Positions 1-64,000 of a stretch of DNA of 64,000 bases are shown piece by piece. Where the stretch lies: the NCBI RefSeq assembly GCF_002095395.1, contig NZ_MJEI01000103.1, positions 62,001 to 126,000 on the forward strand. The letters run 5' to 3'. The notes under the pieces were generated by a model. The model made no database searches. It was not told the origin of the DNA and was given only the letters and a program-made list of their open reading frames with translations. The stretch's first letter is position 1. Each line of letters opens with the position of its first letter. The position numbers and the translations under genes are program-made. Source of the DNA: Williamsia sp. 1135. GTDB taxonomy: Bacteria; Actinomycetota; Actinomycetes; Mycobacteriales; Mycobacteriaceae.

Positions 1-1
1 C

Positions 2-277
2 GAGGCGAAGGCCGAGGGCACCGAGGCGTTCAGCGCACCGGAGAAAGCCGACGATGACGATGACGACTCGGAGGTCGCGGACCTGCTGGCCGCGTTGCGT
101 GCTTCGGTGAAAGACCGGGGAGGATCTGCGTCCGCAGACTCCGAGGAGGACGAGGACGAGGACGCGCCGAAGAAGGCGCCCGCGAAGAAGGCGGCCGCCA
201 AGAAGGCCCCCGCCAAGAAGGCGGCAGCCAAGAAAGCACCTGCCAAGAAGGCCCCTGCCAAACGCAAGGCCGGCTGA
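2..277 (+). CDS. ku: C-terminal end of Ku DNA-end-binding protein (partial)
   Basis: The reading frame enters from the left edge and stops at TGA 275-277, giving the last 91 residues. A helix reading VADLLAALRASVK is followed by an acidic patch and then a Lys/Ala/Pro-rich tail of APAKKAAAKK-type repeats (about 170-270). This order is typical of the extended Ku of mycobacteria and relatives, a homodimer that binds double-strand ends and recruits LigD in non-homologous end joining. In that family the basic tail adds DNA affinity. The Ku core lies outside the window, so the call rests on the tail. HupB or topoisomerase I, which also carry lysine tails, are the alternatives but lack the DLLAALR helix. 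Confidence 0.72.
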   Translation, partial: EAKAEGTEAFSAPEKADDDDDDSEVADLLAALRASVKDRGGSASADSEEDEDEDAPKKAPAKKAAAKKAPAKKAAAKKAPAKKAPAKRKAG

Positions 278-513
278 ACGCCCTCCATTTCCGACGGTCT
301 GCGCTGCCCGACATCGGCGCGCTCTGGCAATCTGGACACATCACACGCAAAGCAGTAGGACCAGACCTCGGCGACGTCGCAGCGGCGCCGGTAGACGCCC
401 GTACCCGCAGACGGGTCACCGCCGTCGAGATCGCCGAGGCCGCGGCCCTGGCCGATGTCGCCGCAGCCATCTGCGTCCTGAGCCGGGTCCTGCCGATCGG
501 AGGAGCGGCGTCG

Positions 514-3177
514 TTGGTCGCCTCGGTGCCGTACGCGATCCTCGCGGGCAGGCGGCGGTTCCGCGTCAGCCTCTTGGCGGCGTTCACCGGCTGGGTCGTC
601 GCGTTCCTCTTCGGTGGGGTGACCGCGGCGAATCTCGTTGGCAGCGCCGCAGTTTTCGGAACACTGGTCGGTATCGCCTTTCGCCGCAGCTGGAAAGCGC
701 CACGAGTCACGCTCTCCGCCTTCCTGTTCCTGGCGATTCCGTCGTCGGCGATCGCGACCGGTTTGATCGCACTCCTCGCCGACTATCGCGAGTTCATGAT
801 CACCCAGATCCGCAACGGCTGGCAGGGCACCGAGCGGGTGATGAACAACGCGGGGCTCGAATCGCTCACCGCGATCATCGACCCGGCGGTCAGGTGGTGC
901 CTCGAGTACTGGTGGATCGCGATCCCGGCAGCTGGTGTCGTGGGCGTGACCCTGTCGGCCCTGGCCGTCTACGTGGTACTCAAAGGTCCGGTGCCCGGGA
1001 TGATCGCTCGTCTGGGAGCCCCGCACACTGACGACAGGATCGACGAACACGGGCCGGTGGCGCCGTTGCCGCTGCACTTGCGTGCCGTGGGCGTGCAGTA
1101 CCCGGGTGCGCCGGTACCGGCGATCCACGACGTGTCGATGAGTCTCGGTGCCGGAGAGGTCGTCGCGGTGACCGGGCCGAACGGAGTCGGGAAATCCACT
1201 CTCGCAAGGGTCGTCGCGGGTCGGGCCCCGACCGCGGGCACCGTCGAGCGACCCGGAGCTGTCGGGTTGGGCAAGCGCGGTGGCACCGCGGTGATCAGCC
1301 AACGGCCGGAAACGCAGGTACTGGGCATGGTCGTCGCCGACGATCTTGCCTGGGGCAATCCCCAGCTCACCGAAGACCAGATGAACGTCCTGCTCGACCG
1401 CGTCGGTCTGTCGGGGATGCTGACGAGGGAGACGACCACGCTGTCCGGCGGTCAGCTCCAGCGACTTGCGATCGCCGCCGCACTGTCGCGGGAACCGGCG
1501 GTCCTCATCAGCGACGAGTCGACGGCGATGGTCGACCAGGAAGGTCGCCGGGCGGTGATCGGTGTCTTCCGGGAGCTCGCCGACAGCGGCGACACCGCGG
1601 TCCTGCAGATCACCCACGACGTGGGCGAGGCCGCGCTCGCAGACCGTGAGGTGGTGCTCGACTCGAGCCACCGCGACGCCGGGGCCGAACTGCTCAGCCC
1701 CAGCCGGGGGATCGGGCACATCCAAGGTGCGCATGTCGGTCTGTACGACGTCGGCTATGCCCACGACGCCGGAACCCCTTGGCACCACCAGATCTTCAGC
1801 GGACTCAACCTGCAGATCGCGGCCGGTTCTGCCGTCCTGATCACCGGACCGAACGGTGCCGGGAAGTCGACGCTGGCGAGGGTTCTCACCGGACTGCAAC
1901 CGCCCACCAGCGGGTCGGTGATGGTCGACGGGGCGCAGGTCCGTAACGGGCGTAAACATGCGCTACTGGGGTTCCAGTACTCCCGATTGCAGCTGGTCCG
2001 GTCGAAGGTGCGGTCCGACATCCGAGATGCCGCGGGCGTCGATGACACCGCGGTGAACGTCGCCCTCATCGAACTCGGCCTCAATCCCGCGGTGCTGGGC
2101 GACGCGCTCGTCGACCAACTCTCCGTAGGTCAGCAGCGCCGCGTTGCCCTCGCCGGGCTGCTGGCCTGCCGGCCGCGTCTGCTGGTGCTCGACGAACCGC
2201 TCGCAGGGCTCGACACCCCGGCCCGCGCGGCGATGGTGCGGGCACTGGCCAGGGTCAAGGCCTCCGGCACCACGCTCATCGTGATCTCGCACGACGTCGG
2301 CGAGCTCGCCGAACTCGTGGACCGGACCATCGTCGTGGACAAGGGGACCATCGACGGACAGCCGGTGGCCCCGGCCCCGGATCCCTCGACACTGAAGTCG
2401 ACCGCGAATCTGGCGAGCGTCGTGCGAACGCTCCCGCACCCCTCGCCGGCCCGAGGATGGTGGGTGGGCACCAAGTTGTTGGTGCTGGCGTCGATAGCGG
2501 TCATGTTCGCCCTGGAGCCGACCTGGCTCAGCGTGGCGGTGGCGGCAGGGATCGTGACCGGGTGGACCCTGCTCGGCAGGGTGCCGCGCGCCGCGCTCCC
2601 GAGGCTGCCGTTGTGGCTCATCTGGATCACCCTGTTCGGCGGTCTGATCACCGCGCTCGGAGGGGCCGATCCATACGTCACGGTGGCGGGGGTCGAATTG
2701 GGTCTGGGCGGGGCGTCCTACTGGGGGATCCTGATCTCGATGACGGTGCTTTCGCTGTACAGCGCGCTGCTGTTCTGTTGGACCACGCCCATGGTCGAGA
2801 TCCCCTCGTTCGCCCAACGACTGGTGGGCTGGGCCGAGCGGGTGGGGATCCCGGCCCAGTCGGCTGCGGTGTCGGTCGCGCTCGCGTTGCGGCTGTGCCC
2901 CTTCCTGATCAGTGACTTCCGTACGTTGCTGCAGACCATCGCGCAGCGCAAACCCGAACACAAGCAGTGTGTGGCCGAGCGGATCAACGGTTGGGCGGCC
3001 TGCCTGCCGGTCGTCTGCTCGCTGGCGGTGCAGAACGGCCGTGAGCTCGCGGCGGCCATCGAGGCCAGGGGCGGGATCGGATCGGTGGCACGCATCGACC
3101 GGAGTCCGAGATTTATCGACCTCATCGTGCTTATCGTGGTGCTCGGGTCGGTCGGCGCGGTGATCACCCTGGGCTGA
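514..3177 (+). CDS. Single-chain ECF-type transporter (S, two ATPases, T domain fused)
   Basis: From TTG 514 the protein has 887 residues. Residues 1-170 are hydrophobic and resemble a substrate-binding S component. The first ATPase has Walker A GPNGVGKST near 220, signature LSGGQ near 310 and Walker B near 330. The second has GPNGAGKST near 445, LSVGQ near 536 and LLVLDEP near 556. Residues 640-887 form an EcfT-like membrane domain ending in an AIEARGG helix, the Ala-Arg-Gly coupling motif. All parts of an energy-coupling-factor vitamin or metal importer thus sit on one chain. The mycobacterial Rv2326c-type protein is a partial version. The true start is unclear: the frame is open back to 64, and hydrophobic S-domain sequence (ADVAAAICVLSRVLPIGG) is encoded upstream of 514, but no ATG, GTG or TTG occurs there. 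CTG 448 is one option. Confidence 0.85.
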   Translation: MVASVPYAILAGRRRFRVSLLAAFTGWVVAFLFGGVTAANLVGSAAVFGTLVGIAFRRSWKAPRVTLSAFLFLAIPSSAIATGLIALLADYREFMITQIRNGWQGTERVMNNAGLESLTAIIDPAVRWCLEYWWIAIPAAGVVGVTLSALAVYVVLKGPVPGMIARLGAPHTDDRIDEHGPVAPLPLHLRAVGVQYPGAPVPAIHDVSMSLGAGEVVAVTGPNGVGKSTLARVVAGRAPTAGTVERPGAVGLGKRGGTAVISQRPETQVLGMVVADDLAWGNPQLTEDQMNVLLDRVGLSGMLTRETTTLSGGQLQRLAIAAALSREPAVLISDESTAMVDQEGRRAVIGVFRELADSGDTAVLQITHDVGEAALADREVVLDSSHRDAGAELLSPSRGIGHIQGAHVGLYDVGYAHDAGTPWHHQIFSGLNLQIAAGSAVLITGPNGAGKSTLARVLTGLQPPTSGSVMVDGAQVRNGRKHALLGFQYSRLQLVRSKVRSDIRDAAGVDDTAVNVALIELGLNPAVLGDALVDQLSVGQQRRVALAGLLACRPRLLVLDEPLAGLDTPARAAMVRALARVKASGTTLIVISHDVGELAELVDRTIVVDKGTIDGQPVAPAPDPSTLKSTANLASVVRTLPHPSPARGWWVGTKLLVLASIAVMFALEPTWLSVAVAAGIVTGWTLLGRVPRAALPRLPLWLIWITLFGGLITALGGADPYVTVAGVELGLGGASYWGILISMTVLSLYSALLFCWTTPMVEIPSFAQRLVGWAERVGIPAQSAAVSVALALRLCPFLISDFRTLLQTIAQRKPEHKQCVAERINGWAACLPVVCSLAVQNGRELAAAIEARGGIGSVARIDRSPRFIDLIVLIVVLGSVGAVITLG

Positions 3178-3234
3178 GAGTGTGGTCCGGTGTCGCCGTG
3201 CCCCGGCCGATGCCGACCACCTGGGAGATCTTCG

Positions 3235-4797
<1,563 letters not shown>

Positions 4798-4841
4798 AGC
4801 TGCCTCATCGGCCACGTCGATCACGTGCGTCACTTGCGTGC

Positions 4842-4857
4842 GATCACGCCTGTGATC
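4842..4857. promoter_or_regulatory. Short inverted repeat upstream of ferritin-like gene
   Basis: GATCAC at 4842-4847 and GTGATC at 4852-4857 are perfect arms around a four-base centre. The site lies about 90 bases before the gene start and could be an operator or a small hairpin. No regulator can be assigned. Confidence 0.35.
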
Positions 4858-4947
4858 TCGGTCTCCGGTGCGTTTGTCGCTGAAGTGGTCGGGTACGCCT
4901 TGTGTCGAACGCTCAATATCGCCCCCATCCAACCGAAGGAGAATGAT

Positions 4948-6006
4948 ATGAGCATTTCGACAAGCACTTTGCGCAACCAGCTGCGCACCCTGTTGACCTT
5001 GACGAATACCGAGGTCCAGGTCGCGGAGACCCGAATTGCCCAGGCTCGCACCGAAGCGGTGCGTAAGGAACTGTCCGAGAATGCGGCCAATGGTCGGATC
5101 CGCGCCGTGGCCATCGAGAAGGCCATCCGGGATCTCGGCGGACTGCCCGATGTACTGCGTCCGGTTCTCGGACGACTCGCGGCCACGGTGAAGGCGCTCG
5201 CCGAGCAGGCGCAGCCCTTCGACGAAGCGCTGCTGGGTGACCTCGCACTCGAGCACCAGTTGCTGGATCGGTCGATCTACGTCAAGGCGCTGGCCACGGC
5301 TGAGAGCGAGCCCGAGGTCGTCGCGTTGGCAGAACGCTTGATCACCGCGCATCAAGCGACCGTCGACTGGCTGACCATCGTCCTCGCCGAGGAAGCGATC
5401 GGCGGCCCGGTCGCGCTCCGGCGCGGACCACTGCAGGCCGCCAGCGGCGCGGCACTGCGCGTCGCAGGCATTCCGGCGACACTGACCGCACGTGGCGTCG
5501 ACCGTGCAGTCGACGTATTGCGAAGTGCCCCGGCACGACTCGGCGGTTTCGTCGACAAGACCGAAGAGGCAGGCGGAGCCGCGGTCGCGCTCGCGACCGA
5601 TGCCCGCGACAAGGCAGTCAAGCGTGTCACCGCCGCCGGCGAGACCGTCGTCGAGCGCGCATCGGACGCAGGTAAGGCAGCGAGCAAGACTGCCAAGGCA
5701 ACTAGCGATGCGGCACTCGACGCCGCTGAGGACACCGCCCGCGCCCAAGGCGCGACCGGCGCAGCCGACGCGATCCACGCCGTGCGCGACGCCACCGGTC
5801 TCGTCGACCCCGAAGATCTCCCGATCGTCGACTACGACTCGCTCAACGTGAACTCGGTGGTCTCGGCGGTCAAGCAACTCGATGAGCCGTCCGAGATCCG
5901 TACCGTCATCGCGTACGAAGAGGCGCACAAGGGACGCCACGGTGTCATCTCGGCAGCCCAGACCCGCCTTGCCGCCATCGCGGAAGAAATCGTCGGTGTG
6001 AAGTGA
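4948..6006 (+). CDS. Ferritin-like helical protein with phasin-like Ala-rich region
   Basis: ATG 4948 follows a strong AAGGAG site and gives 352 residues. Residues 1-150 look like a ferritin-like four-helix bundle. Residues 190-290 are very rich in Ala, Lys, Thr and Asp (for example GGAAVALATDARDKAVK) and read as long amphipathic helices, like phasins or other lipid- or polymer-coating proteins. The last 60 residues carry the short motif IVDYDSLN...YEEAHKGRHGV, a C-terminal module common in actinobacterial proteins of this general type. Function is not established; a role at storage granules, lipid droplets or the envelope is a guess. A hairpin with ATCAC arms lies upstream (4842-4857) and a terminator follows. 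Confidence 0.72.
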   Translation: MSISTSTLRNQLRTLLTLTNTEVQVAETRIAQARTEAVRKELSENAANGRIRAVAIEKAIRDLGGLPDVLRPVLGRLAATVKALAEQAQPFDEALLGDLALEHQLLDRSIYVKALATAESEPEVVALAERLITAHQATVDWLTIVLAEEAIGGPVALRRGPLQAASGAALRVAGIPATLTARGVDRAVDVLRSAPARLGGFVDKTEEAGGAAVALATDARDKAVKRVTAAGETVVERASDAGKAASKTAKATSDAALDAAEDTARAQGATGAADAIHAVRDATGLVDPEDLPIVDYDSLNVNSVVSAVKQLDEPSEIRTVIAYEEAHKGRHGVISAAQTRLAAIAEEIVGVK

Positions 6007-6034
6007 CCTGATCGGTCTTTTGCACTGAGCTCCG

Positions 6035-6065
6035 CTCGCCGTCACCGCAACCCGGTGGCGGCGAG
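6035..6065 (+). terminator. Rho-independent-like terminator after ferritin-like gene
   Basis: A GC-rich hairpin has arms CTCGCCGTCACCG (6035-6047) and CGGTGGCGGCGAG (6053-6065), 12 of 13 paired, with a five-base loop. A short TTT follows. It begins 29 bases after the stop codon. Confidence 0.75.
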
Positions 6066-6080
6066 TTTGCGTTCCGATAG

Positions 6081-6139
6081 TGGTGGGTTTTGGCGACCAT
6101 TTCCCCAGGTCGACCTCGCCGAAAGCCACCAAGATCGGG
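6081..6139. repeat. Dispersed palindromic intergenic repeat, copy 1
   Basis: Arms TGGTGGGTTTTGGCGA (6081-6096) and TCGCCGAAAGCCACCA (6116-6131) pair at 14 of 16 positions, and the element ends in GATCGGG. Its reverse complement aligns along its whole length with the elements at 25969-26035 and 29281-29345, including the loop core CGACCTG, so these are copies of one repeat family rather than unrelated hairpins. Confidence 0.8.
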
Positions 6140-6183
6140 ATAATCGCTGGCCTCTCATCGAGCGGATGGGGCACAGTTGATCG

Positions 6184-7485
6184 GTGACCGCACCCTCCAC
6201 TCTGCCCCGGGCGCTGAAGCCGTTTCGGCATCAGCAGTACCGGTTGCTCTGCATGGGCTTGGTGCTTGCGATGTTCGCAGACGGTATCTGGACCGGCGGT
6301 GTGGTCTGGCAGGTCATCGGGATGGGCGGCGGGCCCGGTCAGCTGTCGCTGGTGACGGCGGTGGCCGCGGTCGGCATGGTTGCCTCGACCCTGCTCGGAG
6401 GGGTGCTCGCGGACCGGATGTCGCAACGGACGATCCTCATCGCACTGGAGGCGACCAAGCTGGTCGCGATCGGCGGGGTAGGGCTGCTGGCGCTGACGGA
6501 TTCCGTCGTCCTGTGGCACCTCGTCCTGGTGTCGCTCATCGGCGGCATCACCACCGGTATCTATTATCCGACGTACTCGGCTCTGCTCCCGACGCTCGTG
6601 CCACGCGACGAGCTGATGGCCGCCAACGGCATCGAAGGTACGTTGCGGCCCACGATCTTTCAGGCTGCCGGTCCCGCGGTGGCCGGAGGGCTGATCGCGA
6701 TGTCGTCGCCGGCGGTGGCGATCATCGGGTCGGCGGTGGCCTCCGCACTCTCGGGCGTCCTGTACCTGCTGATGCGGCCGACGCCGTCGCGCAGCGAGTC
6801 CCGCCCCAACGCCGAACTCGTGCGCGGAACGATCACCGACATCGCCGAGGGCTTCGTCTACATGTGGCGGACCCCGTGGCTGCTGGCGACCCTGCTGTTC
6901 GCGATGGTGCTCGTGCTCTTGGTGATGGGCCCGTTGGAGGTACTCATCCCGTTCGCTCTCAAGAACAGGGCTGACGGTGATGCCGGCTCCCACGCGATGG
7001 TGTTGGCGGCCTTCGGGATCGGGGGTGCGATCGGCTCTCTCGTACTCGCGTCGATGCAGATGCCCCGGCGCTATCTCACGGTCATGTTCGTGATCTGGGG
7101 ACTGTCGTCGTTGCCCCTGGTGGTGATGGGTCTGACCGACCAGGTGTGGGTGTTCGTCCTCGCGGGCCTGGTGTTGGGATTCGCGTTCGACGGGCCGATG
7201 GTCATCTGGGGAACCCTGTTGCAGCGCCGGGTACCACTCCACATGCTCGGGCGGGTGTCGAGTCTTGACTTCTTCGTGTCGGTCGCACTGATGCCGGTGT
7301 CCATGGCGATTGCCGCACCGGTCAGCGAATGGATCGGGCTGACAGCGACCTTCGTCATCGCTGGGATCGCTCCTGTGCCGATCGCCGCGATCGCCTATTT
7401 CTGGGCCAAGTTGAACATCGACGAGATCGCCCATCCGTTGCGGGACGACGTCGAAGTGGTCTCCCCGGTCGCCGGCACGACCTAG
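6184..7485 (+). CDS. MFS drug/metabolite exporter
   Basis: A 433-residue protein from GTG 6184 with about twelve hydrophobic segments. The loop after helix 2, GGVLADRMSQRTILI, matches the major facilitator signature G-x-L-a-D-R-x-x-R/K, and the N-terminus (FRHQQYRLLCMGLVLAMFADGIW) resembles the EntS/Tap subgroup of multidrug and siderophore exporters that work as proton antiporters. The nearest upstream element is the palindromic repeat, so it is probably transcribed alone. The substrate cannot be told from the sequence. Confidence 0.85.
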   Translation: MTAPSTLPRALKPFRHQQYRLLCMGLVLAMFADGIWTGGVVWQVIGMGGGPGQLSLVTAVAAVGMVASTLLGGVLADRMSQRTILIALEATKLVAIGGVGLLALTDSVVLWHLVLVSLIGGITTGIYYPTYSALLPTLVPRDELMAANGIEGTLRPTIFQAAGPAVAGGLIAMSSPAVAIIGSAVASALSGVLYLLMRPTPSRSESRPNAELVRGTITDIAEGFVYMWRTPWLLATLLFAMVLVLLVMGPLEVLIPFALKNRADGDAGSHAMVLAAFGIGGAIGSLVLASMQMPRRYLTVMFVIWGLSSLPLVVMGLTDQVWVFVLAGLVLGFAFDGPMVIWGTLLQRRVPLHMLGRVSSLDFFVSVALMPVSMAIAAPVSEWIGLTATFVIAGIAPVPIAAIAYFWAKLNIDEIAHPLRDDVEVVSPVAGTT

Positions 7486-7537
7486 AACGTCCCTGGTTCG
7501 TCAGTACGGGGCGTCGGCTGAAGTCGTCTATCGCTTG

Positions 7538-7585
7538 TTGACACCGTGCCAAATAGCCCTTCATACTTATTTGGCGCGGCGCCAA
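7538..7585 (+). promoter_or_regulatory. Promoter with overlapping palindromic operators before the beta-oxidation operon
   Basis: A consensus -35 box TTGACA (7538-7543) is 18 bases from CATACT (7562-7567). Two palindromes overlap it: GCCAAATA (7548-7555) pairs with TATTTGGC (7568-7575) around the -10 region, and TTGGCGCGGCGCCAA (7571-7585) is a perfect palindrome about one base. Such placement suggests repression, most simply by the TetR protein encoded at the operon end (14004-14633). Confidence 0.65.
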
Positions 7586-7654
7586 CAGTGTCGTGTACCC
7601 CGTCTCCCGACACAGTTCGGGCACACCCGGGGTCTGCCGATCGAGGAGCCCGTC

Positions 7655-9415
7655 ATGTCCCGGAGTCTGTGTGCCCATTTCCAGCGGCGAGTCGCCGAAC
7701 TCGGTCCAGAGGTGGCGATTCGCAGAGCCGACGGCACGGTCGAATACACCTGGGCCGAATACGGCGTGCGGGTGCGGAAGATCGCTGCCGGCCTGGCGTC
7801 GGCGGGGGTGAGGCGCGGGGACACGGTCGGGCTGATGCTGACCAACCGGCCTGAATTCCACCTCGTCGACGCAGCGGTCATGCACCTCGGCGCCGTCGCG
7901 TTCTCGGTCTACAACACCAACACGCCCGCGCAGATCGCGTATCTGTTCACCAACGCCGAGCCGGCGATCGTCATCACCGAATCCCAGTTCTTGCCTCGAG
8001 TGCAGGAGGCCCTGATCGGTATCGGCGACACGCAGCTGGTGTGCATCGACATTGTCGCCGACGGCACCATCACACTCGACGAACTGGTGAACCTCGGTGC
8101 CTCCGACTTCGACTTCGTGGCCGCCTGGCAGGCGGTCGAGGCCGACGACGTGCTGACCCTGATCTACACCAGCGGCACCACGGGCAATCCGAAAGGTGTC
8201 GAACTGACGCACGGGAACCTGCTCTATCAGCTCGAGGTCATCACCGAGGTCATCGGGGATCTCAGTCGTGGCCGGGTGATCTCGTATCTGCCCGATGCGC
8301 ACCTGATCAACCGGTGGATCTGCCAGTACGCCCCAATGTATTTCGGGATCACCGTCACCGATGTCGACAATCCCAAGACCCTGATCGAGGTACTCGGCAG
8401 GGTGCGCCCGACCTTTTTCGTGGCCGTGCCGATGCTCTGGTACAAGATCAAGGGCAGTGTCGAGGCCGGTGTCGCGGGCGAGACGGGTGTGAAAGGCGCC
8501 CTCGCGCGGTGGGCACTGGAGGCAGGCAAGAAGAAAGCGGCCGCCACGGTCGAGGGCACGCAGCTGAGCCGCGTCGATCAGGTTGCCGCAACGTTGGCCG
8601 ATGCGCTGGTGCTGTCAAAACTACGCGCAAAACTCGGCATGGACGACCTTGTCTCGGCGGTGTCCGGCGCGGCGCCGATCGACGTCGCAGCCCTGGAATT
8701 CATGCTGGCGCTGGGTGTTCCGGTGATGGAGGCCTGGGGTATGTCGGAGACCTCTGCGGTCACCACCGTCAATCCGATCAGCAGGCCCGAGTACGGCACG
8801 GTGGGCAGGGCGATCCCGGGAACCGAGGTGCGGCTGGCCGCGGATGGTGAGGTGCTGGTCCGTGGCGGGGGCGTGATGGTGGGTTACCGCAACGACGCTG
8901 TCCGGACGGCGCAGACCCTGGATGAGCAGGGGTGGATCCACACCGGCGACATCGGCACCCTGGATCCGCGAGGCTATCTGACGATCATCGACCGCAAGAA
9001 GGAGATGATCATCAACTCGGGCGGAAAGAACATGTCACCCAGCAACATCGAGGGTGCACTGAAGGCTGCGAGCGCACTGATCGGCGCGGTGGCGGCCATC
9101 GGCGACAACCGCCCCCACATCGCTGCGCTCATCACGTTGGACCCGGAAGCCGCTGCAGTGTTCGCGCAACAGGCCGGGGTTCTGGACCCCACTCCGGCAT
9201 CGCTCGCTGCACATCCGGCCATCCAGGCGGCGATGACCGATGCGGTCGCGGCTGCCAACAAGCGACTTTCGCGTGTCGAACACATCAGGAGCTGGGAACT
9301 GCTGCCGGAGTACTGGATTCCTGGCGGCGTCGAGTTGACTCCGACGATGAAACTCAAGCGGGTGCCGATCGCGAAGAAGTACGCCGACCACATCGACGCG
9401 CTCTATGAGCCCTGA
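7655..9415 (+). CDS. Fatty-acyl-CoA synthetase (AMP-forming)
   Basis: The start ATG 7655 lies behind GAGGAG; the frame is open further upstream but runs through the promoter. The 586-residue protein has the AMP-binding P-loop IYTSGTTGNPKGVELTHGN, the acyl-adenylate motif AWGMSET, the hinge GWIHTGDIG and the Lys region DRKKEMIINSGGKNMSP. It belongs to the FadD group that activates fatty or other carboxylic acids to CoA thioesters with ATP. It opens an operon of five genes for complete beta-oxidation. Substrate chain length cannot be read directly. Confidence 0.92.
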   Translation: MSRSLCAHFQRRVAELGPEVAIRRADGTVEYTWAEYGVRVRKIAAGLASAGVRRGDTVGLMLTNRPEFHLVDAAVMHLGAVAFSVYNTNTPAQIAYLFTNAEPAIVITESQFLPRVQEALIGIGDTQLVCIDIVADGTITLDELVNLGASDFDFVAAWQAVEADDVLTLIYTSGTTGNPKGVELTHGNLLYQLEVITEVIGDLSRGRVISYLPDAHLINRWICQYAPMYFGITVTDVDNPKTLIEVLGRVRPTFFVAVPMLWYKIKGSVEAGVAGETGVKGALARWALEAGKKKAAATVEGTQLSRVDQVAATLADALVLSKLRAKLGMDDLVSAVSGAAPIDVAALEFMLALGVPVMEAWGMSETSAVTTVNPISRPEYGTVGRAIPGTEVRLAADGEVLVRGGGVMVGYRNDAVRTAQTLDEQGWIHTGDIGTLDPRGYLTIIDRKKEMIINSGGKNMSPSNIEGALKAASALIGAVAAIGDNRPHIAALITLDPEAAAVFAQQAGVLDPTPASLAAHPAIQAAMTDAVAAANKRLSRVEHIRSWELLPEYWIPGGVELTPTMKLKRVPIAKKYADHIDALYEP

Positions 9416-9431
9416 GACGAAGGATACGACC

Positions 9432-10571
9432 ATGACCGAGGACCTGGCGACGGAGCTCGATGATCTGACCACGCTCGCGCGTGATTTCTTCACCAAGGAA
9501 GTGGCTCCGCGGTACGAGGAATTCGCCGCCGCAGGCCAACCCGACCGCGCACTCTATCGGCGTGCCGGCGAACTCGGGCTGCTCGGGATGTCGATCCCCG
9601 AGGAATACGGCGGCGGGGGAGGTACTTTCGCGCACGAGTCGGTACTGTTCCGTGAGCAGGCCCGCTCTGCTGACTTGTCGATGCAACTCGGGGTCCATTC
9701 GGGAATCGTGCCGCATTACCTGCTCGCCTACGCCTCGGAGGACCAGAAGAAGCGCTGGTTACCGAAACTGATCAGTGGTGAGTGGATCGGTGCGATCGCC
9801 ATGACAGAACCCGGTACGGGTTCTGACCTACAGGCCATCACCACCAGAGCGGTGCTCGAGGGCGGCGACTATGTGATCTCGGGTGCCAAGACCTTCATCT
9901 CGAACGGCGCCACCTGCGATCTGATCATCATCGCGGTGACCACCGATCCGGCACTGCGAGGCGCGGGCGTCTCGCTGCTCGTGGCTGAGGTGGGCGACGA
10001 CCCAGCAGGATTCGAGCGTGGACGCACACTGAAGAAGATCGGCCAGAAGGGTCAGGACACCACCGAGTTGTTCTTCGACGGTCTGCGCGTGCCTTCGGCG
10101 AACCTGCTCGGAGGCACCCCCGGGCGCGGCTTCGTCCAGCTGATGCAACAGCTCCCGCAGGAACGGCTGATCGTCGGGGTGGCGGCGCTCGGTGTGGTCG
10201 AGGCGGCGTACGAGCTGACCCTCGCCTACGTCCGTGAGCGAGAGGCATTCGGCAAACCTCTTTTCGCACTGCAGAACACACGTTTCGAACTCGCTGAGAT
10301 AGCAACCATCGTCGAGGTCATGCGCGCGTTTGTCCGCAGCGCTGTCGACCGGCATCTGCGCGGCGAGCTCGATGTCAAAGGTGCGGCGATGATCAAACTG
10401 TGGTGTTCCGAACAGCAGACCCAGGTTGTCGACCGCTGTTTGCAACTGCACGGTGGGTACGGCTACATGGAGGAGTATCCGATCGCCCGGATGTTCGTCG
10501 ACGGCCGCATCTCCCGCATCTATGCCGGAGCCAATGAGGTCATGAAAGATCTCATCGCCCGGCACCTCTGA
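9432..10571 (+). CDS. Acyl-CoA dehydrogenase (LCAD-like)
   Basis: ATG 9432 has AAGGA upstream; ATG 9405 would overlap the synthetase. The 379-residue flavoprotein has the substrate/FAD motif AMTEPGTGSDLQ, the helix QLPQERLIVGVAAL and the C-terminal LHGGYGYMEEYPIARMFVDG. In medium-chain enzymes the catalytic Glu sits in an I-Y-E-G-T motif, but here the site reads IYAGANEV. The Glu of PQERL matches the alternative catalytic position used by long-chain and isovaleryl enzymes, so the enzyme is probably active. It performs the first oxidation of the acyl-CoA made by the preceding synthetase. Confidence 0.9.
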   Translation: MTEDLATELDDLTTLARDFFTKEVAPRYEEFAAAGQPDRALYRRAGELGLLGMSIPEEYGGGGGTFAHESVLFREQARSADLSMQLGVHSGIVPHYLLAYASEDQKKRWLPKLISGEWIGAIAMTEPGTGSDLQAITTRAVLEGGDYVISGAKTFISNGATCDLIIIAVTTDPALRGAGVSLLVAEVGDDPAGFERGRTLKKIGQKGQDTTELFFDGLRVPSANLLGGTPGRGFVQLMQQLPQERLIVGVAALGVVEAAYELTLAYVREREAFGKPLFALQNTRFELAEIATIVEVMRAFVRSAVDRHLRGELDVKGAAMIKLWCSEQQTQVVDRCLQLHGGYGYMEEYPIARMFVDGRISRIYAGANEVMKDLIARHL

Positions 10572-10595
10572 CCCACCAGAACAACGGAGCCCCCA

Positions 10596-11807
10596 ATGCC
10601 CGATGCATACGTCTACGAGGCCATCCGCACACCGCGAGGTCGCGGTAAGAAGACCGGTGCCCTGCACGGCGTGAAACCGATCGACCTGGCCGTCGGCCTG
10701 GTCAGCGAGCTCAGATCCCGCCACCCGCAGCTGGATCCGGCGGCAATCGACGACATCATCCTCGGCGTCGTCTCTCCGATCGGTGATCAGGGCGCCGACA
10801 TTGCCAAGACCGTGGCTCTGCGTGCCGGATTGGCCGATACCGTTGGAGGTCTGCAGCTGAACAGATTCTGCGGTTCCGGCCTGGAGGCGGTCAACGTGGC
10901 GGCCCAGAAGGTGGCCTCCGGCTGGGATGATCTGGTTCTCGCGGGCGGTGTCGAGTCGATGTCGCGCATCCCTCTTGGTTCCGATGGCGGTGCCTGGCCG
11001 CTCGATCCGGCGACGAACTACGCGACGTACTTCATTCCGCAGGGTGTCTCGGCTGACCTGATCGCCACGGTTCACGGCTTCACCCGCGACGATGTGGACG
11101 CCTACGCGGTGCGCTCCCAGCAGCGAGCAGCGGCGGCGATCGCGCGTGGTTTCTTCTCGAAGTCCATTGTGCCGGTCCGTGACATCAACGGATCGGTGCT
11201 GCTCGACACTGACGAGTTGGTCCGCGGGGACACCACGGTGGACGCGCTCGGTGGTTTGAGACCATCCTTTGCCGACCTCGGTGAACTCGGTGGATTCGAC
11301 GCCGTCGCCCTGCAGAAGTATCACTGGGTGGAAGAGATCGACCACGTGCATCACGCCGGGAACTCCTCGGGTATCGCCGACGGATCCGCGCTGGTACTGG
11401 TCGGTGGCGAAGCTGCCGGGCGCGCCGCCGGACTGGTGCCGCGGGCCCGCATCGTCGGAACCGCCACGAGCGGAGCCGATTCGACGATCATGCTGACCGG
11501 TCCGGTGCCGGCCACCGAGAAGGTGCTCGCCAAGACCGGCCTGACCCTCGACGACATCGACCTGTTCGAACTCAACGAGGCCTTCGCCTCTGTTGTCCTG
11601 AACTACCAGCGACACTTCGCGATTCCTGACGAGATCATCAATGTCAACGGTGGCGCCATCGCGATGGGGCACCCAGTCGGCGCGACCGGGGCGATGCTGG
11701 TCGGCACGATGGTCGACGAACTGGAACGCCGCGGCCTGCGGCGGGCGCTGATCACCCTGTGTATCGGCGGCGGTATGGGCGTGGCCACCATCATCGAGAG
11801 AGTCTGA
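10596..11807 (+). CDS. Acetyl-CoA acetyltransferase / 3-ketoacyl-CoA thiolase
   Basis: The 403-residue protein begins [16 protein letters not shown] and has the thiolase signatures in order: [12 protein letters not shown] with the acylated Cys, the [10 protein letters not shown] block with the active-site His, and CIGGGMG with the second Cys. It cleaves 3-ketoacyl-CoA in the last step of beta-oxidation. It lies 24 bases after the dehydrogenase and 10 bases before the FadB-type gene, so co-transcription is near certain. With its partner it probably forms an alpha2-beta2 trifunctional complex, as FadA with FadB. Confidence 0.93.
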
Positions 11808-11817
11808 GGAAGTGACC

Positions 11818-14007
11818 ATGAACCCCGTACTCACCACCGAGACCGACGCCATCATCGGTTGGCACCGCGACGGCGAGGGCATCGTCACGCTGACGATGGA
11901 CGATCCCGGCCAGGCGACCAACACGATGACGGACGCGATGGCCGATGCTCTGCTGTCGACCGTCGAGCGTCTCGAGGCCGAAAAGGACTCCATCGCAGGC
12001 GTCATCATCACCTCTGGCAAGGAGACCTTCTTCGCAGGCGGTGACCTCAACAGGCTGATGAATGCCGGTCCGGCAGATGTCGCGGACATCTCCGCCGGGC
12101 TCGATCATTTCAAGATGTGCTTCCGTCGCATCGAAACCTTGGGGCGTCCGGTGGTCGCAGCCATCAACGGGACCGCGCTCGGCGGCGGGTTCGAGGTCGC
12201 TCTCGCCGCCCACCATCGCATCGCGCTGAACAAGAAAGGCAGTGTCCTGGGCCTTCCGGAGGTGACCCTCGGAGTGCTGCCAGGCGCCGGCGGCGTCACC
12301 CGGGTGGTGCGACTGCTCGGCATCACAGATGCGGTTCTCGGCGTCGTCGGCGAGGGTCGGCGGATGGTGCCGGCGAAGGCCCTCGATGTGGGGATCATCG
12401 ATGAGGTGGTCTCCACCCAGGAGGAACTGATCGATCGGGCGAGGGCATGGATCGCAGACAACCCGAAGGCTTCTCAACCGTTGGATCGCAAGGGCTACCG
12501 GATCCCGGGGGGTACCCCTGCGACCCCGGCGCTCGCCGCACAATTACCCGCCTACCCGGCGAATCTGCGCAAGCAGCTCAAGGGCAGCCCGATGCCCGCG
12601 CCCATCGCGGTACTCGCGGTCGCCGTCGAGGGTGCGCAGGTCGACCTCGACACCGCCTTCGCGATCGAGACGCGATACTGCGCACAGCTGATCTGCGGTC
12701 AGATCTCGACCAACATGATCAAGGCGTTGTTCTTCGACCTGAACGCGGTCAACAACGGCGCCTCCAGACCGCAGGACCGACCGGTGCGAAAGGCCGAGAA
12801 GGTGGCGGTCCTCGGCGCCGGGATGATGGGTGCGGCAATCGCTTACGTCTCGGCGCAGTCAGGGATCGAGGTCGTGCTCCGCGACGTGACGATCGAGGCG
12901 GCCGAACGCGGCAAGGACTATTCGCGGCGACTCCTCGACGGCGCGGTGGCGAAGGGCCGGATCAGTGCGGACGCACGCGAGTCCGTGCTGGCCCGAATCA
13001 TCGCCACCGACAACATTTCTGATGTCGCCGGAGCCGACCTCGTCGTCGAGGCCGTGTTCGAGGACATCGAATTGAAGAGGCGAGTGCTGGCCGAGGTGGC
13101 CGACCATGTCGGGCCGGGGGCCTTGCTCGCCTCCAACACCTCGGCGCTGCCGATCGCAGAGATGGCGGCGGCAGTCGATCGTCCCGCCGACGTCATCGGG
13201 CTGCACTTCTTCTCGCCGGTGGACAAGATGCCGCTGGTGGAGATCGTGGTCGGTGAGAACACCTCTGACGATGCCCTCGCCCGCGGCCTGGACTTCGTGC
13301 GGCAGATCCGTAAGACCCCGATCGTGGTCAAGGATGCCTACGGCTGCTACGCCAACCGGGTCATCGCGAAGTTCGTCGACGAGGCCTTGTCCCTGGTTGC
13401 CGAGGGCATGCATCCAGCCAGCGCTGAGCAGGCCGCGCTACAGGCAGGCTTTCCCGCCGGTGCGCTCACGCTGTTCGACGAGATCAACATGAAGACGATC
13501 GCCAAGATCCGTGCCGGCTTCATCGCCGATGCCAACGCGCGAGACGTCGATTTCGTGACCAGTGCGTCCTATCCGCTCGTCGATCGGATGCTCGGCGAGT
13601 TCGATCGTCCCGGCCGACTCGAGGGCCGCGGGTTCTACGAGTACGACGGGCCCGGTGGCGCCCGCGGTCGGTTGTGGCCGCAGCTGGCCGAGCAGTACCA
13701 CCGTCCCGACGTGCTGATCCCGTTCGAGGATGCCAAGGAGCGGATGCTGGTCGCCGCTGCGCTCGAGGCCGTGCGGTGTCTCGACGAGGGTGTGGTGAGC
13801 ACCGTGGCCGAGGCGAACATCGGCTCCATCATGGGCATCGGCTACCCGGTGTGGACCGGAGGCACCCTGCAGTACATCAACCAATATGCCGGTGGGCCCG
13901 CCGGATTCGTGGTCCGCGCCGACGAACTCCGTGGGCGCTACGGCGATCGCTTCGTAGTACCGGAATCATTGCGTGGCCGAGCGGGTCGGGACGAGCGCTA
14001 CCTGTGA
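11818..14007 (+). CDS. FadB-type enoyl-CoA hydratase / 3-hydroxyacyl-CoA dehydrogenase
   Basis: ATG 11818 sits seven bases after GAGGA; GTG 11812 is an alternative. The 729-residue protein has an N-terminal crotonase domain (1-300) with [10 protein letters not shown] and the oxyanion segment [13 protein letters not shown], then an NAD Rossmann motif [16 protein letters not shown] near 340 and the dehydrogenase block [17 protein letters not shown]. It hydrates enoyl-CoA and oxidises the 3-hydroxyacyl product. Length and domain order match FadB of mycobacteria. It follows the thiolase directly and its stop codon overlaps the next gene. Confidence 0.93.
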
Positions 14008-14633
14008 CAGCATTGGTTCCCATGTCGACCCCACTCGAACCGAGGTGGCGACGGCTCGGGCCGGATGAGCGTCGCTCGGAAATACTCGCCGCCGCGATCA
14101 AGGCGTTCGGCGAGCAGCCTTACGCGGCAGTGCAGATGGCTGCGGTGGCTCGTGACGCGGGAGTGGCGCGCGGGCTGCTGCACCACTATTTCGGCACCAA
14201 ACGCGACCTCTACCTCGAGGTGGTCCGGACGATGATGCTGGTGCCGGTCGCCGACGAGGTCACCCTGCCCACCGGAACACTCCGCAACCGGGTCGAGGCA
14301 TCGGTCAACTGGCTCATGACCGTGCTGGCCGCCCATGGCCGTACATGGCTGGCGGTCGGCGTCGACGGTGTCGGCGGCGACCCCGAGGTCAGGGCGATCC
14401 TCGAGGAGGCTGACGACCAGGCTGCCCAGCGAGTGCTCGACGCAATAGGTTTCGTCAGCACCCCCGACACCCATCGCGTGGCGCTCGCCGCCGTCCGGGC
14501 CTACGGGGGGATGGTCAAATCCGCGGTCCGGGAATGGTTGGACCGGGACACCCTCACGCAGGAGCAGGTGAGTCGGATGCTCACCGAGACCCTCGTGGCC
14601 CTGATCGAGACGGTCCTCGACGAGATCGGCTGA
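14004..14633 (+). CDS. TetR-family regulator of the beta-oxidation operon
   Basis: The GTG at 14004 overlaps the fadB-type stop as GTGA, a common coupling arrangement; ATG 14022 is the alternative start. The product of about 209 residues has a TetR N-terminal helix-turn-helix (RRSEILAAAIKAFGE ... VARDAGVARGLLHHYFGTKRDLYLEVV) and a helical ligand domain. Being the last gene of the operon, it most likely controls it through the palindromes at 7548-7585, with an acyl-CoA or free acid as inducer. That link is inferred from position only. Confidence 0.85.
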   Translation: MTALVPMSTPLEPRWRRLGPDERRSEILAAAIKAFGEQPYAAVQMAAVARDAGVARGLLHHYFGTKRDLYLEVVRTMMLVPVADEVTLPTGTLRNRVEASVNWLMTVLAAHGRTWLAVGVDGVGGDPEVRAILEEADDQAAQRVLDAIGFVSTPDTHRVALAAVRAYGGMVKSAVREWLDRDTLTQEQVSRMLTETLVALIETVLDEIG

Positions 14634-14657
14634 TTGCGCGCGGGGGTGTACGTGGAC

Positions 14658-15242
14658 TCAGCAGGCGGTGATCGCCGGCAGCAGGGTGCGGTGCGCAAAC
14701 TGCAGGAGATCGTCGTAGGTCTGTAGGGGCACATCCACGGCCGGTGTCAACAGAATCGAATGGGCGAGTCGCACAAGCATTTCAGCGGCATGCGGCACGA
14801 CTGGGACGAGGCCTGGCAGCTGCTCGGACTCCGCTTGCGCGATGAGCGCAGTGGTCACTGCCAGCGCTCCTTCGAGCATGCCGGCGGCGCCGGTGGTCAG
14901 TTGTCCGAGGACGGTGGGATCGGCCGAGGCGAACATGGCCTGCAGGACCGGTTTGTCGCGTACCGAGGTGACCGTGCTCGCGAAGCCATGGGCGATGCGG
15001 TCGGTAAACGTCTGCTGCGCGGCAGCCGCCGCGTGGACGGCCTGGAAGAGGCGGGTCGCCTCCCGACTCATGACGGCCTGCACCAGTTCGTCCTTGGACC
15101 CGATCCGGCGATAGACGGTGACCCTGTTCACGCCCGCCTTGCGGGCGATGTCCCCGATCGTCGTGCGGGCGATCCCGAGGTCGCCGAACAGCTCGAGTGC
15201 GGCGTCGAGCAGGGGGCCATCGGCGTCGACATCGATCTGCAT
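14658..15242 (-). CDS. TetR-family regulator
   Basis: This 194-residue protein has a TetR DNA-binding domain near its N-terminus (LLDAALELFGDLGIARTTIGDIARKAGVNRVTVYRRIGSKDEL) and a helical effector domain. It is transcribed away from the hydrolase/monooxygenase operon starting at 15361, and the gap holds a perfect 33-bp palindrome, which is the obvious binding site for autorepression and operon control. It converges with the TetR gene ending at 14633, 24 bases away. Confidence 0.88.
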   Translation of the reverse strand: MQIDVDADGPLLDAALELFGDLGIARTTIGDIARKAGVNRVTVYRRIGSKDELVQAVMSREATRLFQAVHAAAAAQQTFTDRIAHGFASTVTSVRDKPVLQAMFASADPTVLGQLTTGAAGMLEGALAVTTALIAQAESEQLPGLVPVVPHAAEMLVRLAHSILLTPAVDVPLQTYDDLLQFAHRTLLPAITAC

Positions 15243-15270
15243 GGCCTCAGCCTAGATCGAATCGGACCGT

Positions 15271-15311
15271 GCAACATTGCAACATATTATGTTGCAATGT
15301 TGCAATGTTGC
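15271..15311. promoter_or_regulatory. Perfect 33-bp palindromic operator plus an extra half-site
   Basis: Arm GCAACATTGCAACATA (15271-15286) is the exact reverse complement of 15288-15303, with T 15287 at the centre. The unit GTTGCAAT recurs, and a third GTTGC follows at 15307-15311. On the plus strand the centre TATTAT (15285-15290) is 17 bases from TCGGAC (15262-15267), so the palindrome covers a likely promoter for the 15361 operon. It is the best operator candidate in the window. Confidence 0.8.
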
Positions 15312-15360
15312 TAATCGCTGGAAGAGGCCTGCACGTTGGGCAACGAAGGAGTCTGTTTCG

Positions 15361-16275
15361 ATGAAGTCCACAGCCGCGAGCGCACGACCCGGCCGGGTTG
15401 AGACGACCGGATACTCGGACGAGTCCTACGCGATCACCGCGCGAGCCGTCCAATTCGACTGGACCGACGTGCCGCTGGAATACATCCCGGGCGAGGCCTA
15501 CGCGACCCACTTCTGGAACGTCATGCACCTCGTACTGCCCGAGGGGGAACGCGCGATGGCGGACGTGTTCGCGCGAGCCCTGCCGCTCATCGACGATCGC
15601 CGTCTCCACGAGGAGGTGGTCGGGTTCGTCGGTCAGGAGACCACCCATGCGTCCTCGCACGAGGGGTTTCGCGACTACCTGATCGCGGGTGGGGTCGATG
15701 TCGACCCCATCATGCGACGTATCCGATACGCGGTCGGAGTGGTCTTCGGCGATCACGGGCTCACCGGCAGGGCCGGGCGAGCCTGGCTGAACGAGCGGCT
15801 CGGTATCTATGCCGCTGCCGAGCACTTCACGGCAGTGGTCGGCGAGTGGTTGCTCGACAACTCCGAGTTCGACCGGCGCGGTGTCGATCCCACCATGCTC
15901 GATCTGCTGCGCTGGCACGGCGCCGAAGAACTCGAGCACCGTAATGTCGCGTTCGACGCCTTCCAATATGTCGACGGCGGGGGCTTTCGTCGCGCCCGCA
16001 CCGCGGTCATCGCGAGTTTCGGTCTGGCGGTGCTGTGGTTCACCACGGCTGCGCACCTCTACCGGGGCGACCCCGGCAGGCGTCGATTCCGGGTGCCGTG
16101 GCCACTGGCCTTCGCGCGGGCCTCGCGCAGGCACCTCATTCCCGGTCTCTCCTTCTTGTTCGTTCAGCTCGGCCTCTACATCCGTCCGGGATTCCATCCG
16201 TCGTCGATGGGCGACATCGACAAGGCCGTCCGGTACCTGGCCACCTCGCCCGCGGCGCTGGCGGCGCAACCGTGA
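15361..16275 (+). CDS. Metal-dependent hydrolase (PF10118-type)
   Basis: ATG 15361 follows AAGGAG; an upstream in-frame ATG lies inside the operator. The 304-residue protein has a His/Glu-rich helical core: GQETTHASSHEGFRDYL, YAAAEHFTAV and WHGAEELEHRNVAFD, whose spaced E-x-x-H motifs resemble di-iron helical proteins. It matches the predicted metal-dependent hydrolase family seen beside ferredoxin reductases and monooxygenases in mycobacteria. Chemistry is unproven; a di-iron oxygenase fed by the reductase that overlaps its 3' end (GTGA at 16272) is a reasonable alternative. Confidence 0.8.
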   Translation: MKSTAASARPGRVETTGYSDESYAITARAVQFDWTDVPLEYIPGEAYATHFWNVMHLVLPEGERAMADVFARALPLIDDRRLHEEVVGFVGQETTHASSHEGFRDYLIAGGVDVDPIMRRIRYAVGVVFGDHGLTGRAGRAWLNERLGIYAAAEHFTAVVGEWLLDNSEFDRRGVDPTMLDLLRWHGAEELEHRNVAFDAFQYVDGGGFRRARTAVIASFGLAVLWFTTAAHLYRGDPGRRRFRVPWPLAFARASRRHLIPGLSFLFVQLGLYIRPGFHPSSMGDIDKAVRYLATSPAALAAQP

Positions 16276-17378
16276 GCGCGGCAACGGCACGCCTGACACC
16301 GCGGGCGGTCGCCGAACCCGTGGACGATGCGGGACCGGGATTGCGGGCCATCGGCGCGTTGTCGCGCCTGTACTCCAAGCTAGTTGCCGAAACGCCGGCG
16401 GTGACAGCTCTGTCGCCGGCGCGACCACGGCGGCGGGGCGGTTTCGAGTTCGAAGCCGTCGTCGATCGCATCGAACGGGAGGCAGACGATGTGCGGTCGT
16501 TCCTGCTGCGCCGGCCCGATGGCGCGGCTCTACCCGCATGGCGGCCCGGCGCCCACATCGATGTGACGACAACGTCCGGAGTGCTCCGGCAGTACTCGCT
16601 GAGCGGCAACCCCGTGGCTGCGGATTGCTACCGCATCGCGGTTCGCCGCGTCGTCGATGGCACTGCGTCGTCCGAGATGCACCGGCTACGCGAAGGTGAG
16701 CGCCTGCGGATTCGTGGTCCCCGCAACGCTTTCCCGATGGCCCGTGCGCCGCACTATCTTTTCGTGGCGGGTGGTATCGGGATCACGCCGATCCTGTCGA
16801 TGGTGTACGCGGCGTGTCACCAGGGTCTGCCGTGGGTGCTGTACTACCACGGCCGTTCTCGGTCGAGCATGCCGTTTCTCGGCGAACTCGAAGGACTGGC
16901 CGAGCGCGGCGGTGGCACGTTGATCGTGGCCGACGACGACGTGGATGGGCCCCCGGGCATCGACGCGATTCTCACTCACGCGAAGCCCGGTGGGGCCCTG
17001 TACGCGTGTGGTCCGGCGGGACTGTCGGCGGCGGTTCGCGCACGAAGCCGGGTGATCGCTCCGAACACCACGTTTCACACCGAGTATTTCTCTCCGCCAC
17101 CGATCGTCGATGGCGAGCCGTTCGAGATCGCGATGCAGAGCACCGGTGAGCGTATTGCGGTCGGGGCCCACGAATCAGCGCTCGACGCGGTCCGGCGGCT
17201 GCGTCCTGATCAGGCCTATTCGTGCAGGCAGGGTTTCTGCGGGGCCTGTGTCGTCGGTGTCGTCGACGGACAACCCGACCATCGCGACCGGGTGCTCGGC
17301 GACATCGAGCGCGGATCCGCGATGACGTTGTGCGTCTCGCGTGCCGCACTCGACGAGACACTCACCCTCGACCTATGA
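16272..17378 (+). CDS. Ferredoxin-NAD(P)H reductase with C-terminal 2Fe-2S domain
   Basis: The GTG start overlaps the hydrolase stop by four bases. The 368-residue protein has an FNR-like flavin domain (RQYSLSGNP for the flavin), an NAD(P) domain (FVAGGIGITPILSM, YACGPAGL) and a C-terminal plant-type ferredoxin with YSCRQGFCGACVVGV and a later Cys. This is the phthalate dioxygenase reductase layout. It passes electrons from NAD(P)H through flavin to the iron-sulphur centre, and here the likely acceptor is the product of the preceding gene. Confidence 0.9.
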   Translation: MSAATARLTPRAVAEPVDDAGPGLRAIGALSRLYSKLVAETPAVTALSPARPRRRGGFEFEAVVDRIEREADDVRSFLLRRPDGAALPAWRPGAHIDVTTTSGVLRQYSLSGNPVAADCYRIAVRRVVDGTASSEMHRLREGERLRIRGPRNAFPMARAPHYLFVAGGIGITPILSMVYAACHQGLPWVLYYHGRSRSSMPFLGELEGLAERGGGTLIVADDDVDGPPGIDAILTHAKPGGALYACGPAGLSAAVRARSRVIAPNTTFHTEYFSPPPIVDGEPFEIAMQSTGERIAVGAHESALDAVRRLRPDQAYSCRQGFCGACVVGVVDGQPDHRDRVLGDIERGSAMTLCVSRAALDETLTLDL

Positions 17379-17394
17379 CGGAAGGCAGAAAGCC

Positions 17395-18915
17395 ATGAGC
17401 GAGAGAACATCCGAACACGTCGACATCGCGATCATCGGAACCGGTTTCGGTGGGCTGGGGGCGGCCATTCGGCTCAAACAAGAAGGCATCGAGGACTTTG
17501 TCGTCTTCGAGCGTGCCGATGCGGTCGGTGGTACGTGGCACGTGAACACCTATCCCGGTGCCCAGTGCGACATCCCGTCTGCGCTGTATTCATTCTCGTT
17601 CGCGCCCAACCCGGACTGGACCAGGCTCTACCCGCTGCAGCCCGAGATCGAGGCGTACCTCAACGACTGCACCGACAGGCTCGGCGTGCGCAGGCACATT
17701 CGTTTCGGACATGATGTCCAGGACGCATCGTGGGATGACGATGCGCGGTTGTGGTCCGTCACCACCTCGAACGGACACTGGACCGCACGGGTGCTGATCG
17801 GTGCGCTCGGCCCGTTCAGCGAGGCGGCGACTCCTGATATCGCGGGACTGGAGACGTTCGCCGGCAACGTCTTCCACTCCGCGGACTGGGACCACGAGGC
17901 AGAGCTGGCGGGTCGGATCGCCGTGATCGGCACGGGTGCCTCAGCGGTCCAGTTCATCCCGCAGATCGCGCCGGAGGCCGAACATCTGACCTTGTTCCAG
18001 CGCACGCCCACCTGGATCATGCCGCACCCGGACCGGCCGGTACACGCCCGCGTCCGCAACCTCTTCCGTCGCGTTCCGCGTACTCAGCGGGCCCTGCGTA
18101 AGCAGTTCGACCTCGTTCAGGACGCGTTCGTGCCGGGGTTGGTGCGGTGGAATCGCCTTCTGGCGCCGGCAGCAGCACTGGGCCGGGTGCACCTTCGTCG
18201 ACAGGTCGGCGATCCCGAACTGCGCAAAAAGCTCACGCCGGATTACGCGTTCGGCTGCAAACGGCCGACGTTCTCCAACAAGTACTACCCGGCACTGACC
18301 CGCCCCAACGTCACCGTCGAAACCGCTGCGATCAACTCGGTCCGACCGGAAGGCATCGAGACCGCCGACGGAGTGGTCCACGAGGTCGACACCATCGTGC
18401 TCGGAACCGGATTCACGGTGTCACGCCACTCGGGCTTCCGCCGGATCCGGGGACGCGGAGGGGTCAGCCTCGCCGAGACGTGGCCGAACGGTGAGATGGC
18501 GTCGTACCGGGGGACGACCGTGCACGGGTTCCCGAACTTTTTCATGATCCTGGGGCCGAACTCGGTGGTTTACACGTCGCAGGTGGTCACCATCGAGGCG
18601 CAGGTGGAACACATCCTGGCTGCCCTGCGGGTGCTGTCGACGCGGAAGGACTCCGCGATCGAGGTGAAGGCGTCCGCGCAGCAGGAGTTCTGCTCCATGG
18701 TCGACCGCAAGCTCGCCGGCTCGGTGTGGAACTCGGGTGGCTGCAGCAGCTACTACCTCAGCCCATCCGGACGCAACGTGACGTTCTGGCCGGGGTCGGT
18801 CCGTAGCTTCACACGTGCCATGTCGCGAGTCGAGCTCTCCGACTACATCTTTTATCCGGCTGTCGCCCCGGCGACAACCACAGGACCCGCACTGGAAGAG
18901 GTTGTCACGCAATGA
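17395..18915 (+). CDS. Baeyer-Villiger flavin monooxygenase
   Basis: ATG 17395 lies behind GGAAGGCAG. The 506-residue protein has GTGFGGLGAA for FAD near residue 16, the block GGTWHVNTYPGAQCD, an intact BVMO fingerprint FAGNVFHSADW and a second Rossmann motif VIGTGASAVQ for NADPH. It should insert oxygen into a ketone or aldehyde to make an ester. As third gene of the operon it probably acts on the same substrate as the hydrolase and SDR, for instance a cyclic or long-chain ketone produced by the dehydrogenase. Confidence 0.92.
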   Translation: MSERTSEHVDIAIIGTGFGGLGAAIRLKQEGIEDFVVFERADAVGGTWHVNTYPGAQCDIPSALYSFSFAPNPDWTRLYPLQPEIEAYLNDCTDRLGVRRHIRFGHDVQDASWDDDARLWSVTTSNGHWTARVLIGALGPFSEAATPDIAGLETFAGNVFHSADWDHEAELAGRIAVIGTGASAVQFIPQIAPEAEHLTLFQRTPTWIMPHPDRPVHARVRNLFRRVPRTQRALRKQFDLVQDAFVPGLVRWNRLLAPAAALGRVHLRRQVGDPELRKKLTPDYAFGCKRPTFSNKYYPALTRPNVTVETAAINSVRPEGIETADGVVHEVDTIVLGTGFTVSRHSGFRRIRGRGGVSLAETWPNGEMASYRGTTVHGFPNFFMILGPNSVVYTSQVVTIEAQVEHILAALRVLSTRKDSAIEVKASAQQEFCSMVDRKLAGSVWNSGGCSSYYLSPSGRNVTFWPGSVRSFTRAMSRVELSDYIFYPAVAPATTTGPALEEVVTQ

Positions 18916-19745
18916 GCGCCGCGCAACGGATCGACCTCTCGTCGGCGACAGTGCTGATCACCGGCGGCGCCCGGGGCATCGGGGCGGCCACCGTGAACAA
19001 GCTGATCACCCTCGGCGCCCGGGTCGCGGTGTTCGATCGCGACGTCGCAGGCCACGAACTCCGTTCCTACGACCGATTGCTGATCTTGGCCGGTGACGTC
19101 TGCGATCGCGAGGCTGTAGAGATCGCCGTCGCCCGGGTCGTCGAGCATTTCGGTTCTCTCGACGTGGTGATCGCCAACGCCGGCATCACCCCGGCGCCGG
19201 GGACCATTCGCCGCACCGACCCAGAGCAGTTCGACCGGGTGATCGCAGTCAACTTCGGGGGTGTCCTCAATGTGGTCCGCGCGAGCGCCGACGAACTGGT
19301 CCGCAGCGGCGGTCATGTCCTGCTCGTATCCTCCTGTGCCGCATTTACTCCGGGTATGGGTGGGGCCGCCTATATGGTGAGCAAGGCTGCCGTCGAGCAA
19401 CTGGGGCGAGCGTTGCGCATCGAACTCGCAGCGGTGGGGACGTCGGCCGGGGTCGCCTACTTCGGGGTCGTCGACACGGAGTTGGCGCGGGCGACCCTCG
19501 ACAACGATCCGATAGGGGAGCGCATCGGTGCTCAACTGCCCTGGCCGCTGAACCGGAGACTGGCTGCGGACGCTGCTGCCGACGTGCTGATCACCGCCGT
19601 GCGTCGACGTTCGGCGCGGGTGATCGCGCCGCGGTCGTGGCTACCGTATTTCTGGCTGCGGGGGGTACTCAATCCCCTCTTGGAAGCCCGGCTGGTGAAG
19701 GACGCCACCGTCCACGAGATCATTCGCGATCTGGAACGGGCCTGA
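18912..19745 (+). CDS. Short-chain dehydrogenase/reductase
   Basis: The ATG overlaps the BVMO stop as ATGA. The 277-residue SDR has TGGARGIG for NAD(P), IANAGITP, the catalytic Ser in LLVSSCAAF and the YMVSK Tyr-Lys pair. The C-terminal WLPYFWLRGVLNPLLEARL is hydrophobic and may touch the membrane. In this operon it could supply the ketone for the monooxygenase or oxidise the resulting alcohol. It ends five bases before the convergent regulator gene. Confidence 0.9.
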   Translation: MSAAQRIDLSSATVLITGGARGIGAATVNKLITLGARVAVFDRDVAGHELRSYDRLLILAGDVCDREAVEIAVARVVEHFGSLDVVIANAGITPAPGTIRRTDPEQFDRVIAVNFGGVLNVVRASADELVRSGGHVLLVSSCAAFTPGMGGAAYMVSKAAVEQLGRALRIELAAVGTSAGVAYFGVVDTELARATLDNDPIGERIGAQLPWPLNRRLAADAAADVLITAVRRRSARVIAPRSWLPYFWLRGVLNPLLEARLVKDATVHEIIRDLERA

Positions 19746-19750
19746 GGTCT

Positions 19751-20662
19751 TCACACCAGGAATCCTCCCGCGGCCTCGCGAACCAGAACGGTGAGGTCGT
19801 TGATGATCGGCGACTCCAATTTCCAGTATTGCCAGAACAACTGGACGTCCACATGACGACTGCCGAGCGTCTTCACCGTGCCGGCAGCCAGCGCAGGCTG
19901 GATCTGAGCGGCGGGTACCGCACCCCAGCCTGCGCCGAGTTCGACCGCGCGACGGTATTCGACCGAGGCCGGAACGTAGGTGATCGGTGGGTCGACGTGG
20001 CGCCGGGTCAGGCGCCCGAGGAGATCGAACTGGATGGTGTCCTTCCGGTCGAACGCCACCATCGGGGCCCGTCCGAGGTCGGCTGCCCGCAGTCCGTTGG
20101 GAAGCCATGTCTCGATGAAATCGACACTCGCCACCGGTAGATAGCGCATCGCGCCAAGCGGCAGCACGGTGCACCCGCGCACCGGCCGCGGATCGGAGGT
20201 GACCGCGCCGACCGCCTGACCCGCGCGGAGAAATCTGGTGGAGTGGCTCTCATCGTCCCGGAGAACCTCCACCGCAACCGGATGACGGCGCTGGATCTCG
20301 GCGACCACCGGTAGGAGCCAGATGGAGATCGAGTCGGCGTTCGCGGCGATCGGCAGATGCATCCGGGGAGTGTCCCGCGGATCCTCATGTCCCACTTCGG
20401 GTTCACCGGCGAGATCGGCTGCGGCTTCGAGGCGGAGTAGGTCCCACTGCGCCGCCAGTCGGAGCAGGACCTCACCGTCGGGAGTGGCCCTGGCGGGTTT
20501 TGTGCGTTGCACGAGGACCCGTCCGACCGTCGCCTCCAAGGCCTTCATACGCTGACTGACCGCAGACGGAGTCAGATGCAGCGACTCGGCTGCGGCGTCG
20601 AAGGTACCTTCACGCACCACCGCCGCCAGTGTCTGCAGGCCCTCGCTGCTGATGTCCATCAT
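19751..20662 (-). CDS. LysR-family regulator, ArgP/LysG type
   Basis: The start is ATG 20662 or ATG 20659 (MMDISSEG); the long open frame upstream is a shadow of the divergent exporter gene. The 303-residue protein has a LysR winged helix (LAAVVREGTFDAAAESLHLTPSAVSQRMKALE) and an effector domain. Such regulators, paired with LysE, sense intracellular lysine, arginine or histidine and activate export. The divergent layout with lysE, with a palindrome exactly between them, supports this role. Confidence 0.88.
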   Translation of the reverse strand: MMDISSEGLQTLAAVVREGTFDAAAESLHLTPSAVSQRMKALEATVGRVLVQRTKPARATPDGEVLLRLAAQWDLLRLEAAADLAGEPEVGHEDPRDTPRMHLPIAANADSISIWLLPVVAEIQRRHPVAVEVLRDDESHSTRFLRAGQAVGAVTSDPRPVRGCTVLPLGAMRYLPVASVDFIETWLPNGLRAADLGRAPMVAFDRKDTIQFDLLGRLTRRHVDPPITYVPASVEYRRAVELGAGWGAVPAAQIQPALAAGTVKTLGSRHVDVQLFWQYWKLESPIINDLTVLVREAAGGFLV

Positions 20663-20680
20663 GAACCATTCTAATGGTTC
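20663..20680. promoter_or_regulatory. Palindrome between argP/lysG-type gene and lysE
   Basis: GAACCATT (20663-20670) and AATGGTTC (20673-20680) are perfect eight-base arms around CT. The site touches the regulator start and lies 51 bases before the preferred lysE start, fitting a LysR-type binding site that acts on both genes. Confidence 0.65.
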
Positions 20681-20731
20681 GTGAAAAACATTCGCTGGAT
20701 TGACAGCCGCGACGGCCTTAGCGTTTGTCGG

Positions 20732-21352
20732 GTGACCTACTTCGTACCCGCCTTCGCCGGCCTCCTCACCGGGGCCGGGCTCATCATCGCCATCGGTGCC
20801 CAGAACATTTTCGTTCTCCGTCAGGGCATCCGACGTGAACACGTGCTGGCGGTGGTCGCGGTGTGCTCGGCCTCGGACGTCGTGCTGATCCTCGGGGGAG
20901 TAGCTGGTCTCGGTGCCCTGGTGACCGCCTACCCCGAGATCGTCGACATCGCGACCGTGGTCGGTGGGGCCTATCTGCTGGTCTTGGCGGCCATGGCTGC
21001 CCGCCGGGTCGTCCGCCCGGCATCGCTGGATGCGACGGGCGGCGTGGCTTCGGCCGGCCGCTGGGCGGCCATCGGGACTGCCGTCGCCCTGACCTGGCTG
21101 AATCCGCACGTCTACCTCGACACCCTGATAACGCTCGGAGCCATTGCCAACAGTCATGGGCCGCAGGACAAATGGGTCTTTGCTGCTGGTGCATGTATGG
21201 CATCGTTCGTGTGGTTCGCCGCTCTCGGCTTCGGTTCGGCCCGCCTCGCGCCCCTGTTCGCCAAGCCGCGTGCGTGGCAGGTGCTCGATACCCTCGTTGC
21301 GGTCGTCATGGGTGTGCTGGGTGCGGTGCTGATCGGAAGCGCTGTGTTCTGA
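20732..21352 (+). CDS. lysE: LysE-family amino acid exporter
   Basis: The preferred start is GTG 20732 (206 residues); GTG 20681 would add 17 polar residues next to the operator. The protein has about six hydrophobic segments and the LysE block GAGLIIAIGAQNIFVLRQGI, with a conserved region TAVALTWLNPHVYLDTL. LysE proteins use the proton gradient to expel L-lysine and L-arginine. The regulator next door makes the basic amino acid specificity likely. Confidence 0.92.
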   Translation: MTYFVPAFAGLLTGAGLIIAIGAQNIFVLRQGIRREHVLAVVAVCSASDVVLILGGVAGLGALVTAYPEIVDIATVVGGAYLLVLAAMAARRVVRPASLDATGGVASAGRWAAIGTAVALTWLNPHVYLDTLITLGAIANSHGPQDKWVFAAGACMASFVWFAALGFGSARLAPLFAKPRAWQVLDTLVAVVMGVLGAVLIGSAVF

Positions 21353-21366
21353 CGAACGTCTTGGAT

Positions 21367-21410
21367 GCCGGGGGATTTCTGACTACTGTTGTTCTCAGAG
21401 TTCCCCCGGC
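21367..21410. terminator. Long hairpin after lysE, just upstream of the DUF4334 gene
   Basis: Arms 21367-21382 and 21395-21410 pair at 14 of 16 positions (outer GCCGGGGGA with TCCCCCGGC) around a 12-base loop. The hairpin starts 15 bases after the lysE stop and ends 12 bases before ATG 21423, leaving the GAGG ribosome site free. It lacks a T-run, so it may be a terminator or a leader hairpin of the next mRNA. Confidence 0.55.
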
Positions 21411-21422
21411 AGTGAGGCAGAG

Positions 21423-21890
21423 ATGAACAACGACAAGGCCGTCGCAAAGTTTTTCGAATTGAAGGAAAGTCAGGCGATCAGTGAGCCCGCCGACCTCGAC
21501 GACTTGTGGGCAGGCCTCGAACCGATCGGCCGCGACTTCATGCTCGGGGCCTGGTCGGGCGGTGAACTACCCAGCGGCCACGCCATGGACGGCCAGTTGG
21601 AGCAGGTCAACTGGCACGGCAAGACGTTCGACGCGTATCACGATGTGAAGCCGCTGGTCTGCCGCGACGACGAGGGCAACCTCTACTCGAACAAGGAACT
21701 GGGCAAGGGCGAGGCCAGCCTGTGGGCGGTCGAGTTCCGCGGCGAGACCACCGCGGCCATGGTCTACGACGGTCAGCCCGTCATCGATCACTTCAAGAAG
21801 GTCGACGACACGCACGTCATGGGCATCATGAACGGCAAGACCTCACTGGTGCGCGACAAGCACTTCTACTTTTACCTCGAACGCGAGTGA
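21423..21890 (+). CDS. DUF4334 (GXWXG) domain protein
   Basis: A 155-residue soluble protein from ATG 21423. The GXWXG-type motif appears as GAWSGGELPSGH near residue 40, and the DUF4334 core reads VNWHGKTFDAYHDVKPLVCRDDEGN, ending in LVRDKHFYFYLERE. Proteins of this kind are common in mycobacteria and their function is unknown; the fold is predicted to bind small hydrophobic molecules. The stop overlaps the alcohol dehydrogenase start, so the two are translationally coupled. Confidence 0.82.
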   Translation: MNNDKAVAKFFELKESQAISEPADLDDLWAGLEPIGRDFMLGAWSGGELPSGHAMDGQLEQVNWHGKTFDAYHDVKPLVCRDDEGNLYSNKELGKGEASLWAVEFRGETTAAMVYDGQPVIDHFKKVDDTHVMGIMNGKTSLVRDKHFYFYLERE

Positions 21891-22990
21891 CGCCCACTTC
21901 CATAGCGGCGCGGGCGGCGGTGCTCAGCGAGGTGGGAGCGCCGCCGGCGTTGCGCGACGTGCAGGTCCGCGAACCGGTCGGTGATGAAATCCTGGTGCGA
22001 GTGCAGGCGGTCGGCATCTGTCACACCGACATCTCGTTGGCCGCCCGGTGGCCCGGCAAGCGGATGCCGATGGTCTTCGGTCATGAGGGAGCCGGGATTG
22101 TCGAGGCGGTCGGCCGCACAGCCACCGTCCGGGTCGGTACGCGAGTAGTCCTGACGTTCAACAGCTGCGGACAGTGCAACCATTGCAAGGCAGGCGAGTC
22201 CGCATACTGCCGGCAGTCGACCGCTCTGAACATGCGTGGAGACAGAGGCGAGGTGTCGGGTTCAGTGCGTGGCGAGCACGGCCCTATCAATGGTGACTTC
22301 TTCGGTCAGTCCAGTTTCGCGACGTATGCCCTCGCGCATCAGCGCAATACGGTGCCGATAGGCGACGAGATCGAGATGTCGGTGGCTGCCCCGCTCGGAT
22401 GCAGCGTGCAGACCGGTGTCGGCTCGATTCTCAACGCGTTGCGGCCCGTGCTCGGGCAGAGTGTGGTGATCTTCGGCGCCGGCGCGGTGGGTCTTTCCGC
22501 AGTCATGGGTGCCCGGATAGCGGGCGCTCGCGTCATCATTGCCGTCGATCCCATCGCCGAGCGACGAGCGCTGGCGGTCGAGCTCGGCGCTACTGCAACG
22601 GTGGATCCTGCTGCGGGCGATGTGGTGTCGACTTTGGCGGAATTCACCGGAGGCGGTGCCGATCATGTCCTGGACACCACGGCCATCCCCGCTGTCCTTA
22701 CCGAGGCGGTCACCGCCTTGCGGTCTCGCGGACAGCTGGGCATCGTCGGCCTCGGAGCCCCGATCGCCGAGCTTCCGGTCGGGCTGATCATGGGTAGAGG
22801 TCTACGGATTCGCGGCATCGTCGAAGGCGACAGCGTGCCCAGCACATTCATCCCCGAACTGATAGATCTCCACAAGCGTGGTGATCTCCCGCTCGAGAAG
22901 CTGATCACGACCTACGACTTCGCTGATTTCGACAATGCCTGGGCCGCAGCACAATCCGGAGCAGCGATCAAACCGGTGCTCACCTTCTGA
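21887..22990 (+). CDS. Zinc-dependent alcohol dehydrogenase
   Basis: GTG 21887 overlaps the preceding stop. The 367-residue MDR enzyme has catalytic zinc ligands in GICHTDI and FGHEGAG, a structural zinc lobe CGQCNHCKAGESAYC, and the NAD motif FGAGAVGLSAV. This is the class III / aryl-alcohol dehydrogenase layout. It oxidises a primary or aryl alcohol with NAD. Coupling to a DUF4334 protein suggests that the latter binds or processes the same compound, but this is inference. Confidence 0.9.
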   Translation: MTPTSIAARAAVLSEVGAPPALRDVQVREPVGDEILVRVQAVGICHTDISLAARWPGKRMPMVFGHEGAGIVEAVGRTATVRVGTRVVLTFNSCGQCNHCKAGESAYCRQSTALNMRGDRGEVSGSVRGEHGPINGDFFGQSSFATYALAHQRNTVPIGDEIEMSVAAPLGCSVQTGVGSILNALRPVLGQSVVIFGAGAVGLSAVMGARIAGARVIIAVDPIAERRALAVELGATATVDPAAGDVVSTLAEFTGGGADHVLDTTAIPAVLTEAVTALRSRGQLGIVGLGAPIAELPVGLIMGRGLRIRGIVEGDSVPSTFIPELIDLHKRGDLPLEKLITTYDFADFDNAWAAAQSGAAIKPVLTF

Positions 22991-22996
22991 CCTGCC

Positions 22997-23050
22997 CACC
23001 GCCGACCGGGCCGAAACTGCCGCCGACCGGGCCGAAACAGCCGCCGATCG
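22997..23050. repeat. Left copy of an inverted repeat flanking the secreted-protein gene
   Basis: The element contains two tandem copies of a roughly 21-base unit CCGCCGACCGGGCCGAAAC. Read in reverse complement, its first 20 bases (CGATCGGCGGCTGTTTCGGC) are identical to 23789-23808, and the similarity continues to about 54 bases. Confidence 0.7.
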
Positions 23051-23051
23051 G

Positions 23052-23684
23052 TTAGCCGGTCGATCCGAGATCAGGAATCGGGAACGGTAGGGGCGAGTCA
23101 CGACGCGGGCATGGAGCGTTCGGCTCGTCCTTGCACGTGATGGTGATCGACAGGTCGTTGTTCTGGTGGCAGTCGAGGTGGTAGTAGCTTCCGCTGAGGC
23201 AAGTCAGTTCGAACGGGGACTGCGCCGGTTTCCCGTCCTCGTCCTCGGCGAAACTGATCTCGAAATTCCCTCGATAGGGGCTGTCGACGTAGACGTTGAA
23301 CCAGGCGAAGCTCTTCGACTGGAAGCATGGTGGCAACACCGACATGCTCACGTCCATCCACAGATCGTGGACCTGCGGAATCGCGTTCGTGGTTTGGTAG
23401 GGGAACTCGCCGGTGGCGTTGACGCACTTGTAGAGGTCGGGGTCGCGTTGGACACCGCCGGAAACGCCGGGGCCGAGGTCGAGGATGACGGCGCTGTGGA
23501 CGCGGTACTCACCCAAGCCTGGGACGTAGCCGAACTTGTCAGTGCCGCCGAACGCATTCGGGTTGGCGTGCGCATTGTCCGGCGGTTCGATCGCGGAGGC
23601 AGCCATCGGCAACGACGTCATCAGTCCGACGACCATTGCCATCGAGATCAACGAGCGGAGCACCACGCGGACCGTTTTCGGCAT
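23052..23684 (-). CDS. Secreted cysteine-containing protein of unknown function
   Basis: The start chosen is ATG 23684, which begins a clear Sec signal peptide (MPKTVRVVLRSLISMAMVVG ... AASA). The frame is open further upstream through a repeat and is unlikely to be coding there. The mature part of about 180 residues has six Cys residues (contexts YKCVN, PPCFQ, LTCLS, LDCHQ, ITCKD, APCPR), enough for three disulphides, and reads as a beta-rich extracellular domain. I do not recognise the family. Inverted repeats lie just beyond both ends of the gene, and no strong ribosome site precedes it. Confidence 0.7.
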   Translation of the reverse strand: MPKTVRVVLRSLISMAMVVGLMTSLPMAASAIEPPDNAHANPNAFGGTDKFGYVPGLGEYRVHSAVILDLGPGVSGGVQRDPDLYKCVNATGEFPYQTTNAIPQVHDLWMDVSMSVLPPCFQSKSFAWFNVYVDSPYRGNFEISFAEDEDGKPAQSPFELTCLSGSYYHLDCHQNNDLSITITCKDEPNAPCPRRDSPLPFPIPDLGSTG

Positions 23685-23788
23685 GGACTGAGAATAGGAC
23701 CGATCGCGAGTGCACATCGGAGATCTGGAAACTCGACTCCTTTGCCGGCCTACCGATCTCGGAACTCTGGTGCCTTGCCCGACCGGCA

Positions 23789-23841
23789 CGATCGGCGGCT
23801 GTTTCGGCACGGTCGACGGTCGGATTGGCACGGTGGGCGGT
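23789..23841. repeat. Right copy of the inverted repeat
   Basis: This stretch matches 22997-23050 in opposite orientation: the first 20 bases are identical and the rest is imperfect but alignable, again as two diverged tandem units. It lies upstream of the secreted-protein gene and abuts the 75-bp duplication. Confidence 0.65.
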
Positions 23842-23910
23842 TCACGCAGAGTCGATGGTGCCCACCGCGTAGCGCCCCGGCGTATGGCCGTACTCGCGTG
23901 AGAAGGCCGT
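23836..23910. repeat. 75-bp tandem direct repeat, outer copy (pseudo 3' end of araC)
   Basis: Positions 23836-23910 are identical to 23911-23985. The inner copy contains the last codons and stop of the AraC-type gene; the outer copy is a detached duplicate of the same 3' end, including a second stop triplet at 23842-23844. The perfect identity implies a recent duplication. Confidence 0.9.
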
Positions 23911-23985
23911 GGCGGTTCACGCAGAGTCGATGGTGCCCACCGCGTAGCGCCCCGGCGTATGGCCGTACTCGCGTGAGAAGGCCGT
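23911..23985. repeat. 75-bp tandem direct repeat, inner copy
   Basis: This copy lies at the 3' end of the AraC-type gene (stop at 23917-23919) and is identical to the adjoining 23836-23910. It covers the segment coding for the end of the second recognition helix region (FSREYGHTPGRYAVG). Confidence 0.9.
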
Positions 23986-24777
23986 CACGAACGCGGGCAC
24001 ACTGGAGTATCCGACGCGGTGCGCGACCTCGGTCACTGATTTCGTCTCGAGTAGGACAACGGCTGCATCGAGCCGAGTCTTGGTGCGCCACTGCGAATAC
24101 GACACCCCGAACTCGCGGACGAAGTCGCGCTGCAGGGTCTTGGTGCTGGTGTGCAGTCGGGTCGCCCACTCGTCGAGTCGCGTCGGGTCGGCGGGGTCGT
24201 GCAGGAGGGTTCGGGCGATCGTCTGCGCGAAACCCGTGGTGCGCGACGAGGACGGTATCCCGATGGGGTCACGGCCGACGAAATCGCGGTGGGTGGCACC
24301 CAGGCCCGCCATGATCGTGGCCCGCGCCGCCAGCGCCGTCGCCTCGTCTTGACCCGGTCGAGCGATCTGCTCGATGAGCCTGCGCGACTGCTGGTCCGCC
24401 GACACCGCCGCCACTCGCAACGTACGCAGGCGCTGCGGTACTTCGCGGAGACAGATGCGGTAGATGATCTGTTTCCGCGAGGTGAAGACCTCATGGGTGA
24501 CGCCGCGTCGCACCCACAGTGCCTCGGTGGCGCCGATGAACTCGGTTCTGTTGGCGTGACGCACCGACAGCATGCCGTCGGGGGTCCAGTACAGCTGGTG
24601 CACGAAGTCGCTGCGGGATTCGGGAATCTCGAGGGCACCGCCCGACCCGTACTTGAGGATCAGAATTCCGGTCGGTGGACCGATGCCGTATCCGTACTCC
24701 TCGACCCAGAGCGGGTCGGCGCCTGCCCCGAAGGGGCCGACAGGTCCGGACCGGTCGAAGTGTCCTCCGAGCGTCAC
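23917..24777 (-). CDS. AraC-family transcriptional regulator
   Basis: The 286-residue protein has an N-terminal sensing domain and a C-terminal double helix-turn-helix (LDEWATRLHTSTKTLQRDF and VTEVAHRVGYSSVPAFVTAF), ending in the conserved YGHTPGRYA. It is divergent from a siderophore-binding lipoprotein gene, the usual setting of AraC activators that respond to an iron-siderophore complex. A candidate iron box lies in the gap. The final 23 codons are duplicated downstream without changing this frame. Confidence 0.9.
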   Translation of the reverse strand: MTLGGHFDRSGPVGPFGAGADPLWVEEYGYGIGPPTGILILKYGSGGALEIPESRSDFVHQLYWTPDGMLSVRHANRTEFIGATEALWVRRGVTHEVFTSRKQIIYRICLREVPQRLRTLRVAAVSADQQSRRLIEQIARPGQDEATALAARATIMAGLGATHRDFVGRDPIGIPSSSRTTGFAQTIARTLLHDPADPTRLDEWATRLHTSTKTLQRDFVREFGVSYSQWRTKTRLDAAVVLLETKSVTEVAHRVGYSSVPAFVTAFSREYGHTPGRYAVGTIDSA

Positions 24778-24808
24778 AGAGTGTCCTCCCGACGAAGCCG
24801 CTGCAGTC

Positions 24809-24827
24809 TTTAGTAAGGCTAGCCTCA
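24809..24827. promoter_or_regulatory. Candidate IdeR/DtxR iron box
   Basis: The 19 bases TTTAGTAAGGCTAGCCTCA match the iron-box consensus TTAGGTTAGGCTAACCTAA at 13 positions, with a perfect central AGGCTAGCCT palindrome. It lies between the divergent araC-type and siderophore-binding genes, where iron-dependent repression of both would be expected. Confidence 0.55.
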
Positions 24828-24894
24828 GCTAGAAAGCTCGACGCGTCGGGGGCCTGGCGTCGCGGGTCCGCATATTTGGAGAAAGAAGTACATC

Positions 24895-25962
24895 TTGTCT
24901 GCTCGTCATCTCGGGTTTCGTCTGGCTGCCGCTGCGGCCACGCTCGGCCTTGCTCTGTCCGCCGTGGCCTGCGGCAGTGATTCCGACAACGATTCGGCCG
25001 CCGAATCGACGACCAGTGAGACTCGGGTTTTCGCCGCCGACAACGGTGACATCGAGATCCCGGTGGCGCCGCAGCGGATCGTGGCGACCGGCTACGCGGT
25101 ACCGCCCCTGATCGAAGCGGACGCACCGCTGGTCGGTATCTCCGAATGGAAGCGCGGGATCCCGTTGATGACGCCCGAGGACCTGGCCGACTACGAGTCG
25201 CTCGAGAAGATCGCCGGCGACATGTCGGCTGCGGACACCAACTACGAGGCCATCGCCAGTGTCAACCCGGACCTCATCGTGATCGGAGTGCCACAACCGG
25301 CGATGGTGGACCTCGATCTGGGCGCTCTGGAGGCGATCGCACCCGTCGTCGCCATCGGGCCGACCAACCCCGCAGCTTGGCGGGAATTGACCAAGCGACA
25401 ACTCGATGCCGCGGGCAAGCTCGACGCCTACGAGTCGACCAAGAAGACCTATGACGACAAAGCTGCCGGTCTTAAGGAGAAGTACGCGGGGGTGCTCGGA
25501 CCTTTGAAGTTCGGACACCTGGGTGCGTACGGCGAATCGGCGGCAGGCAACTTCCAGCGAGAGTTCGGCGGCTCCTGGGGCACCAACATCGCGCAGGACG
25601 TCGGAGTGAACTACTACGGCGAGGTCAAGGAGAAACTCGGCGGATCACAGGACAGTTCGGAGTACCCGTCCATCGAAAGCATCCCGGAGAGTTTCGCAGA
25701 CGCCGACGTGATCACGTACACCGTCGAAGCCGATGGATCGGTCGGACCCGAGGTCCGATATGTCCTGGACTCGCCGTTGTTCAAGACCCTGCCCGCAGTC
25801 CAGGCAGGCAAGGTCTACGGCCTCAGGTACACCGAAGCCGCGACCTACACCTCCGCGCTGCAGACCCTCGACGCGATCGATGAGGCGCTGGCTCCGTTGC
25901 TGACCGAAGCAGCCGGACCGAGCAGCTCGGCGCCCGCATCCTCGACTCCCAGCGGGTCGTGA
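24895..25962 (+). CDS. Iron-siderophore ABC transporter substrate-binding lipoprotein
   Basis: TTG 24895 follows GGAGAAAG, and no better start fits the signal peptide. The 355-residue product has a lipoprotein signal ending in the lipobox SAVACGS with the acylated Cys at 27. A FecB/FhuD-like domain (PQRIVATGY, SVNPDLIVIG, TLDAIDEALAPLL) follows. It should capture a ferric siderophore outside the membrane for an ABC permease, but no permease genes are adjacent: a palindromic repeat and an unrelated convergent gene come next. The Ser/Pro-rich C-terminal tail is unusual but harmless. Confidence 0.9.
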   Translation: MSARHLGFRLAAAAATLGLALSAVACGSDSDNDSAAESTTSETRVFAADNGDIEIPVAPQRIVATGYAVPPLIEADAPLVGISEWKRGIPLMTPEDLADYESLEKIAGDMSAADTNYEAIASVNPDLIVIGVPQPAMVDLDLGALEAIAPVVAIGPTNPAAWRELTKRQLDAAGKLDAYESTKKTYDDKAAGLKEKYAGVLGPLKFGHLGAYGESAAGNFQREFGGSWGTNIAQDVGVNYYGEVKEKLGGSQDSSEYPSIESIPESFADADVITYTVEADGSVGPEVRYVLDSPLFKTLPAVQAGKVYGLRYTEAATYTSALQTLDAIDEALAPLLTEAAGPSSSAPASSTPSGS

Positions 25963-25968
25963 CTACAT

Positions 25969-26035
25969 CCCGATCTTGGTGGGTTTTGGTGAGCCCGACC
26001 TGCGGTTTTACTCGCCAGAACCCACCAAATTCGGG
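25969..26035. repeat. Dispersed palindromic intergenic repeat, copy 2
   Basis: Arms TTGGTGGGTTTTGGTGAG (25976-25993) and CTCGCCAGAACCCACCAA (26011-26028) pair at 16 of 18 positions and extend to CCCGATC/TTCGGG at the outer ends. The loop holds CCCGACCTG. It fills the gap between two convergent genes and touches the stop codon at 26036, so it probably also serves as a bidirectional terminator. Confidence 0.85.
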
Positions 26036-27055
26036 CTAGTCGGCGACCTTCACCACGGCTTTGCCGAAGTTGCGGCCGGCGAGGAGGCCGCGGAAGGCGT
26101 CGAGGACGTTGTCGAGGCCGTCGGTGATGTCTTCGCGGTACTTCAGCGATCCATCCGCGACCCAGCCTGATGCCTCGTCGAGGAACTGAGGCATCTGCTC
26201 GCCTGCGAATTCGGTCTGGATGAAACCGCGGATGGTCAGGCTCTTGACCAACACCGCGTTCATGAGCTGGCCGGTGCGGTCAGGTCCTTCCGGAAGCGAC
26301 GTCAGGTTGTAGTTGGCCACCAGGCCGCACACGGGGATGCGGCCGTAGAGGTTCATCCGGCGGATGACCTGATCGAAGACGTTGCCGCCGACGTTCTCGA
26401 AGTAGACATCGATTCCGTCCGGTGTCGCCGCCTTGAGCTGCTCGGCGAAGTCGTCGGCACGATGGTCGACCGCGGCGTCGAAGCCGAGTTCGTCGATGAG
26501 GTATTTGACTTTGTCGGGGCCACCCGCGATGCCGACAGCTCTGGCCCCCTTGATCTTCGCGATCTGTCCGACGGCCGATCCCACAGGGCCGGCTGCGGCG
26601 GCGACCACGACGGTCTCGCCGGGCTGCGGGTTGCCGATGGTGAGCAGTCCGGCGTAGGCGGTGAATCCCGGCATCCCCAGCACACCGAGTGCTGTCGACG
26701 GCGGATTGATCTCGGGGTCGAGCTTGCGTAGATATTTGGCCTTCTCGACCGAGTGCGTCTGCCAGCCGCCGTAGCCGAGGACGATGTCGCCTTCGGAGAA
26801 GTCGTCGACCGTGGACTGCAGGACCCGCGAGACCGTGGCGCCGACCATCGTGTCGCCGATCTCCACGGGAGGGGCATACGACTTGGCGGCGCTCATCCGG
26901 CCTCGCATGTACGGATCGAGGGAGAGGTAGAGCGTCTGCAACACCACCTCGCCGGGTGTGGGCTCGGGTAATGCCACGTCCTCGAATCGGAAGTCCGAAT
27001 CCTTCGGCTCTCCATGTGGTCGGGATGCGAGCACTACGCGGGTGGTGTTTGTCAT
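26036..27055 (-). CDS. NADP-dependent medium-chain oxidoreductase (curcumin/prostaglandin reductase type)
   Basis: ATG 27055 follows GAGGAGAAC. The 339-residue protein lacks zinc ligands and has the LTB4-dehydrogenase-like features LYLSLDPYMRGRM, GMPGFTAYAGLL and the nucleotide loop AAAGPVGSAVGQIAK, then FENVGGNVFDQV. Enzymes of this group reduce alpha,beta-unsaturated ketones and aldehydes with NADPH. It is divergent from the FMN-dependent hydroxy-acid enzyme at 27187. Confidence 0.92.
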   Translation of the reverse strand: MTNTTRVVLASRPHGEPKDSDFRFEDVALPEPTPGEVVLQTLYLSLDPYMRGRMSAAKSYAPPVEIGDTMVGATVSRVLQSTVDDFSEGDIVLGYGGWQTHSVEKAKYLRKLDPEINPPSTALGVLGMPGFTAYAGLLTIGNPQPGETVVVAAAAGPVGSAVGQIAKIKGARAVGIAGGPDKVKYLIDELGFDAAVDHRADDFAEQLKAATPDGIDVYFENVGGNVFDQVIRRMNLYGRIPVCGLVANYNLTSLPEGPDRTGQLMNAVLVKSLTIRGFIQTEFAGEQMPQFLDEASGWVADGSLKYREDITDGLDNVLDAFRGLLAGRNFGKAVVKVAD

Positions 27056-27134
27056 TGTTCTCCTCATCGAGACATCGATTACCCCAGCTGCAACGGTCCC
27101 GGCCCGGGCCGATGTTCCTCACCGTAGGCGAATG

Positions 27135-27146
27135 TGAGGTACCTCA
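27135..27146. promoter_or_regulatory. Perfect 12-bp palindrome in a divergent promoter region
   Basis: TGAGGTACCTCA is its own reverse complement and lies 41 bases before the start at 27187. It may bind a dimeric regulator of one or both divergent genes. A second perfect palindrome, CGGCCCGGGCCG, is at 27100-27111. Confidence 0.45.
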
Positions 27147-27186
27147 AGTCGTTGTTCGGCGAACCGGTGGTCGATAGTGTGGGCCG

Positions 27187-28494
27187 ATGAGCAGCGACGC
27201 CACCGAACACCTGCCGTCTCCCGGTCGTGCCCGTCAGAATGAGATCTATACCGCCGGGGTGTTCGGCCGAAAACCAAAGGTACCGACAAACTTCGAGGCG
27301 TTGGAACGTGCTGCGCGACGCAGGATGTCTGCCAAGGCGTGGGCCTATGTTGCCGGTGGTGCGGGCGACGGTGGGACGATGCGGGCAAACCGGACGGCGC
27401 TCGAGCGGTGGGCGATCGTTCCGCGGATGCTCCGAGATGTGTCCGAGCGCACCCTGGCCACAGAACTGTTCGGCCAGCATCTGCCCGCGCCTGTTCTGTT
27501 CTCCCCGGTGGGGGCGGGCGCGCTCGCCTTTCCGGACGCAGACGTCCACATCGGCAGGGCCGCAGCACAACTCGGGATTCCCTATATCTTCTCGAGTCAG
27601 GGCAGTGCGCCGATGGAACGCACGGCCGCTGCGATGGACGAGATCACCCCGGGGGCGCCGCGCTGGTATCAGCTGTATTGGTCGACGGACGAAGACCTCG
27701 TCGACAGCTTCCTTCAGCGTGCCGAAAAGTCCGGCGCTGCTGCAATAGTGGTCACGCTCGACACCACCATGCTCGGGTGGCGACCGCAGGATCTGAATCT
27801 GGGGTCGTTGCCGTTCGCGCAGGGGCTGGGAATCGATCAGTACACCTCGGACGACCGGTTCGTCTCGATCGTTCGGGATCGGATCGCGGCAGCGCTGCCG
27901 CGGGAGAAGCCGGCGATCACGGTGGGCGCGATCAAATCGCTGATCTCGATGGCGCGGAACATTCCGGGAGGCGCTGTGCGCAATCTTGTTTCGCCGGTGC
28001 CGCGGGAATCGGTGCAGACGTTCCTGGAGATCTATTCCCGGCCGTCGCTGAACTGGACGGACATCGCCGGACTGCGCGAACGGACGTCGCTGCCGATCGT
28101 GCTCAAAGGAATCCTGCATCCCGACGACGCGTTGCAGGCGGTGGACCACGGTGTCGACGGCATCCTCGTCTCCAACCACGGAGGCAGGCAGGTCGACGGC
28201 GCGATCAGTTCCATCGACGCCCTCGTCGACGTCGCCAAGGCCGTCGACGGTCGATCGAAGGTGTTGTTGGACTCCGGTATTCGTGGTGGCGCCGACGTCT
28301 TCAAGGCGCTTGCGCTCGGTGCTGACGCGGTGTGCATCGGACGGCCGCACATGTACGGATTGGCGCTCGACGGTGCGGATGGTGCGCGCGATGTCGTCGC
28401 CAACATCATTGCCGAACTCGACCTCACCCTCGGGCTGTCCGGGCACACCAGTACTGCCGATCTCACGGCTGCGGCGCTGAAGAAGACCCTCTGA
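27187..28494 (+). CDS. FMN-dependent alpha-hydroxy-acid oxidase (lactate 2-monooxygenase-like)
   Basis: The 435-residue protein from ATG 27187 shows the FMN-dependent hydroxy-acid family in order: PVLFSPVGAGALAFPD, WYQLYWSTDEDLV, VVTLDTTMLGWRPQDLNLG, LPIVLKGI, the active-site His in ILVSNHGGRQVDG, and the phosphate site DSGIRGGADVFKALALGADAVCIGRP. The LGWRPQDLNLG wording favours lactate 2-monooxygenase over lactate dehydrogenase. The product from lactate would be acetate plus CO2 or pyruvate. The exact substrate is uncertain. Confidence 0.88.
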   Translation: MSSDATEHLPSPGRARQNEIYTAGVFGRKPKVPTNFEALERAARRRMSAKAWAYVAGGAGDGGTMRANRTALERWAIVPRMLRDVSERTLATELFGQHLPAPVLFSPVGAGALAFPDADVHIGRAAAQLGIPYIFSSQGSAPMERTAAAMDEITPGAPRWYQLYWSTDEDLVDSFLQRAEKSGAAAIVVTLDTTMLGWRPQDLNLGSLPFAQGLGIDQYTSDDRFVSIVRDRIAAALPREKPAITVGAIKSLISMARNIPGGAVRNLVSPVPRESVQTFLEIYSRPSLNWTDIAGLRERTSLPIVLKGILHPDDALQAVDHGVDGILVSNHGGRQVDGAISSIDALVDVAKAVDGRSKVLLDSGIRGGADVFKALALGADAVCIGRPHMYGLALDGADGARDVVANIIAELDLTLGLSGHTSTADLTAAALKKTL

Positions 28495-28579
28495 CTACTG
28501 TAAACCAAAGTCAGCAGGTACCGTGGAGTCCACGCCCGGGGTCGACCCATCCCGGCTGCGGCTCGATGGGAGAAACACA

Positions 28580-29287
28580 ATGGTTACGCTGAACAACGCC
28601 ACCGTCCTGGTCACCGGCGCCAACGGTGGGCTCGGTACAGAGTTCGTCACGCAGGCGCTCGCTCGCGGCGCCACCAAGGTCTACGCGGCGGCTCGCAACC
28701 CCCGGGAGTGGGATGACGATCGGATCGTGCCGATCCGCCTGGACGTCACGGACGCCGCGTCGATCGAGGCCGCGGCATCATCCGCCGCCGACGTCGACAT
28801 CGTGATCAACAATGCAGGTCAGACGACTTCCGGCCGACTACTCGATCAGCCGGTCGGCGAACTGAAAGCGCTGATGGACATCAACCTCTACGGGCCGATC
28901 GCGGTGACCAAGGCGTTTGCCCCGATTCTCGCAACACGCGGCGGGGGCGCTGTCATCAACGTCCACTCGGTGCTGAGCTGGATCGGTATCGGCAGCTCGT
29001 ACAGCGTGTCCAAGGCTGCGTTGTGGATGGCGACCAATGTGCTGCGTCTGGAGCTGGCGCCGCAGGAGACCCAGGTCCTGGGCCTGCATCTCGGCTACAC
29101 CGACACCCCGATGACCGCGGGCGTCACGGCCGAGAAGAACGACCCGGCGGACGTCATCCGGGACGCCTACGATGGCCTCGAAGCCGGCCGGCTGGAAGTC
29201 CTCGCCGACGACGTGAGCATCCAGGTCAAAGCCGGTCTGGCCGCGCCCGTTGAAGCCCTGTACCCGCAGTTCGCGCCGTCCCGATGA
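28580..29287 (+). CDS. Short-chain dehydrogenase/reductase
   Basis: ATG 28580 lies behind GGGAGAAA. The 235-residue SDR has TGANGGLG for NAD(P), the acidic LDVTD after strand 3, NNAG, a Ser in VHSVLSW and the Tyr-Lys pair YSVSK. It is probably NADP-linked (AARNP after strand 2). It follows the hydroxy-acid oxidase by 85 bases, so it may or may not share its mRNA. Its stop codon lies inside a palindromic repeat. Confidence 0.9.
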   Translation: MVTLNNATVLVTGANGGLGTEFVTQALARGATKVYAAARNPREWDDDRIVPIRLDVTDAASIEAAASSAADVDIVINNAGQTTSGRLLDQPVGELKALMDINLYGPIAVTKAFAPILATRGGGAVINVHSVLSWIGIGSSYSVSKAALWMATNVLRLELAPQETQVLGLHLGYTDTPMTAGVTAEKNDPADVIRDAYDGLEAGRLEVLADDVSIQVKAGLAAPVEALYPQFAPSR

Positions 29288-29345
29288 TGGGCTGTTCTGG
29301 CGGACCCGACCTGGCGTTTTGTTCGCCAGAACGACCCATTTTCGG
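29281..29345. repeat. Dispersed palindromic intergenic repeat, copy 3
   Basis: Arms 29281-29303 and 29322-29345 pair at about 18 of 22 positions (CTGGCG with CGCCAG inside). The loop has CCCGACCTGGCGTTTTG, close to copy 2. The element spans the SDR stop codon and ends three bases before the stop of the convergent gene. Confidence 0.8.
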
Positions 29346-29348
29346 AAC

Positions 29349-30251
29349 TCAGGTGAGAGGCTTGCCGGCCTTGATGCGCCGTCTGGTGTCCCAGAGGTAG
29401 GCGTTGAAGGGGAACGCGCGCAACGGTTTCGGCAACCGTTCGACCAGGTTGCGGGCGATCCGGTTGTGCAGGTCGAAGAGGCGCTGTTGACGTGGGGTCC
29501 ACGTCAGATCCATCTTCTCGCGGAACTCCGGGGGCAAGAAACCCGTGGTGAGAAACAGGCCGAAGTCGCCGATCAGCAACGACACCGGCTTCGGCAGGAA
29601 CTCGAACCTCGCGATGCTGACGAGCAGGTCGCGGATGGTGTCGTCGATCTCCAGTGCGGACACGGTCGAATCCCAGTACTGCTGGAAGTCGTCGCGCGTC
29701 GCGGGCCACATGTCTCGGGGCATCTGCAGGGTGGTGCCCATCAGCGCGCCCTGCTGGTAAGCCTCTTCGGTGACCGCGGCCGGATCGCCGAAGAGAACCT
29801 GCAAGTCCTCCCACCCCTTGTAGAGGCACGCTGCGACCCAGAGCTGCAGGGTGGGATCGAAGGCGCTGTACTTGACCGGACTCGACTCCGTCGACCGGAC
29901 CCGTGCGTGCGAGTGGCCGACAGCGCGGCGGTAGGCCTTGCGGTCCTCGGGGGAGCCGTTGACGGCCACCGCCAGGTAAGCAAGCGTCGTGCGGCCGCGT
30001 TTGAGGGGGTGCTTGAACAGATTTCCACTGTCGACCTTGCTCTCGGCGACGCCGTAGCCGACGGCGGGGAGGGCGAGTTGCATGATCACGTTGGCGGCGC
30101 CGGCAAGGGCGGAGATGCCCGGCATCTCCAGGAGATCGCCACTCGCGCTGTCCGCCTGTTCGCGGGTCCACACCGGTCCTCGGGGGGATGGGCGGGAAAG
30201 GGGCGAAGCCTCGGAGAGAGCGCTGCTGCCTTCAACGGTCCCAGACGTCAT
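29349..30251 (-). CDS. MpaB/DUF2236-family oxygenase-like protein
   Basis: ATG 30251 follows AGGAAGGC and gives 300 residues. The sequence matches the DUF2236 (rubber oxygenase / MpaB) family: GHSHARVRST, YSAFDPTLQLWVAACLYKGW with a conserved His-containing upstream helix, and WDTRRRIKAGKPL at the end. Family members bind haem b and include latex clearing protein and mycophenolic acid MpaB. No signal peptide is evident, so it should be cytoplasmic or loosely membrane-bound. It is divergent from a TetR gene that may control it. Confidence 0.82.
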   Translation of the reverse strand: MTSGTVEGSSALSEASPLSRPSPRGPVWTREQADSASGDLLEMPGISALAGAANVIMQLALPAVGYGVAESKVDSGNLFKHPLKRGRTTLAYLAVAVNGSPEDRKAYRRAVGHSHARVRSTESSPVKYSAFDPTLQLWVAACLYKGWEDLQVLFGDPAAVTEEAYQQGALMGTTLQMPRDMWPATRDDFQQYWDSTVSALEIDDTIRDLLVSIARFEFLPKPVSLLIGDFGLFLTTGFLPPEFREKMDLTWTPRQQRLFDLHNRIARNLVERLPKPLRAFPFNAYLWDTRRRIKAGKPLT

Positions 30252-30297
30252 TGTCTGCCTTCCTACCAAGAATATTGTGAGAACACCTGTTGTCGCT

Positions 30298-30307
30298 TTC
30301 AATTGAA
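30298..30307. promoter_or_regulatory. Short palindrome between mpaB-like and tetR genes
   Basis: TTCAATTGAA is a perfect palindrome, and TCAATTG recurs at 30327-30333. GTTGTC and GACAAC flank the pair in opposite orientation. This is a plausible but weak operator for the divergent TetR protein. Confidence 0.4.
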
Positions 30308-30354
30308 GTCGCGTTCGCAGTGATTGTCAATTGCGGACAACCGAAGGTGGAATG

Positions 30355-30996
30355 ATGGGTGTCATGCCTGACCCAATGCGCCCGTACGGCGGCGAAAACG
30401 GAGCTGACCGGGTGAAACGTCGCCGGGCGGCCCTGGTGGACGCTGCGCTGGACATCATGGGGTCACCTGACGGCGGTGCGATCAGCGTCCGTGGGGTGTG
30501 CCGGCAGGCCGGCCTCACCGCGCGCTACTTCTACGAGAGTTTCACCGACGTCGACGACCTGGTCGGCACCACGTACGACGTCGTGGTCCTCGATATCGCC
30601 GAGTCGGCGCAGGCGGCGGTCGCCGCAGGTGGCAGTTCACCCAAGGATCAGATCCGCTCGGCCGTCGGCGCCATCGTGCGCCGAATCGACTCCGATCGGC
30701 GCCGCGGCAGGATCTTGTTCTCGCAGACCCTGCTCAGTGGACGGCTCGCGTCCAAGCGCATGGATGCGGCGATGATGTTCGCCGCACTGACCGTGCAGAC
30801 CTCGGGCACCCACTTCGAGGGAGCAGCGGTGCAAGGCGCCGCCCATTTCTACGTCGGTGGTCTCGGGCAGGTTCTCAGCGCCTGGATCGACGGCCGAATC
30901 GATTGCAGCGACGATGAACTCGTCGATCTGTGTGTGACGATGATGTACGGCGCGGTCGTCGAACTGCTCCCGCAGAATGTCACCGGGGTCGAGTGA
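30355..30996 (+). CDS. TetR-family regulator
   Basis: Starts at 30352, 30355 and 30364 are all possible; 30355 has AAGG at the best spacing. The product of about 213 residues has a TetR helix-turn-helix (RAALVDAALDIMGS ... VRGVCRQAGLTARYFYESFTDVDDLV) and a helical effector domain. Its neighbour, the divergent MpaB-like gene, is the likely target. Its last 17 bases overlap the 3' end of the convergent MFS gene. Confidence 0.85.
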   Translation: MGVMPDPMRPYGGENGADRVKRRRAALVDAALDIMGSPDGGAISVRGVCRQAGLTARYFYESFTDVDDLVGTTYDVVVLDIAESAQAAVAAGGSSPKDQIRSAVGAIVRRIDSDRRRGRILFSQTLLSGRLASKRMDAAMMFAALTVQTSGTHFEGAAVQGAAHFYVGGLGQVLSAWIDGRIDCSDDELVDLCVTMMYGAVVELLPQNVTGVE

Positions 30997-32218
30997 CGCG
31001 GCTGTTCCAGCGATCGATGCCGGCCCACAGCAGCAAGCCTGTCACGGCCGAACCGGTCCCTATGAGGCACAACAGATTCCATCCACCTGCGTCGTAGGCG
31101 TACCCGGAGGTGACCGACCCCGCCACGGCACCTGCGAAGTAGGTGACCATGTAGGCGGTGGTCACGCGACTGCGCGCATCCGGCGAGAGTGAGTAGATCG
31201 CCGATTGGTTCGACAGTTGCGAGGCCTGCACTCCGAAATCGAAGACGACCAGGCCGACGAGCAGTGCCGCGAGCGGCGTACCGGGCCAGGCCAGCAACAA
31301 CCATCCGGCAATCGTGATCACCCACGCGCCCGTGGTCGCCCCCCGTAGATGTCCGCGGTCGGCCAGCTTTCCGAACATCGGCGCGGCGAGCGCACCTGCG
31401 ACACCGGCGAGGGCGAAAGCCCCGATCATCGCCTCGGAATACGAGAAGCGTTCACCTCTGCTCCCCGAGAGGAGAAACGCGATCGATGTCCACATCGCGC
31501 TGAAGCCGAACATCGTCAGGAAGCCGAGCGCCATCCGTTGCCGCAGCATCGCTTCGGCGGCGATCATCCGTCCGATCGAGGCGAGCAGTGCCCCATACGC
31601 CTGGGGAGGGCGAGCCCGGTCCGCAGGCACGAGGAGGTGGACGACCACTGCCAGGACGGCCATGAGGGCCGCGCCGACGAACAGCACCGCCCGCCAGCCA
31701 CCGACTTCCGCGATCGCCCCGCTGACGACCCGTGCCAGCAGGATGCCGAGCAGCAGACCGCTCATCACCACTCCGACCACACGTCCGCGGTCCGAGGGCA
31801 GAGCCAGTGACGATGACCACGGTATGACGATCTGCGCGGTGGCCGCGGAGACGCCGACAAGCAGCGAGGCCACGAACAGGGCGCCGAACCCCGGGGCGAG
31901 TCCGGACAGCAGCAGCGCGACAGCTGAGGCAGCCATCATACTGGGCGCCAACACTTTTCGGTTCCACAGGTCGCCCAGTGGGACCAGTAGTAGAAGGCCC
32001 ATCGCGTACCCGAATTGCGCGGCGGTCACCACCAGGGCCGCGGTGGAGGTGGAGATGGAGAAGTCGGTGCGGATCTCCTCGAGAACGGGTTGCAGGACGT
32101 ACAGCGACGACACCGAGACGCCACAGGTGAGAGCGAACAGCAGTACCAGTCGCCTGCTGATGCCGGTCGCGGCGGACGGGGGAGGCGACCCGTCGGGACC
32201 GGGTGGGTCAAAGGGCAC
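30980..32218 (-). CDS. MFS transporter (DHA1 / YnfM-like)
   Basis: Twelve hydrophobic segments are seen in 412 residues from GTG 32218; longer upstream extensions of the frame run through the divergent tetR gene and are not believed. The loop PLGDLWNRKVLA is the family motif after helix 2. It resembles the DHA1 exporters for drugs or sugars. It is divergent from the TetR gene at 32327, which probably represses it. Confidence 0.87.
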   Translation of the reverse strand: MPFDPPGPDGSPPPSAATGISRRLVLLFALTCGVSVSSLYVLQPVLEEIRTDFSISTSTAALVVTAAQFGYAMGLLLLVPLGDLWNRKVLAPSMMAASAVALLLSGLAPGFGALFVASLLVGVSAATAQIVIPWSSSLALPSDRGRVVGVVMSGLLLGILLARVVSGAIAEVGGWRAVLFVGAALMAVLAVVVHLLVPADRARPPQAYGALLASIGRMIAAEAMLRQRMALGFLTMFGFSAMWTSIAFLLSGSRGERFSYSEAMIGAFALAGVAGALAAPMFGKLADRGHLRGATTGAWVITIAGWLLLAWPGTPLAALLVGLVVFDFGVQASQLSNQSAIYSLSPDARSRVTTAYMVTYFAGAVAGSVTSGYAYDAGGWNLLCLIGTGSAVTGLLLWAGIDRWNSRVTRPR

Positions 32219-32326
32219 GGTTTCAGCCTGCCGGATCTGCGCGGCTCGATCGAATCGGACAACTCGTCGATCGGGGGCGGGTGGTATTGCCCAGTGCGCC
32301 CGCGGCGGCACAGTAGGTTTACGGGT

Positions 32327-32971
32327 ATGGATACCGGAGCTCGGCCAGCGCCGCGTGAGTACGGCGAGGGACTCTGGCGTCAGTATGGGGAAGAAGATCT
32401 GCCGGTACCGTTGGCCGCCGCGCTCTCTGCGTTCGCCGAGCACGGCTATCACGGCACCTCGGTCCGGGACATCGCCGCGCGGGCGGGGCTGAGCGTCCCG
32501 GGGCTCTACCACCACTACCCGTCGAAACAGTCGCTGTTGCAGGGGCTGCTCGAGCTGACGATGAGCGACCTGCTCGGACGTTCCCGAGCGGCCCTCGAGC
32601 AGGCGGGCAGTTCGCCCGTGGAGCGGTTCGACGCGGTGGTCGAATCGCTGCTGCGGTTCCACATGTACCGGAGGGCGCAGGCGTTCGTCGGGTCGACCGA
32701 GATCCGCAGTCTCGAGCCCGTGTTCAGGGTGGAATACATCGCCACCCGGGATGAGCAGCAGCGCATGGTCGACGCCATAGTGCAGGCGGGCGTCGACTCC
32801 GGCGATTTCCGCACCCCGCACCCCGTGGATGCGGGCCGTGCGGTGACGACGATGTGCGTCGGGGTCTCCACCTGGTATCGACCCTCCGGCAGGCTGGGCC
32901 CGGACGAACTGGTGTCGCGATACCTGCTCATCGCGCGGCAGATGGTCGGATACTTCTCCGCTTCGTCCTAG
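32327..32971 (+). CDS. TetR-family regulator (KstR2-like)
   Basis: The 214-residue protein from ATG 32327 has a TetR DNA-binding region (LAAALSAFAEHGYHGTSVRDIAARAGLSVPGLYHHYPSKQSLL) and a C-terminal domain like those of KstR2-type repressors, which sense acyl-CoA. It lies between the MFS exporter (divergent) and the acyl-CoA dehydrogenase operon (same direction). The palindrome at 33023-33040 before that operon has the usual form for this regulator class. Confidence 0.87.
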   Translation: MDTGARPAPREYGEGLWRQYGEEDLPVPLAAALSAFAEHGYHGTSVRDIAARAGLSVPGLYHHYPSKQSLLQGLLELTMSDLLGRSRAALEQAGSSPVERFDAVVESLLRFHMYRRAQAFVGSTEIRSLEPVFRVEYIATRDEQQRMVDAIVQAGVDSGDFRTPHPVDAGRAVTTMCVGVSTWYRPSGRLGPDELVSRYLLIARQMVGYFSASS

Positions 32972-33022
32972 TCCTGCCGGGGTTGACTGCCCAGGGGCGG
33001 CCGTGACAGTCTGTTACCCGAA

Positions 33023-33040
33023 ACCGAACGATCGCTCGGT
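33023..33040. promoter_or_regulatory. TetR-type operator upstream of the acyl-CoA dehydrogenase / kinase operon
   Basis: ACCGAACGATCGCTCGGT is an 18-base palindrome with one mismatched pair. It lies 45 bases before the start at 33085, and ACCGA-N-CGNTCGGT-like sites are typical of TetR repressors of acyl-CoA genes in this order. Confidence 0.65.
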
Positions 33041-33084
33041 CGGGGCAGCCGACCTGCCGGGCGGCGCACACGAGGAGGTGCCCC

Positions 33085-34299
33085 ATGGCGATTGACCTTT
33101 CCTACGATCCAGTTGTCCAGGACGTGATCGACAAGACCAGCGACTTCGTTCGCAGTCACGTTCTGCCGATCGAAGAGAAGTTCGCGGGCGACATCGCCGC
33201 AGCGGGCGGTGAAGAGCTGCGCCTCGAGCTTCGTGATCGCGCCCGCGACCTGGGAATCCTGGCGCCGCACGCGCCCGTCGAATACGGCGGCCTCGGCCTC
33301 AACATGTCCGACCGGGCGCCGGTGTTCGAAGCGGCCGGATACTCCGTCTTCGGTCCCATCGCCCTGCACATCGGCGCTCCTGACGAGGGCAACGTGCACA
33401 TGCTCGCCCACGTCGCCAGTGCGGACCAGAAAGAGAAGTACCTGGCGCCGCTGGCGCGCGGCGACGTGCGCTCCGCGTTCGCGATGACCGAACCAGCACC
33501 CGGTGCCGGCTCCGATCCTGCGGCGCTGCGTACCGCGGCCGTCAAGGTCGACGGTGGCTGGAAGATCAACGGTGACAAATGGTTCATCACCGGTGCCGAC
33601 GGCGCGGGGTTCTTCATCATCATGGCCCGCACCACCGGCGAGCCCGGTGATCGTGGCGGAGCGACGATGTTCCTCGCCCCGGCCGACACCCCGGGCATCA
33701 CCGTCGGGCGGCACATCAACACCATCGATCGCGCGATGATCGGCGGGCACTGTGAGGTCGCGTTCCGCGATGTCTTCGTTCCCGATGAGGATGTCCTCGG
33801 CGAGGTCGACGAGGGTTACCGCTACGCACAGGTGCGACTCGGACCCGCCCGGATGACCCACGTGATGCGATGGATGGGCAGTGCCAATCGAGCACGCGAC
33901 ATCGCGCTCGACTATGTCGCCAGGCGAGAGGCCTTCGGTGGCAGGCTCGGTGACCTCGGCATGATCCAGCAGATGGTGGCCGACAACGAGATCGATTTGG
34001 CCGCGGCGCGCTCGCTGCTGGTCAAGGCGTGCTGGGAACTCGACCAGGGTGCCCACGGTGGAGACGAGACCTCGATCGCGAAGACCTTTGCCGCAGAGGC
34101 GTTCTCGCGGGTGGTGGATCGGTCGATCCAGATGTGCGGCGGAATGGGTGTTTCCGACGACCTGCCGTTGGCGCGGCTGCAGCGCGAGCTGCGTCCCTTC
34201 CAGATCTACGATGGCCCTTCCGAGGTCCATCGCTGGGCCCTCGCCAAGCGCGCAGTCGGCAAGGCCAGGAAAGCCGCGGCTGCCGGTGGTAAGCCATGA
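33085..34299 (+). CDS. ACAD10/11-like acyl-CoA dehydrogenase
   Basis: ATG 33085 follows GAGGAGG. The 404-residue flavoprotein has AMTEPAPGAGSDPAAL for FAD and substrate, GDKWFITGADGA, and the C-terminal MCGGMGVSDDLPLARLQRELRPF. At the usual catalytic Glu of medium-chain enzymes it reads QIYDGPSEVH, with Asp instead. A DGPxEVH sequence is typical of the ACAD10/11 subgroup. The overlapping APH-type kinase gene strengthens this, since human ACAD10/11 are kinase-dehydrogenase fusions that process 4-hydroxyacyl-CoA by phosphorylation and elimination. Ordinary acyl-CoA dehydrogenation remains possible. Confidence 0.88.
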   Translation: MAIDLSYDPVVQDVIDKTSDFVRSHVLPIEEKFAGDIAAAGGEELRLELRDRARDLGILAPHAPVEYGGLGLNMSDRAPVFEAAGYSVFGPIALHIGAPDEGNVHMLAHVASADQKEKYLAPLARGDVRSAFAMTEPAPGAGSDPAALRTAAVKVDGGWKINGDKWFITGADGAGFFIIMARTTGEPGDRGGATMFLAPADTPGITVGRHINTIDRAMIGGHCEVAFRDVFVPDEDVLGEVDEGYRYAQVRLGPARMTHVMRWMGSANRARDIALDYVARREAFGGRLGDLGMIQQMVADNEIDLAAARSLLVKACWELDQGAHGGDETSIAKTFAAEAFSRVVDRSIQMCGGMGVSDDLPLARLQRELRPFQIYDGPSEVHRWALAKRAVGKARKAAAAGGKP

Positions 34300-35321
34300 G
34301 TGAACTGCCCGGTATGGACACCGCGAAACTGCGTCGGTTCCTCGTCGACAGTGGTGTCGCCGTCACCGGCGAACTCGTTGTGGAGCTGATCAGTGGCGGC
34401 CGTTCCAACCTGACTTTCGCTGCACACGATGACAACTCACGATGGGTGGTCCGGCGTCCGCCGACAGGTGGTCTGACTCCGTCGGCGCATGACATGAACC
34501 GAGAGTGGACGGTCACGAACGCGCTGCAGGGTACCGACGTGCCCGTCGCGGGCACCGTGGCCTTCGACAAGGAGGGCGAGATCCTCGGCGCCCCTTTCAC
34601 TGTCGTGGAGTTCGTGGACGGACTCGTGGTGCGCAGCGCCGACGAACTGAAGGCGCTGAGCGACACCGACGTCGACCGCAATCTCGACGGGTTGGTGCAG
34701 GCGCTGGCGAATCTGCACGCGGTCGACTACCAGGCAGTGGGCCTCGGTGAGTTCGGCCGGCCGGACGGATTCGTGGCCCGGCAGGTCAAGCTCTGGGCTC
34801 GGCAGTGGGAGCACGTGAAGACCCAGGAGCTCGAGGATGTGGCCACATTGCATGCGGCACTGAGCGAATCCATCCCGGCGCGGTCGGAGAACTCGATCGT
34901 GCACGGCGACTTTCGCGTGGACAACACCATTCTCGCCGTCGACGATCCCGGCGTCGTGAAGGCTGTCGTCGACTGGGAGATGTCCACACTCGGCGATCCA
35001 CTGACCGATGTCGCACTGATGTGTACGTATCGCTCGCCGATCTTCGACGAGATCCTGGGGATCCCGGCGGCGTGGACCAGCGATCGCTACCCGGCCGCGG
35101 GCGAGATCGCACAACGGTACGCCACCGCGTCGGGTCGCGAATTGACCGACTGGAACTTCTATCTCGCGTTGGCCAACTTCAAACTCGGGGTGATCGGCGA
35201 GGGCATCACGCACAGGGCGCGGAGTGGGTCATCGGCGGGCGCGGGTGCGGACCAGGCCGCCGCGGTGACCGGAGAATTCATGGCGGCCGGTCTGCGCGCC
35301 ATCAAGGGAAAGAACGGCTGA
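34296..35321 (+). CDS. APH-family kinase partnered with acyl-CoA dehydrogenase
   Basis: ATG 34296 overlaps the dehydrogenase stop by four bases. The 341-residue protein is an aminoglycoside-phosphotransferase-like kinase: N-lobe ISGGRSNLTFAAHDD, the catalytic loop VHGDFRVDN and the metal-binding VVDWEMSTLGDPLTDVALM. It is much more like acyl-CoA-linked kinases (ACAD10/11 N-domain, LvaA) than antibiotic resistance enzymes. It would phosphorylate a hydroxyacyl-CoA for the partner dehydrogenase. M. tuberculosis FadE36 has this same fold despite its name. Confidence 0.88.
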   Translation: MSELPGMDTAKLRRFLVDSGVAVTGELVVELISGGRSNLTFAAHDDNSRWVVRRPPTGGLTPSAHDMNREWTVTNALQGTDVPVAGTVAFDKEGEILGAPFTVVEFVDGLVVRSADELKALSDTDVDRNLDGLVQALANLHAVDYQAVGLGEFGRPDGFVARQVKLWARQWEHVKTQELEDVATLHAALSESIPARSENSIVHGDFRVDNTILAVDDPGVVKAVVDWEMSTLGDPLTDVALMCTYRSPIFDEILGIPAAWTSDRYPAAGEIAQRYATASGRELTDWNFYLALANFKLGVIGEGITHRARSGSSAGAGADQAAAVTGEFMAAGLRAIKGKNG

Positions 35322-35324
35322 GCA

Positions 35325-36092
35325 ATGGGGGATACCGCAGTGGAGGACAGTGTGGTCGGCGAGCGCAAAGCTGCACTGGTGACGGGCGCGTCCCGGGGAA
35401 TCGGGGCTGAGGTCGCGACCCGATTCGCCGAGGCGGGTTGGGATCTGACGATCAGTGCCCGCAGCCGGGAGCCCCTGGAGCAGCTCGCCCAGCTGCTCGG
35501 TGAGAAGTTCGGGGTGCGGGTCACGGTCGCCGTCGCGGACATGGCCGATGCGGAGCAGCTGGAAGCCCTGGCCGCGGCTCATAACGAAGCGTTCGGTCGA
35601 CTGGACCTGTTGGTGCTCAACGCCGGCATGGGCCAGAAGGGGCCGATCGCGGAACTGCCCGTGCGCCGATTCGACAAGCTCTATCAAGTGAACGTGCGAT
35701 CGGCGTACGTGCTCCTGCAGGCGTTGTTGCCGACCCTGCGCCGCACCGCTGAGCTGGCGGGTGCCGCGAAAGTCGTTGCCATCGCATCGATCACCGGAGT
35801 CCACCCCGAACCCGAGCTGGCCGCATACGGCGCGACCAAGGCCGCGCTGATCTCGCTGTGCGAGACGTTCAATCTCGAGGAGTCGGACAACGGCGTCTCG
35901 GCGACGACGATCTCACCGGGCTACGTGAACACCGACATGTCGGACTGGCTCAAGGACAAGATCTCCCCAGACGAGATGATCACCGTCGGCGACGTAGCGA
36001 CGATGGTCGAAGCGGTGAGCCGACTCTCCAGGTACGCGGTGCTGCCTGGCGTGGTGCTCACCCGGCCGGGGACGAACTTGGGCCGCGCCTGA
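35325..36092 (+). CDS. Short-chain dehydrogenase/reductase
   Basis: The ATG is three bases after the kinase stop, so it is third in the operon. The 255-residue SDR has TGASRGIG, LNAGMG, the catalytic Ser in IASITGVHP and the YGATK pair. Its acidic/Arg environment after strand 2 (SARSREP) favours NADP. In a hydroxyacyl-CoA pathway it could reduce a 4-keto to a 4-hydroxy acyl group or oxidise the product; this is inference from context. Confidence 0.88.
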   Translation: MGDTAVEDSVVGERKAALVTGASRGIGAEVATRFAEAGWDLTISARSREPLEQLAQLLGEKFGVRVTVAVADMADAEQLEALAAAHNEAFGRLDLLVLNAGMGQKGPIAELPVRRFDKLYQVNVRSAYVLLQALLPTLRRTAELAGAAKVVAIASITGVHPEPELAAYGATKAALISLCETFNLEESDNGVSATTISPGYVNTDMSDWLKDKISPDEMITVGDVATMVEAVSRLSRYAVLPGVVLTRPGTNLGRA

Positions 36093-36139
36093 TCAGTCGC
36101 TCGACGCGCTTATCGGCACGATGGACGGGCGGGGTCAGG

Positions 36140-37621
36140 TCAGCGAAGGGACTCGGCGGTCGCGACGATGTTCTTGGTCATGGCCGCGAACACGGTCTTG
36201 TGGGCAGGCAGATTGGCGAACCAGTACAACCGGCCCACGATGCCACGCGGGTAGAACACCGTCCGCTGGTCGAGTCGACTGCCGTTCTCGGTGGCACTGA
36301 CCGAGAACTCGAGCCAAGCGGTGCCGGGCGTGAGCATCTCGGACCTCAGGCGCAGCAGCTGTCCGGACTCGACGGTCTCCACCCGCCACCAGTCGAGCGC
36401 GTCGCCGGGCTGCAGATGCCGAGGGTCTCGCCGACCCCGCGACGCCCCCGGACCGCCGAGCAGTCCGTCGGCCCACGACCGGAGCTTCCACGCAGACGAG
36501 TATCCGTACCAACCGTTCTTGCCACCGATGCTCTCGATGACCTTCCAGAGCGTGGCCGGATCCACTGAGGCTTCGGCGCTCGCAGAATCGGTGTAGGTCT
36601 CCTCGCCGGCCCACTGCGGATCGGATGGGATGGGTTCCGACGGCGCATATCCCGGTGATGCATTCGACCACGCGGTCTCCACCTCGCCCCGTTCGATGCG
36701 GGCGAGTGCCAACTCGACGGACGTGCGGTATCCGGTGAGTCCGTCTGGTGGCGGCTTGATGACGGAGTTGATGTCGTTTTCGGAAGCGATGGCGTCGTGT
36801 TCGAGGGATTCGACCAGCGGCCTGGCCAGCCCGCCCGGAATGGGGGTGACGCTACCCACCCAGAGGCTGGCGAGAGTAGGTGTGAGCAAAGGCAATACGA
36901 GGATGCGACGTCTGCTGAGGCCGGCTACCTCGGCGTAGATCTGCATCATGTCGCCGTACTCGAGGACGTCGGGTCCGCCGATGTCCCAGGTCCGGGATTC
37001 GGGGACCGGAGCCGTCGCGGCCTCGATCAGATAGTGCAGCACGTCGCGCACCGAGATGGGCTGGATCTTGTTGTGCACCCACTTGGGGGTGGTCATCACG
37101 GGAAGTCGTTCCGTGAGGTGCCGGATCATCTCGAATGATGCCGATCCGGAACCGATCACGACACCGGCCTGCAGGACGATCGTCTCGATGCCCGACGACA
37201 TCAGGATCTCGCCGACCTCGGTCCGCGAACTCAAATGCTGTGACAGCTTCACATCGGAGGGGTGCAGGCCGCTGAGGTAGACGATCCGGGAGACGCCGGC
37301 CTTGCGTGCGGCGTTGACGACGTTGAGCGCCGACCGCCGTTCCTCGGCGCCGAAGTCTTTGTTGGTGCCCATCGAATGCACCAGGTGGTAGACCACGTCG
37401 ACGACCGTGAAGGCGTCTTCGAGAGACCCCAGGTCTCCGAGGTCGCCTTTGATCACCTTCGCGTCGTCGGCCCACGGCGCGCCTGCGAGTTTGTCGGGGG
37501 TCCGGGCCAGGACCCGGACATCGTGGCCGCGTTCGATCAACCGCGGAGCAAGCCGGCCGCCGATGTATCCGGTGGCGCCGGTGACCAGTGCGCTGGGGGT
37601 CGGCGACGTGGGGGACTGCAT
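36140..37621 (-). CDS. NAD(P)-binding epimerase-like protein with C-terminal DUF2867
   Basis: ATG 37621 gives 493 residues. Residues 1-300 are an atypical SDR/NmrA-like fold with TGATGYIGGRL at the N-terminus and YLSGLHPS as the Ser region. Residues 330-493 match DUF2867 (WKLRSWADGLLGGPG, GDALDWWRVE, FYPRGIVGRLYWFANLPAHK), a START-like lipid-binding fold. This fusion is widespread in actinobacteria and uncharacterised. A NADPH-linked lipid or quinone role is possible. The 17-bp tandem repeat lies upstream of its start. Confidence 0.85.
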   Translation of the reverse strand: MQSPTSPTPSALVTGATGYIGGRLAPRLIERGHDVRVLARTPDKLAGAPWADDAKVIKGDLGDLGSLEDAFTVVDVVYHLVHSMGTNKDFGAEERRSALNVVNAARKAGVSRIVYLSGLHPSDVKLSQHLSSRTEVGEILMSSGIETIVLQAGVVIGSGSASFEMIRHLTERLPVMTTPKWVHNKIQPISVRDVLHYLIEAATAPVPESRTWDIGGPDVLEYGDMMQIYAEVAGLSRRRILVLPLLTPTLASLWVGSVTPIPGGLARPLVESLEHDAIASENDINSVIKPPPDGLTGYRTSVELALARIERGEVETAWSNASPGYAPSEPIPSDPQWAGEETYTDSASAEASVDPATLWKVIESIGGKNGWYGYSSAWKLRSWADGLLGGPGASRGRRDPRHLQPGDALDWWRVETVESGQLLRLRSEMLTPGTAWLEFSVSATENGSRLDQRTVFYPRGIVGRLYWFANLPAHKTVFAAMTKNIVATAESLR

Positions 37622-37740
37622 GAGCGCTCCGATTGTTGAGGGCGTTGATTCGAGGCTACGTGCCTGACATCCCTGTACCCGAGAGCAGTGCTCTGCTAAA
37701 CCGTGATTCGACGCCCGTTGCATGCGGAGGATCTCGAGGC

Positions 37741-37808
37741 CGCTTGGACCTCAACGCCGCTTGGACCTCAACGCCGCTTGGACCTCAACGCCGCTTGGAC
37801 CTCATCGC
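37741..37808. repeat. 17-bp tandem repeat, four units
   Basis: The unit CGCTTGGACCTCAACGC occurs at 37741-37757, 37758-37774 and 37775-37791 without change, and at 37792-37808 with one difference (CATC for CAAC). It lies in the gap between two same-strand genes and touches the phosphatase stop codon at 37802-37804. Identical units imply recent slippage. Confidence 0.95.
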
Positions 37809-38488
37809 ATCGTCATCATCAGACGCCGGCCGTCTTCGTCGTCGACGTCGGCGTGCGCGTGATCGTTCACCGACATCACATTGATCCCGGACTTGCCGAC
37901 GATGAGTTTGGTGATGGAGGCGTTGACCATGGTCCGCGAGACGCTGGGCCAGTTCTCCGGGCTGATGCCCCACAGGTGCGCGACGACCGCTCCGATGGTG
38001 CCGGCCGAGGAGGCCGCGATGGCCACCTGCCCGGGGCCGGCGTGCTCGGCGATCTCTGCCAACGCCTGCAGCATCGAATCCCGATAGTCGACGTACGAGC
38101 CGGGCCCGGTCGTCTGCTCGTCAGCGGCCCAAGTCAGCAACGAGGCGTCGAGTCTGCGCTGAAAACTCCGCTGCGCCTGGGCCGCCTCCTCCGATGTCCC
38201 GGTCGGCGGCACGTCCGTGTGCGCGAGCCTGGTCAGGTCGTACTCGTTCCAGCCGGCGTTGACCACCGGCGCCGGGGCGCTCGACCCTGGAAATTGCCCG
38301 ACGATCTCCTCGATCGTCTCCAGTTGGCGCGCAAGGTTTCCCGACACGGTGAAGTCCACCTTCGGGATTCGCGCGGCCAATTTCTGCCCGACGTTCCTGG
38401 CCTGCTGTCTGCCGAGATCGGTGAGACTTCCGTAGCCGTTCTCGTCGGTTCCGGCCTGGCCGTGGCGAACCAGATAGATGACACCCAT
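37802..38488 (-). CDS. Histidine phosphatase family protein
   Basis: The 228-residue protein begins MGVIYLVRHGQAG with the RHG phosphohistidine motif at 8-10 and has SGNLARQLET and a second His region. It belongs to the phosphoglycerate mutase-like phosphatases, cytoplasmic enzymes of broad range. The C-terminus NVMSVNDHAHADVDDEDG is acidic. It is divergent from the DUF3263 gene, and a tandem repeat begins inside its stop region. Confidence 0.9.
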   Translation of the reverse strand: MGVIYLVRHGQAGTDENGYGSLTDLGRQQARNVGQKLAARIPKVDFTVSGNLARQLETIEEIVGQFPGSSAPAPVVNAGWNEYDLTRLAHTDVPPTGTSEEAAQAQRSFQRRLDASLLTWAADEQTTGPGSYVDYRDSMLQALAEIAEHAGPGQVAIAASSAGTIGAVVAHLWGISPENWPSVSRTMVNASITKLIVGKSGINVMSVNDHAHADVDDEDGRRLMMTMR

Positions 38489-38510
38489 GCGCCCATCTTG
38501 CCGGTCGCGT

Positions 38511-38549
38511 CATCGAGGTTTGCCCCGGCCCCGCATGGTCGCCTCGATG
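38511..38549. promoter_or_regulatory. Inverted repeat between phosphatase and DUF3263 genes
   Basis: CATCGAGG (38511-38518) and CCTCGATG (38542-38549) are perfect eight-base arms with a 23-base spacer, in the divergent gap. It may be a pair of half-sites or a hairpin in either leader. Confidence 0.45.
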
Positions 38550-38614
38550 TCGCCTGGTGTTCAGTCCGTCTGGGTACAACTGAGGACAACACAAACAGTC
38601 GGGAGGTGGTTCGC

Positions 38615-38851
38615 ATGGACACACACGCAGGATCGAAGCTGGACGAGATGCTCGACTTCGAGTCGAAGTGGTACCGCCTGGGCGGCGGACCCTCCGACGA
38701 GATCCACGACAGGTTCGGGATGTCTGATCGCACCTTCTTCACGGAGCTGAACGACCTGATGTCCGACGGTGCCCGGTTCGACGAGATCGCACCCGATGAT
38801 CTGGCCGTCATGCGCGCGGTCATCCGCAGACGGTTGTGGCTCGCGCGCTGA
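38615..38851 (+). CDS. Small DUF3263 protein
   Basis: ATG 38615 follows GGGAGG. The 78-residue protein reads FESKWYRLGGGPSDEIHDRF and GMSDRTFFTELNDLM, ending RRRLWLAR, which fits DUF3263. This family of small actinobacterial proteins resembles a helix-turn-helix segment and has no settled function. The LLM-type gene follows after 37 bases. Confidence 0.8.
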   Translation: MDTHAGSKLDEMLDFESKWYRLGGGPSDEIHDRFGMSDRTFFTELNDLMSDGARFDEIAPDDLAVMRAVIRRRLWLAR

Positions 38852-38888
38852 CCGAAGAACCTCCGGACCCACGATTAGGCTGACCCTC

Positions 38889-39749
38889 ATGGAGGCAAGG
38901 CGGGACTTCCGATTCGGGGTCAATCTGTTGGGTCGCGGCAGCGCGGGCGAGTTCTTGGACCAGGTCAGGCACGCAGAGCGCTGCGGAGTGGACGTCGTCC
39001 TGCTCCCCGATCATCTGGAACTGGGTGCGCCTTTCCCGATGCTGGCAGCGGCAGCAGCGGCGGCGCCGACCGTCCGGGTCGGCAACTTTGTCCTCAATGC
39101 CGGGTTCTACCGTCCGGTCTTGCTGGCGCGCGACATCGCGAGCGTCGATCAGCTCACCGGAGGGCGGTTCGAGATCGGGCTCGGCGCGGGGTATGTGGAG
39201 GCGGAGTTCGAGGCCGTGGGCCTGCCCTTCGAAAGCCCCGGGCGACGGGTCGACCACCTGCGGGACACCGTGCTGCAGCTCAAGGCGCTGCTGTCGGACC
39301 CCGGGTTCGTGCCGCCGACAATTCAGTCGCCGCCACCGATCATGATCGCGGGCACCGGGAACAAGGTGCTGACCTTGGCAGCACAGCACGCCGACATCGT
39401 CGCTCTCGCGGTCCTCGCCGACGACGAGGCGCTGGCCGAACGCGTCGACTTCCTCCGGACGCAGGCGGGCGCGCGGTTCGATGAGCTGGAGATCAACCTG
39501 ATCATCGCCGACCTCGCGATCGATCGGGAACCGGACCTGCAGACCCTGCGCAGTCACCGGCCCGACGCTTCGGACCCTGAACTGCTGCGTCTGCCCAATG
39601 CCCTGCACGGCACCCACGATGAGGTGGTGGCGCGTATCCGGGAGCTCCGTGACACCTTCGGGGTCACCTACCTCACGCCGATCGAGCCGTCGGCCGCCGA
39701 CCTCGATGCCTATGGCCGGGTGATCGGCGAACTGCGAAGCGGGACCTGA
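38889..39749 (+). CDS. Luciferase-like F420-dependent oxidoreductase
   Basis: The 286-residue protein from ATG 38889 is a luciferase-like (beta/alpha) barrel: FRFGVNLLGRG, VDVVLLPDHLELGAPFPML, VRVGNFVLNAGFYRPVLLARDIASVD and GRFEIGLGAGY. The wording fits the F420-dependent subgroup that is abundant in mycobacteria rather than FMN-dependent oxygenases. The substrate is unknown. It comes just before the HAD-domain gene but probably does not serve the same pathway. Confidence 0.85.
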   Translation: MEARRDFRFGVNLLGRGSAGEFLDQVRHAERCGVDVVLLPDHLELGAPFPMLAAAAAAAPTVRVGNFVLNAGFYRPVLLARDIASVDQLTGGRFEIGLGAGYVEAEFEAVGLPFESPGRRVDHLRDTVLQLKALLSDPGFVPPTIQSPPPIMIAGTGNKVLTLAAQHADIVALAVLADDEALAERVDFLRTQAGARFDELEINLIIADLAIDREPDLQTLRSHRPDASDPELLRLPNALHGTHDEVVARIRELRDTFGVTYLTPIEPSAADLDAYGRVIGELRSGT

Positions 39750-39789
39750 GCGCGGCGTTCGCCAGACCCGGGCAACGGGCATCACTACG

Positions 39790-42549
39790 ATGGGTCCAGG
39801 CGCCTGCCCGAGACCAGATCGACAACCGACCGGATTGGAAAAAGCCCTGATCACCGACGTGACGGAACCCAACGCCCAGATCGTCCGCCGAGGCCGCACG
39901 ACCCTCGAGGACGTTCACCAGATGTTGCGGGACGGATCCTGCTCGGTGCTCTCGCTGGACATCTTCGACACCATCTTGTGGCGGCGGGTCCCGCGGCCGA
40001 CCGATCTGTTCGTGTTGCTCGGTAAGCGGCTCCGGCGCGAGGGCGCGTTACCCGACTGGGTCGAACCCCACGCGTTCCGGACGATGCGGATCACCGCCGA
40101 GACCGAGTCGCGGGAGCGTCGCGGCAAGCTCGGTCCGGAGGTGTCGATCTACGACATCTGGCGCGAGATGCCCGCGGAGATCCTGCTCCGCGACGACATC
40201 GAGTTCTATGTCGAGGCCGAGGTCGCCGAAGAGCGCCGGGTCCTCGTCCCGGACTTCGACATCGCCGAGTTGGTGAACACTGCGCACGCCCACTCGGTGC
40301 CGATCGTGGTGGTGTCCGACACGTATTTCCTGCAGGAACATCTCGACCGTTTTCTCGACCGGCCGCATCTCGAGCCGCTCAAATCAGCGCGGTTCTTCCG
40401 TTCCCATGAGCACGGCGTCGACAAGGCGCACGGATTGTGGAAGGTCGTGATCAAGGGTCTCGGAGTGCGGCCCGGCCAGATCGTCCACATCGGCGACAAC
40501 AAGCGGCCGGATGTCACCGCGCCTAACAAGCTGGGCGTGCGCACCGTGCACTTCACGCGGATCACCGACGACTACGAAGCGATCTTGCGTCGCGAGGGTG
40601 CGCCGCTGGAGCCCTTCGGGGTGAGCGCGCCACACCTCGACGTTACCGAGGGTGACTTCGGGATCACCAGTTTGCGAGCGAAGCTGATCGAGAACGCGAA
40701 CCTCGACGCCGTCGCGCCCGACGTGGCGTGCTCCTGGAGGTACGGCGCCGCTGTTCTCGGCCCGGTACTGACCGGGTTCGCCGATTGGGCGGCTCATCGC
40801 GCGGCGGAACGTGGCACGAAGGTGCTGTGGTGTCCGATGCGCGAAGGGGAGATGCTGGCAGACCTCATCAACAACGCTGCCCGCAGCGCAGGCCTGGATG
40901 TGGTTGCGAAACCGATCTGGCTCTCCCGGCACCTGACCTCTGTCGCCGCGTTGGGCGTTCTGGACCAGGACAGCATCCACACGTTCATGCGCCGCCGACA
41001 CGGTATGACCATCGGCGGCTTGCTGGCGATCCTGCAGCTGCGCCCAGGAGACGTCCCGGCGCTGGCCGACCGGCTAGGGGTGGTTCTCGACAACGGCATC
41101 ATCGCCGACGACGTCGCGACGGCGTTGGTGGAGACACCGCATCTGCGTAACCGGATCGCGACGACCGCGACCGCGACGCGCGAACGTCTGCTCGCGCACC
41201 TGCGTACCGCCGGCGCCCTGGACAGCGACGACCTGACCATCGTCGACCTCGGGTGGGGCGCGACCATTCAGAGTCAGCTTTCGACCGCACTCGGCCTCGC
41301 CGGGGTGCCGATCAAGCCCGCGGGTCTGTACCTGGCCACGGACAAGCGCAGCACGAAGGTGATGTTGCGGGGTCTGCGCGTCGAGGGTTACCTCGGCTCG
41401 GCAGGCGAACCCGTCGCAGTCGTCGGGGCCGTCACCCGGAGCCCGGAGATCTTGGAGCAGGGCGTGAGCAGCCTGTGTGGATCGCTGCTCGACTTCACCC
41501 CCGAAGGAGATCCGATCCTGGGGCCGATCGCGGGTTCCGCCGAACAGAACCACGCACGGCGAGCGCTGCACCAGGGTGTGCACGCATTCCAGGACGAGTG
41601 GCTCCGCTATGCGGGCGACTCCGACCTGTGGCCGGCGTTCAACGGTGGCGAGGTGCCGCTGCTGGGCAACATCGTCGCCTCGTCCATCACGGCTCCGACC
41701 CCTGACGAGGCCGCCGTGTTCGGCGCCTGGGAGCACGAGGACAACTTCGGCTCCGACCTCGTCAGTCATGTGATCCCGGTCGAATTGCTACCCGCGGTTC
41801 GCTACATGTCGCCCGGCGACCTCGACGACCTCGGGATGCGCGACGCCTTCTGGCCCCAGGTGCTGGCCGCAGCCGACCCGCGGCTCGCTTCGGCCGCCGA
41901 CGCTGTGCGCACGGGTGCCGTACCGGCATCGGTGTTCGAACCCGATGAGCCGCAGAGCGAAACGGTCCTGCGCTTCCGGACCGGCGACGGGAAATGGCAC
42001 GATGGTCCCAAGGTGCCCCTGCGGATCAACCGGAACGGGTTGTCGTTCGCGCGCTTGAACTTCGAGGCATTCGACGCGACGGACATCTCGCTCGCCATCC
42101 CCGGTCGGCCCGCGCTGGTACGACTCGACTGGATCGAGGCCACGGTGACCGCCGGCGGACACCGGCATCCGACTCCGCTGCGCTGGGAGCACCCCCAGGA
42201 CTTCGCGGGACTCGTTTACGCCGAATCAGCCTGGCTCGGTGGTAATCTCGTCGAATTCCATGCGCCCCATTCGGCGTTGTGGCTGTCGCTCGTCGATCGT
42301 GCCGGCGCTCCGGTGAGCTCGGCTCAGATCACCATCGCGTTCGCGGTGCTGCCCCAGTCGCTGTCGGGACTCTCACATCGGGCGCCCGCGGCACCTAGAC
42401 TCACGAGACTGACTGCGCGGGCCAAGGCCGAGTATCGGTCGGGTGGCCCACTGGCCCTGGCGGCCGGTGTGGCGCGCATCGTCGGACGGGCCGGTGCACC
42501 GGTCACTCCTCCGGACGACGATGAGAAGAAAGACAAAGATGAAGACTGA
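39790..42549 (+). CDS. Large HAD-domain protein of the COG5610 type
   Basis: The start is uncertain: ATG 39790, TTG 39835 and GTG 39859 are in frame and none has a clear ribosome site. From 39790 there are 919 residues. The HAD motif I is LSLDIFDTILW (Asp 57 nucleophile, with Phe rather than Asp two residues on), VVVSDTY is motif II, and GDNKRPDV near 236 is motif IV. About 600 further residues follow with no family I can name, ending in an acidic/lysine tail. COG5610-type proteins sit in polysaccharide and glycan loci, which suits the methyltransferase that overlaps its end and the GlfT2-like gene beyond. Confidence 0.75.
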   Translation: MGPGACPRPDRQPTGLEKALITDVTEPNAQIVRRGRTTLEDVHQMLRDGSCSVLSLDIFDTILWRRVPRPTDLFVLLGKRLRREGALPDWVEPHAFRTMRITAETESRERRGKLGPEVSIYDIWREMPAEILLRDDIEFYVEAEVAEERRVLVPDFDIAELVNTAHAHSVPIVVVSDTYFLQEHLDRFLDRPHLEPLKSARFFRSHEHGVDKAHGLWKVVIKGLGVRPGQIVHIGDNKRPDVTAPNKLGVRTVHFTRITDDYEAILRREGAPLEPFGVSAPHLDVTEGDFGITSLRAKLIENANLDAVAPDVACSWRYGAAVLGPVLTGFADWAAHRAAERGTKVLWCPMREGEMLADLINNAARSAGLDVVAKPIWLSRHLTSVAALGVLDQDSIHTFMRRRHGMTIGGLLAILQLRPGDVPALADRLGVVLDNGIIADDVATALVETPHLRNRIATTATATRERLLAHLRTAGALDSDDLTIVDLGWGATIQSQLSTALGLAGVPIKPAGLYLATDKRSTKVMLRGLRVEGYLGSAGEPVAVVGAVTRSPEILEQGVSSLCGSLLDFTPEGDPILGPIAGSAEQNHARRALHQGVHAFQDEWLRYAGDSDLWPAFNGGEVPLLGNIVASSITAPTPDEAAVFGAWEHEDNFGSDLVSHVIPVELLPAVRYMSPGDLDDLGMRDAFWPQVLAAADPRLASAADAVRTGAVPASVFEPDEPQSETVLRFRTGDGKWHDGPKVPLRINRNGLSFARLNFEAFDATDISLAIPGRPALVRLDWIEATVTAGGHRHPTPLRWEHPQDFAGLVYAESAWLGGNLVEFHAPHSALWLSLVDRAGAPVSSAQITIAFAVLPQSLSGLSHRAPAAPRLTRLTARAKAEYRSGGPLALAAGVARIVGRAGAPVTPPDDDEKKDKDED

Positions 42550-43597
42550 GTTCGGGGACCGGAACGACCCGCATGTGCAAGCGCGGGCGGCACGGCAGGC
42601 GCCGTTGCTCCTGCATTCTCTGACGTTGTTCTCCGAGGTGATCGGACGGATCTTCACCGCGGCCGGGCCGCGGACCGTTGTCGAGGTCGGGGTCGAGTCG
42701 GGTGGTGCGAGTTCGATCTACCTCGATCACGGAGCCGATGCGGTTTACTGCGTCGAGCCGGTTCCGACCGAAGAGATGCGTAGGACATTGGGTGACAACC
42801 CCGATTTGCATCTGATCGAGGGGTTCTCACCGGCTGTTCTGGCCGAGATCCCGCTCGGCGACGTCTATGTCGTGGACGGCGACCACAATTACGCCACCGT
42901 GCGCGGCGAGCTCGATTGGATCTTGGCCAACGCCCCCGATGCTGTGGTGATCCTGCACGACCTGCTGTGGCCGTGGGGGCGGCGGGACCTGTACTACAAC
43001 GCCGCAGGACTCGACCCAGCAGATGTACATGACCACGGTGCCGAGGGCCCGACCGTCTGGCACGATGACGTCACCGCTGCCGGATTCGTCGGCCTCGGAC
43101 AGTTCACCGCCGCCGTGGACGCCGGTGGGGAACGCAACGGGGTGCTGACCGCCATCGAGGACGCGCTCGCCGCGGACCCGGTGGGCAGGCACGAATTGGC
43201 GCTGGTGCCAGCCGTTTTCGGCCTCGGCGTGATCTATCCGACCGGCGATGCCGAGAAGGCCGCCAAGCTACGCTCGGCGCTCGAGCCGTACAACGGATCG
43301 CCATTGCTGGCGGCCATGGAGAACAATCGGATCGCGCTGTACACGCGGGTGCTCGCCATGCAGTACGAGATGGCCGCGGGCGCCATCGATCGCGATGATC
43401 TGGCGTATCGGGTCGGGCAGTTGAGCGCCGAGCTGCAGCAGCAACGTGACGAGACCGACCGGCTCACCCGAGCCCACCAGCACGAACTCGAAGCCCTACG
43501 GGCGAATCCGCCGATCTCGATCCGGAACGTGGGTGGCCGGGCCGTGCGCAAGGCCGCTCGTGAGGTGCGGGGTCTGCGCAGCAAGGTCCGTCGGTAG
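42539..43597 (+). CDS. Class I SAM-dependent methyltransferase with C-terminal coiled coil
   Basis: ATG 42539 overlaps the HAD gene by 11 bases and has AGAAGAAAG upstream; ATG 42521 is an alternative. The 352-residue protein has motif I VVEVGVESGGASSIYL, an acidic VEP after strand 2 and VVDGDHNYATV, like sugar O-methyltransferases and cephalosporin hydroxylase-like proteins (Methyltransf_24). Residues 290-335 (VGQLSAELQQQRDETDRL and on) are a coiled coil, then a basic tail. It probably methylates a sugar of a cell-surface glycan together with its neighbours. Confidence 0.82.
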   Translation: MKTEFGDRNDPHVQARAARQAPLLLHSLTLFSEVIGRIFTAAGPRTVVEVGVESGGASSIYLDHGADAVYCVEPVPTEEMRRTLGDNPDLHLIEGFSPAVLAEIPLGDVYVVDGDHNYATVRGELDWILANAPDAVVILHDLLWPWGRRDLYYNAAGLDPADVHDHGAEGPTVWHDDVTAAGFVGLGQFTAAVDAGGERNGVLTAIEDALAADPVGRHELALVPAVFGLGVIYPTGDAEKAAKLRSALEPYNGSPLLAAMENNRIALYTRVLAMQYEMAAGAIDRDDLAYRVGQLSAELQQQRDETDRLTRAHQHELEALRANPPISIRNVGGRAVRKAAREVRGLRSKVRR

Positions 43598-43600
43598 GTC

Positions 43601-45457
43601 TCACTCCGTAGTGAACAGACGCTGCCAGTTTGCCGGGCTGGTCAGCGTAGGCAGCGCCGCCTGAAAGGCCTTTCGCACGTTTGCGGCGTCCGCCCGGAAG
43701 GCCCATCGCACCTTGAGGTTTCGTGCCCCGAGGGTGCGGGCAAGGCCGGTGTCTCGGGTGCGCAGCCGGACGCCGTTGCCGGATGCGTCCGCCACCACGG
43801 CCTGATCGAACAGGGACACGTGCCACCAGTGGGCATCCGTCGGGGGAATGGCCACACACCCTCGCACCACCCGTCCGGCAAGTTGGGTTGCTGCGCGTTT
43901 GGCGAGCACCACGTCGAAGCGATCCTTGGCAGGTTCGAAGCCGGCGGGATGGACGGGCAACTCACGGTAGTTCACCCCGGGGACGTCGGACTCGCGATGC
44001 ATCACCGTCTCACCGAACGCGGCGCGTTCGCGGCGGATGTCCACCAGCGCCGTCCGGCCACCGTCGGCAAGGATGTCAGGTCCGGTGAGGAAATCCTCGA
44101 TACCCCGAATCATCGTGTACGCCAACCCGTATTGCATCGCCACGATGTGCTGCGAGATCTCACGGAACATGCGTGTACTCAACGACTTGACATCGAGATC
44201 GCTGTGCAGCGCCGCGGTGATCAGCGAGTTCCGGATGCTGAAGTACATCGTCCAGTCGTCGTTGTCTTTACGGGAGAAGTCCATGTGCCACACCGCAGCT
44301 CCCGGCAAGGTGACGGTCTGGACGCCGGCGGTCCCGGCGGCCCGGATGCCGTATTCGATGTCGTCCCACTGGAAGAACATCGGCAGGGGCAGCCCGAGTG
44401 CCGTGATGACCTCCGCCGGCAGCAGGCACGTCCACCACCCGTTGTAGCCCGCGTCGGCAGGCCGGTCCTGGCGCCGGGTCAGCATGTCCGCGTCGTGCAG
44501 CGCGTTTTTCGCCCACCGGCCGGCCCTGAGCGTATGCAGGTCCGCGTACTCCGCGCCGACGTGCAGCCGCGTCGGATTCATCAGGTAGAGCATCTGGGCG
44601 CCCACGATTGTCGGATCGGGGGTGACACTTGCGAAAGCGGCCAGGCGCAACGGGGTCTCGGGTTCGCAGCGGATGTCGTCGTCCATCAGGATGAGATCGA
44701 GATCCTCCTCGTGCGCGACGGCCTCGGATATCCCGCGGGTGAAACCGCCCGCACCACCGAGATTGGGCTGGCGGATGTATGTGAGGCGCTCGCCGAGAGC
44801 GGCGGAAGTCTGATCGAAGCCGGGCTCGTCGCAGACCGCGTCGGTGCCCTGATCGACGACGTACACCGCGGTCAGCCGCTCGCGCGTCAGCTGATCCGAC
44901 GCCAGCGCCGTCAGGGTTGCCACACAGTCGGCGGGCCGGTTGAAGGTACAGATCGCCACCGCCGCGGCCCGGATCCGATGCGGGGCGGTCGTCGACCACA
45001 CCGCGTCACTGATGGTGAGGTCACCGTCGTCGGCGATGAAACCCACCCATAGCGAACCACCGTCGGAGTACCTGTCGAGGGGCACCGTGGAGGTCACCGC
45101 GCCGGCGCCCTCCAACTCCAGTCGCGCCACAACGTGGACCTGTCCGTCGCTGTCGCAGCCGCGCACCACCGCATGGGCCCGGCCTGTGGTCTCGAAGTCG
45201 AAGGTCAGATCGACGCTCGTCACCGTCGTCCACCGCTCGAAGTAGGGAGCGGGCACCCGCCCGAAGTAGGTGTCCGTGTCGATGGTGGCCCCGTGGCGGG
45301 CATGCACCGAGGTCCGGGTGCGATCGCCGCCCCCGGCGATGGTGGCGTAGAGGTCGGCGTCGGTGTCCGGCGTCGGTCCGGCGAAGAGCACACGCTGCAA
45401 CACCAGGGGTGTGTCAGCCGATGCGAGCTGCGCAGCGGTCTCGGCGCGTTCGTTCAT
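43601..45457 (-). CDS. GlfT2-like galactofuranosyltransferase
   Basis: This 618-residue glycosyltransferase aligns by eye with mycobacterial GlfT2 along its length: N-terminal LVLQRVLFAGP, CTFNRPADC at 170-178, QPNLGGAGGFTRG, metal-binding DDD at 259-261, YNGWWTCLLP, QWDDIEYGIRA at 363-372 with the catalytic Asp pair, and AVWHM near 390. GlfT2 polymerises the galactan of the cell wall from UDP-galactofuranose. No glf gene is adjacent, so this may be a paralogue that decorates another glycan. It converges with the methyltransferase gene three bases away. Confidence 0.88.
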   Translation of the reverse strand: MNERAETAAQLASADTPLVLQRVLFAGPTPDTDADLYATIAGGGDRTRTSVHARHGATIDTDTYFGRVPAPYFERWTTVTSVDLTFDFETTGRAHAVVRGCDSDGQVHVVARLELEGAGAVTSTVPLDRYSDGGSLWVGFIADDGDLTISDAVWSTTAPHRIRAAAVAICTFNRPADCVATLTALASDQLTRERLTAVYVVDQGTDAVCDEPGFDQTSAALGERLTYIRQPNLGGAGGFTRGISEAVAHEEDLDLILMDDDIRCEPETPLRLAAFASVTPDPTIVGAQMLYLMNPTRLHVGAEYADLHTLRAGRWAKNALHDADMLTRRQDRPADAGYNGWWTCLLPAEVITALGLPLPMFFQWDDIEYGIRAAGTAGVQTVTLPGAAVWHMDFSRKDNDDWTMYFSIRNSLITAALHSDLDVKSLSTRMFREISQHIVAMQYGLAYTMIRGIEDFLTGPDILADGGRTALVDIRRERAAFGETVMHRESDVPGVNYRELPVHPAGFEPAKDRFDVVLAKRAATQLAGRVVRGCVAIPPTDAHWWHVSLFDQAVVADASGNGVRLRTRDTGLARTLGARNLKVRWAFRADAANVRKAFQAALPTLTSPANWQRLFTTE

Positions 45458-45511
45458 ACCGCCATCCTGCTACAGGTGGACGAGCGCCGACGCCGGGTGG
45501 GTGCGGAGGCG

Positions 45512-47173
45512 TCAGCGCTCGAGCCAGTGCGTCACGCTCAGTGGCCGGGCGGCGGCAACGGCTTCGTGATCGCACGCGAACCCGACCGTCCATCGACCGC
45601 CCTCGAGTTCGACGGCACCGAGGGTCATCGGGGTCGGCAGCGCGGTGAGGAAATCCCCGAGCGCGGCGGGTGACAGTGTCCACAGCTCACCCCGGATCGA
45701 GGTGCCGGCAGCGGTGTCGCGGACCAGCCCCGGTTTCGCGGGTTCGGTGTCGAGTGCGACCAGCCGATAGGCCGCAGCGGTGGCGGCGTCCCCGTCCCAC
45801 CGAGCGCCGCGATCGGTCAGCTGGTGCATCAGCGGTTGTCCCCGCAAGTGCGCGCCGACGACGAACACCTCGGTGGTCGCGGCCCCGGCGAGTTCGGGCC
45901 AGGAGGGTCCTTCGGCAGCCGCCACGGTGCCGATCCGGCCGGCTATGTCGAGCGCGATGGCGTCGTCGTGATCGCGGCAGACCACGGTCACCCCGAATTG
46001 GGCCTGACTGCCGTCGGTGTCGTCGACGATCCCGGCCGGAACAGCCACCGCGCACAGGTCGAAGAGGTTGCAGAAGTTGGTGTACGTCCCCATCGCCGCG
46101 TTGACGCCGATCGGGTCGGCGGCGACCTGATCGAGGGTCGGGTGCATCGGTGCAGTGGGGACGAGCAGGGCGTCGGCGTCACCGAGTGCAGCCAAGGCCC
46201 GGATTCGGAGTTGCTCCACCCGCCGACGGTCGGCGAGCAGTTCGACCGCGCTGAAGCGATCGGCCGCACCGATGATTGCTGCGACCGTCGGGTCGAGTTC
46301 GGTGGATTCGGTTGCACCCGAGATGAACTCGCCGACCGCCTCGTACCGTTCGGCGACGAGTGCGCCCTCGTAGAGCAGCTTGGCCGCGGCCAGGAAGTCC
46401 GAGATGTCGATCCGTTTGATCCGGACGCCTGCGGATTCAGCCTGCTCGATGGCGGCCTCGAACGCGTCCTGCCACCGCTCGTCCAGGGCCGGCAGTTGGG
46501 CGGGGACGGCGACCACCGGACTGTCCGGAGCGGCGAACTTCACCGCGGTACCCCAGTTCTCGGCGCCGGCCATCGATCCCATCGCGCGGTTGGCGAGGTC
46601 GAGATCGCGAGCGAGGACGATGACGCAGTCGTAGCTCGCGCATGCCGGGACCACGCCGGCCGTACTGACCACACCCAGTGTGGGTTTGATGCCGACGATG
46701 CCCTGCAGACCCGCGGGTACCCGCCCGGACCCGGCGGTGTCGGTGCCGATGGCGATGTCGGCGAATCCCAGTGCGACAGCAACCGCAGAACCCGAACTCG
46801 ACCCGCCGGAGATGCGCTCGGGCCGTCGCGAATCACGTACCGCGCCGTAGGGGCTGCGGGTGCCGACGAGGCCGGTCGCGAACTGATCGAGGTTGGTCTT
46901 GCCGATGACCACCGCTCCTGCCGAACGCAGTGCGGCAACTGCTGCTGCGTCTCGCTCCGGCACGTATTCGAAGCCGGGGCACGCAGCCGTCGTGGGCAGC
47001 CCCGCGACGTCGACGTTGTCCTTGACCGCCAGGACGACACCGGCCAGCGCGCCGCCTGCGGCCACCGAGGCCGCGTAGTCCCGCTCGACGTCTGTCCGCC
47101 CGCGCAGGGTGATGAACACCTCGGGTCGATCGGCCGCGTCGATGAGGTCGTAGATGTCAGCGATCCGGCTCAT
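45512..47173 (-). CDS. Allophanate hydrolase (AtzF-like)
   Basis: ATG 47173 overlaps the stop of the carboxyltransferase gene as ATGA. The 553-residue protein is an amidase-signature enzyme with Lys 51 (AVKDNVDV), GGSSSGSA with cis-Ser near 126 and nucleophile Ser 149 (GTDTAGSG). The C-terminal 120 residues (VFVVGAHLRGQPLMHQLTDRG) match the extra domain of AtzF, which decarboxylates the intermediate. It turns allophanate into ammonia and CO2 and is the last gene of the operon. Confidence 0.93.
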   Translation of the reverse strand: MSRIADIYDLIDAADRPEVFITLRGRTDVERDYAASVAAGGALAGVVLAVKDNVDVAGLPTTAACPGFEYVPERDAAAVAALRSAGAVVIGKTNLDQFATGLVGTRSPYGAVRDSRRPERISGGSSSGSAVAVALGFADIAIGTDTAGSGRVPAGLQGIVGIKPTLGVVSTAGVVPACASYDCVIVLARDLDLANRAMGSMAGAENWGTAVKFAAPDSPVVAVPAQLPALDERWQDAFEAAIEQAESAGVRIKRIDISDFLAAAKLLYEGALVAERYEAVGEFISGATESTELDPTVAAIIGAADRFSAVELLADRRRVEQLRIRALAALGDADALLVPTAPMHPTLDQVAADPIGVNAAMGTYTNFCNLFDLCAVAVPAGIVDDTDGSQAQFGVTVVCRDHDDAIALDIAGRIGTVAAAEGPSWPELAGAATTEVFVVGAHLRGQPLMHQLTDRGARWDGDAATAAAYRLVALDTEPAKPGLVRDTAAGTSIRGELWTLSPAALGDFLTALPTPMTLGAVELEGGRWTVGFACDHEAVAAARPLSVTHWLER

Positions 47174-49173
47174 GCCACTTTTCCTGTCTTGGTGGCGAAC
47201 TCGCCACCATCGGACCAACGTTGCCGTTCGATTGCCCTGGCGGCCTCCATCGCGGAGCGATCTGCGGTGATGCCGCCCGCATTGTCGTCGAGGAACCGCT
47301 GGTGTTCGGCGAGCGAGAACGTGCCGTCGCTGATCTCCACTGTGCCACGCCCGGCGGCCATGTCGGCCCGTAGGTCGAGGAGTTCATCGGCGCTGACCGG
47401 GTACCAGCTGATCTTGTCGAAGAAGCGGAGCAGCCAGGGATGCTCGGGTTCGAACCCGGCGGCCCGCAGCGGATGCCGGTGGTTCCAGACCTGGGTGGTG
47501 CGTCCGACGAACTGGTAACCGCCCGGACCCTCCATCCCATAGATGCACATGTACGCGCCTCCGATGCCGACCGCGTTCTCCGGTGTCCAGGTACGGGCGG
47601 GGTTGTATTTCGTGGTGATCAGGCGGTGGCGTGGGTCGAGCGGGACGGCGACGGGCGCACCGAGATACACGTCGCCGAGTCCGAGCACCAGGTATTCGGC
47701 GTCGTAGACGATCCGGTGCACGTCGTCGACCGAGTCGAGGCCGTTCATCCGGCGGATGAACTCGATGTTCCAGGGACACCAGGGGGCATCCGAGCGGACG
47801 CCGAGCATGTATCGCTCGATCGCCTCGCGGGTGGCCGGATCGTCCCAGGACAGCGGTAGATGCACCGTTCGGCTCGGTACGACCAGTTCCGAGGCCGACG
47901 GCAGCTGGGCTTCGCATTCGGTCAGCCACTCGAGCAGCGTCGACTGCCGCATCACTGTGGGGTCGACCTTGATCTGCAGTGACCGGATGCCGGGGGTGAG
48001 GGTGATCAGGCCGGGCGGGCGTTCGGCGTCTATGCGTTCGGCGAGCGCGTGAACCCGGGCGCGAAGCGCGAGATCCAAGCTCATGTCGCCGTACTCGACG
48101 AGGATGTTGTCGTCGCCGCTGCGACGGTAGGTCACCTTGGTGGTGCCGTCGGCCGTCGTCGATCCACCGAGTACCCCGTCGTCGAGGTCGGTGCCGGCGG
48201 AGATGACGGTGCTGAACCCGGCACGCCGGTGCACGCCGAAGCTTGCGACGCTGGCAACCTCGGCCGCGCGGACCGGGACGAACTGCACCGTGTCGCCGGG
48301 CTTGAGCTGCCCGAGTTTCCAACGCTCCGCAGTGGTGACGGTCACCGGGCACACGAACCCTCCGAGACTCGGACCGTCGGGCCCGAGCAGTATGGGAGTG
48401 TCGCCGGTGAAGTCCAGTGCACCAACCGAATACGCGGTGTCGTGGATGTTCGACGGGTGCAGGCCCGCCTCGCCGCCGTCGTTGCGTGCCCATCGCGGTT
48501 GCGGCCCCACGAGTCGAACTCCGGTGCGGTCGGAGTTGAAATGCACCTCGTAGGGGGTGTTGTAGAGATCGTCGATGTCCTCGGGCGTGAAGAACTCGGG
48601 GGCACTGTGCGGGCCGACGGTCACGGCGAGATGCCAATTGTTGGTCAGCGCGGGCTTCTCGTCGCCGAGGATGCGGCGGGCGACCCCGGCGGGGGCAGTC
48701 GGGGTCGTCGCAAGGGTGTCACCGTCGGTCAGGGCGCGGCCGTCTTTGCCTCCGAACTTGCCGAGGGTGAACGTCGATCGGCTCTCGAGATACAACTCGG
48801 CGTCGATGCCCCCTGCGACAGCGACGTAGACGCGCATCCCGACGACGCCGACCGCACCGATGTCGAGGATCTCGCCGGCTTCGAGGGTGATCGGAACCCA
48901 TTGCGGCACAGACCTACCAGAGACTGTCAGTGAGACGGGCGCGCCGGTGACCGCGACAACGGTGTCGGCGTCGAACTGCAGTTGCGGACCCACCAGGGTG
49001 CACTCCAGACCGGGCGCACCTTCGGCGTTGCCGACCGCGATGTTCGCCAACCGGAACGACAGGTCATCCATCGGCCCTGACGGTGGGACACCGACGTGCC
49101 AGTAACGGATACGGCCGGGCCAATCCTGGATGGTGGTCTGCGGGCCTGCCCGCAGGATCGAGATGGTGGACAT
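47170..49173 (-). CDS. Urea/guanidine carboxylase-like carboxyltransferase without biotin domains
   Basis: The 667-residue protein starts with an AHS2/PxpC domain (ILRAGPQTTIQDWPG, PSGPMDDLSFRLANIAVGN), then an AHS1/PxpB domain from about 365 (DDNILVEYGDMSLDLALRAR, ITLTPGIRSLQIKVDP), then the segment FSLAEHQRFLDDNAG of about 60 residues that precedes the biotin carrier in urea carboxylases. It ends there: the family's N-terminal biotin carboxylase and C-terminal biotinyl domain (AMKM) are both missing, and no gene in the window supplies them. It is either one subunit of a split carboxylase or a repurposed enzyme. Confidence 0.88.
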   Translation of the reverse strand: MSTISILRAGPQTTIQDWPGRIRYWHVGVPPSGPMDDLSFRLANIAVGNAEGAPGLECTLVGPQLQFDADTVVAVTGAPVSLTVSGRSVPQWVPITLEAGEILDIGAVGVVGMRVYVAVAGGIDAELYLESRSTFTLGKFGGKDGRALTDGDTLATTPTAPAGVARRILGDEKPALTNNWHLAVTVGPHSAPEFFTPEDIDDLYNTPYEVHFNSDRTGVRLVGPQPRWARNDGGEAGLHPSNIHDTAYSVGALDFTGDTPILLGPDGPSLGGFVCPVTVTTAERWKLGQLKPGDTVQFVPVRAAEVASVASFGVHRRAGFSTVISAGTDLDDGVLGGSTTADGTTKVTYRRSGDDNILVEYGDMSLDLALRARVHALAERIDAERPPGLITLTPGIRSLQIKVDPTVMRQSTLLEWLTECEAQLPSASELVVPSRTVHLPLSWDDPATREAIERYMLGVRSDAPWCPWNIEFIRRMNGLDSVDDVHRIVYDAEYLVLGLGDVYLGAPVAVPLDPRHRLITTKYNPARTWTPENAVGIGGAYMCIYGMEGPGGYQFVGRTTQVWNHRHPLRAAGFEPEHPWLLRFFDKISWYPVSADELLDLRADMAAGRGTVEISDGTFSLAEHQRFLDDNAGGITADRSAMEAARAIERQRWSDGGEFATKTGKVA

Positions 49174-49178
49174 TGTGA

Positions 49179-49847
49179 TCAGACCTCGCTGACGCCGGGC
49201 CGGGTCACGATGACACGTACCGGGGTGGGGTCGAAACCGTTGCAGGGGTTGTTGATCTGCGGGCAGTTGGAGATGAGGACCAGTGTGTCCACCTCAGCTC
49301 GCAGCGCCAGGCGTTTGCCGGGCGCGGACAGTCCGTCGACGATGCCGAGGGAACCGTCAGGGTCGACGGGCACGTTCATGAAGAAGTTGACGTTCCCGAC
49401 CATGTCGGCCTTGCCCAGGCCGTGCGGGGCGCCGCCGATGAGGAAGTTCTCCACACACGCGTGCTGGTGTTTGGTGTGGTGGCCGTATCGCAGCGTGTTC
49501 GACTCCTGTGAGCACGCACCGCCGAGGGTGTCGTGGTTGCCGACTTCGTCGGCCACGATCGTCATCAGCGGGGCCGAATCCTGATCTCGGATCACCGATC
49601 CGGTGGTCAGGAAGATGTTTCCCTGGGCGGCGATGGTCGCCTGTGCGGAATAACGGATGGAGTGATCGCGGCCGCCGAAGAACAGGGTGTCGACGGCCTG
49701 GTTGCCGTACAGATCGACGATCGTGAGGACGTCCCCGGCTTCGACCACACCAGACCATGGCGCGCGGGCGCCGATCTCGTGGTCTCCGATCACCTCACCG
49801 GCAACCAGGGCCAGTTCTGCGGCCGAGGCCGTTGTCGCCGTGCTCAT
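49179..49847 (-). CDS. DUF1989 protein, carboxyguanidine deiminase subunit-like (2)
   Basis: ATG 49847 shares one base with the stop of the preceding gene (TGATG). The 222-residue protein is a urea-carboxylase-associated DUF1989 member, with DLYGNQAVDTLFFGG, ACSQESNTLRYGHHTKHQHACVENFL and NPCNGFDPTPVRV. Two DUF1989 proteins form carboxyguanidine deiminase in guanidine-degrading bacteria. The many His and Cys suggest metal binding. It lies five bases before the carboxyltransferase gene. Confidence 0.9.
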   Translation of the reverse strand: MSTATTASAAELALVAGEVIGDHEIGARAPWSGVVEAGDVLTIVDLYGNQAVDTLFFGGRDHSIRYSAQATIAAQGNIFLTTGSVIRDQDSAPLMTIVADEVGNHDTLGGACSQESNTLRYGHHTKHQHACVENFLIGGAPHGLGKADMVGNVNFFMNVPVDPDGSLGIVDGLSAPGKRLALRAEVDTLVLISNCPQINNPCNGFDPTPVRVIVTRPGVSEV

Positions 49848-50701
49848 CACGCGTTCCTCTCGAAGTGTGCTGCGGCCCAGACATCCTCGGAGTTGAGAGC
49901 CGCACGCTGGTATTCCGGGTCGGTGTCGGGTAGATCGTCGAGCAGGGTCTCGAGATCGCCGGGTGCCCGCCACGCGAGGACCTCCACCGGACCCACATCG
50001 AACCCGGGGGAGGGGTCGAGGGGGTGTGCGGTGTTCACGATCGCGACCGTGCACGGCAGATGGAGAAGCAGGTCCACGTGCTTGTCCAACCCCGCCGATC
50101 CCTTCGAGGTCAGGGATCCGTCGGACTCGACCACGATGCCGTGGAAGAACGACAGGGACGGAGCGACATCGGTGGCGCGCAGGCCGTGTTTCGCGGCGGC
50201 GAGCAGGAACAGCTCCCGGCCGGCAGGTGTCTGCGAGTAGACCTCACCGGCACCATATTTCGCGGTGTTGCCTGCCAGCGTGCTGGTTCCGCAGAGCGCG
50301 TCGTGATGGCCGGAGTCATCGGCGACGATGGTGGCCAGGACCCGACCCTGATCGCTGAGCAGGGGATGGCCGGCGCCGAGGTACGCCTGCCAGGGGACCT
50401 TCACGGTGTCCGCGACGTTGAGCCGTTCCCACGGGGCGTCAGCGCGCCAGAGCAGCACGTTGGCGCACCCGTTCCCGGCGATATCGCGAAGCCGGAGCCT
50501 GGTGCCACGGGCGAGCACTTTGCTGGTGTAACGCCCACCGGGCACCGTCTCGGCCCACGTCATGTCCTGCGCGACAACATCGTCGGGCAGATCCGGCCAG
50601 GCCGACGCCGGTACGACGGGCATCGTGTCGGTGATGGCGGCGGCTTGGGCTCGAGCGTGCTCACGGGCTCCTGCGGTGGTTCCGGTGGACGTCATCGTCA
50701 T
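49847..50701 (-). CDS. DUF1989 protein, carboxyguanidine deiminase subunit-like (1)
   Basis: The 284-residue protein starts at ATG 50701 (or ATG 50695) behind AAAGGA. DUF1989 features are DIAGNGCANVLLWRADAPWERL, GHHDALCGTSTLAGNTAKYG, and SFFHGIVVESDGSLTSKG. It is the larger partner of the DUF1989 pair and is coupled to the smaller by a one-base stop-start overlap. Together they would remove ammonia from carboxyguanidine to give allophanate if the operon degrades guanidine. Confidence 0.9.
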   Translation of the reverse strand: MTMTSTGTTAGAREHARAQAAAITDTMPVVPASAWPDLPDDVVAQDMTWAETVPGGRYTSKVLARGTRLRLRDIAGNGCANVLLWRADAPWERLNVADTVKVPWQAYLGAGHPLLSDQGRVLATIVADDSGHHDALCGTSTLAGNTAKYGAGEVYSQTPAGRELFLLAAAKHGLRATDVAPSLSFFHGIVVESDGSLTSKGSAGLDKHVDLLLHLPCTVAIVNTAHPLDPSPGFDVGPVEVLAWRAPGDLETLLDDLPDTDPEYQRAALNSEDVWAAAHFERNA

Positions 50702-50733
50702 GGCCGGGTTGTCCTTTCGAAATCGGGGAGTGA

Positions 50734-52302
50734 CTATTTGTCGGCTGCTGCCGGCGTGAACACCTTCACGGGCATCGGGTGCTTCTTGCCGTGGGGGAAG
50801 CAGGCGATGCCGATGAGGATCGACGCCACGATGCAGATCGGGCCTGCCCACTTGAGGATGGGCATCTCGCCGGCGGGGTCGAAGATCTCCGCGCGTGGCC
50901 AGGCCAGGTTGACCACCATCAGCAGTCCGTATACAACCGCCAGGATGTTGAGCGGAATCCCGAAGCGGCCCAACGTGAACAGCTTCTTTCCTTCGGCGTC
51001 GACAGCGCTGGTGGTGTTGCCAGGCCAGCCCTTGAGCCGGCGCCAGAGCATCGGGCCGGTGACCGAGAGATACGCGAGGTAGATCAGGATGATGCAGACG
51101 CTGGCGAGGGTCGCGAAGATCGCCGAGTTGCCGATGTTGACGACGAGGACGCCGATGCACAGGACACCGATCAGCACCGACGGTGCGATGGGGGTTCCGG
51201 TCCGCGCGTTCACGTGGCTCAGGAGTTTCGACGCGGGCAGCCGGTTGTCGCGGGCCATCGAGAACATCAATCGTGAGCACGCGGTCTGTATTGCCAAGGT
51301 GCAGATGAAGATCGCCACTACGACGTCACAGAGCAGGACCTTGCCCCAGAAGGATCCGAGCACGGAGTCGAGGACGTACGGAAGTCCGCCGACGGCCAGT
51401 TCTTCACCGAGACTCGGTGCGGCCATGAGTGCGCCGAGCAGCATCAAACCGCCGCCGATTGCCGATGCGGTCAGGGCCAGGCGGATGGTGCGCGGTGCGA
51501 CGCGGCGAGGGTTCTTTGTCTCCTCGGCGAGTTCGCCGGCGGAGCCGAAGCCGACCATCACGTATGCGGCCATCAGACCGGAGACGATGAAAGCCCAGAT
51601 GTAGCCGGGTTGTTGGCCGGGAAGTCCGGTGTCGAAGACGACGTCGGGACCGCGCTCGGCGTGGGTGAACAGCGCCAGGATGACCGCGGTCACGCCGACG
51701 ATCTCGCAGGTGACGCCGATGTTGTTGATCCGGCTCATCCAGTTGACGCCGATGCAGTTGATGAAGGTCGTGATGACCAGCAGGATTGACCCGAGGAGGA
51801 CCGCGTTGGCGGCGCCGCTGGTGCTGGTCAGTGCAGCGTCGTCGCCGATGATCTGGAATCCGTCCCAGATCGAGGGCATGACCACCTGGAGTGCGATGGC
51901 CGCCGCGGATGCGGTGACGATCTGGGCGAGCATCATGAACCAGCCACCGAACCAGCCGATGACCTCACCGCCCATGCGCCGCGACCACTGGTAGATCGCA
52001 CCGGAGATCGGATAGCGTGCTGCGATCTCGGCGAAGCAGAGGGCGACCAGGAACTGGCCGACATAGACGATCGGCCAGGTCCAGAAGAACGCCGGACCGC
52101 CGAACGAAAAGCCGAGACCGAACAGCTGGAAGATCGTGGTCAGGATGGAGACGAACGAGAAACCCGCCGCAAACGACGCGAAGGTTCCCAGCGAGCGATG
52201 GAGCTGCTGGGTGTAGCCGAACTCGGAGAGGTCGTCGGCGTCCGGCGTTGGTCCGGCACCGCCGCTCACTGGTGCGGTGGGGGGTTGCGCGGTTGCGGTC
52301 AT
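50734..52302 (-). CDS. APC-family permease for guanidine/urea-type substrate
   Basis: ATG 52302 follows AGGAAGA; an ATG at 52329 lies in the leader. The 522-residue protein has about twelve hydrophobic segments and APC-family features: FGYTQQLHRSLGTFASFAAGFSFVS at the first helix, GLMAAYVMVGFGSAGELAEETKNPRR near the middle and SRLMFSMARDNRLPASKLL. It resembles GabP/choline-type permeases of the APC superfamily. As first gene of the operon it should import the compound the enzymes act on. Confidence 0.9.
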   Translation of the reverse strand: MTATAQPPTAPVSGGAGPTPDADDLSEFGYTQQLHRSLGTFASFAAGFSFVSILTTIFQLFGLGFSFGGPAFFWTWPIVYVGQFLVALCFAEIAARYPISGAIYQWSRRMGGEVIGWFGGWFMMLAQIVTASAAAIALQVVMPSIWDGFQIIGDDAALTSTSGAANAVLLGSILLVITTFINCIGVNWMSRINNIGVTCEIVGVTAVILALFTHAERGPDVVFDTGLPGQQPGYIWAFIVSGLMAAYVMVGFGSAGELAEETKNPRRVAPRTIRLALTASAIGGGLMLLGALMAAPSLGEELAVGGLPYVLDSVLGSFWGKVLLCDVVVAIFICTLAIQTACSRLMFSMARDNRLPASKLLSHVNARTGTPIAPSVLIGVLCIGVLVVNIGNSAIFATLASVCIILIYLAYLSVTGPMLWRRLKGWPGNTTSAVDAEGKKLFTLGRFGIPLNILAVVYGLLMVVNLAWPRAEIFDPAGEMPILKWAGPICIVASILIGIACFPHGKKHPMPVKVFTPAAADK

Positions 52303-52338
52303 GGGAGATCTTCCTGCTAAGGGGCCCATGAGCCCTGG

Positions 52339-52387
52339 TATCTGTCAGGTGATAGATAACCGCGTAGCTATTTCTGTCGAGTGACAG
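52339..52387. promoter_or_regulatory. Two operator-like palindromes in the permease/TetR divergent region
   Basis: TATCTGTCAGGTGATAGATA (52339-52358) is a near-perfect palindrome with core CTGTC-AGGT-GATAG (52342-52355). A second site, CTGTC-GAGT-GACAG, is at 52374-52387, with the same arms and spacing. Starts are 32 bases apart, about three helical turns. They are likely the binding sites of the TetR protein encoded at 52515. Confidence 0.72.
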
Positions 52388-52514
52388 GTTTGTTTCCGGC
52401 TCGCAAACGCGTGAAACAAGTGTGTTTCCGAGAACGCACTCAGTGCAGGTCAGGGGCTCGCTGACCGGCGCGGACGCCATCAATGGTGCGTCGATGACAG
52501 TAAGGTCAGTATTT

Positions 52515-53129
52515 GTGACTCATGTTGCGGCAGGCCCAGGACGCCCTCGATTGGTGGAGCAACGACGTCGTGGTGCCACTGCTCGCGAGGAGATCAGGGA
52601 CGCCGCTGCGGAGCTGTTCACCACGCGTGGCTACGCGGGTACGTCCACCAGGATGATCGCCGAGGCCGTGGGGATCCGGCAGGCGTCGCTCTATCACCAC
52701 TTCAAGACGAAAGACGACATCCTCGAGTCCCTGCTCAAGGACACCGTCGTGGTGCCGCTCGAGAAGGCGCGCGAGGTTGCGGCAGCCGACGGTCCGACGC
52801 TGGCCCGGCTCCAGGAGCTGGCGGGTTTCGACGCCGGGCAGCTCGCAGCGTCGCGCTGGAATCTCGGCGCGCTCTATCTACTTCCCGAACTGCGCACGCA
52901 GCGATTCGCCGAGTTCCGACAGGCGCGCACCGACCTGGCGCGCGTCTATGCGCAACTGGCCGGTGAGGTCCTCGGTGATCAGTCCGACCCGCGTAGGCAC
53001 GTTCCGTTCCGGCTCGTGGAATCGGTCATCAGCATGCGCTCCGACGAGATGGTGGGCGCGCTCGGCGCCGATTCCGTCGACGACCTGGTCGGGGTACTCG
53101 TCGAGAGCATCGCGCTCGTCCTCACCTAG
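52515..53129 (+). CDS. TetR-family regulator of the carboxylation operon
   Basis: GTG 52515 has AAGG nine bases upstream; ATG 52494 is an alternative. The product of about 204 residues has a basic N-terminus, a TetR helix-turn-helix (EEIRDAAAELFTTRGYAGTSTRMIAEAVGIRQASLYHHFKTKDDIL) and a helical ligand domain. It is divergent from the permease operon and flanks its two palindromes, so it is probably the operon repressor. No guanidine riboswitch-like leader was seen in the gap. Confidence 0.87.
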   Translation: MTHVAAGPGRPRLVEQRRRGATAREEIRDAAAELFTTRGYAGTSTRMIAEAVGIRQASLYHHFKTKDDILESLLKDTVVVPLEKAREVAAADGPTLARLQELAGFDAGQLAASRWNLGALYLLPELRTQRFAEFRQARTDLARVYAQLAGEVLGDQSDPRRHVPFRLVESVISMRSDEMVGALGADSVDDLVGVLVESIALVLT

Positions 53130-53135
53130 AGATGA

Positions 53136-53204
53136 CAAACCCACCCGTTCCGGTCAGACCCACGGGTCTGCGACCCCTGGATGTGACCGGAACGGGTGGG
53201 TTTG
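53136..53204. terminator. Strong bidirectional terminator with nested hairpin
   Basis: Perfect 21-base arms occupy 53136-53156 and 53184-53204 (outer CAAACCCACCCG with CGGGTGGGTTTG). The 27-base loop contains a small GACCC-AC-GGGTC palindrome. The element fills the gap between convergent genes ending at 53129 and 53220. The two arms show no mismatch. Confidence 0.9.
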
Positions 53205-53219
53205 CGTACGAAAGGTAGG

Positions 53220-53879
53220 TCAGGCCTTCCACTCCGCGGTGCGTTCCGGGGTGGCCTCGGCCAGCGCCTCTGTGAGCTTGGCCGCAGTGAAATCTTTGCC
53301 GTACGAGGGAGTTCCGGGCTGCTGGCGCCACGACTCGGCGATGGTGCCGGCATCGACGGGGTCGAAACCGAGTTCGTCGACGATGGCCGAGACGATCTTC
53401 TTGCCGTCCTCGTCGTCGCCGGCGACGGGCAGCGCGATTCGGCCCTCGGTCCCGGCCTCGGTGCCCTTCTCCAGCAGGTGCTTCCAGTAGATCCCGTTGA
53501 AGACCTTGTAGACGGGAGCGTCGAGAAGTTCTGAAACCCAGGCGCTTTCGGGTGTTCCGTCCTCGATGGCGGCAATCTTGCCGTCGCGCTGCTGCGGGTA
53601 GTAATTGTTGGTCTCGATCACCGGTGCACCGGGCTTGCGCGCCGAGAGGATCCCCTTGGCCAGGTCCGGGGTGTTCTTCTGCGGAATGCTGACGATGACC
53701 AGGTCGGCATCGTCCGCGGCGTCTTTCGCCCAGACGGCCTGCGCGCCGGTCTCGGTGGCCAGCTCTGCGAGCGTCTGGGGATCGCGCGAATTGGACACCC
53801 GCACTTCATGCCCCAATTGTGTCAGTCGACGCGTCAGCGTTCCGCCGATGAATCCTGCGCCGATGATTCCGATCTTCAC
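53220..53879 (-). CDS. NADPH-F420 reductase-like NAD(P)-binding protein
   Basis: The 219-residue protein begins MKIGIIGAGFIGGTL, a Rossmann motif, and has VSNSRDP, which favours NADP, and VIETNNYYPQQRDG, typical of the F420H2:NADP oxidoreductase-like family. These soluble enzymes move hydride between F420 and NADP; many homologues are merely predicted oxidoreductases. It is alone on its strand, 88 bases from the two-component regulator gene. Confidence 0.87.
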   Translation of the reverse strand: MKIGIIGAGFIGGTLTRRLTQLGHEVRVSNSRDPQTLAELATETGAQAVWAKDAADDADLVIVSIPQKNTPDLAKGILSARKPGAPVIETNNYYPQQRDGKIAAIEDGTPESAWVSELLDAPVYKVFNGIYWKHLLEKGTEAGTEGRIALPVAGDDEDGKKIVSAIVDELGFDPVDAGTIAESWRQQPGTPSYGKDFTAAKLTEALAEATPERTAEWKA

Positions 53880-53967
53880 TCTGGTGACCCCTTACGTCGT
53901 GGAAAACACACTCCTCCGGCCAACTCGTGCGGTCGGGAGTTCATTCCCCGGCCTCTGATGATCGAGG

Positions 53968-54639
53968 TCAGGGCACCTCTCCGGGCCGGGCGTCGTGGAC
54001 CAGCAGAGCGATCTGGACCCGGTTGTTGAACCCGAGCTTGTCGAGGATGTGGGAGATGTGGCTCTTGACCGTTGCCACCGAGACGAACAGATCCTCGGCG
54101 ATGGCGGAGTTGGAGTTGCCCTGGGCGACGGCGACCGCCACGCGCTGCTCGCCCGGGGTGAGCTGATCGAACTGGGTGTCTGCCTTCGACTTTCGTTCAC
54201 CGGGTTCGGTGAAGCGGACGATGAGTTTGCGCGTGATGGCCGGAGACAGAATCGGTTCGCCCGCCACCACCTTGCGCAACGCCGCGATCAGGTCGGCAGG
54301 CGGGGTGTCCTTGAGCAGGAAGCCGCTGGCCCCGGCCTGCAGCGAACGCAACACCAGATCGTCTGTGTCGAAGGTGGTGAGCATGACCACATGCGGGGGA
54401 TCGGGCAGGGCGCGGAGCGCCTCGGTGGCCACAAGGCCGTTGACCTTCGGCATCCTGATGTCCATGAGGACCAGGTTGGCCCCGGTCTCGGCGACCTTCT
54501 CGCGCACCGCCGAGCCGTCGGACGCCTCACCCACGATGTCGATGTCGGGCTGGCCGGTCAGCATCGTGCGCAGGCCCGCGCGCACCAGCCACTCGTCGTC
54601 GACCAACAGCAGTCGGATCTCTGTGGTCACCTCGGACAT
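53968..54639 (-). CDS. NarL/LuxR-family response regulator
   Basis: The 223-residue protein has a receiver domain with acidic pair DDE near 14, phosphorylated Asp 60 (LVLMDIRMP), the Thr of MLTTFD and the Lys of LLKDTPP. A LuxR-type helix-turn-helix (LTPGEQRVAVAVAQGNSNSAIAEDLFVSVATVKSHISHIL) follows at about 155-215. It overlaps the sensor kinase gene by 13 bases and is its partner. Confidence 0.95.
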   Translation of the reverse strand: MSEVTTEIRLLLVDDEWLVRAGLRTMLTGQPDIDIVGEASDGSAVREKVAETGANLVLMDIRMPKVNGLVATEALRALPDPPHVVMLTTFDTDDLVLRSLQAGASGFLLKDTPPADLIAALRKVVAGEPILSPAITRKLIVRFTEPGERKSKADTQFDQLTPGEQRVAVAVAQGNSNSAIAEDLFVSVATVKSHISHILDKLGFNNRVQIALLVHDARPGEVP

Positions 54640-55889
54640 TCGGTCTCCCAGGGCAGTCGCGCCGTCAACACGAAGTTTCGCTCCTTCACACCATGTTCCA
54701 TCTCGCCACCGGCGAGGGTGACGCGTTCTCGCAAACCGACCAGTCCCGAACCGGTGCCCGGTATGGAGTTGTGCATGGCTGCAACAGGGTTGAGTGGCTG
54801 ACGGATGCAGATGGTCAATCCTTGTCCCGGGGCGCCGCTGATGATCACGGTGATGGTCACCTCGCCCGCGTGCTTACGCGCGTTGGTCAGCCCCTCCTGC
54901 ACGATGCGGTACGCGGCGCGGCTGATGACCCCGGGCACCTCGTCGAGGTCGTCGACCTCGATGGTGGCCCTGATGGGGCTGCCCGCGAGCTCGGTCTCGG
55001 CGAACAATTCGTCGACGAACGCCAGTGTTCGCATCGGGGAGGCGAGGTCATCGGTCTCCTCCCGCAGCATGCCGATGACATCGCGCAGGTCGACCAGCAT
55101 TTGGTGTACCCCCGCCCGGATCACCCCGGCGGCCCGGCGGACCTCTTCCTGGGAGGCATCCTCGCGGAATTCGAGAGCGCCGGCGTGCACGGACAACAGA
55201 CTCATGCGATGGGCCAGCACGTCATGCATCTCACGGGCCAGCCGCTCCCGCTCGGTGGCCCTGGCGGCAGCGATCCGCTCGCGCTGCTCCGATTCCACGT
55301 TGCGCGCCAATTCGGCGAGCGAGATCAACAACTGGCGACGATTGCGGACCATCGTTCCCCATCCGACGGCCACCGCCGTGACGAGGATCGAGTACAACAA
55401 CACCGCGTACCAGACGTCGGTCTGGGCGTCGGGGTAGAGGAAGAAGTTCGACATCGACGCGCAGATACCGAGCGCACCGATCGACATCGAGTAACGCAGC
55501 GGCTTGTGCACGGCCAGCGAGAACAAGGCCAGCAGTGCGGCACCGCCGATGAAAGACGCGACGCCCGAGAGGAGGGTCAGGATCAGGGCGATCGCCAGCG
55601 GCCAGCGGCGCCGCCAGATCAGGGCCCCGCAGCCCAGGACCCCCACGACGATGTCGGCTGCGAGCAGGGGACCCCAGTTGCCGAAGCGCCCCCAGATGGC
55701 GACGATGCCGATCGTCAGTGACAGGGCGACCATCAGTACATCGATCGTGACGTCGCGCTTGGTGCGCTTGCCGGTCAGCGGGTGCGGGTCGGCCTCGAGG
55801 GTCTCGCGTACGGCACCGGGCATCCAGGCGCGGCGCGCGGTCAGAGACTCCCAGTCCGAGGTCTGACCCGGCACACCTGCGGAACTCAT
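54627..55889 (-). CDS. Sensor histidine kinase (HisKA_3 type)
   Basis: ATG 55889 gives 420 residues; an upstream extension of the frame enters the divergent promoter region. Residues 45-180 hold about five or six membrane segments without a large external sensor domain. The dimer helix has REMHDVLAHRMS with His 222, and the ATP-binding part has VQEGLTNARKHA and GTGSGLVGLRERV. It resembles kinases that sense envelope stress or lipid signals within the membrane. It phosphorylates the overlapping regulator. Confidence 0.93.
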   Translation of the reverse strand: MSSAGVPGQTSDWESLTARRAWMPGAVRETLEADPHPLTGKRTKRDVTIDVLMVALSLTIGIVAIWGRFGNWGPLLAADIVVGVLGCGALIWRRRWPLAIALILTLLSGVASFIGGAALLALFSLAVHKPLRYSMSIGALGICASMSNFFLYPDAQTDVWYAVLLYSILVTAVAVGWGTMVRNRRQLLISLAELARNVESEQRERIAAARATERERLAREMHDVLAHRMSLLSVHAGALEFREDASQEEVRRAAGVIRAGVHQMLVDLRDVIGMLREETDDLASPMRTLAFVDELFAETELAGSPIRATIEVDDLDEVPGVISRAAYRIVQEGLTNARKHAGEVTITVIISGAPGQGLTICIRQPLNPVAAMHNSIPGTGSGLVGLRERVTLAGGEMEHGVKERNFVLTARLPWETECPR

Positions 55890-56023
55890 ACCGCGATGAT
55901 CCGTGACGTGGAGGCTTCCGGCATCGGGCGAAAGTGTGAACTTCGATGTCCGATTACTTTCGGTGGCCACCCCGGTCTGAAAGGGTGACAACACAAACAG
56001 CACCACGAAATGGAGTTACTGCC

Positions 56024-56428
56024 ATGTCCCGCATGATGTTCCTGAACACCACTGCCTCTGACATCCCCGCTACCCGGACGTTCTTCACCGAGCTGGGCTT
56101 CGAGTTCAACGAGACGTTCAGCGACGAGAACACGCTGTGCCTCATCATCAACGACCAGACCTTCGCGATGTTGATGACACCGGCGCGCTTTCAGGACTTC
56201 ATCACCGGCGGCATCACCGACACGAGCAAGGAGCGCGAGGTGCTGATCGCGGTCTCGGCGGAGTCCCGCGAGGAAGTCGACAAGATCGCTGACAAGGCCC
56301 TCGAGATCGGTGGGTCGGCCTGGCAAGACGCTCAGGACCACGGCTTCATGTACGGCCGGAGCTTCCGCGACCTCGACGGTCACGTCTGGGAGGTCACCTG
56401 GATGGATCAGTCGGCCATCGCCGGCTGA
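56024..56428 (+). CDS. VOC / glyoxalase-like protein
   Basis: ATG 56024 follows GGAG and gives 134 residues. One VOC fold is visible: MMFLNTTASDIPATRTFFTELGFEF, a central FAMLMTPARF and the C-terminal GRSFRDLDGHVWEVTWMD. It resembles predicted lactoylglutathione lyase-like proteins of bacteria. Function is unknown. Its final 22 bases overlap the 3' end of the sigma factor gene on the other strand. Confidence 0.88.
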   Translation: MSRMMFLNTTASDIPATRTFFTELGFEFNETFSDENTLCLIINDQTFAMLMTPARFQDFITGGITDTSKEREVLIAVSAESREEVDKIADKALEIGGSAWQDAQDHGFMYGRSFRDLDGHVWEVTWMDQSAIAG

Positions 56429-57441
56429 ACCGGTTCGCCGGTTGCAGGCAGGGTCGCGGTCGCCGGCAACCCGAACCGGGCGAAATCCTCGACCATGGTG
56501 TCGGAGAAGAAGGCCACAACATGGGCCACGCCGTCTCCGGTGACGTCGAGAACCTGCAGCTGGAACGGCCGGTGCACCCCGTCGGGCTCACGCATGTACA
56601 GACCGAACGCCGGCTGGCCGTTTGCAGTGGCGGGCAACAGCAACATGTCGTCCGCCTTTTCCGCCGGGCAATTGCCGCGGATGAGGCGTCCGATGGCCTC
56701 GGCGCCCTGGTACCAACCGGTGAACGGCGGCATCTCCCAGATCGCCTTGTCGGTGAAGAGCTGCACGATTGCGTCGATGTCGTACGACTGAAACGCCTCG
56801 ACCCACTTTTGCAGCAACTCTTTCTGGGCAGCGTCTTGCGGTTCGGACACCGAATCGCGCTCGGGAGCAATTTCTTTGAGCTGCGCCCGCGCGCGCTGCA
56901 GCAGGCTGTTGACGGTGGCGGTGGTCAGGCCGAGGGTGTCGGCGACCTCGTTTGCTCGCCATTGCAACACATCTCGGAGGATGATCACGGCGCGCTGGCG
57001 TTCGGGCAGATGTTGCAGGGCGGCGATGAACGCGAGACGGATGGATTCACGGGACCCGACGATCGTGGCCGGGTCGGACGTCTCAGCAAGTGACTCATCG
57101 GAGTCTGCGAACGGCTCGAGCCAAGGGACCTCGTGGTCTTGCAGAAGCGGCGCCTCGGGATCGTAGGAATCGCCGCCGAGGCCGGATGGCAACGGGCGAC
57201 GCTGCTTGGACCCCAGTGCCGTCAGACAGGTGTTGGTCGCGATCTTGTACAGCCAGGTCCGGACCGAGGCGCGGCCGTCGAACCGTGCGTATCCGCGCCA
57301 CGCCCGGATGTAGGTCTCCTGCAGGAGGTCTTCGGCATCGTGATGAGAGCCCATCATCCGGTAACAGTGGGCGAGCAGTTCTCGGCGGTACGGTTCGGTC
57401 ACTTCCAGGAAGTCAGGATCGGCCGTTGCCTCGACAGTCAT
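56407..57441 (-). CDS. ECF sigma factor with C-terminal SnoaL domain
   Basis: ATG 57441 gives 344 residues; a start at 57471 lacks support. Sigma region 2 spans about 14-80 (LLAHCYRMMGSHHDAEDLLQETYIRAWRG) and region 4 about 140-190 (LQHLPERQRAVIILRDVLQW with RANEVADTLGL). A SnoaL-like domain follows to the C-terminus (WVEAFQSYDIDAIVQLFTDKAIWEMPPFTGWYQG). This is the SigG-like layout of actinobacteria; the SnoaL domain is thought to act in place of an anti-sigma factor. No anti-sigma gene is present. Confidence 0.92.
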   Translation of the reverse strand: MTVEATADPDFLEVTEPYRRELLAHCYRMMGSHHDAEDLLQETYIRAWRGYARFDGRASVRTWLYKIATNTCLTALGSKQRRPLPSGLGGDSYDPEAPLLQDHEVPWLEPFADSDESLAETSDPATIVGSRESIRLAFIAALQHLPERQRAVIILRDVLQWRANEVADTLGLTTATVNSLLQRARAQLKEIAPERDSVSEPQDAAQKELLQKWVEAFQSYDIDAIVQLFTDKAIWEMPPFTGWYQGAEAIGRLIRGNCPAEKADDMLLLPATANGQPAFGLYMREPDGVHRPFQLQVLDVTGDGVAHVVAFFSDTMVEDFARFGLPATATLPATGEPVQPAMAD

Positions 57442-57498
57442 GGGGGACAGATTACGCCGGGGGGCGGACAACAGCGAGAGAAAGTGTGGATGGGGGAC

Positions 57499-57978
57499 TC
57501 AGCTCGTCCAGAATCCCTCGTGCACGGCTGCGGCCTCGGGAAGATGAATCGGCCCACGCACGATCGTGGGCCGCTGGCCTGCAGCGAAGACGTCCCGGCA
57601 CGGCAACGTCATCGTCGGATTCTCTTCGTCCGCACCCGTCAACTCTGCCAGCGCTGACTCGGCGAGGGCATAGACGACGGTGCCGATCCCAGACCAGTAG
57701 ACGGCGCCCGAGCACATCGCACAGGGTTCGGTGGAGGTGTACAGGGTCATATCGGCGAGTTCGCCACGTCTGAACGTCGACGAGGCCAGGCGCACGAGGT
57801 TGGTCTCGGCGTGGCCGGTGGCATCGGATCCGGTGACGACGGTGTTCTGGGCCTCGAGGGCCACGTACCCGTCGGCCGTGACGAGCAGCGCGCCGAAGGG
57901 GTGATTGCCCGCGTTCCTCGACGACCAGGCGAGGGCGACGGCGCGACGCAGCAACAGGGCGTCATCGAGTTCGGTCAT
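57499..57978 (-). CDS. Nucleoside/nucleobase deaminase (CMP/dCMP deaminase family)
   Basis: The 159-residue protein has zinc motifs GHAETN (His and catalytic Glu) and EPCAMCSGAVYW (two Cys). The C-terminal half (VYALAESALAELTGADEE, LPCRDVFAAG) fits guanine deaminase-like members more than tRNA-specific TadA. It is divergent from the DUF72 gene, with 33 bases between starts, so one short promoter region serves both. Confidence 0.9.
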   Translation of the reverse strand: MTELDDALLLRRAVALAWSSRNAGNHPFGALLVTADGYVALEAQNTVVTGSDATGHAETNLVRLASSTFRRGELADMTLYTSTEPCAMCSGAVYWSGIGTVVYALAESALAELTGADEENPTMTLPCRDVFAAGQRPTIVRGPIHLPEAAAVHEGFWTS

Positions 57979-58011
57979 CGCCCCATTCTGTCGTGGTGTA
58001 CAGGTTGAGGT

Positions 58012-58830
58012 GTGATCCGAGTCGGCACCTCAGGGTGGGTGTACCCGCCGTGGCGCAAGACCTTCTATCCGGAGGGTCTCGCGCAGCGGCGCGAACTGGA
58101 GTACCTCTCGCGGCACCTCAATTCAGTGGAGCTCAACGGGTCGTTCTATGCGTTGCAGAAACCGGCGAGCTACCTCAAATGGGCCGAGCAGACCCCCGAC
58201 GACTTCGTGTTCTCGGTGAAGGGGCCACGGTTCATCACCCACATGAAGCGGTTGGTCGCCGTCGCGGAGCCTCTCGCCACGTTCCTCGCCTCCGGTGTTC
58301 TCGCCCTCGGTCCGAAACTCGGCCCGATCCTCTGGCAGCTCCCGCCGAACCTGCCGTTCGACGCTGCCGCGCTGGCAGACTTCGCGGAGCTGCTACCCCG
58401 GACGACTGCTGCAGCGGCGACCATGTCCGAGGGTCACAGCGACCACATTGCGGGGCGGGCCTGGACGACCACCGATGCAGACCGCCCGGTGCGGCATGCG
58501 CTCGAGGTCCGCCACCCGAGCTTCATGGACCCGCAACTGCCAGAGTTGTTGCGAGAGCGCGATATTGCTCTGGTGCTCGCTGACTCGGCGGGTAAGTTCC
58601 CGGTCATCGACGAGATGACCGCAGACTTCTCCTATGCGCGGCTGCACGGCGACCAGGAGCTCTACACCAGCGGCTACACAGACGAGGCGCTCGACGCCTG
58701 GGCGGTCAGGTTCCGTGAACGCTCGGCCGGAGGCGACGTGTACGTCTATTTCGACAACGACGCGAAGGTCCGAGCGCCCTATGATGCGCAAGGGCTGCTC
58801 GATCGGCTCGATCCCGGCGGGCTCGGGTAG
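58012..58830 (+). CDS. DUF72 domain protein
   Basis: GTG 58012 gives 272 residues. The DUF72 barrel is clear: GTSGWVYPPWRKTFYPEGL, VELNGSFYALQKPASYLKWAEQTP, FSVKGPRFITHMKRL and LPPNLPFD, ending with VYVYFDNDAKVRAPYDA. The family is widespread, resembles endonuclease IV-type barrels and has no firm function. The YihY gene follows after 58 bases. Confidence 0.92.
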   Translation: MIRVGTSGWVYPPWRKTFYPEGLAQRRELEYLSRHLNSVELNGSFYALQKPASYLKWAEQTPDDFVFSVKGPRFITHMKRLVAVAEPLATFLASGVLALGPKLGPILWQLPPNLPFDAAALADFAELLPRTTAAAATMSEGHSDHIAGRAWTTTDADRPVRHALEVRHPSFMDPQLPELLRERDIALVLADSAGKFPVIDEMTADFSYARLHGDQELYTSGYTDEALDAWAVRFRERSAGGDVYVYFDNDAKVRAPYDAQGLLDRLDPGGLG

Positions 58831-58888
58831 CGTTATCGCCCAGCGCTCAACCAGTGACGGCGCCCACCGGACGACTGGGGTGCCATCG

Positions 58889-59863
58889 ATGATCGAGCGT
58901 TTGGACAAGCTGCAGCGCAAGCACCCTGTCCTCGGATTCGGTATCGCCGTGATCTACAAGTACGCCGACGATCAGGGCGGCTATCTCGCGGTCCTGATGA
59001 CCTACTACGCATTCCTTGCGCTGTTCCCATTGCTGCTCTTGCTGACCACCGGCGTCGGCATCGTGCTGGACGGCAATCCGGGACTTCAGGAACGGGTGCT
59101 GAACTCGACGCTGAGTCAGTTCCCGGTCATCGGAGACCAACTCGGTCAACCGCAGGAGCTGAGCGGCGGGATCTGGGGTGTGGTCATCGGACTCCTCGGC
59201 GCTCTGTATGGTGCCTCCGGCGCAGGTCAGGCCGCGCAGAACGCGATGAACACGGTCTGGGCGGTGCCGCGAAACAAGCGCCCCAATCCGATCTTCTCCC
59301 GGCTGCGCAGTCTGCTCCTGCTGACGGTCCTCGCCCTCACCCTCGTCGGGACGACCGTGTTGTCGACGTACGGCGGCCTCTGGGGACTCTTGGGACCCTG
59401 GGACACCTGGGCCATCGGGATCACGGCGGTGGTCGTCAACTCTGCGGTCTTCATGGTCGCCTACAAACTCAGCACCACCAACACGGTGAGCTACCGCGAC
59501 GTCCTGCCCGGGGCCATCGTGATGGCGATCTTGTGGCAGTTGCTGCAGACCTTCGGAACTTTTTACGTGACCCAGGTCGTCAAGAACGCCAGCACCACCA
59601 ACAGCGTTTTCGCGGTGGTTCTCGGTCTGCTCGCGTACTTCTACCTCGCGGCGGCCGCGGTGGTCCTCACCGCTGAGATCAATGCAGTCCGGGTGCACAG
59701 ACTCTATCCACGCGCGCTGCTGACGCCGTTCACCGACGAGGTCGAACTGACGCAGGGCGACCGCACGGCCTACACCCGGCAGGCGAAGGCTCAGCGGGCC
59801 AAGGGCTTCGAGCAGGTCACGGTGACTTTTGAAAAGGCGAAGAAACCCGACGAGCCGAGCTAG
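58889..59863 (+). CDS. YihY/virulence factor BrkB family membrane protein
   Basis: ATG 58889 (GTG 58880 also in frame) gives 324 residues with about six membrane segments. YihY features are YLAVLMTYYAFLALFPLLLLLTT, GLLGALYGASGAGQAAQNAMNTVW and LGLLAYFYLAAAAVVLTAEINAV. The family is of unknown transport function, once wrongly called ribonuclease BN. The C-terminal tail of about 50 residues is basic and cytoplasmic. Confidence 0.92.
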   Translation: MIERLDKLQRKHPVLGFGIAVIYKYADDQGGYLAVLMTYYAFLALFPLLLLLTTGVGIVLDGNPGLQERVLNSTLSQFPVIGDQLGQPQELSGGIWGVVIGLLGALYGASGAGQAAQNAMNTVWAVPRNKRPNPIFSRLRSLLLLTVLALTLVGTTVLSTYGGLWGLLGPWDTWAIGITAVVVNSAVFMVAYKLSTTNTVSYRDVLPGAIVMAILWQLLQTFGTFYVTQVVKNASTTNSVFAVVLGLLAYFYLAAAAVVLTAEINAVRVHRLYPRALLTPFTDEVELTQGDRTAYTRQAKAQRAKGFEQVTVTFEKAKKPDEPS

Positions 59864-59890
59864 CGCGAGCAAACCCGCGCTCTCTCCACG

Positions 59891-60559
59891 GTGGCGGCAA
59901 TGGCAACCACACTCGCGGTCGGACTGGCGGTCGCCGGTCCGGCGAATGCCTTTGACCTGCCTATCGACTACACCGCAAACACCACGACGGTGCTGAAGAA
60001 GCTGAACCAGAAGGTCACTTTCCCGGCCACCGGTCTCACCAGTGTGCTCAGTACCGAAGATTTCTCGACGGGAACGCTGACGGGTGAACTGAACCTTCCC
60101 ACGACCACGACCGATCTGAAGCTGGGCTCTCTCAACCTGGCCACCGTCACGCTCTCGATAGTGGATCCATCACCGGTGACGGGGACGGTGAAGTTCGCCG
60201 AAGACTTCACGACCGTGGCGCTCAAGGCTCAGCAGAGCTTCAAGGTGAAGATCAACAGCATTCAGCCGCTCGGTCTCGACACCGGATCGGCGAACTTGAA
60301 CCTGCTGCCCGCCGGCGCACACTGCGAGACGTCGGTGACGACGGCTGATCTCGCGGGCACGATCGACCTGAGCGGCACCTCGCTGGACACCACGCTGAGC
60401 GGCACCTATCCGATCCCGGCCTTCACCGGGTGCGGAAATCTGGTCGGCCCGGTGCTGAACTCGCTGGTTTCAGGCCCCGGTAACACGCTGACCGTCGCTT
60501 TGAAGACCGTCGCCCCGGAGACCACCAAGGCTCAGCTCAGGCAGGCCGCCGCGCGCTGA
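59891..60559 (+). CDS. Secreted beta-rich protein of unknown function
   Basis: From GTG 59891 the 222 residues start with a hydrophobic signal (TTLAVGLAVAGPANA) and continue as a Thr/Leu-rich, probably all-beta, exported protein with two Cys (AHCETS and FTGCGN). Similar secreted proteins of unknown role occur in Gordonia and Rhodococcus. The start is doubtful: the predicted signal peptide has no Lys or Arg before its core, no ribosome site is visible, and this frame is the same as the preceding gene after its TAG stop. Confidence 0.72.
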   Translation: MAAMATTLAVGLAVAGPANAFDLPIDYTANTTTVLKKLNQKVTFPATGLTSVLSTEDFSTGTLTGELNLPTTTTDLKLGSLNLATVTLSIVDPSPVTGTVKFAEDFTTVALKAQQSFKVKINSIQPLGLDTGSANLNLLPAGAHCETSVTTADLAGTIDLSGTSLDTTLSGTYPIPAFTGCGNLVGPVLNSLVSGPGNTLTVALKTVAPETTKAQLRQAAAR

Positions 60560-60575
60560 CCCGCGTCATTCGTCA

Positions 60576-60609
60576 AGAACGGCCACCCGTGTCTGCGGGT
60601 GGCCGTTCT
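60576..60609. terminator. Bidirectional terminator hairpin
   Basis: AGAACGGCCACCCG (60576-60589) and CGGGTGGCCGTTCT (60596-60609) are perfect 14-base arms around TGTCTG. The hairpin lies in the gap between convergent genes ending at 60559 and 60627. It ends with TTCTCG rather than a T-run. Confidence 0.88.
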
Positions 60610-60626
60610 CGGTGTGTGGATCTTCC

Positions 60627-61850
60627 TCAGATGACGCCGTGCGTGGGCGGCGCCGACTTGTGAAGCAGAGCGCGACCGATGTGCTGGTACTTCCACCGCA
60701 CCGGATCGTGCAGGGTGTGGGTGCGCGCGTTTCGCCAGAAATGATCGAGCCCGAGATCTGCTCCCGCGCTTCGGGTTCCCGACACCTCGAACAGTGCCGA
60801 GGAGACATCGTTGGCTGCGCGATCGGCGACGATCTTGGCGGTGGCCACGGCGATCGACGCTGCGGCTGCCGCTTGTGCCGCACCGCGTGCCGGGGTGTTG
60901 AACGTGGCATCAACCGCAGTTCCCGCAGCGGTCAGGGTTGCTTCGGCGGTGGTCACCTCGACCGCGAGTTCCCCGAAGCGCTGGATCAGCAGCGGGTCGT
61001 CGATGGCCTTGTCGACGCCTGCCTCGAACCATGCGCGGCTCTTGGTGCGCGCGAACTCCACTGCGGCAGAAAGGGCTCCGCGAGCAATACCTGCATCGAT
61101 GGCGACGTGCAGCAGCTGTGCGAAGGCGCCGTACCCGCTCGGTGCACCCACGGCTTTGGCTCTGGCAACCAGTTGATCGCCGCGGACCGACACACCCTCG
61201 AACGTGATCGTGCCACTGCCGGTGGTGCGCTGCCCGATGCCATTCCAGTCGTCGACGATGCGGACACCGGCTGCATCCGCGGGAATGAACGCGACGTATT
61301 CACCGTCGGGCAGGCCGGTTTTGCCCTCCGGATCGTCCAGTCGCGTCAACACTGCAAGCGTGTGTGCGTACAGCGAACCCGTGCAGTAGAACTTCGAACC
61401 GTCCAGTCGCAGGCCGCCGCTGTGGGGGCGGATCGTGGTCGCGATCTCGGCAACGGTTTTGCCGCCTCGTTCAGACTGCGCATTGGCAATTCGGCTGCCG
61501 CCCAGCACGTCTTCGAAGAGTTCGCGCTGTTGGGTTGGCTCGGCCGCCAGCCGGAGCAGATTCAGGTACACGAAATGGCTGTGCGGGATCTGCGCGATGT
61601 TGGGGTCGGCGGTGGCCAGGATCCGGACGACCTCGGCGACCACACTCGGAGCGAGATCGGCACCGCCGAACCGGGCAGGCACCGTGATCGCCAGCAGGCC
61701 GCTGGCCGAGAGGTGGTCGATCTCCTTGTAGGGGAGCTTGCGATCGCGATCGCGTGCCGCGGCCCCGGTGGCGAAGTGCTGCGCGAGGTCACGGGCGACC
61801 GAGAGCGCCTGCCCCGCGGAGTCGATATGTGCTGCGATCGCAGTGCTCAC
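60627..61850 (-). CDS. sfnB: SfnB-family sulfur acquisition oxidoreductase
   Basis: GTG 61850 overlaps the sfnG stop as GTGA. The 407-residue protein has an acyl-CoA dehydrogenase-like fold of the DszC/SfnB group: VPARFGGADLAPSVVAEV, KFYCTGSLYAHTLAVL, GIGQRTTGSGTITFEGV and the C-terminal FWRNARTHTLHDPVRWKYQHIG. SfnB-type flavoproteins act in use of organosulfur compounds under sulfate limitation. DszC (dibenzothiophene monooxygenase) is a close relative, but the context of SfnG and SsuD favours SfnB. Confidence 0.88.
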   Translation of the reverse strand: MSTAIAAHIDSAGQALSVARDLAQHFATGAAARDRDRKLPYKEIDHLSASGLLAITVPARFGGADLAPSVVAEVVRILATADPNIAQIPHSHFVYLNLLRLAAEPTQQRELFEDVLGGSRIANAQSERGGKTVAEIATTIRPHSGGLRLDGSKFYCTGSLYAHTLAVLTRLDDPEGKTGLPDGEYVAFIPADAAGVRIVDDWNGIGQRTTGSGTITFEGVSVRGDQLVARAKAVGAPSGYGAFAQLLHVAIDAGIARGALSAAVEFARTKSRAWFEAGVDKAIDDPLLIQRFGELAVEVTTAEATLTAAGTAVDATFNTPARGAAQAAAAASIAVATAKIVADRAANDVSSALFEVSGTRSAGADLGLDHFWRNARTHTLHDPVRWKYQHIGRALLHKSAPPTHGVI

Positions 61851-62965
61851 GGTGCCCTGACGCCGGCTGCGGTATCGGCCGCCTCCAGTTCGCGAACGAG
61901 CGGCAGAACTTTGGCACCGAAGTACTCGATCTCTTCCTGGAAGTGCAGGAATCCGCCGAGGATGAGGTCGACGCCGAGGCGTTTGTAGGCGACTATGCGC
62001 TCGGCGATCTGCTCAGGGGTACCGATCAGCTGGGTCTTGAAGCCGTCGTTGTACTGGACGAGATCTTCGAACTTCGAGTCTGCCCACATGCCCTTGCCAT
62101 CGGACGTGGATGCGCCGGCCTGCTGGACGGAGTCCCTGAAGCCCTCCACCGCCGGGCGGTTAGCCTTCTCGATGATCTCCCGGAGGGTGTCGCGGGCCTC
62201 GGCCTCGGTGTCGCGCGCGATGATGAAACCGTTCAGGCCGAACTTGACCTCGCGATTGTGTGCCCGAGCCACCGCCCGCAGGTCGTCGACCTGTTCGGTG
62301 ACCCCGTCGAAGTCCTTGCCGTTGGAGAAGTACCAGTCCGAGAACCGGCCACCGTTGTTGCGAGCGGCCGTCGAGTTGCCACCCTGGAAGATCTCCGGAT
62401 TGGGGCGTTCGGGGGTGTTCAGCGGCTTGGGCTTGAGGGTGAAGTCGCGGATCCGATAGAAGTCGCCGGCGAATTCGACGTTGTCCTCGGTCCAGATCTT
62501 CCGGATCACGTCGATGAACTCCGCACTCCGACGGTATCTTTCGTCGTGTTCGAGCCACGGCTCTCCGAGTGCCCTGAATTCGCCGGAGAACCAGCCCGAC
62601 ACCACATTGATCGCGAACCGTCCGTTCGAGAGATGGTCTGCCGTGGCGCCGAACTTGGCGAGTACCGCCGGATGCCAGAGTCCCGGATGGATCGCGGCGA
62701 TGACCTTCAGCTTCTCGGTCGCACCGAGCAGGGCCAGGCTGAACGACGTCGACTCGTGCTGGAACTCTGCGCCGTACGACGCTATGTAGCGCACCTGGGA
62801 GAGTGCGTACTCGAAGCCGACCTTCTCCGCGGTCTGGGCCAGCTTCTTGTTGTACTCGAAGTCCCAGCTGGTCCGCTGCTCGATCTCGCTGGTCACCAGC
62901 CCGCCGCTGACGTTGGGTACCCAGTAGGCGAACTTGATCTCGTCTGAGACCTTTTCAGTGGTCAT
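61847..62965 (-). CDS. sfnG: Dimethyl sulfone monooxygenase
   Basis: ATG 62965 gives 372 residues; the frame upstream of it is not needed. It is an FMNH2-dependent luciferase-like enzyme: KFAYWVPNVSGGLVTSEIEQRT, YALSQVRYIASYGAEFQHES, HPGLWHPAVLAKFGATAD, NVVSGWFSGEFRALGE. The wording matches SfnG closely, which oxidises dimethyl sulfone to methanesulfinate. Its product feeds further desulfonation by the SsuD-like enzyme encoded just upstream. Confidence 0.93.
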   Translation of the reverse strand: MTTEKVSDEIKFAYWVPNVSGGLVTSEIEQRTSWDFEYNKKLAQTAEKVGFEYALSQVRYIASYGAEFQHESTSFSLALLGATEKLKVIAAIHPGLWHPAVLAKFGATADHLSNGRFAINVVSGWFSGEFRALGEPWLEHDERYRRSAEFIDVIRKIWTEDNVEFAGDFYRIRDFTLKPKPLNTPERPNPEIFQGGNSTAARNNGGRFSDWYFSNGKDFDGVTEQVDDLRAVARAHNREVKFGLNGFIIARDTEAEARDTLREIIEKANRPAVEGFRDSVQQAGASTSDGKGMWADSKFEDLVQYNDGFKTQLIGTPEQIAERIVAYKRLGVDLILGGFLHFQEEIEYFGAKVLPLVRELEAADTAAGVRAP

Positions 62966-62993
62966 GGTTGTGCTCCAGAGTGTTTGGCGCTGA

Positions 62994-64000
62994 TCAGGAA
63001 GCGCTGGCGGGTTTGAGTGAAGGCAGGAAGGCGCCGCGGACGGGCTCGGCTGCCCGGTCGTCGGCGTCGAGGAGTCCACGCTGGATCAGTCTTGGCCGCA
63101 CTCCCTCCCCGAAGTGATAGGCCTCCTCGACGTGTGGGTAACCGGACAGGATGAAGTGGTCGAGTCCGAGCTCGGCGTACTCCGCGATCCGATCGGCGAC
63201 CTCATCGTGCGATCCGACGAGTGCAGTCCCTGCGCCACCGCGGACCAATCCGACACCCGTCCACAGGTTCGGATAGATCTCGAGTGACCGGGCATCGGTG
63301 TCGGCGCTGAAAGCGCTCCCGCCGCCGTGCAACTCGCGCATCCGCCGTTGTCCCTCGGACTCCGACTTGGCCAGGTTCTGCTGCGCATTTGCCACCAACT
63401 GCGGGTCCAGGGCCCCGATGAGCCTGTCTGCTTCGGCCCAGGCCTGCTCGGCAGTGTCGCGCGAGATGACGTGCAGCCGGATGCCGTACGTCAGGTCACG
63501 TCCCTCTGCGGCTGCCAGACCACGGATCCAGTTCAGCTTCTCGGCGACGGCGTCGGGCTTTTCGCCCCACGTCAGATAGGTGTCGGCGTACTTCGAAGCA
63601 ACGGTGCCGGCTGCGGGCGATGAGCCACCGAAGAACACGGGAGGCAGCGGATCCGGCTTACGAGCCAGTTGGGCACCCTCCACACGTAGATGGCGGCCGA
63701 CGAAGTCGACGGGATCCTCCCGGGTCCAGAGCTGCCGGATGATGTCGAGGAACTCGCCACAGCGCTCGTATCGCGCTTCCTTGGACAAGAAGTCGCCGAA
63801 GGCTCGTTGCTCGGAGGACTCGCCCCCGGTGACCACGTTGAGGAGCAGACGGCCTTTCGACTGCCACTGATACGTCGACGCCATCTGCGCCGCGAGCGTC
63901 GGGCTGGTCAGTCCTGGACGCAGCGCCACCAAGAACTTCAGGGTGTCGGTTGTCTCGAGAAGCATCGCGGTCGAGAGCCAGGCGTCTTCGCACCAGAGCC
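62994..64000 (-). CDS. SsuD-like FMNH2-dependent alkanesulfonate monooxygenase (partial)
   Basis: The frame continues off the right edge, so the N-terminus is missing; 335 residues are visible. LVALRPGLTSPTLAAQMAST, QSKGRLLLNVVTGGESSEQRAFGDFL and VFFGGSSPAAGTVASKYADTYLTWGE match the SsuD family of luciferase-like desulfonating enzymes. They release sulfite from alkanesulfonates using FMNH2 from a separate reductase. It begins the visible ssuD-sfnG-sfnB operon, 28 bases before sfnG. Confidence 0.9.
   Translation of the reverse strand, partial: LWCEDAWLSTAMLLETTDTLKFLVALRPGLTSPTLAAQMASTYQWQSKGRLLLNVVTGGESSEQRAFGDFLSKEARYERCGEFLDIIRQLWTREDPVDFVGRHLRVEGAQLARKPDPLPPVFFGGSSPAAGTVASKYADTYLTWGEKPDAVAEKLNWIRGLAAAEGRDLTYGIRLHVISRDTAEQAWAEADRLIGALDPQLVANAQQNLAKSESEGQRRMRELHGGGSAFSADTDARSLEIYPNLWTGVGLVRGGAGTALVGSHDEVADRIAEYAELGLDHFILSGYPHVEEAYHFGEGVRPRLIQRGLLDADDRAAEPVRGAFLPSLKPASAS

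What the first reader, a model, noticed from the sequence alone, without database searches (positions are those of the whole stretch)
45512..53129. Guanidine/urea-type carboxylation operon with no biotin carboxylase or biotin carrier
The sequence shows a complete overlapped operon: APC permease, two DUF1989 proteins, an AHS2-AHS1 carboxyltransferase of 667 residues, and AtzF-like allophanate hydrolase, plus a divergent TetR gene. In known guanidine or urea carboxylases the carboxyltransferase is one part of a protein of about 1,200 residues that also has biotin carboxylase and biotinyl domains. Here both are missing, though the linker segment that precedes the biotinyl domain is kept. Two readings are possible. 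The enzyme may borrow a biotinylated subunit made elsewhere, perhaps an acyl-CoA carboxylase alpha chain, which would be a new kind of shared carboxylase. Or the operon may run on a carboxylated substrate and need no biotin. Either would be new biochemistry.
Basis: partly seen in the sequence, partly recalled or inferred. Interest (0 to 1): 0.78.

Follow-up and report, generated by a model that had tools for sequence, protein, structure and literature searches.

The report
Guanidine carboxylase missing its biotin half
Soil actinobacteria related to mycobacteria carry a guanidine-using enzyme that has lost the two parts that load and carry CO2 on biotin, and it most likely borrows them from the cell's fat-making carboxylase, which would link nitrogen scavenging to lipid synthesis.

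Summary
Window 45,512-53,129 (a Williamsia genome) carries a tight operon: APC permease, two DUF1989 proteins, a 667-residue carboxyltransferase (CT), allophanate hydrolase, and a divergent AmtR-type regulator. The CT covers positions 447-1115 of the 1201-position urea-carboxylase model; biotin carboxylase (BC) and biotin carrier (BCCP) are absent from gene and flanks, and no urea-type BC was found in the genome. It is not a sequencing split: of 147 typed loci, 109 (100 distinct contigs) lack both domains. Apart from two long-branch rows they form one clade (SH-aLRT 99) nested among full-length guanidine carboxylases. CT catalysis looks intact (177 of 194 invariant columns kept; both diagnostic aspartates present), so the substrate is inferred to be guanidine. 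Best mechanism (inferred): a CT-only guanidine carboxylase that takes carboxybiotin in trans from an acyl-CoA carboxylase alpha subunit, most likely AccA3. Main support: PDB 9yx5, in which a related AHS1/AHS2 pair is bound to the AccA3-containing complex of M. smegmatis. Against: no single BC/BCCP type was found in every genome tested, and no interaction was tested. A biotin-free mechanism is not excluded. The operon itself is known as GlnR/AmtR-regulated 'urea amidolyase'; nothing I saw in print notes the missing domains.

The parts
45512..47173 (-). allophanate hydrolase (AtzF type), 553 aa
   Evidence: TIGR02713 608.5 bits over cut-off; Amidase and AH_C domains; nearest solved chain 4gyr
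47170..49173 (-). CT-only guanidine carboxylase: AHS2 (CT_A_B, residues 27-300) then AHS1 (CT_C_D, 348-566) and a folded C-terminal element (587-655); no BC, no BCCP
   Evidence: Asp254 and Asp501 align with K. lactis positions 1330 and 1584 (criteria from PMC11410670, passage)
49179..49847 (-). UAAP2, DUF1989: one subunit of the putative carboxyguanidine deiminase, 222 aa
   Evidence: TIGR03424 319.4 bits over cut-off; PF09347
49847..50701 (-). UAAP1, DUF1989: other subunit of the putative carboxyguanidine deiminase, 284 aa
   Evidence: TIGR03425 283.5 bits over cut-off; PF09347
50734..52329 (-). APC-superfamily permease of urea/guanidine carboxylase systems, 531 aa
   Evidence: TIGR03428 861.8 bits over cut-off
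52422..53129 (+). AmtR-type TetR regulator, divergent
   Evidence: best solved chain 5e57 'Transcription regulator AmtR', 192.7 bits (query started at 52,500)

Best explanation
[quoted passage not shown] The carboxylase is reduced to its carboxyltransferase. Carboxybiotin is delivered in trans by a biotin carboxylase-carrier protein that serves other carboxylases, most likely the alpha subunit AccA3. Shown here: gene content, loss of both domains, no urea-type BC found in the genome, a derived clade, conserved CT residues, guanidine-type Asp. Inferred: the substrate, delivery in trans, and AccA3 as the partner.
For: CT under strong constraint: of 194 columns invariant in 38 full-length CTs, 177 are kept in at least 97% of 107 truncated CTs, 17 are relaxed, and none is switched to another residue in over 80% (the 107 include 9 repeat fetches). 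Guanidine-type Asp at position 254 in 107 of 107 truncated and 28 of 28 full-length CTs with DUF1989 neighbours, Asn in 10 of 10 without; Asp501 in 145 of 145 (the two divergent rows L159 and L160, with Met at 254, left out). Derived from full-length ancestors: 45 truncated rows form one clade, SH-aLRT 99, inside full-length DUF1989-associated carboxylases. Structural precedent: 9yx5, titled 'long chain acyl-CoA carboxylase complex from Mycobacterium smegmatis with MSMEG_0435-MSMEG_0436 bound'; these are AHS relatives of this CT (chain V, E 4.6e-19), and the AccA3 sequence is listed for the same entry. AccA3 is shared by several CT subunits (PMC11001197, passages). S. aureus keeps pxpB, pxpC, pxpA with accB and accC in one operon (PMC11315280, passages). 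Weak support: conservation drops in one stretch, CT residues 122-161 (0 of 2000 column permutations as low; 0 of 300 random halves of the truncated set, 2 of 300 of the full set), as lost domain contacts would give.
Against: No interaction or activity was tested. One genome with a truncated CT (G015, 99% complete, one contig) has no AccA3-type gene with all 15 candidates scored; its BC proteins found are a pyruvate carboxylase and an AccA2-type. G144 and G200, with CT matches of 68-69% identity that I did not type, also gave no AccA3 hit, where only 6 of 41 and 6 of 23 candidates were scored. No BC type was found in all of G015, G025 and G073. The 9yx5 pair is distant (3mml chains 29-30% identical; the Foldseek hit to 9yx5 itself has E 0.019) and may be bound for another reason; I saw only the entry title. 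Pull-downs with mycobacterial Acc baits (PMC4347857) have no occurrence of 'urea' in the main text. AccA3 is nearly universal in the family, so its co-occurrence says little. The conservation test is confounded: two halves of the truncated clade differ from each other by as much elsewhere (-0.156 at 338, against -0.168 at 122), one column conserved at 90% or more in both sets does differ (345, Pro to Thr), and the stretch was not mapped on a structure.
Confidence: 0.68

Rival explanations
1. Biotin-free: the CT no longer uses carboxybiotin. It activates guanidine in another way, for instance with ATP as assumed for PxpB/PxpC, or acts on an already carboxylated substrate.
For: No biotin carrier was found with the operon. 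AHS1/AHS2 pairs (PxpB/PxpC) are assumed to phosphorylate 5-oxoproline with ATP (PMC13274462, passage). No single BC/BCCP type was found in all truncated genomes tested.
Against: The CT keeps urea-carboxylase CT columns (177 of 194), scores 974.3 bits to the urea carboxylase model against 127.1 to PxpC, and none of the six operon proteins is PxpA-like. It descends from full-length biotin-type carboxylases. An AHS pair is bound to an AccA3 complex in 9yx5.
Confidence: 0.12
2. The donor is not one protein: the CT accepts carboxybiotin from whichever BC-BCCP is present (AccA1, AccA2, AccA3 or pyruvate carboxylase).
For: No BC type was found in all of G015 (pyruvate carboxylase, AccA2-type), G025 (AccA3, AccA1-, AccA2-type) and G073 (AccA3, AccA1-type, others).
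Against: Rests on one genome without AccA3. For G073 one search scored only 6 of 29 candidates, and two of its five BC genes were not typed.
Confidence: 0.1
3. The carrier is the stand-alone 72-residue biotinyl protein (TB7.3-like), charged by an acyl-CoA carboxylase BC.
For: The window's genome encodes it; 162 of 201 family genomes have a match.
Against: No match in G015, G044 and G187, which have truncated CTs, so it does not look obligate; by hand count 30 of the 33 typed genomes have it. In the window's genome it lies on another contig than the CT.
Confidence: 0.07
4. A decaying or misassembled carboxylase without function.
For: Two of three functional parts are missing.
Against: Same architecture in 100 distinct contigs, with strong conservation; operon induced under nitrogen starvation in M. 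smegmatis (PMC4222082, passages).
Confidence: 0.03

Closest known systems
Guanidine carboxylase (Gca; TIGR02712 family) of the guanidine carboxylase pathway
   Same: CT domain (AHS2-AHS1), Asp at the positions aligned with K. lactis 1330 and 1584, neighbours UAAP1/UAAP2 and allophanate hydrolase, APC permease
   Different: BC and BCCP domains missing; fails the TIGR02712 cut-off (974.3 vs 1303.85); no guanidine riboswitch hit within 44,000-54,500 at E up to 1
M. smegmatis msmeg_2184-2189 operon, annotated urea amidolyase (PMC4222082, PMC3662644, PMC4617892; passages)
   Same: Permease, two unknown reading frames, carboxylase and amidase, with GlnR and AmtR regulation described there; orthology taken from those descriptions, its sequence was not fetched here
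   Different: Described by regulation; the passages seen call the enzyme functions highly speculative and do not mention missing domains or guanidine
Mycobacterial acyl-CoA carboxylases sharing AccA3 (PMC11001197, PMC4347857; passages)
   Same: Separate CT subunits served by one BC-BCCP alpha subunit: the proposed mode of working
   Different: Their CTs (AccD) act on acyl-CoA and are another CT family
PxpB/PxpC (MSMEG_0435-0436, YbgJK), AHS1/AHS2 proteins without BC or BCCP
   Same: Stand-alone AHS-type carboxyltransferase fold; one such pair is bound to the AccA3 complex in 9yx5
   Different: Two chains, about 30% identity (3mml chains); partner PxpA and 5-oxoproline as substrate (PMC13274462, passages)

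Membership tests
Guanidine carboxylase (TIGR02712, Gca) | N-terminal biotin carboxylase domain | tested here: not met
   absent from gene and flanks; no urea-type BC found in the genome
Guanidine carboxylase (TIGR02712, Gca) | C-terminal biotinyl (BCCP) domain | tested here: not met
Guanidine carboxylase (TIGR02712, Gca) | curated model cut-off | tested here: not met
   974.3 vs 1303.85 bits, model positions 447-1115 of 1201; a full-length relative, L104, scores 1758.6
Guanidine carboxylase (TIGR02712, Gca) | AHS2-AHS1 carboxyltransferase | tested here: met
   PF02626 305 bits, PF02682 138.3 bits; Foldseek top hits 5i8i and 3va7
Guanidine carboxylase (TIGR02712, Gca) | Asp at K. lactis 1330 (guanidine) and Asp at 1584 | tested here: met
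   Asp254 and Asp501 by alignment to 5i8i; criteria from PMC11410670 (passage)
Guanidine carboxylase (TIGR02712, Gca) | genes for carboxyguanidine deiminase and allophanate hydrolase beside it | tested here: met
Guanidine carboxylase (TIGR02712, Gca) | biotin- and ATP-dependent carboxylation of guanidine | not testable with these tools
   needs an assay
Carboxyltransferase served by AccA3 | physical complex with AccA3 | not testable with these tools
   only a related pair is in such a complex (9yx5 title; AccA3 sequence in that entry)
Carboxyltransferase served by AccA3 | AccA3 in every genome with the CT-only gene | tested here: inconclusive
   195 of 201 family genomes (6 candidates scored in each); none in G015 with 15 of 15 scored; none in G144 and G200 with 6 scored
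PxpB/PxpC 5-oxoprolinase | family models and PxpA partner | tested here: not met
   PxpC 127.1 vs cut-off 500, PxpB 35.6 vs 145.55; no PxpA-like protein among the six operon proteins

The most novel reading that the evidence does not exclude
The urea/guanidine carboxylase CT works here without biotin: after shedding BC and BCCP it activates or carboxylates guanidine by another route (for example ATP, as assumed for PxpB/PxpC, or a pre-carboxylated substrate). That would be a new reaction type for this domain, and would explain why no single biotin partner was found in every genome.
Probability: 0.12. Interest if true: 0.85.

Novelty: new variant of a known kind. Interest (0 to 1): 0.6.

Why it matters
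Biotin-dependent carboxylases usually keep BC, carrier and CT fused or encoded together. Here a whole group of nitrogen-scavenging enzymes in mycobacterial relatives seems to have discarded two of the three parts once. If AccA3 supplies carboxybiotin, one lipid-synthesis subunit would feed nitrogen assimilation as well as fatty acid synthesis, a direct physical link between the two. It would also turn the annotation of the GlnR/AmtR-controlled 'urea amidolyase' into a guanidine enzyme, and give an idea of why AHS-type proteins sit on the AccA3 complex in 9yx5.

Tried and rejected
Split or misassembled gene: rejected by 9 of 9 genus genomes and 109 of 147 loci. Hidden BC/BCCP near the operon: none by tblastn with a urea-type BC and BCCP; motif matches in L026, L032, L085, L091 and L099 do not look biotinyl by eye. 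Urea-type BC elsewhere in the genome: none found. Guanidine riboswitch: no hit at E up to 1 within 44,000-54,500.

Second, independent loss: L159 and L160 (other families) also lack BC, but branches are long and a single clade is not rejected (p-AU 0.231). L159 shares 9 of its 23 changed columns with the relaxed set (p 1.3e-5), but among full-length rows left out one at a time 15 of 35 such changes also fall in it, with L161 at 5 of 8 (p 4e-4), so I do not use it as evidence. Both rows have Met at position 254, so their substrate may differ.

The AlphaFold model is moderate (mean pLDDT 73.1; stretches 230-248, 255-273, 499-507 and 521-580 below 50), so only the overall fold and the C-terminal element are used. 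Conservation sets: 23 truncated and 15 full-length rows after pruning at 80% identity; L161 was left out of the full set, L159 and L160 out of the truncated set. The largest opposite change is a gain of 0.11 at 313. The labels AccA1 and AccA2 are mine, from memory of the mycobacterial nomenclature; AccA3 is from the PDB name; TB7.3 from memory and PMC3048393 (passage).

Literature: ten searches listed no paper that by title or abstract start describes a CT-only urea or guanidine carboxylase. I saw listings and 'find' passages of 15 papers, no whole text (besides those cited: PMC3199775, PMC5770610, PMC9618137, PMC12427679, PMC12508155); the key biochemical papers (KlUC structure; Sinn 2021; Schneider 2020) are not held. 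This does not show that it is unpublished.
Full report
WHAT IS THERE. The window lies in a genome (G000, 107 contigs, completeness 100) whose nearest named CT loci are Williamsia limnetica, W. sp. 1138 and W. soli at 97-98% identity. The operon and its coordinates are as reported: permease, UAAP1, UAAP2, CT, allophanate hydrolase on the minus strand, and a divergent TetR gene. Four of the five minus-strand proteins pass the NCBIfam cut-off of their family; the CT does not, because it covers only positions 447-1115 of the 1201-position urea carboxylase model (974.3 vs 1303.85 bits). The regulator's best solved relative is AmtR (5e57, 192.7 bits).

THE DOMAINS ARE REALLY GONE. The CT starts 5 bases after the UAAP2 stop and overlaps the next gene, so there is no room for lost domains. 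The genome has one such CT and five BC domains: two proteins pass the pyruvate carboxylase cut-offs, three are acyl-CoA carboxylase alpha-type, none passes the urea carboxylase cut-off. Biotinyl/lipoyl domains: ten hits, nine over the cut-off: one in each of those five proteins, one stand-alone 72-residue carrier, and three in two other proteins that I presume to be lipoyl E2 types and did not examine.

IT IS A CONSERVED CLADE. All 9 genomes of the genus, the window's own included, have it. In a family-wide draw 141 of 201 genomes have a CT at E up to 1e-60, class-wide 47 of 394 at E up to 1e-100; these searches scored at most 5 and 3 candidates per genome, so absences are not firm. All 109 have two separate DUF1989 regions beside the CT; of the 38 full-length, 28 have two and 10 have none. 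Of 61 truncated loci of at least 17 kb, 52 have an allophanate hydrolase, 59 the permease and 54 a TetR hit within reach. The tree (74 representatives, quick method, SH-aLRT only) puts 45 truncated rows in one clade, support 99, inside full-length DUF1989-associated carboxylases. Two further truncated rows (L159, L160) fall outside on long branches; one clade for all is not rejected (p-AU 0.231). G057, G113, G145, G070, G142 and G085 carry both a truncated CT with DUF1989 and a full-length carboxylase without.

THE CT LOOKS ACTIVE, AND THE SUBSTRATE LOOKS LIKE GUANIDINE. PMC11410670 (passage) requires Asp at K. lactis positions 1330 and 1584 for guanidine carboxylase, the former separating it from urea carboxylase; PMC12186494 (passage) gives Asp for guanidine and Asn for urea. 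By the alignment to 5i8i these are residues 254 and 501 here, both Asp. Position 254 is Asp in 107 of 107 truncated and 28 of 28 full-length CTs with DUF1989, and Asn in 10 of 10 without; 501 is Asp in all 145 (L159 and L160, with Met at 254, were kept out; the 107 include the 9 repeats). Of 194 columns invariant in the 38 full-length CTs, 177 are kept in at least 97% of the truncated ones, 17 are relaxed, none is switched in over 80% (for example Pro126 has become Glu, Asp or Gln in most); outside this set one column, 345, is Pro in 97% of the full and Thr in 92% of the truncated. The stretch 122-161 is less conserved in the truncated clade than in full-length relatives of similar spread (0 of 2000 column permutations; 0 of 300 and 2 of 300 random halves; lowest window in both parts of the clade). 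A release of contacts with lost domains would explain it, but the two parts of the truncated clade differ from each other nearly as much in another window (-0.156 at 338 against -0.168 at 122), so this is weak.

WHERE CARBOXYBIOTIN MAY COME FROM. Candidates were tested by presence. The TB7.3-like carrier is in 162 of 201 family genomes but was not found in G015, G044 and G187, which have truncated CTs. Pyruvate carboxylase was not found in G025 (three BC genes: AccA3, AccA1-type, AccA2-type). AccA2-type was found in 165 of 201 (6 candidates scored per genome) and not in G073. AccA3-type was found in 195 of 201 (likewise 6 scored); it was not found in G015, where all 15 candidates were scored, nor in G144 and G200, which have CT matches of 68-69% identity, with 6 of 41 and 6 of 23 scored. 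So no type is shown to be universal; AccA3 comes nearest, and its exceptions may be gaps of assembly or search. Since AccA3 is nearly universal anyway, this is weak evidence. The stronger evidence is structural and indirect: PDB 9yx5, titled as the long chain acyl-CoA carboxylase complex of M. smegmatis with MSMEG_0435-MSMEG_0436 bound, was hit by Foldseek with the CT model (rank 21, E 0.019, chain W) and its chain V by sequence (E 4.6e-19); the AccA3 sequence is listed for the same entry. MSMEG_0435-0436 are the pair solved earlier as 3mml (29-30% identity to this CT in the Foldseek table). An AHS-type carboxyltransferase docking on an AccA3 complex is what the borrowing model needs. I saw no paper on 9yx5.

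PRIOR KNOWLEDGE. In M. smegmatis the genes msmeg_2184-2189, which fit this operon by description, are induced on nitrogen starvation (48-, 13-, 32-, 3- and 4-fold for 2184, 2185, 2186, 2187 and 2189) and the region upstream of msmeg_2184 is bound by GlnR and AmtR; the paper calls the enzyme functions 'highly speculative' (PMC4222082, passages). PMC3662644 and PMC4617892 call msmeg_2187 a urea amidolyase (passages). None of the passages seen mentions missing domains. Against the borrowing model, the Acc interaction paper PMC4347857 has no occurrence of 'urea' in its main text; whether its cells were nitrogen-starved I did not check, and its supplements were not readable here.

VERDICT. A real, conserved, CT-only guanidine carboxylase: a new variant of a known kind. 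Borrowing of a BC-BCCP subunit, most likely AccA3, is the best reading (0.68); a biotin-free mechanism is the most novel one left (0.12).

Noticed in passing
L159 (G280:C100:32000-42500) and L160 (G358:C163): Two divergent loci outside the family also have a CT without BC beside two DUF1989 genes, with Met at the guanidine/urea position; possibly another loss and another substrate. L160 ends inside the CT.
   Followed up: partly
G015:C1: A 3.16 Mb single-contig genome of the family with a truncated CT gave no AccA3-type gene, only a pyruvate carboxylase and an AccA2-type protein.
   Followed up: partly
L164:4116-4331 (G000:C48:223115-223330): Stand-alone 72-residue biotinyl protein (TB7.3-like; label from memory and PMC3048393), beside what look by eye like sigma-factor and histidine-kinase genes; no match in any genome of genus g30 in the draw.
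   Followed up: partly
L010 and L011 (G000:C35 and G000:C28): The genome encodes two full-length pyruvate carboxylases (1127 aa each, BC regions 77% identical).
   Followed up: no
   Followed up: no
window 53138-53202: Weak Rfam mir-1420 match (28.8 bits, gathering 70) between the AmtR-type gene and the convergent neighbour; perhaps a terminator hairpin.
   Followed up: no
L067, L071, L074, L075, L077-L080, L092: Nine of 61 long truncated loci, all Rhodococcus, Rhodococcoides or Prescottella, show no allophanate hydrolase hit near the CT; PMC4222082 lists the R. jostii RHA1 amidase under a distant locus tag.
   Followed up: no
PDB 9yx5: MSMEG_0435-0436, named as allophanate hydrolase subunits, are bound to the AccA3-containing long chain acyl-CoA carboxylase complex; the reason is not known to me.
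   Followed up: partly
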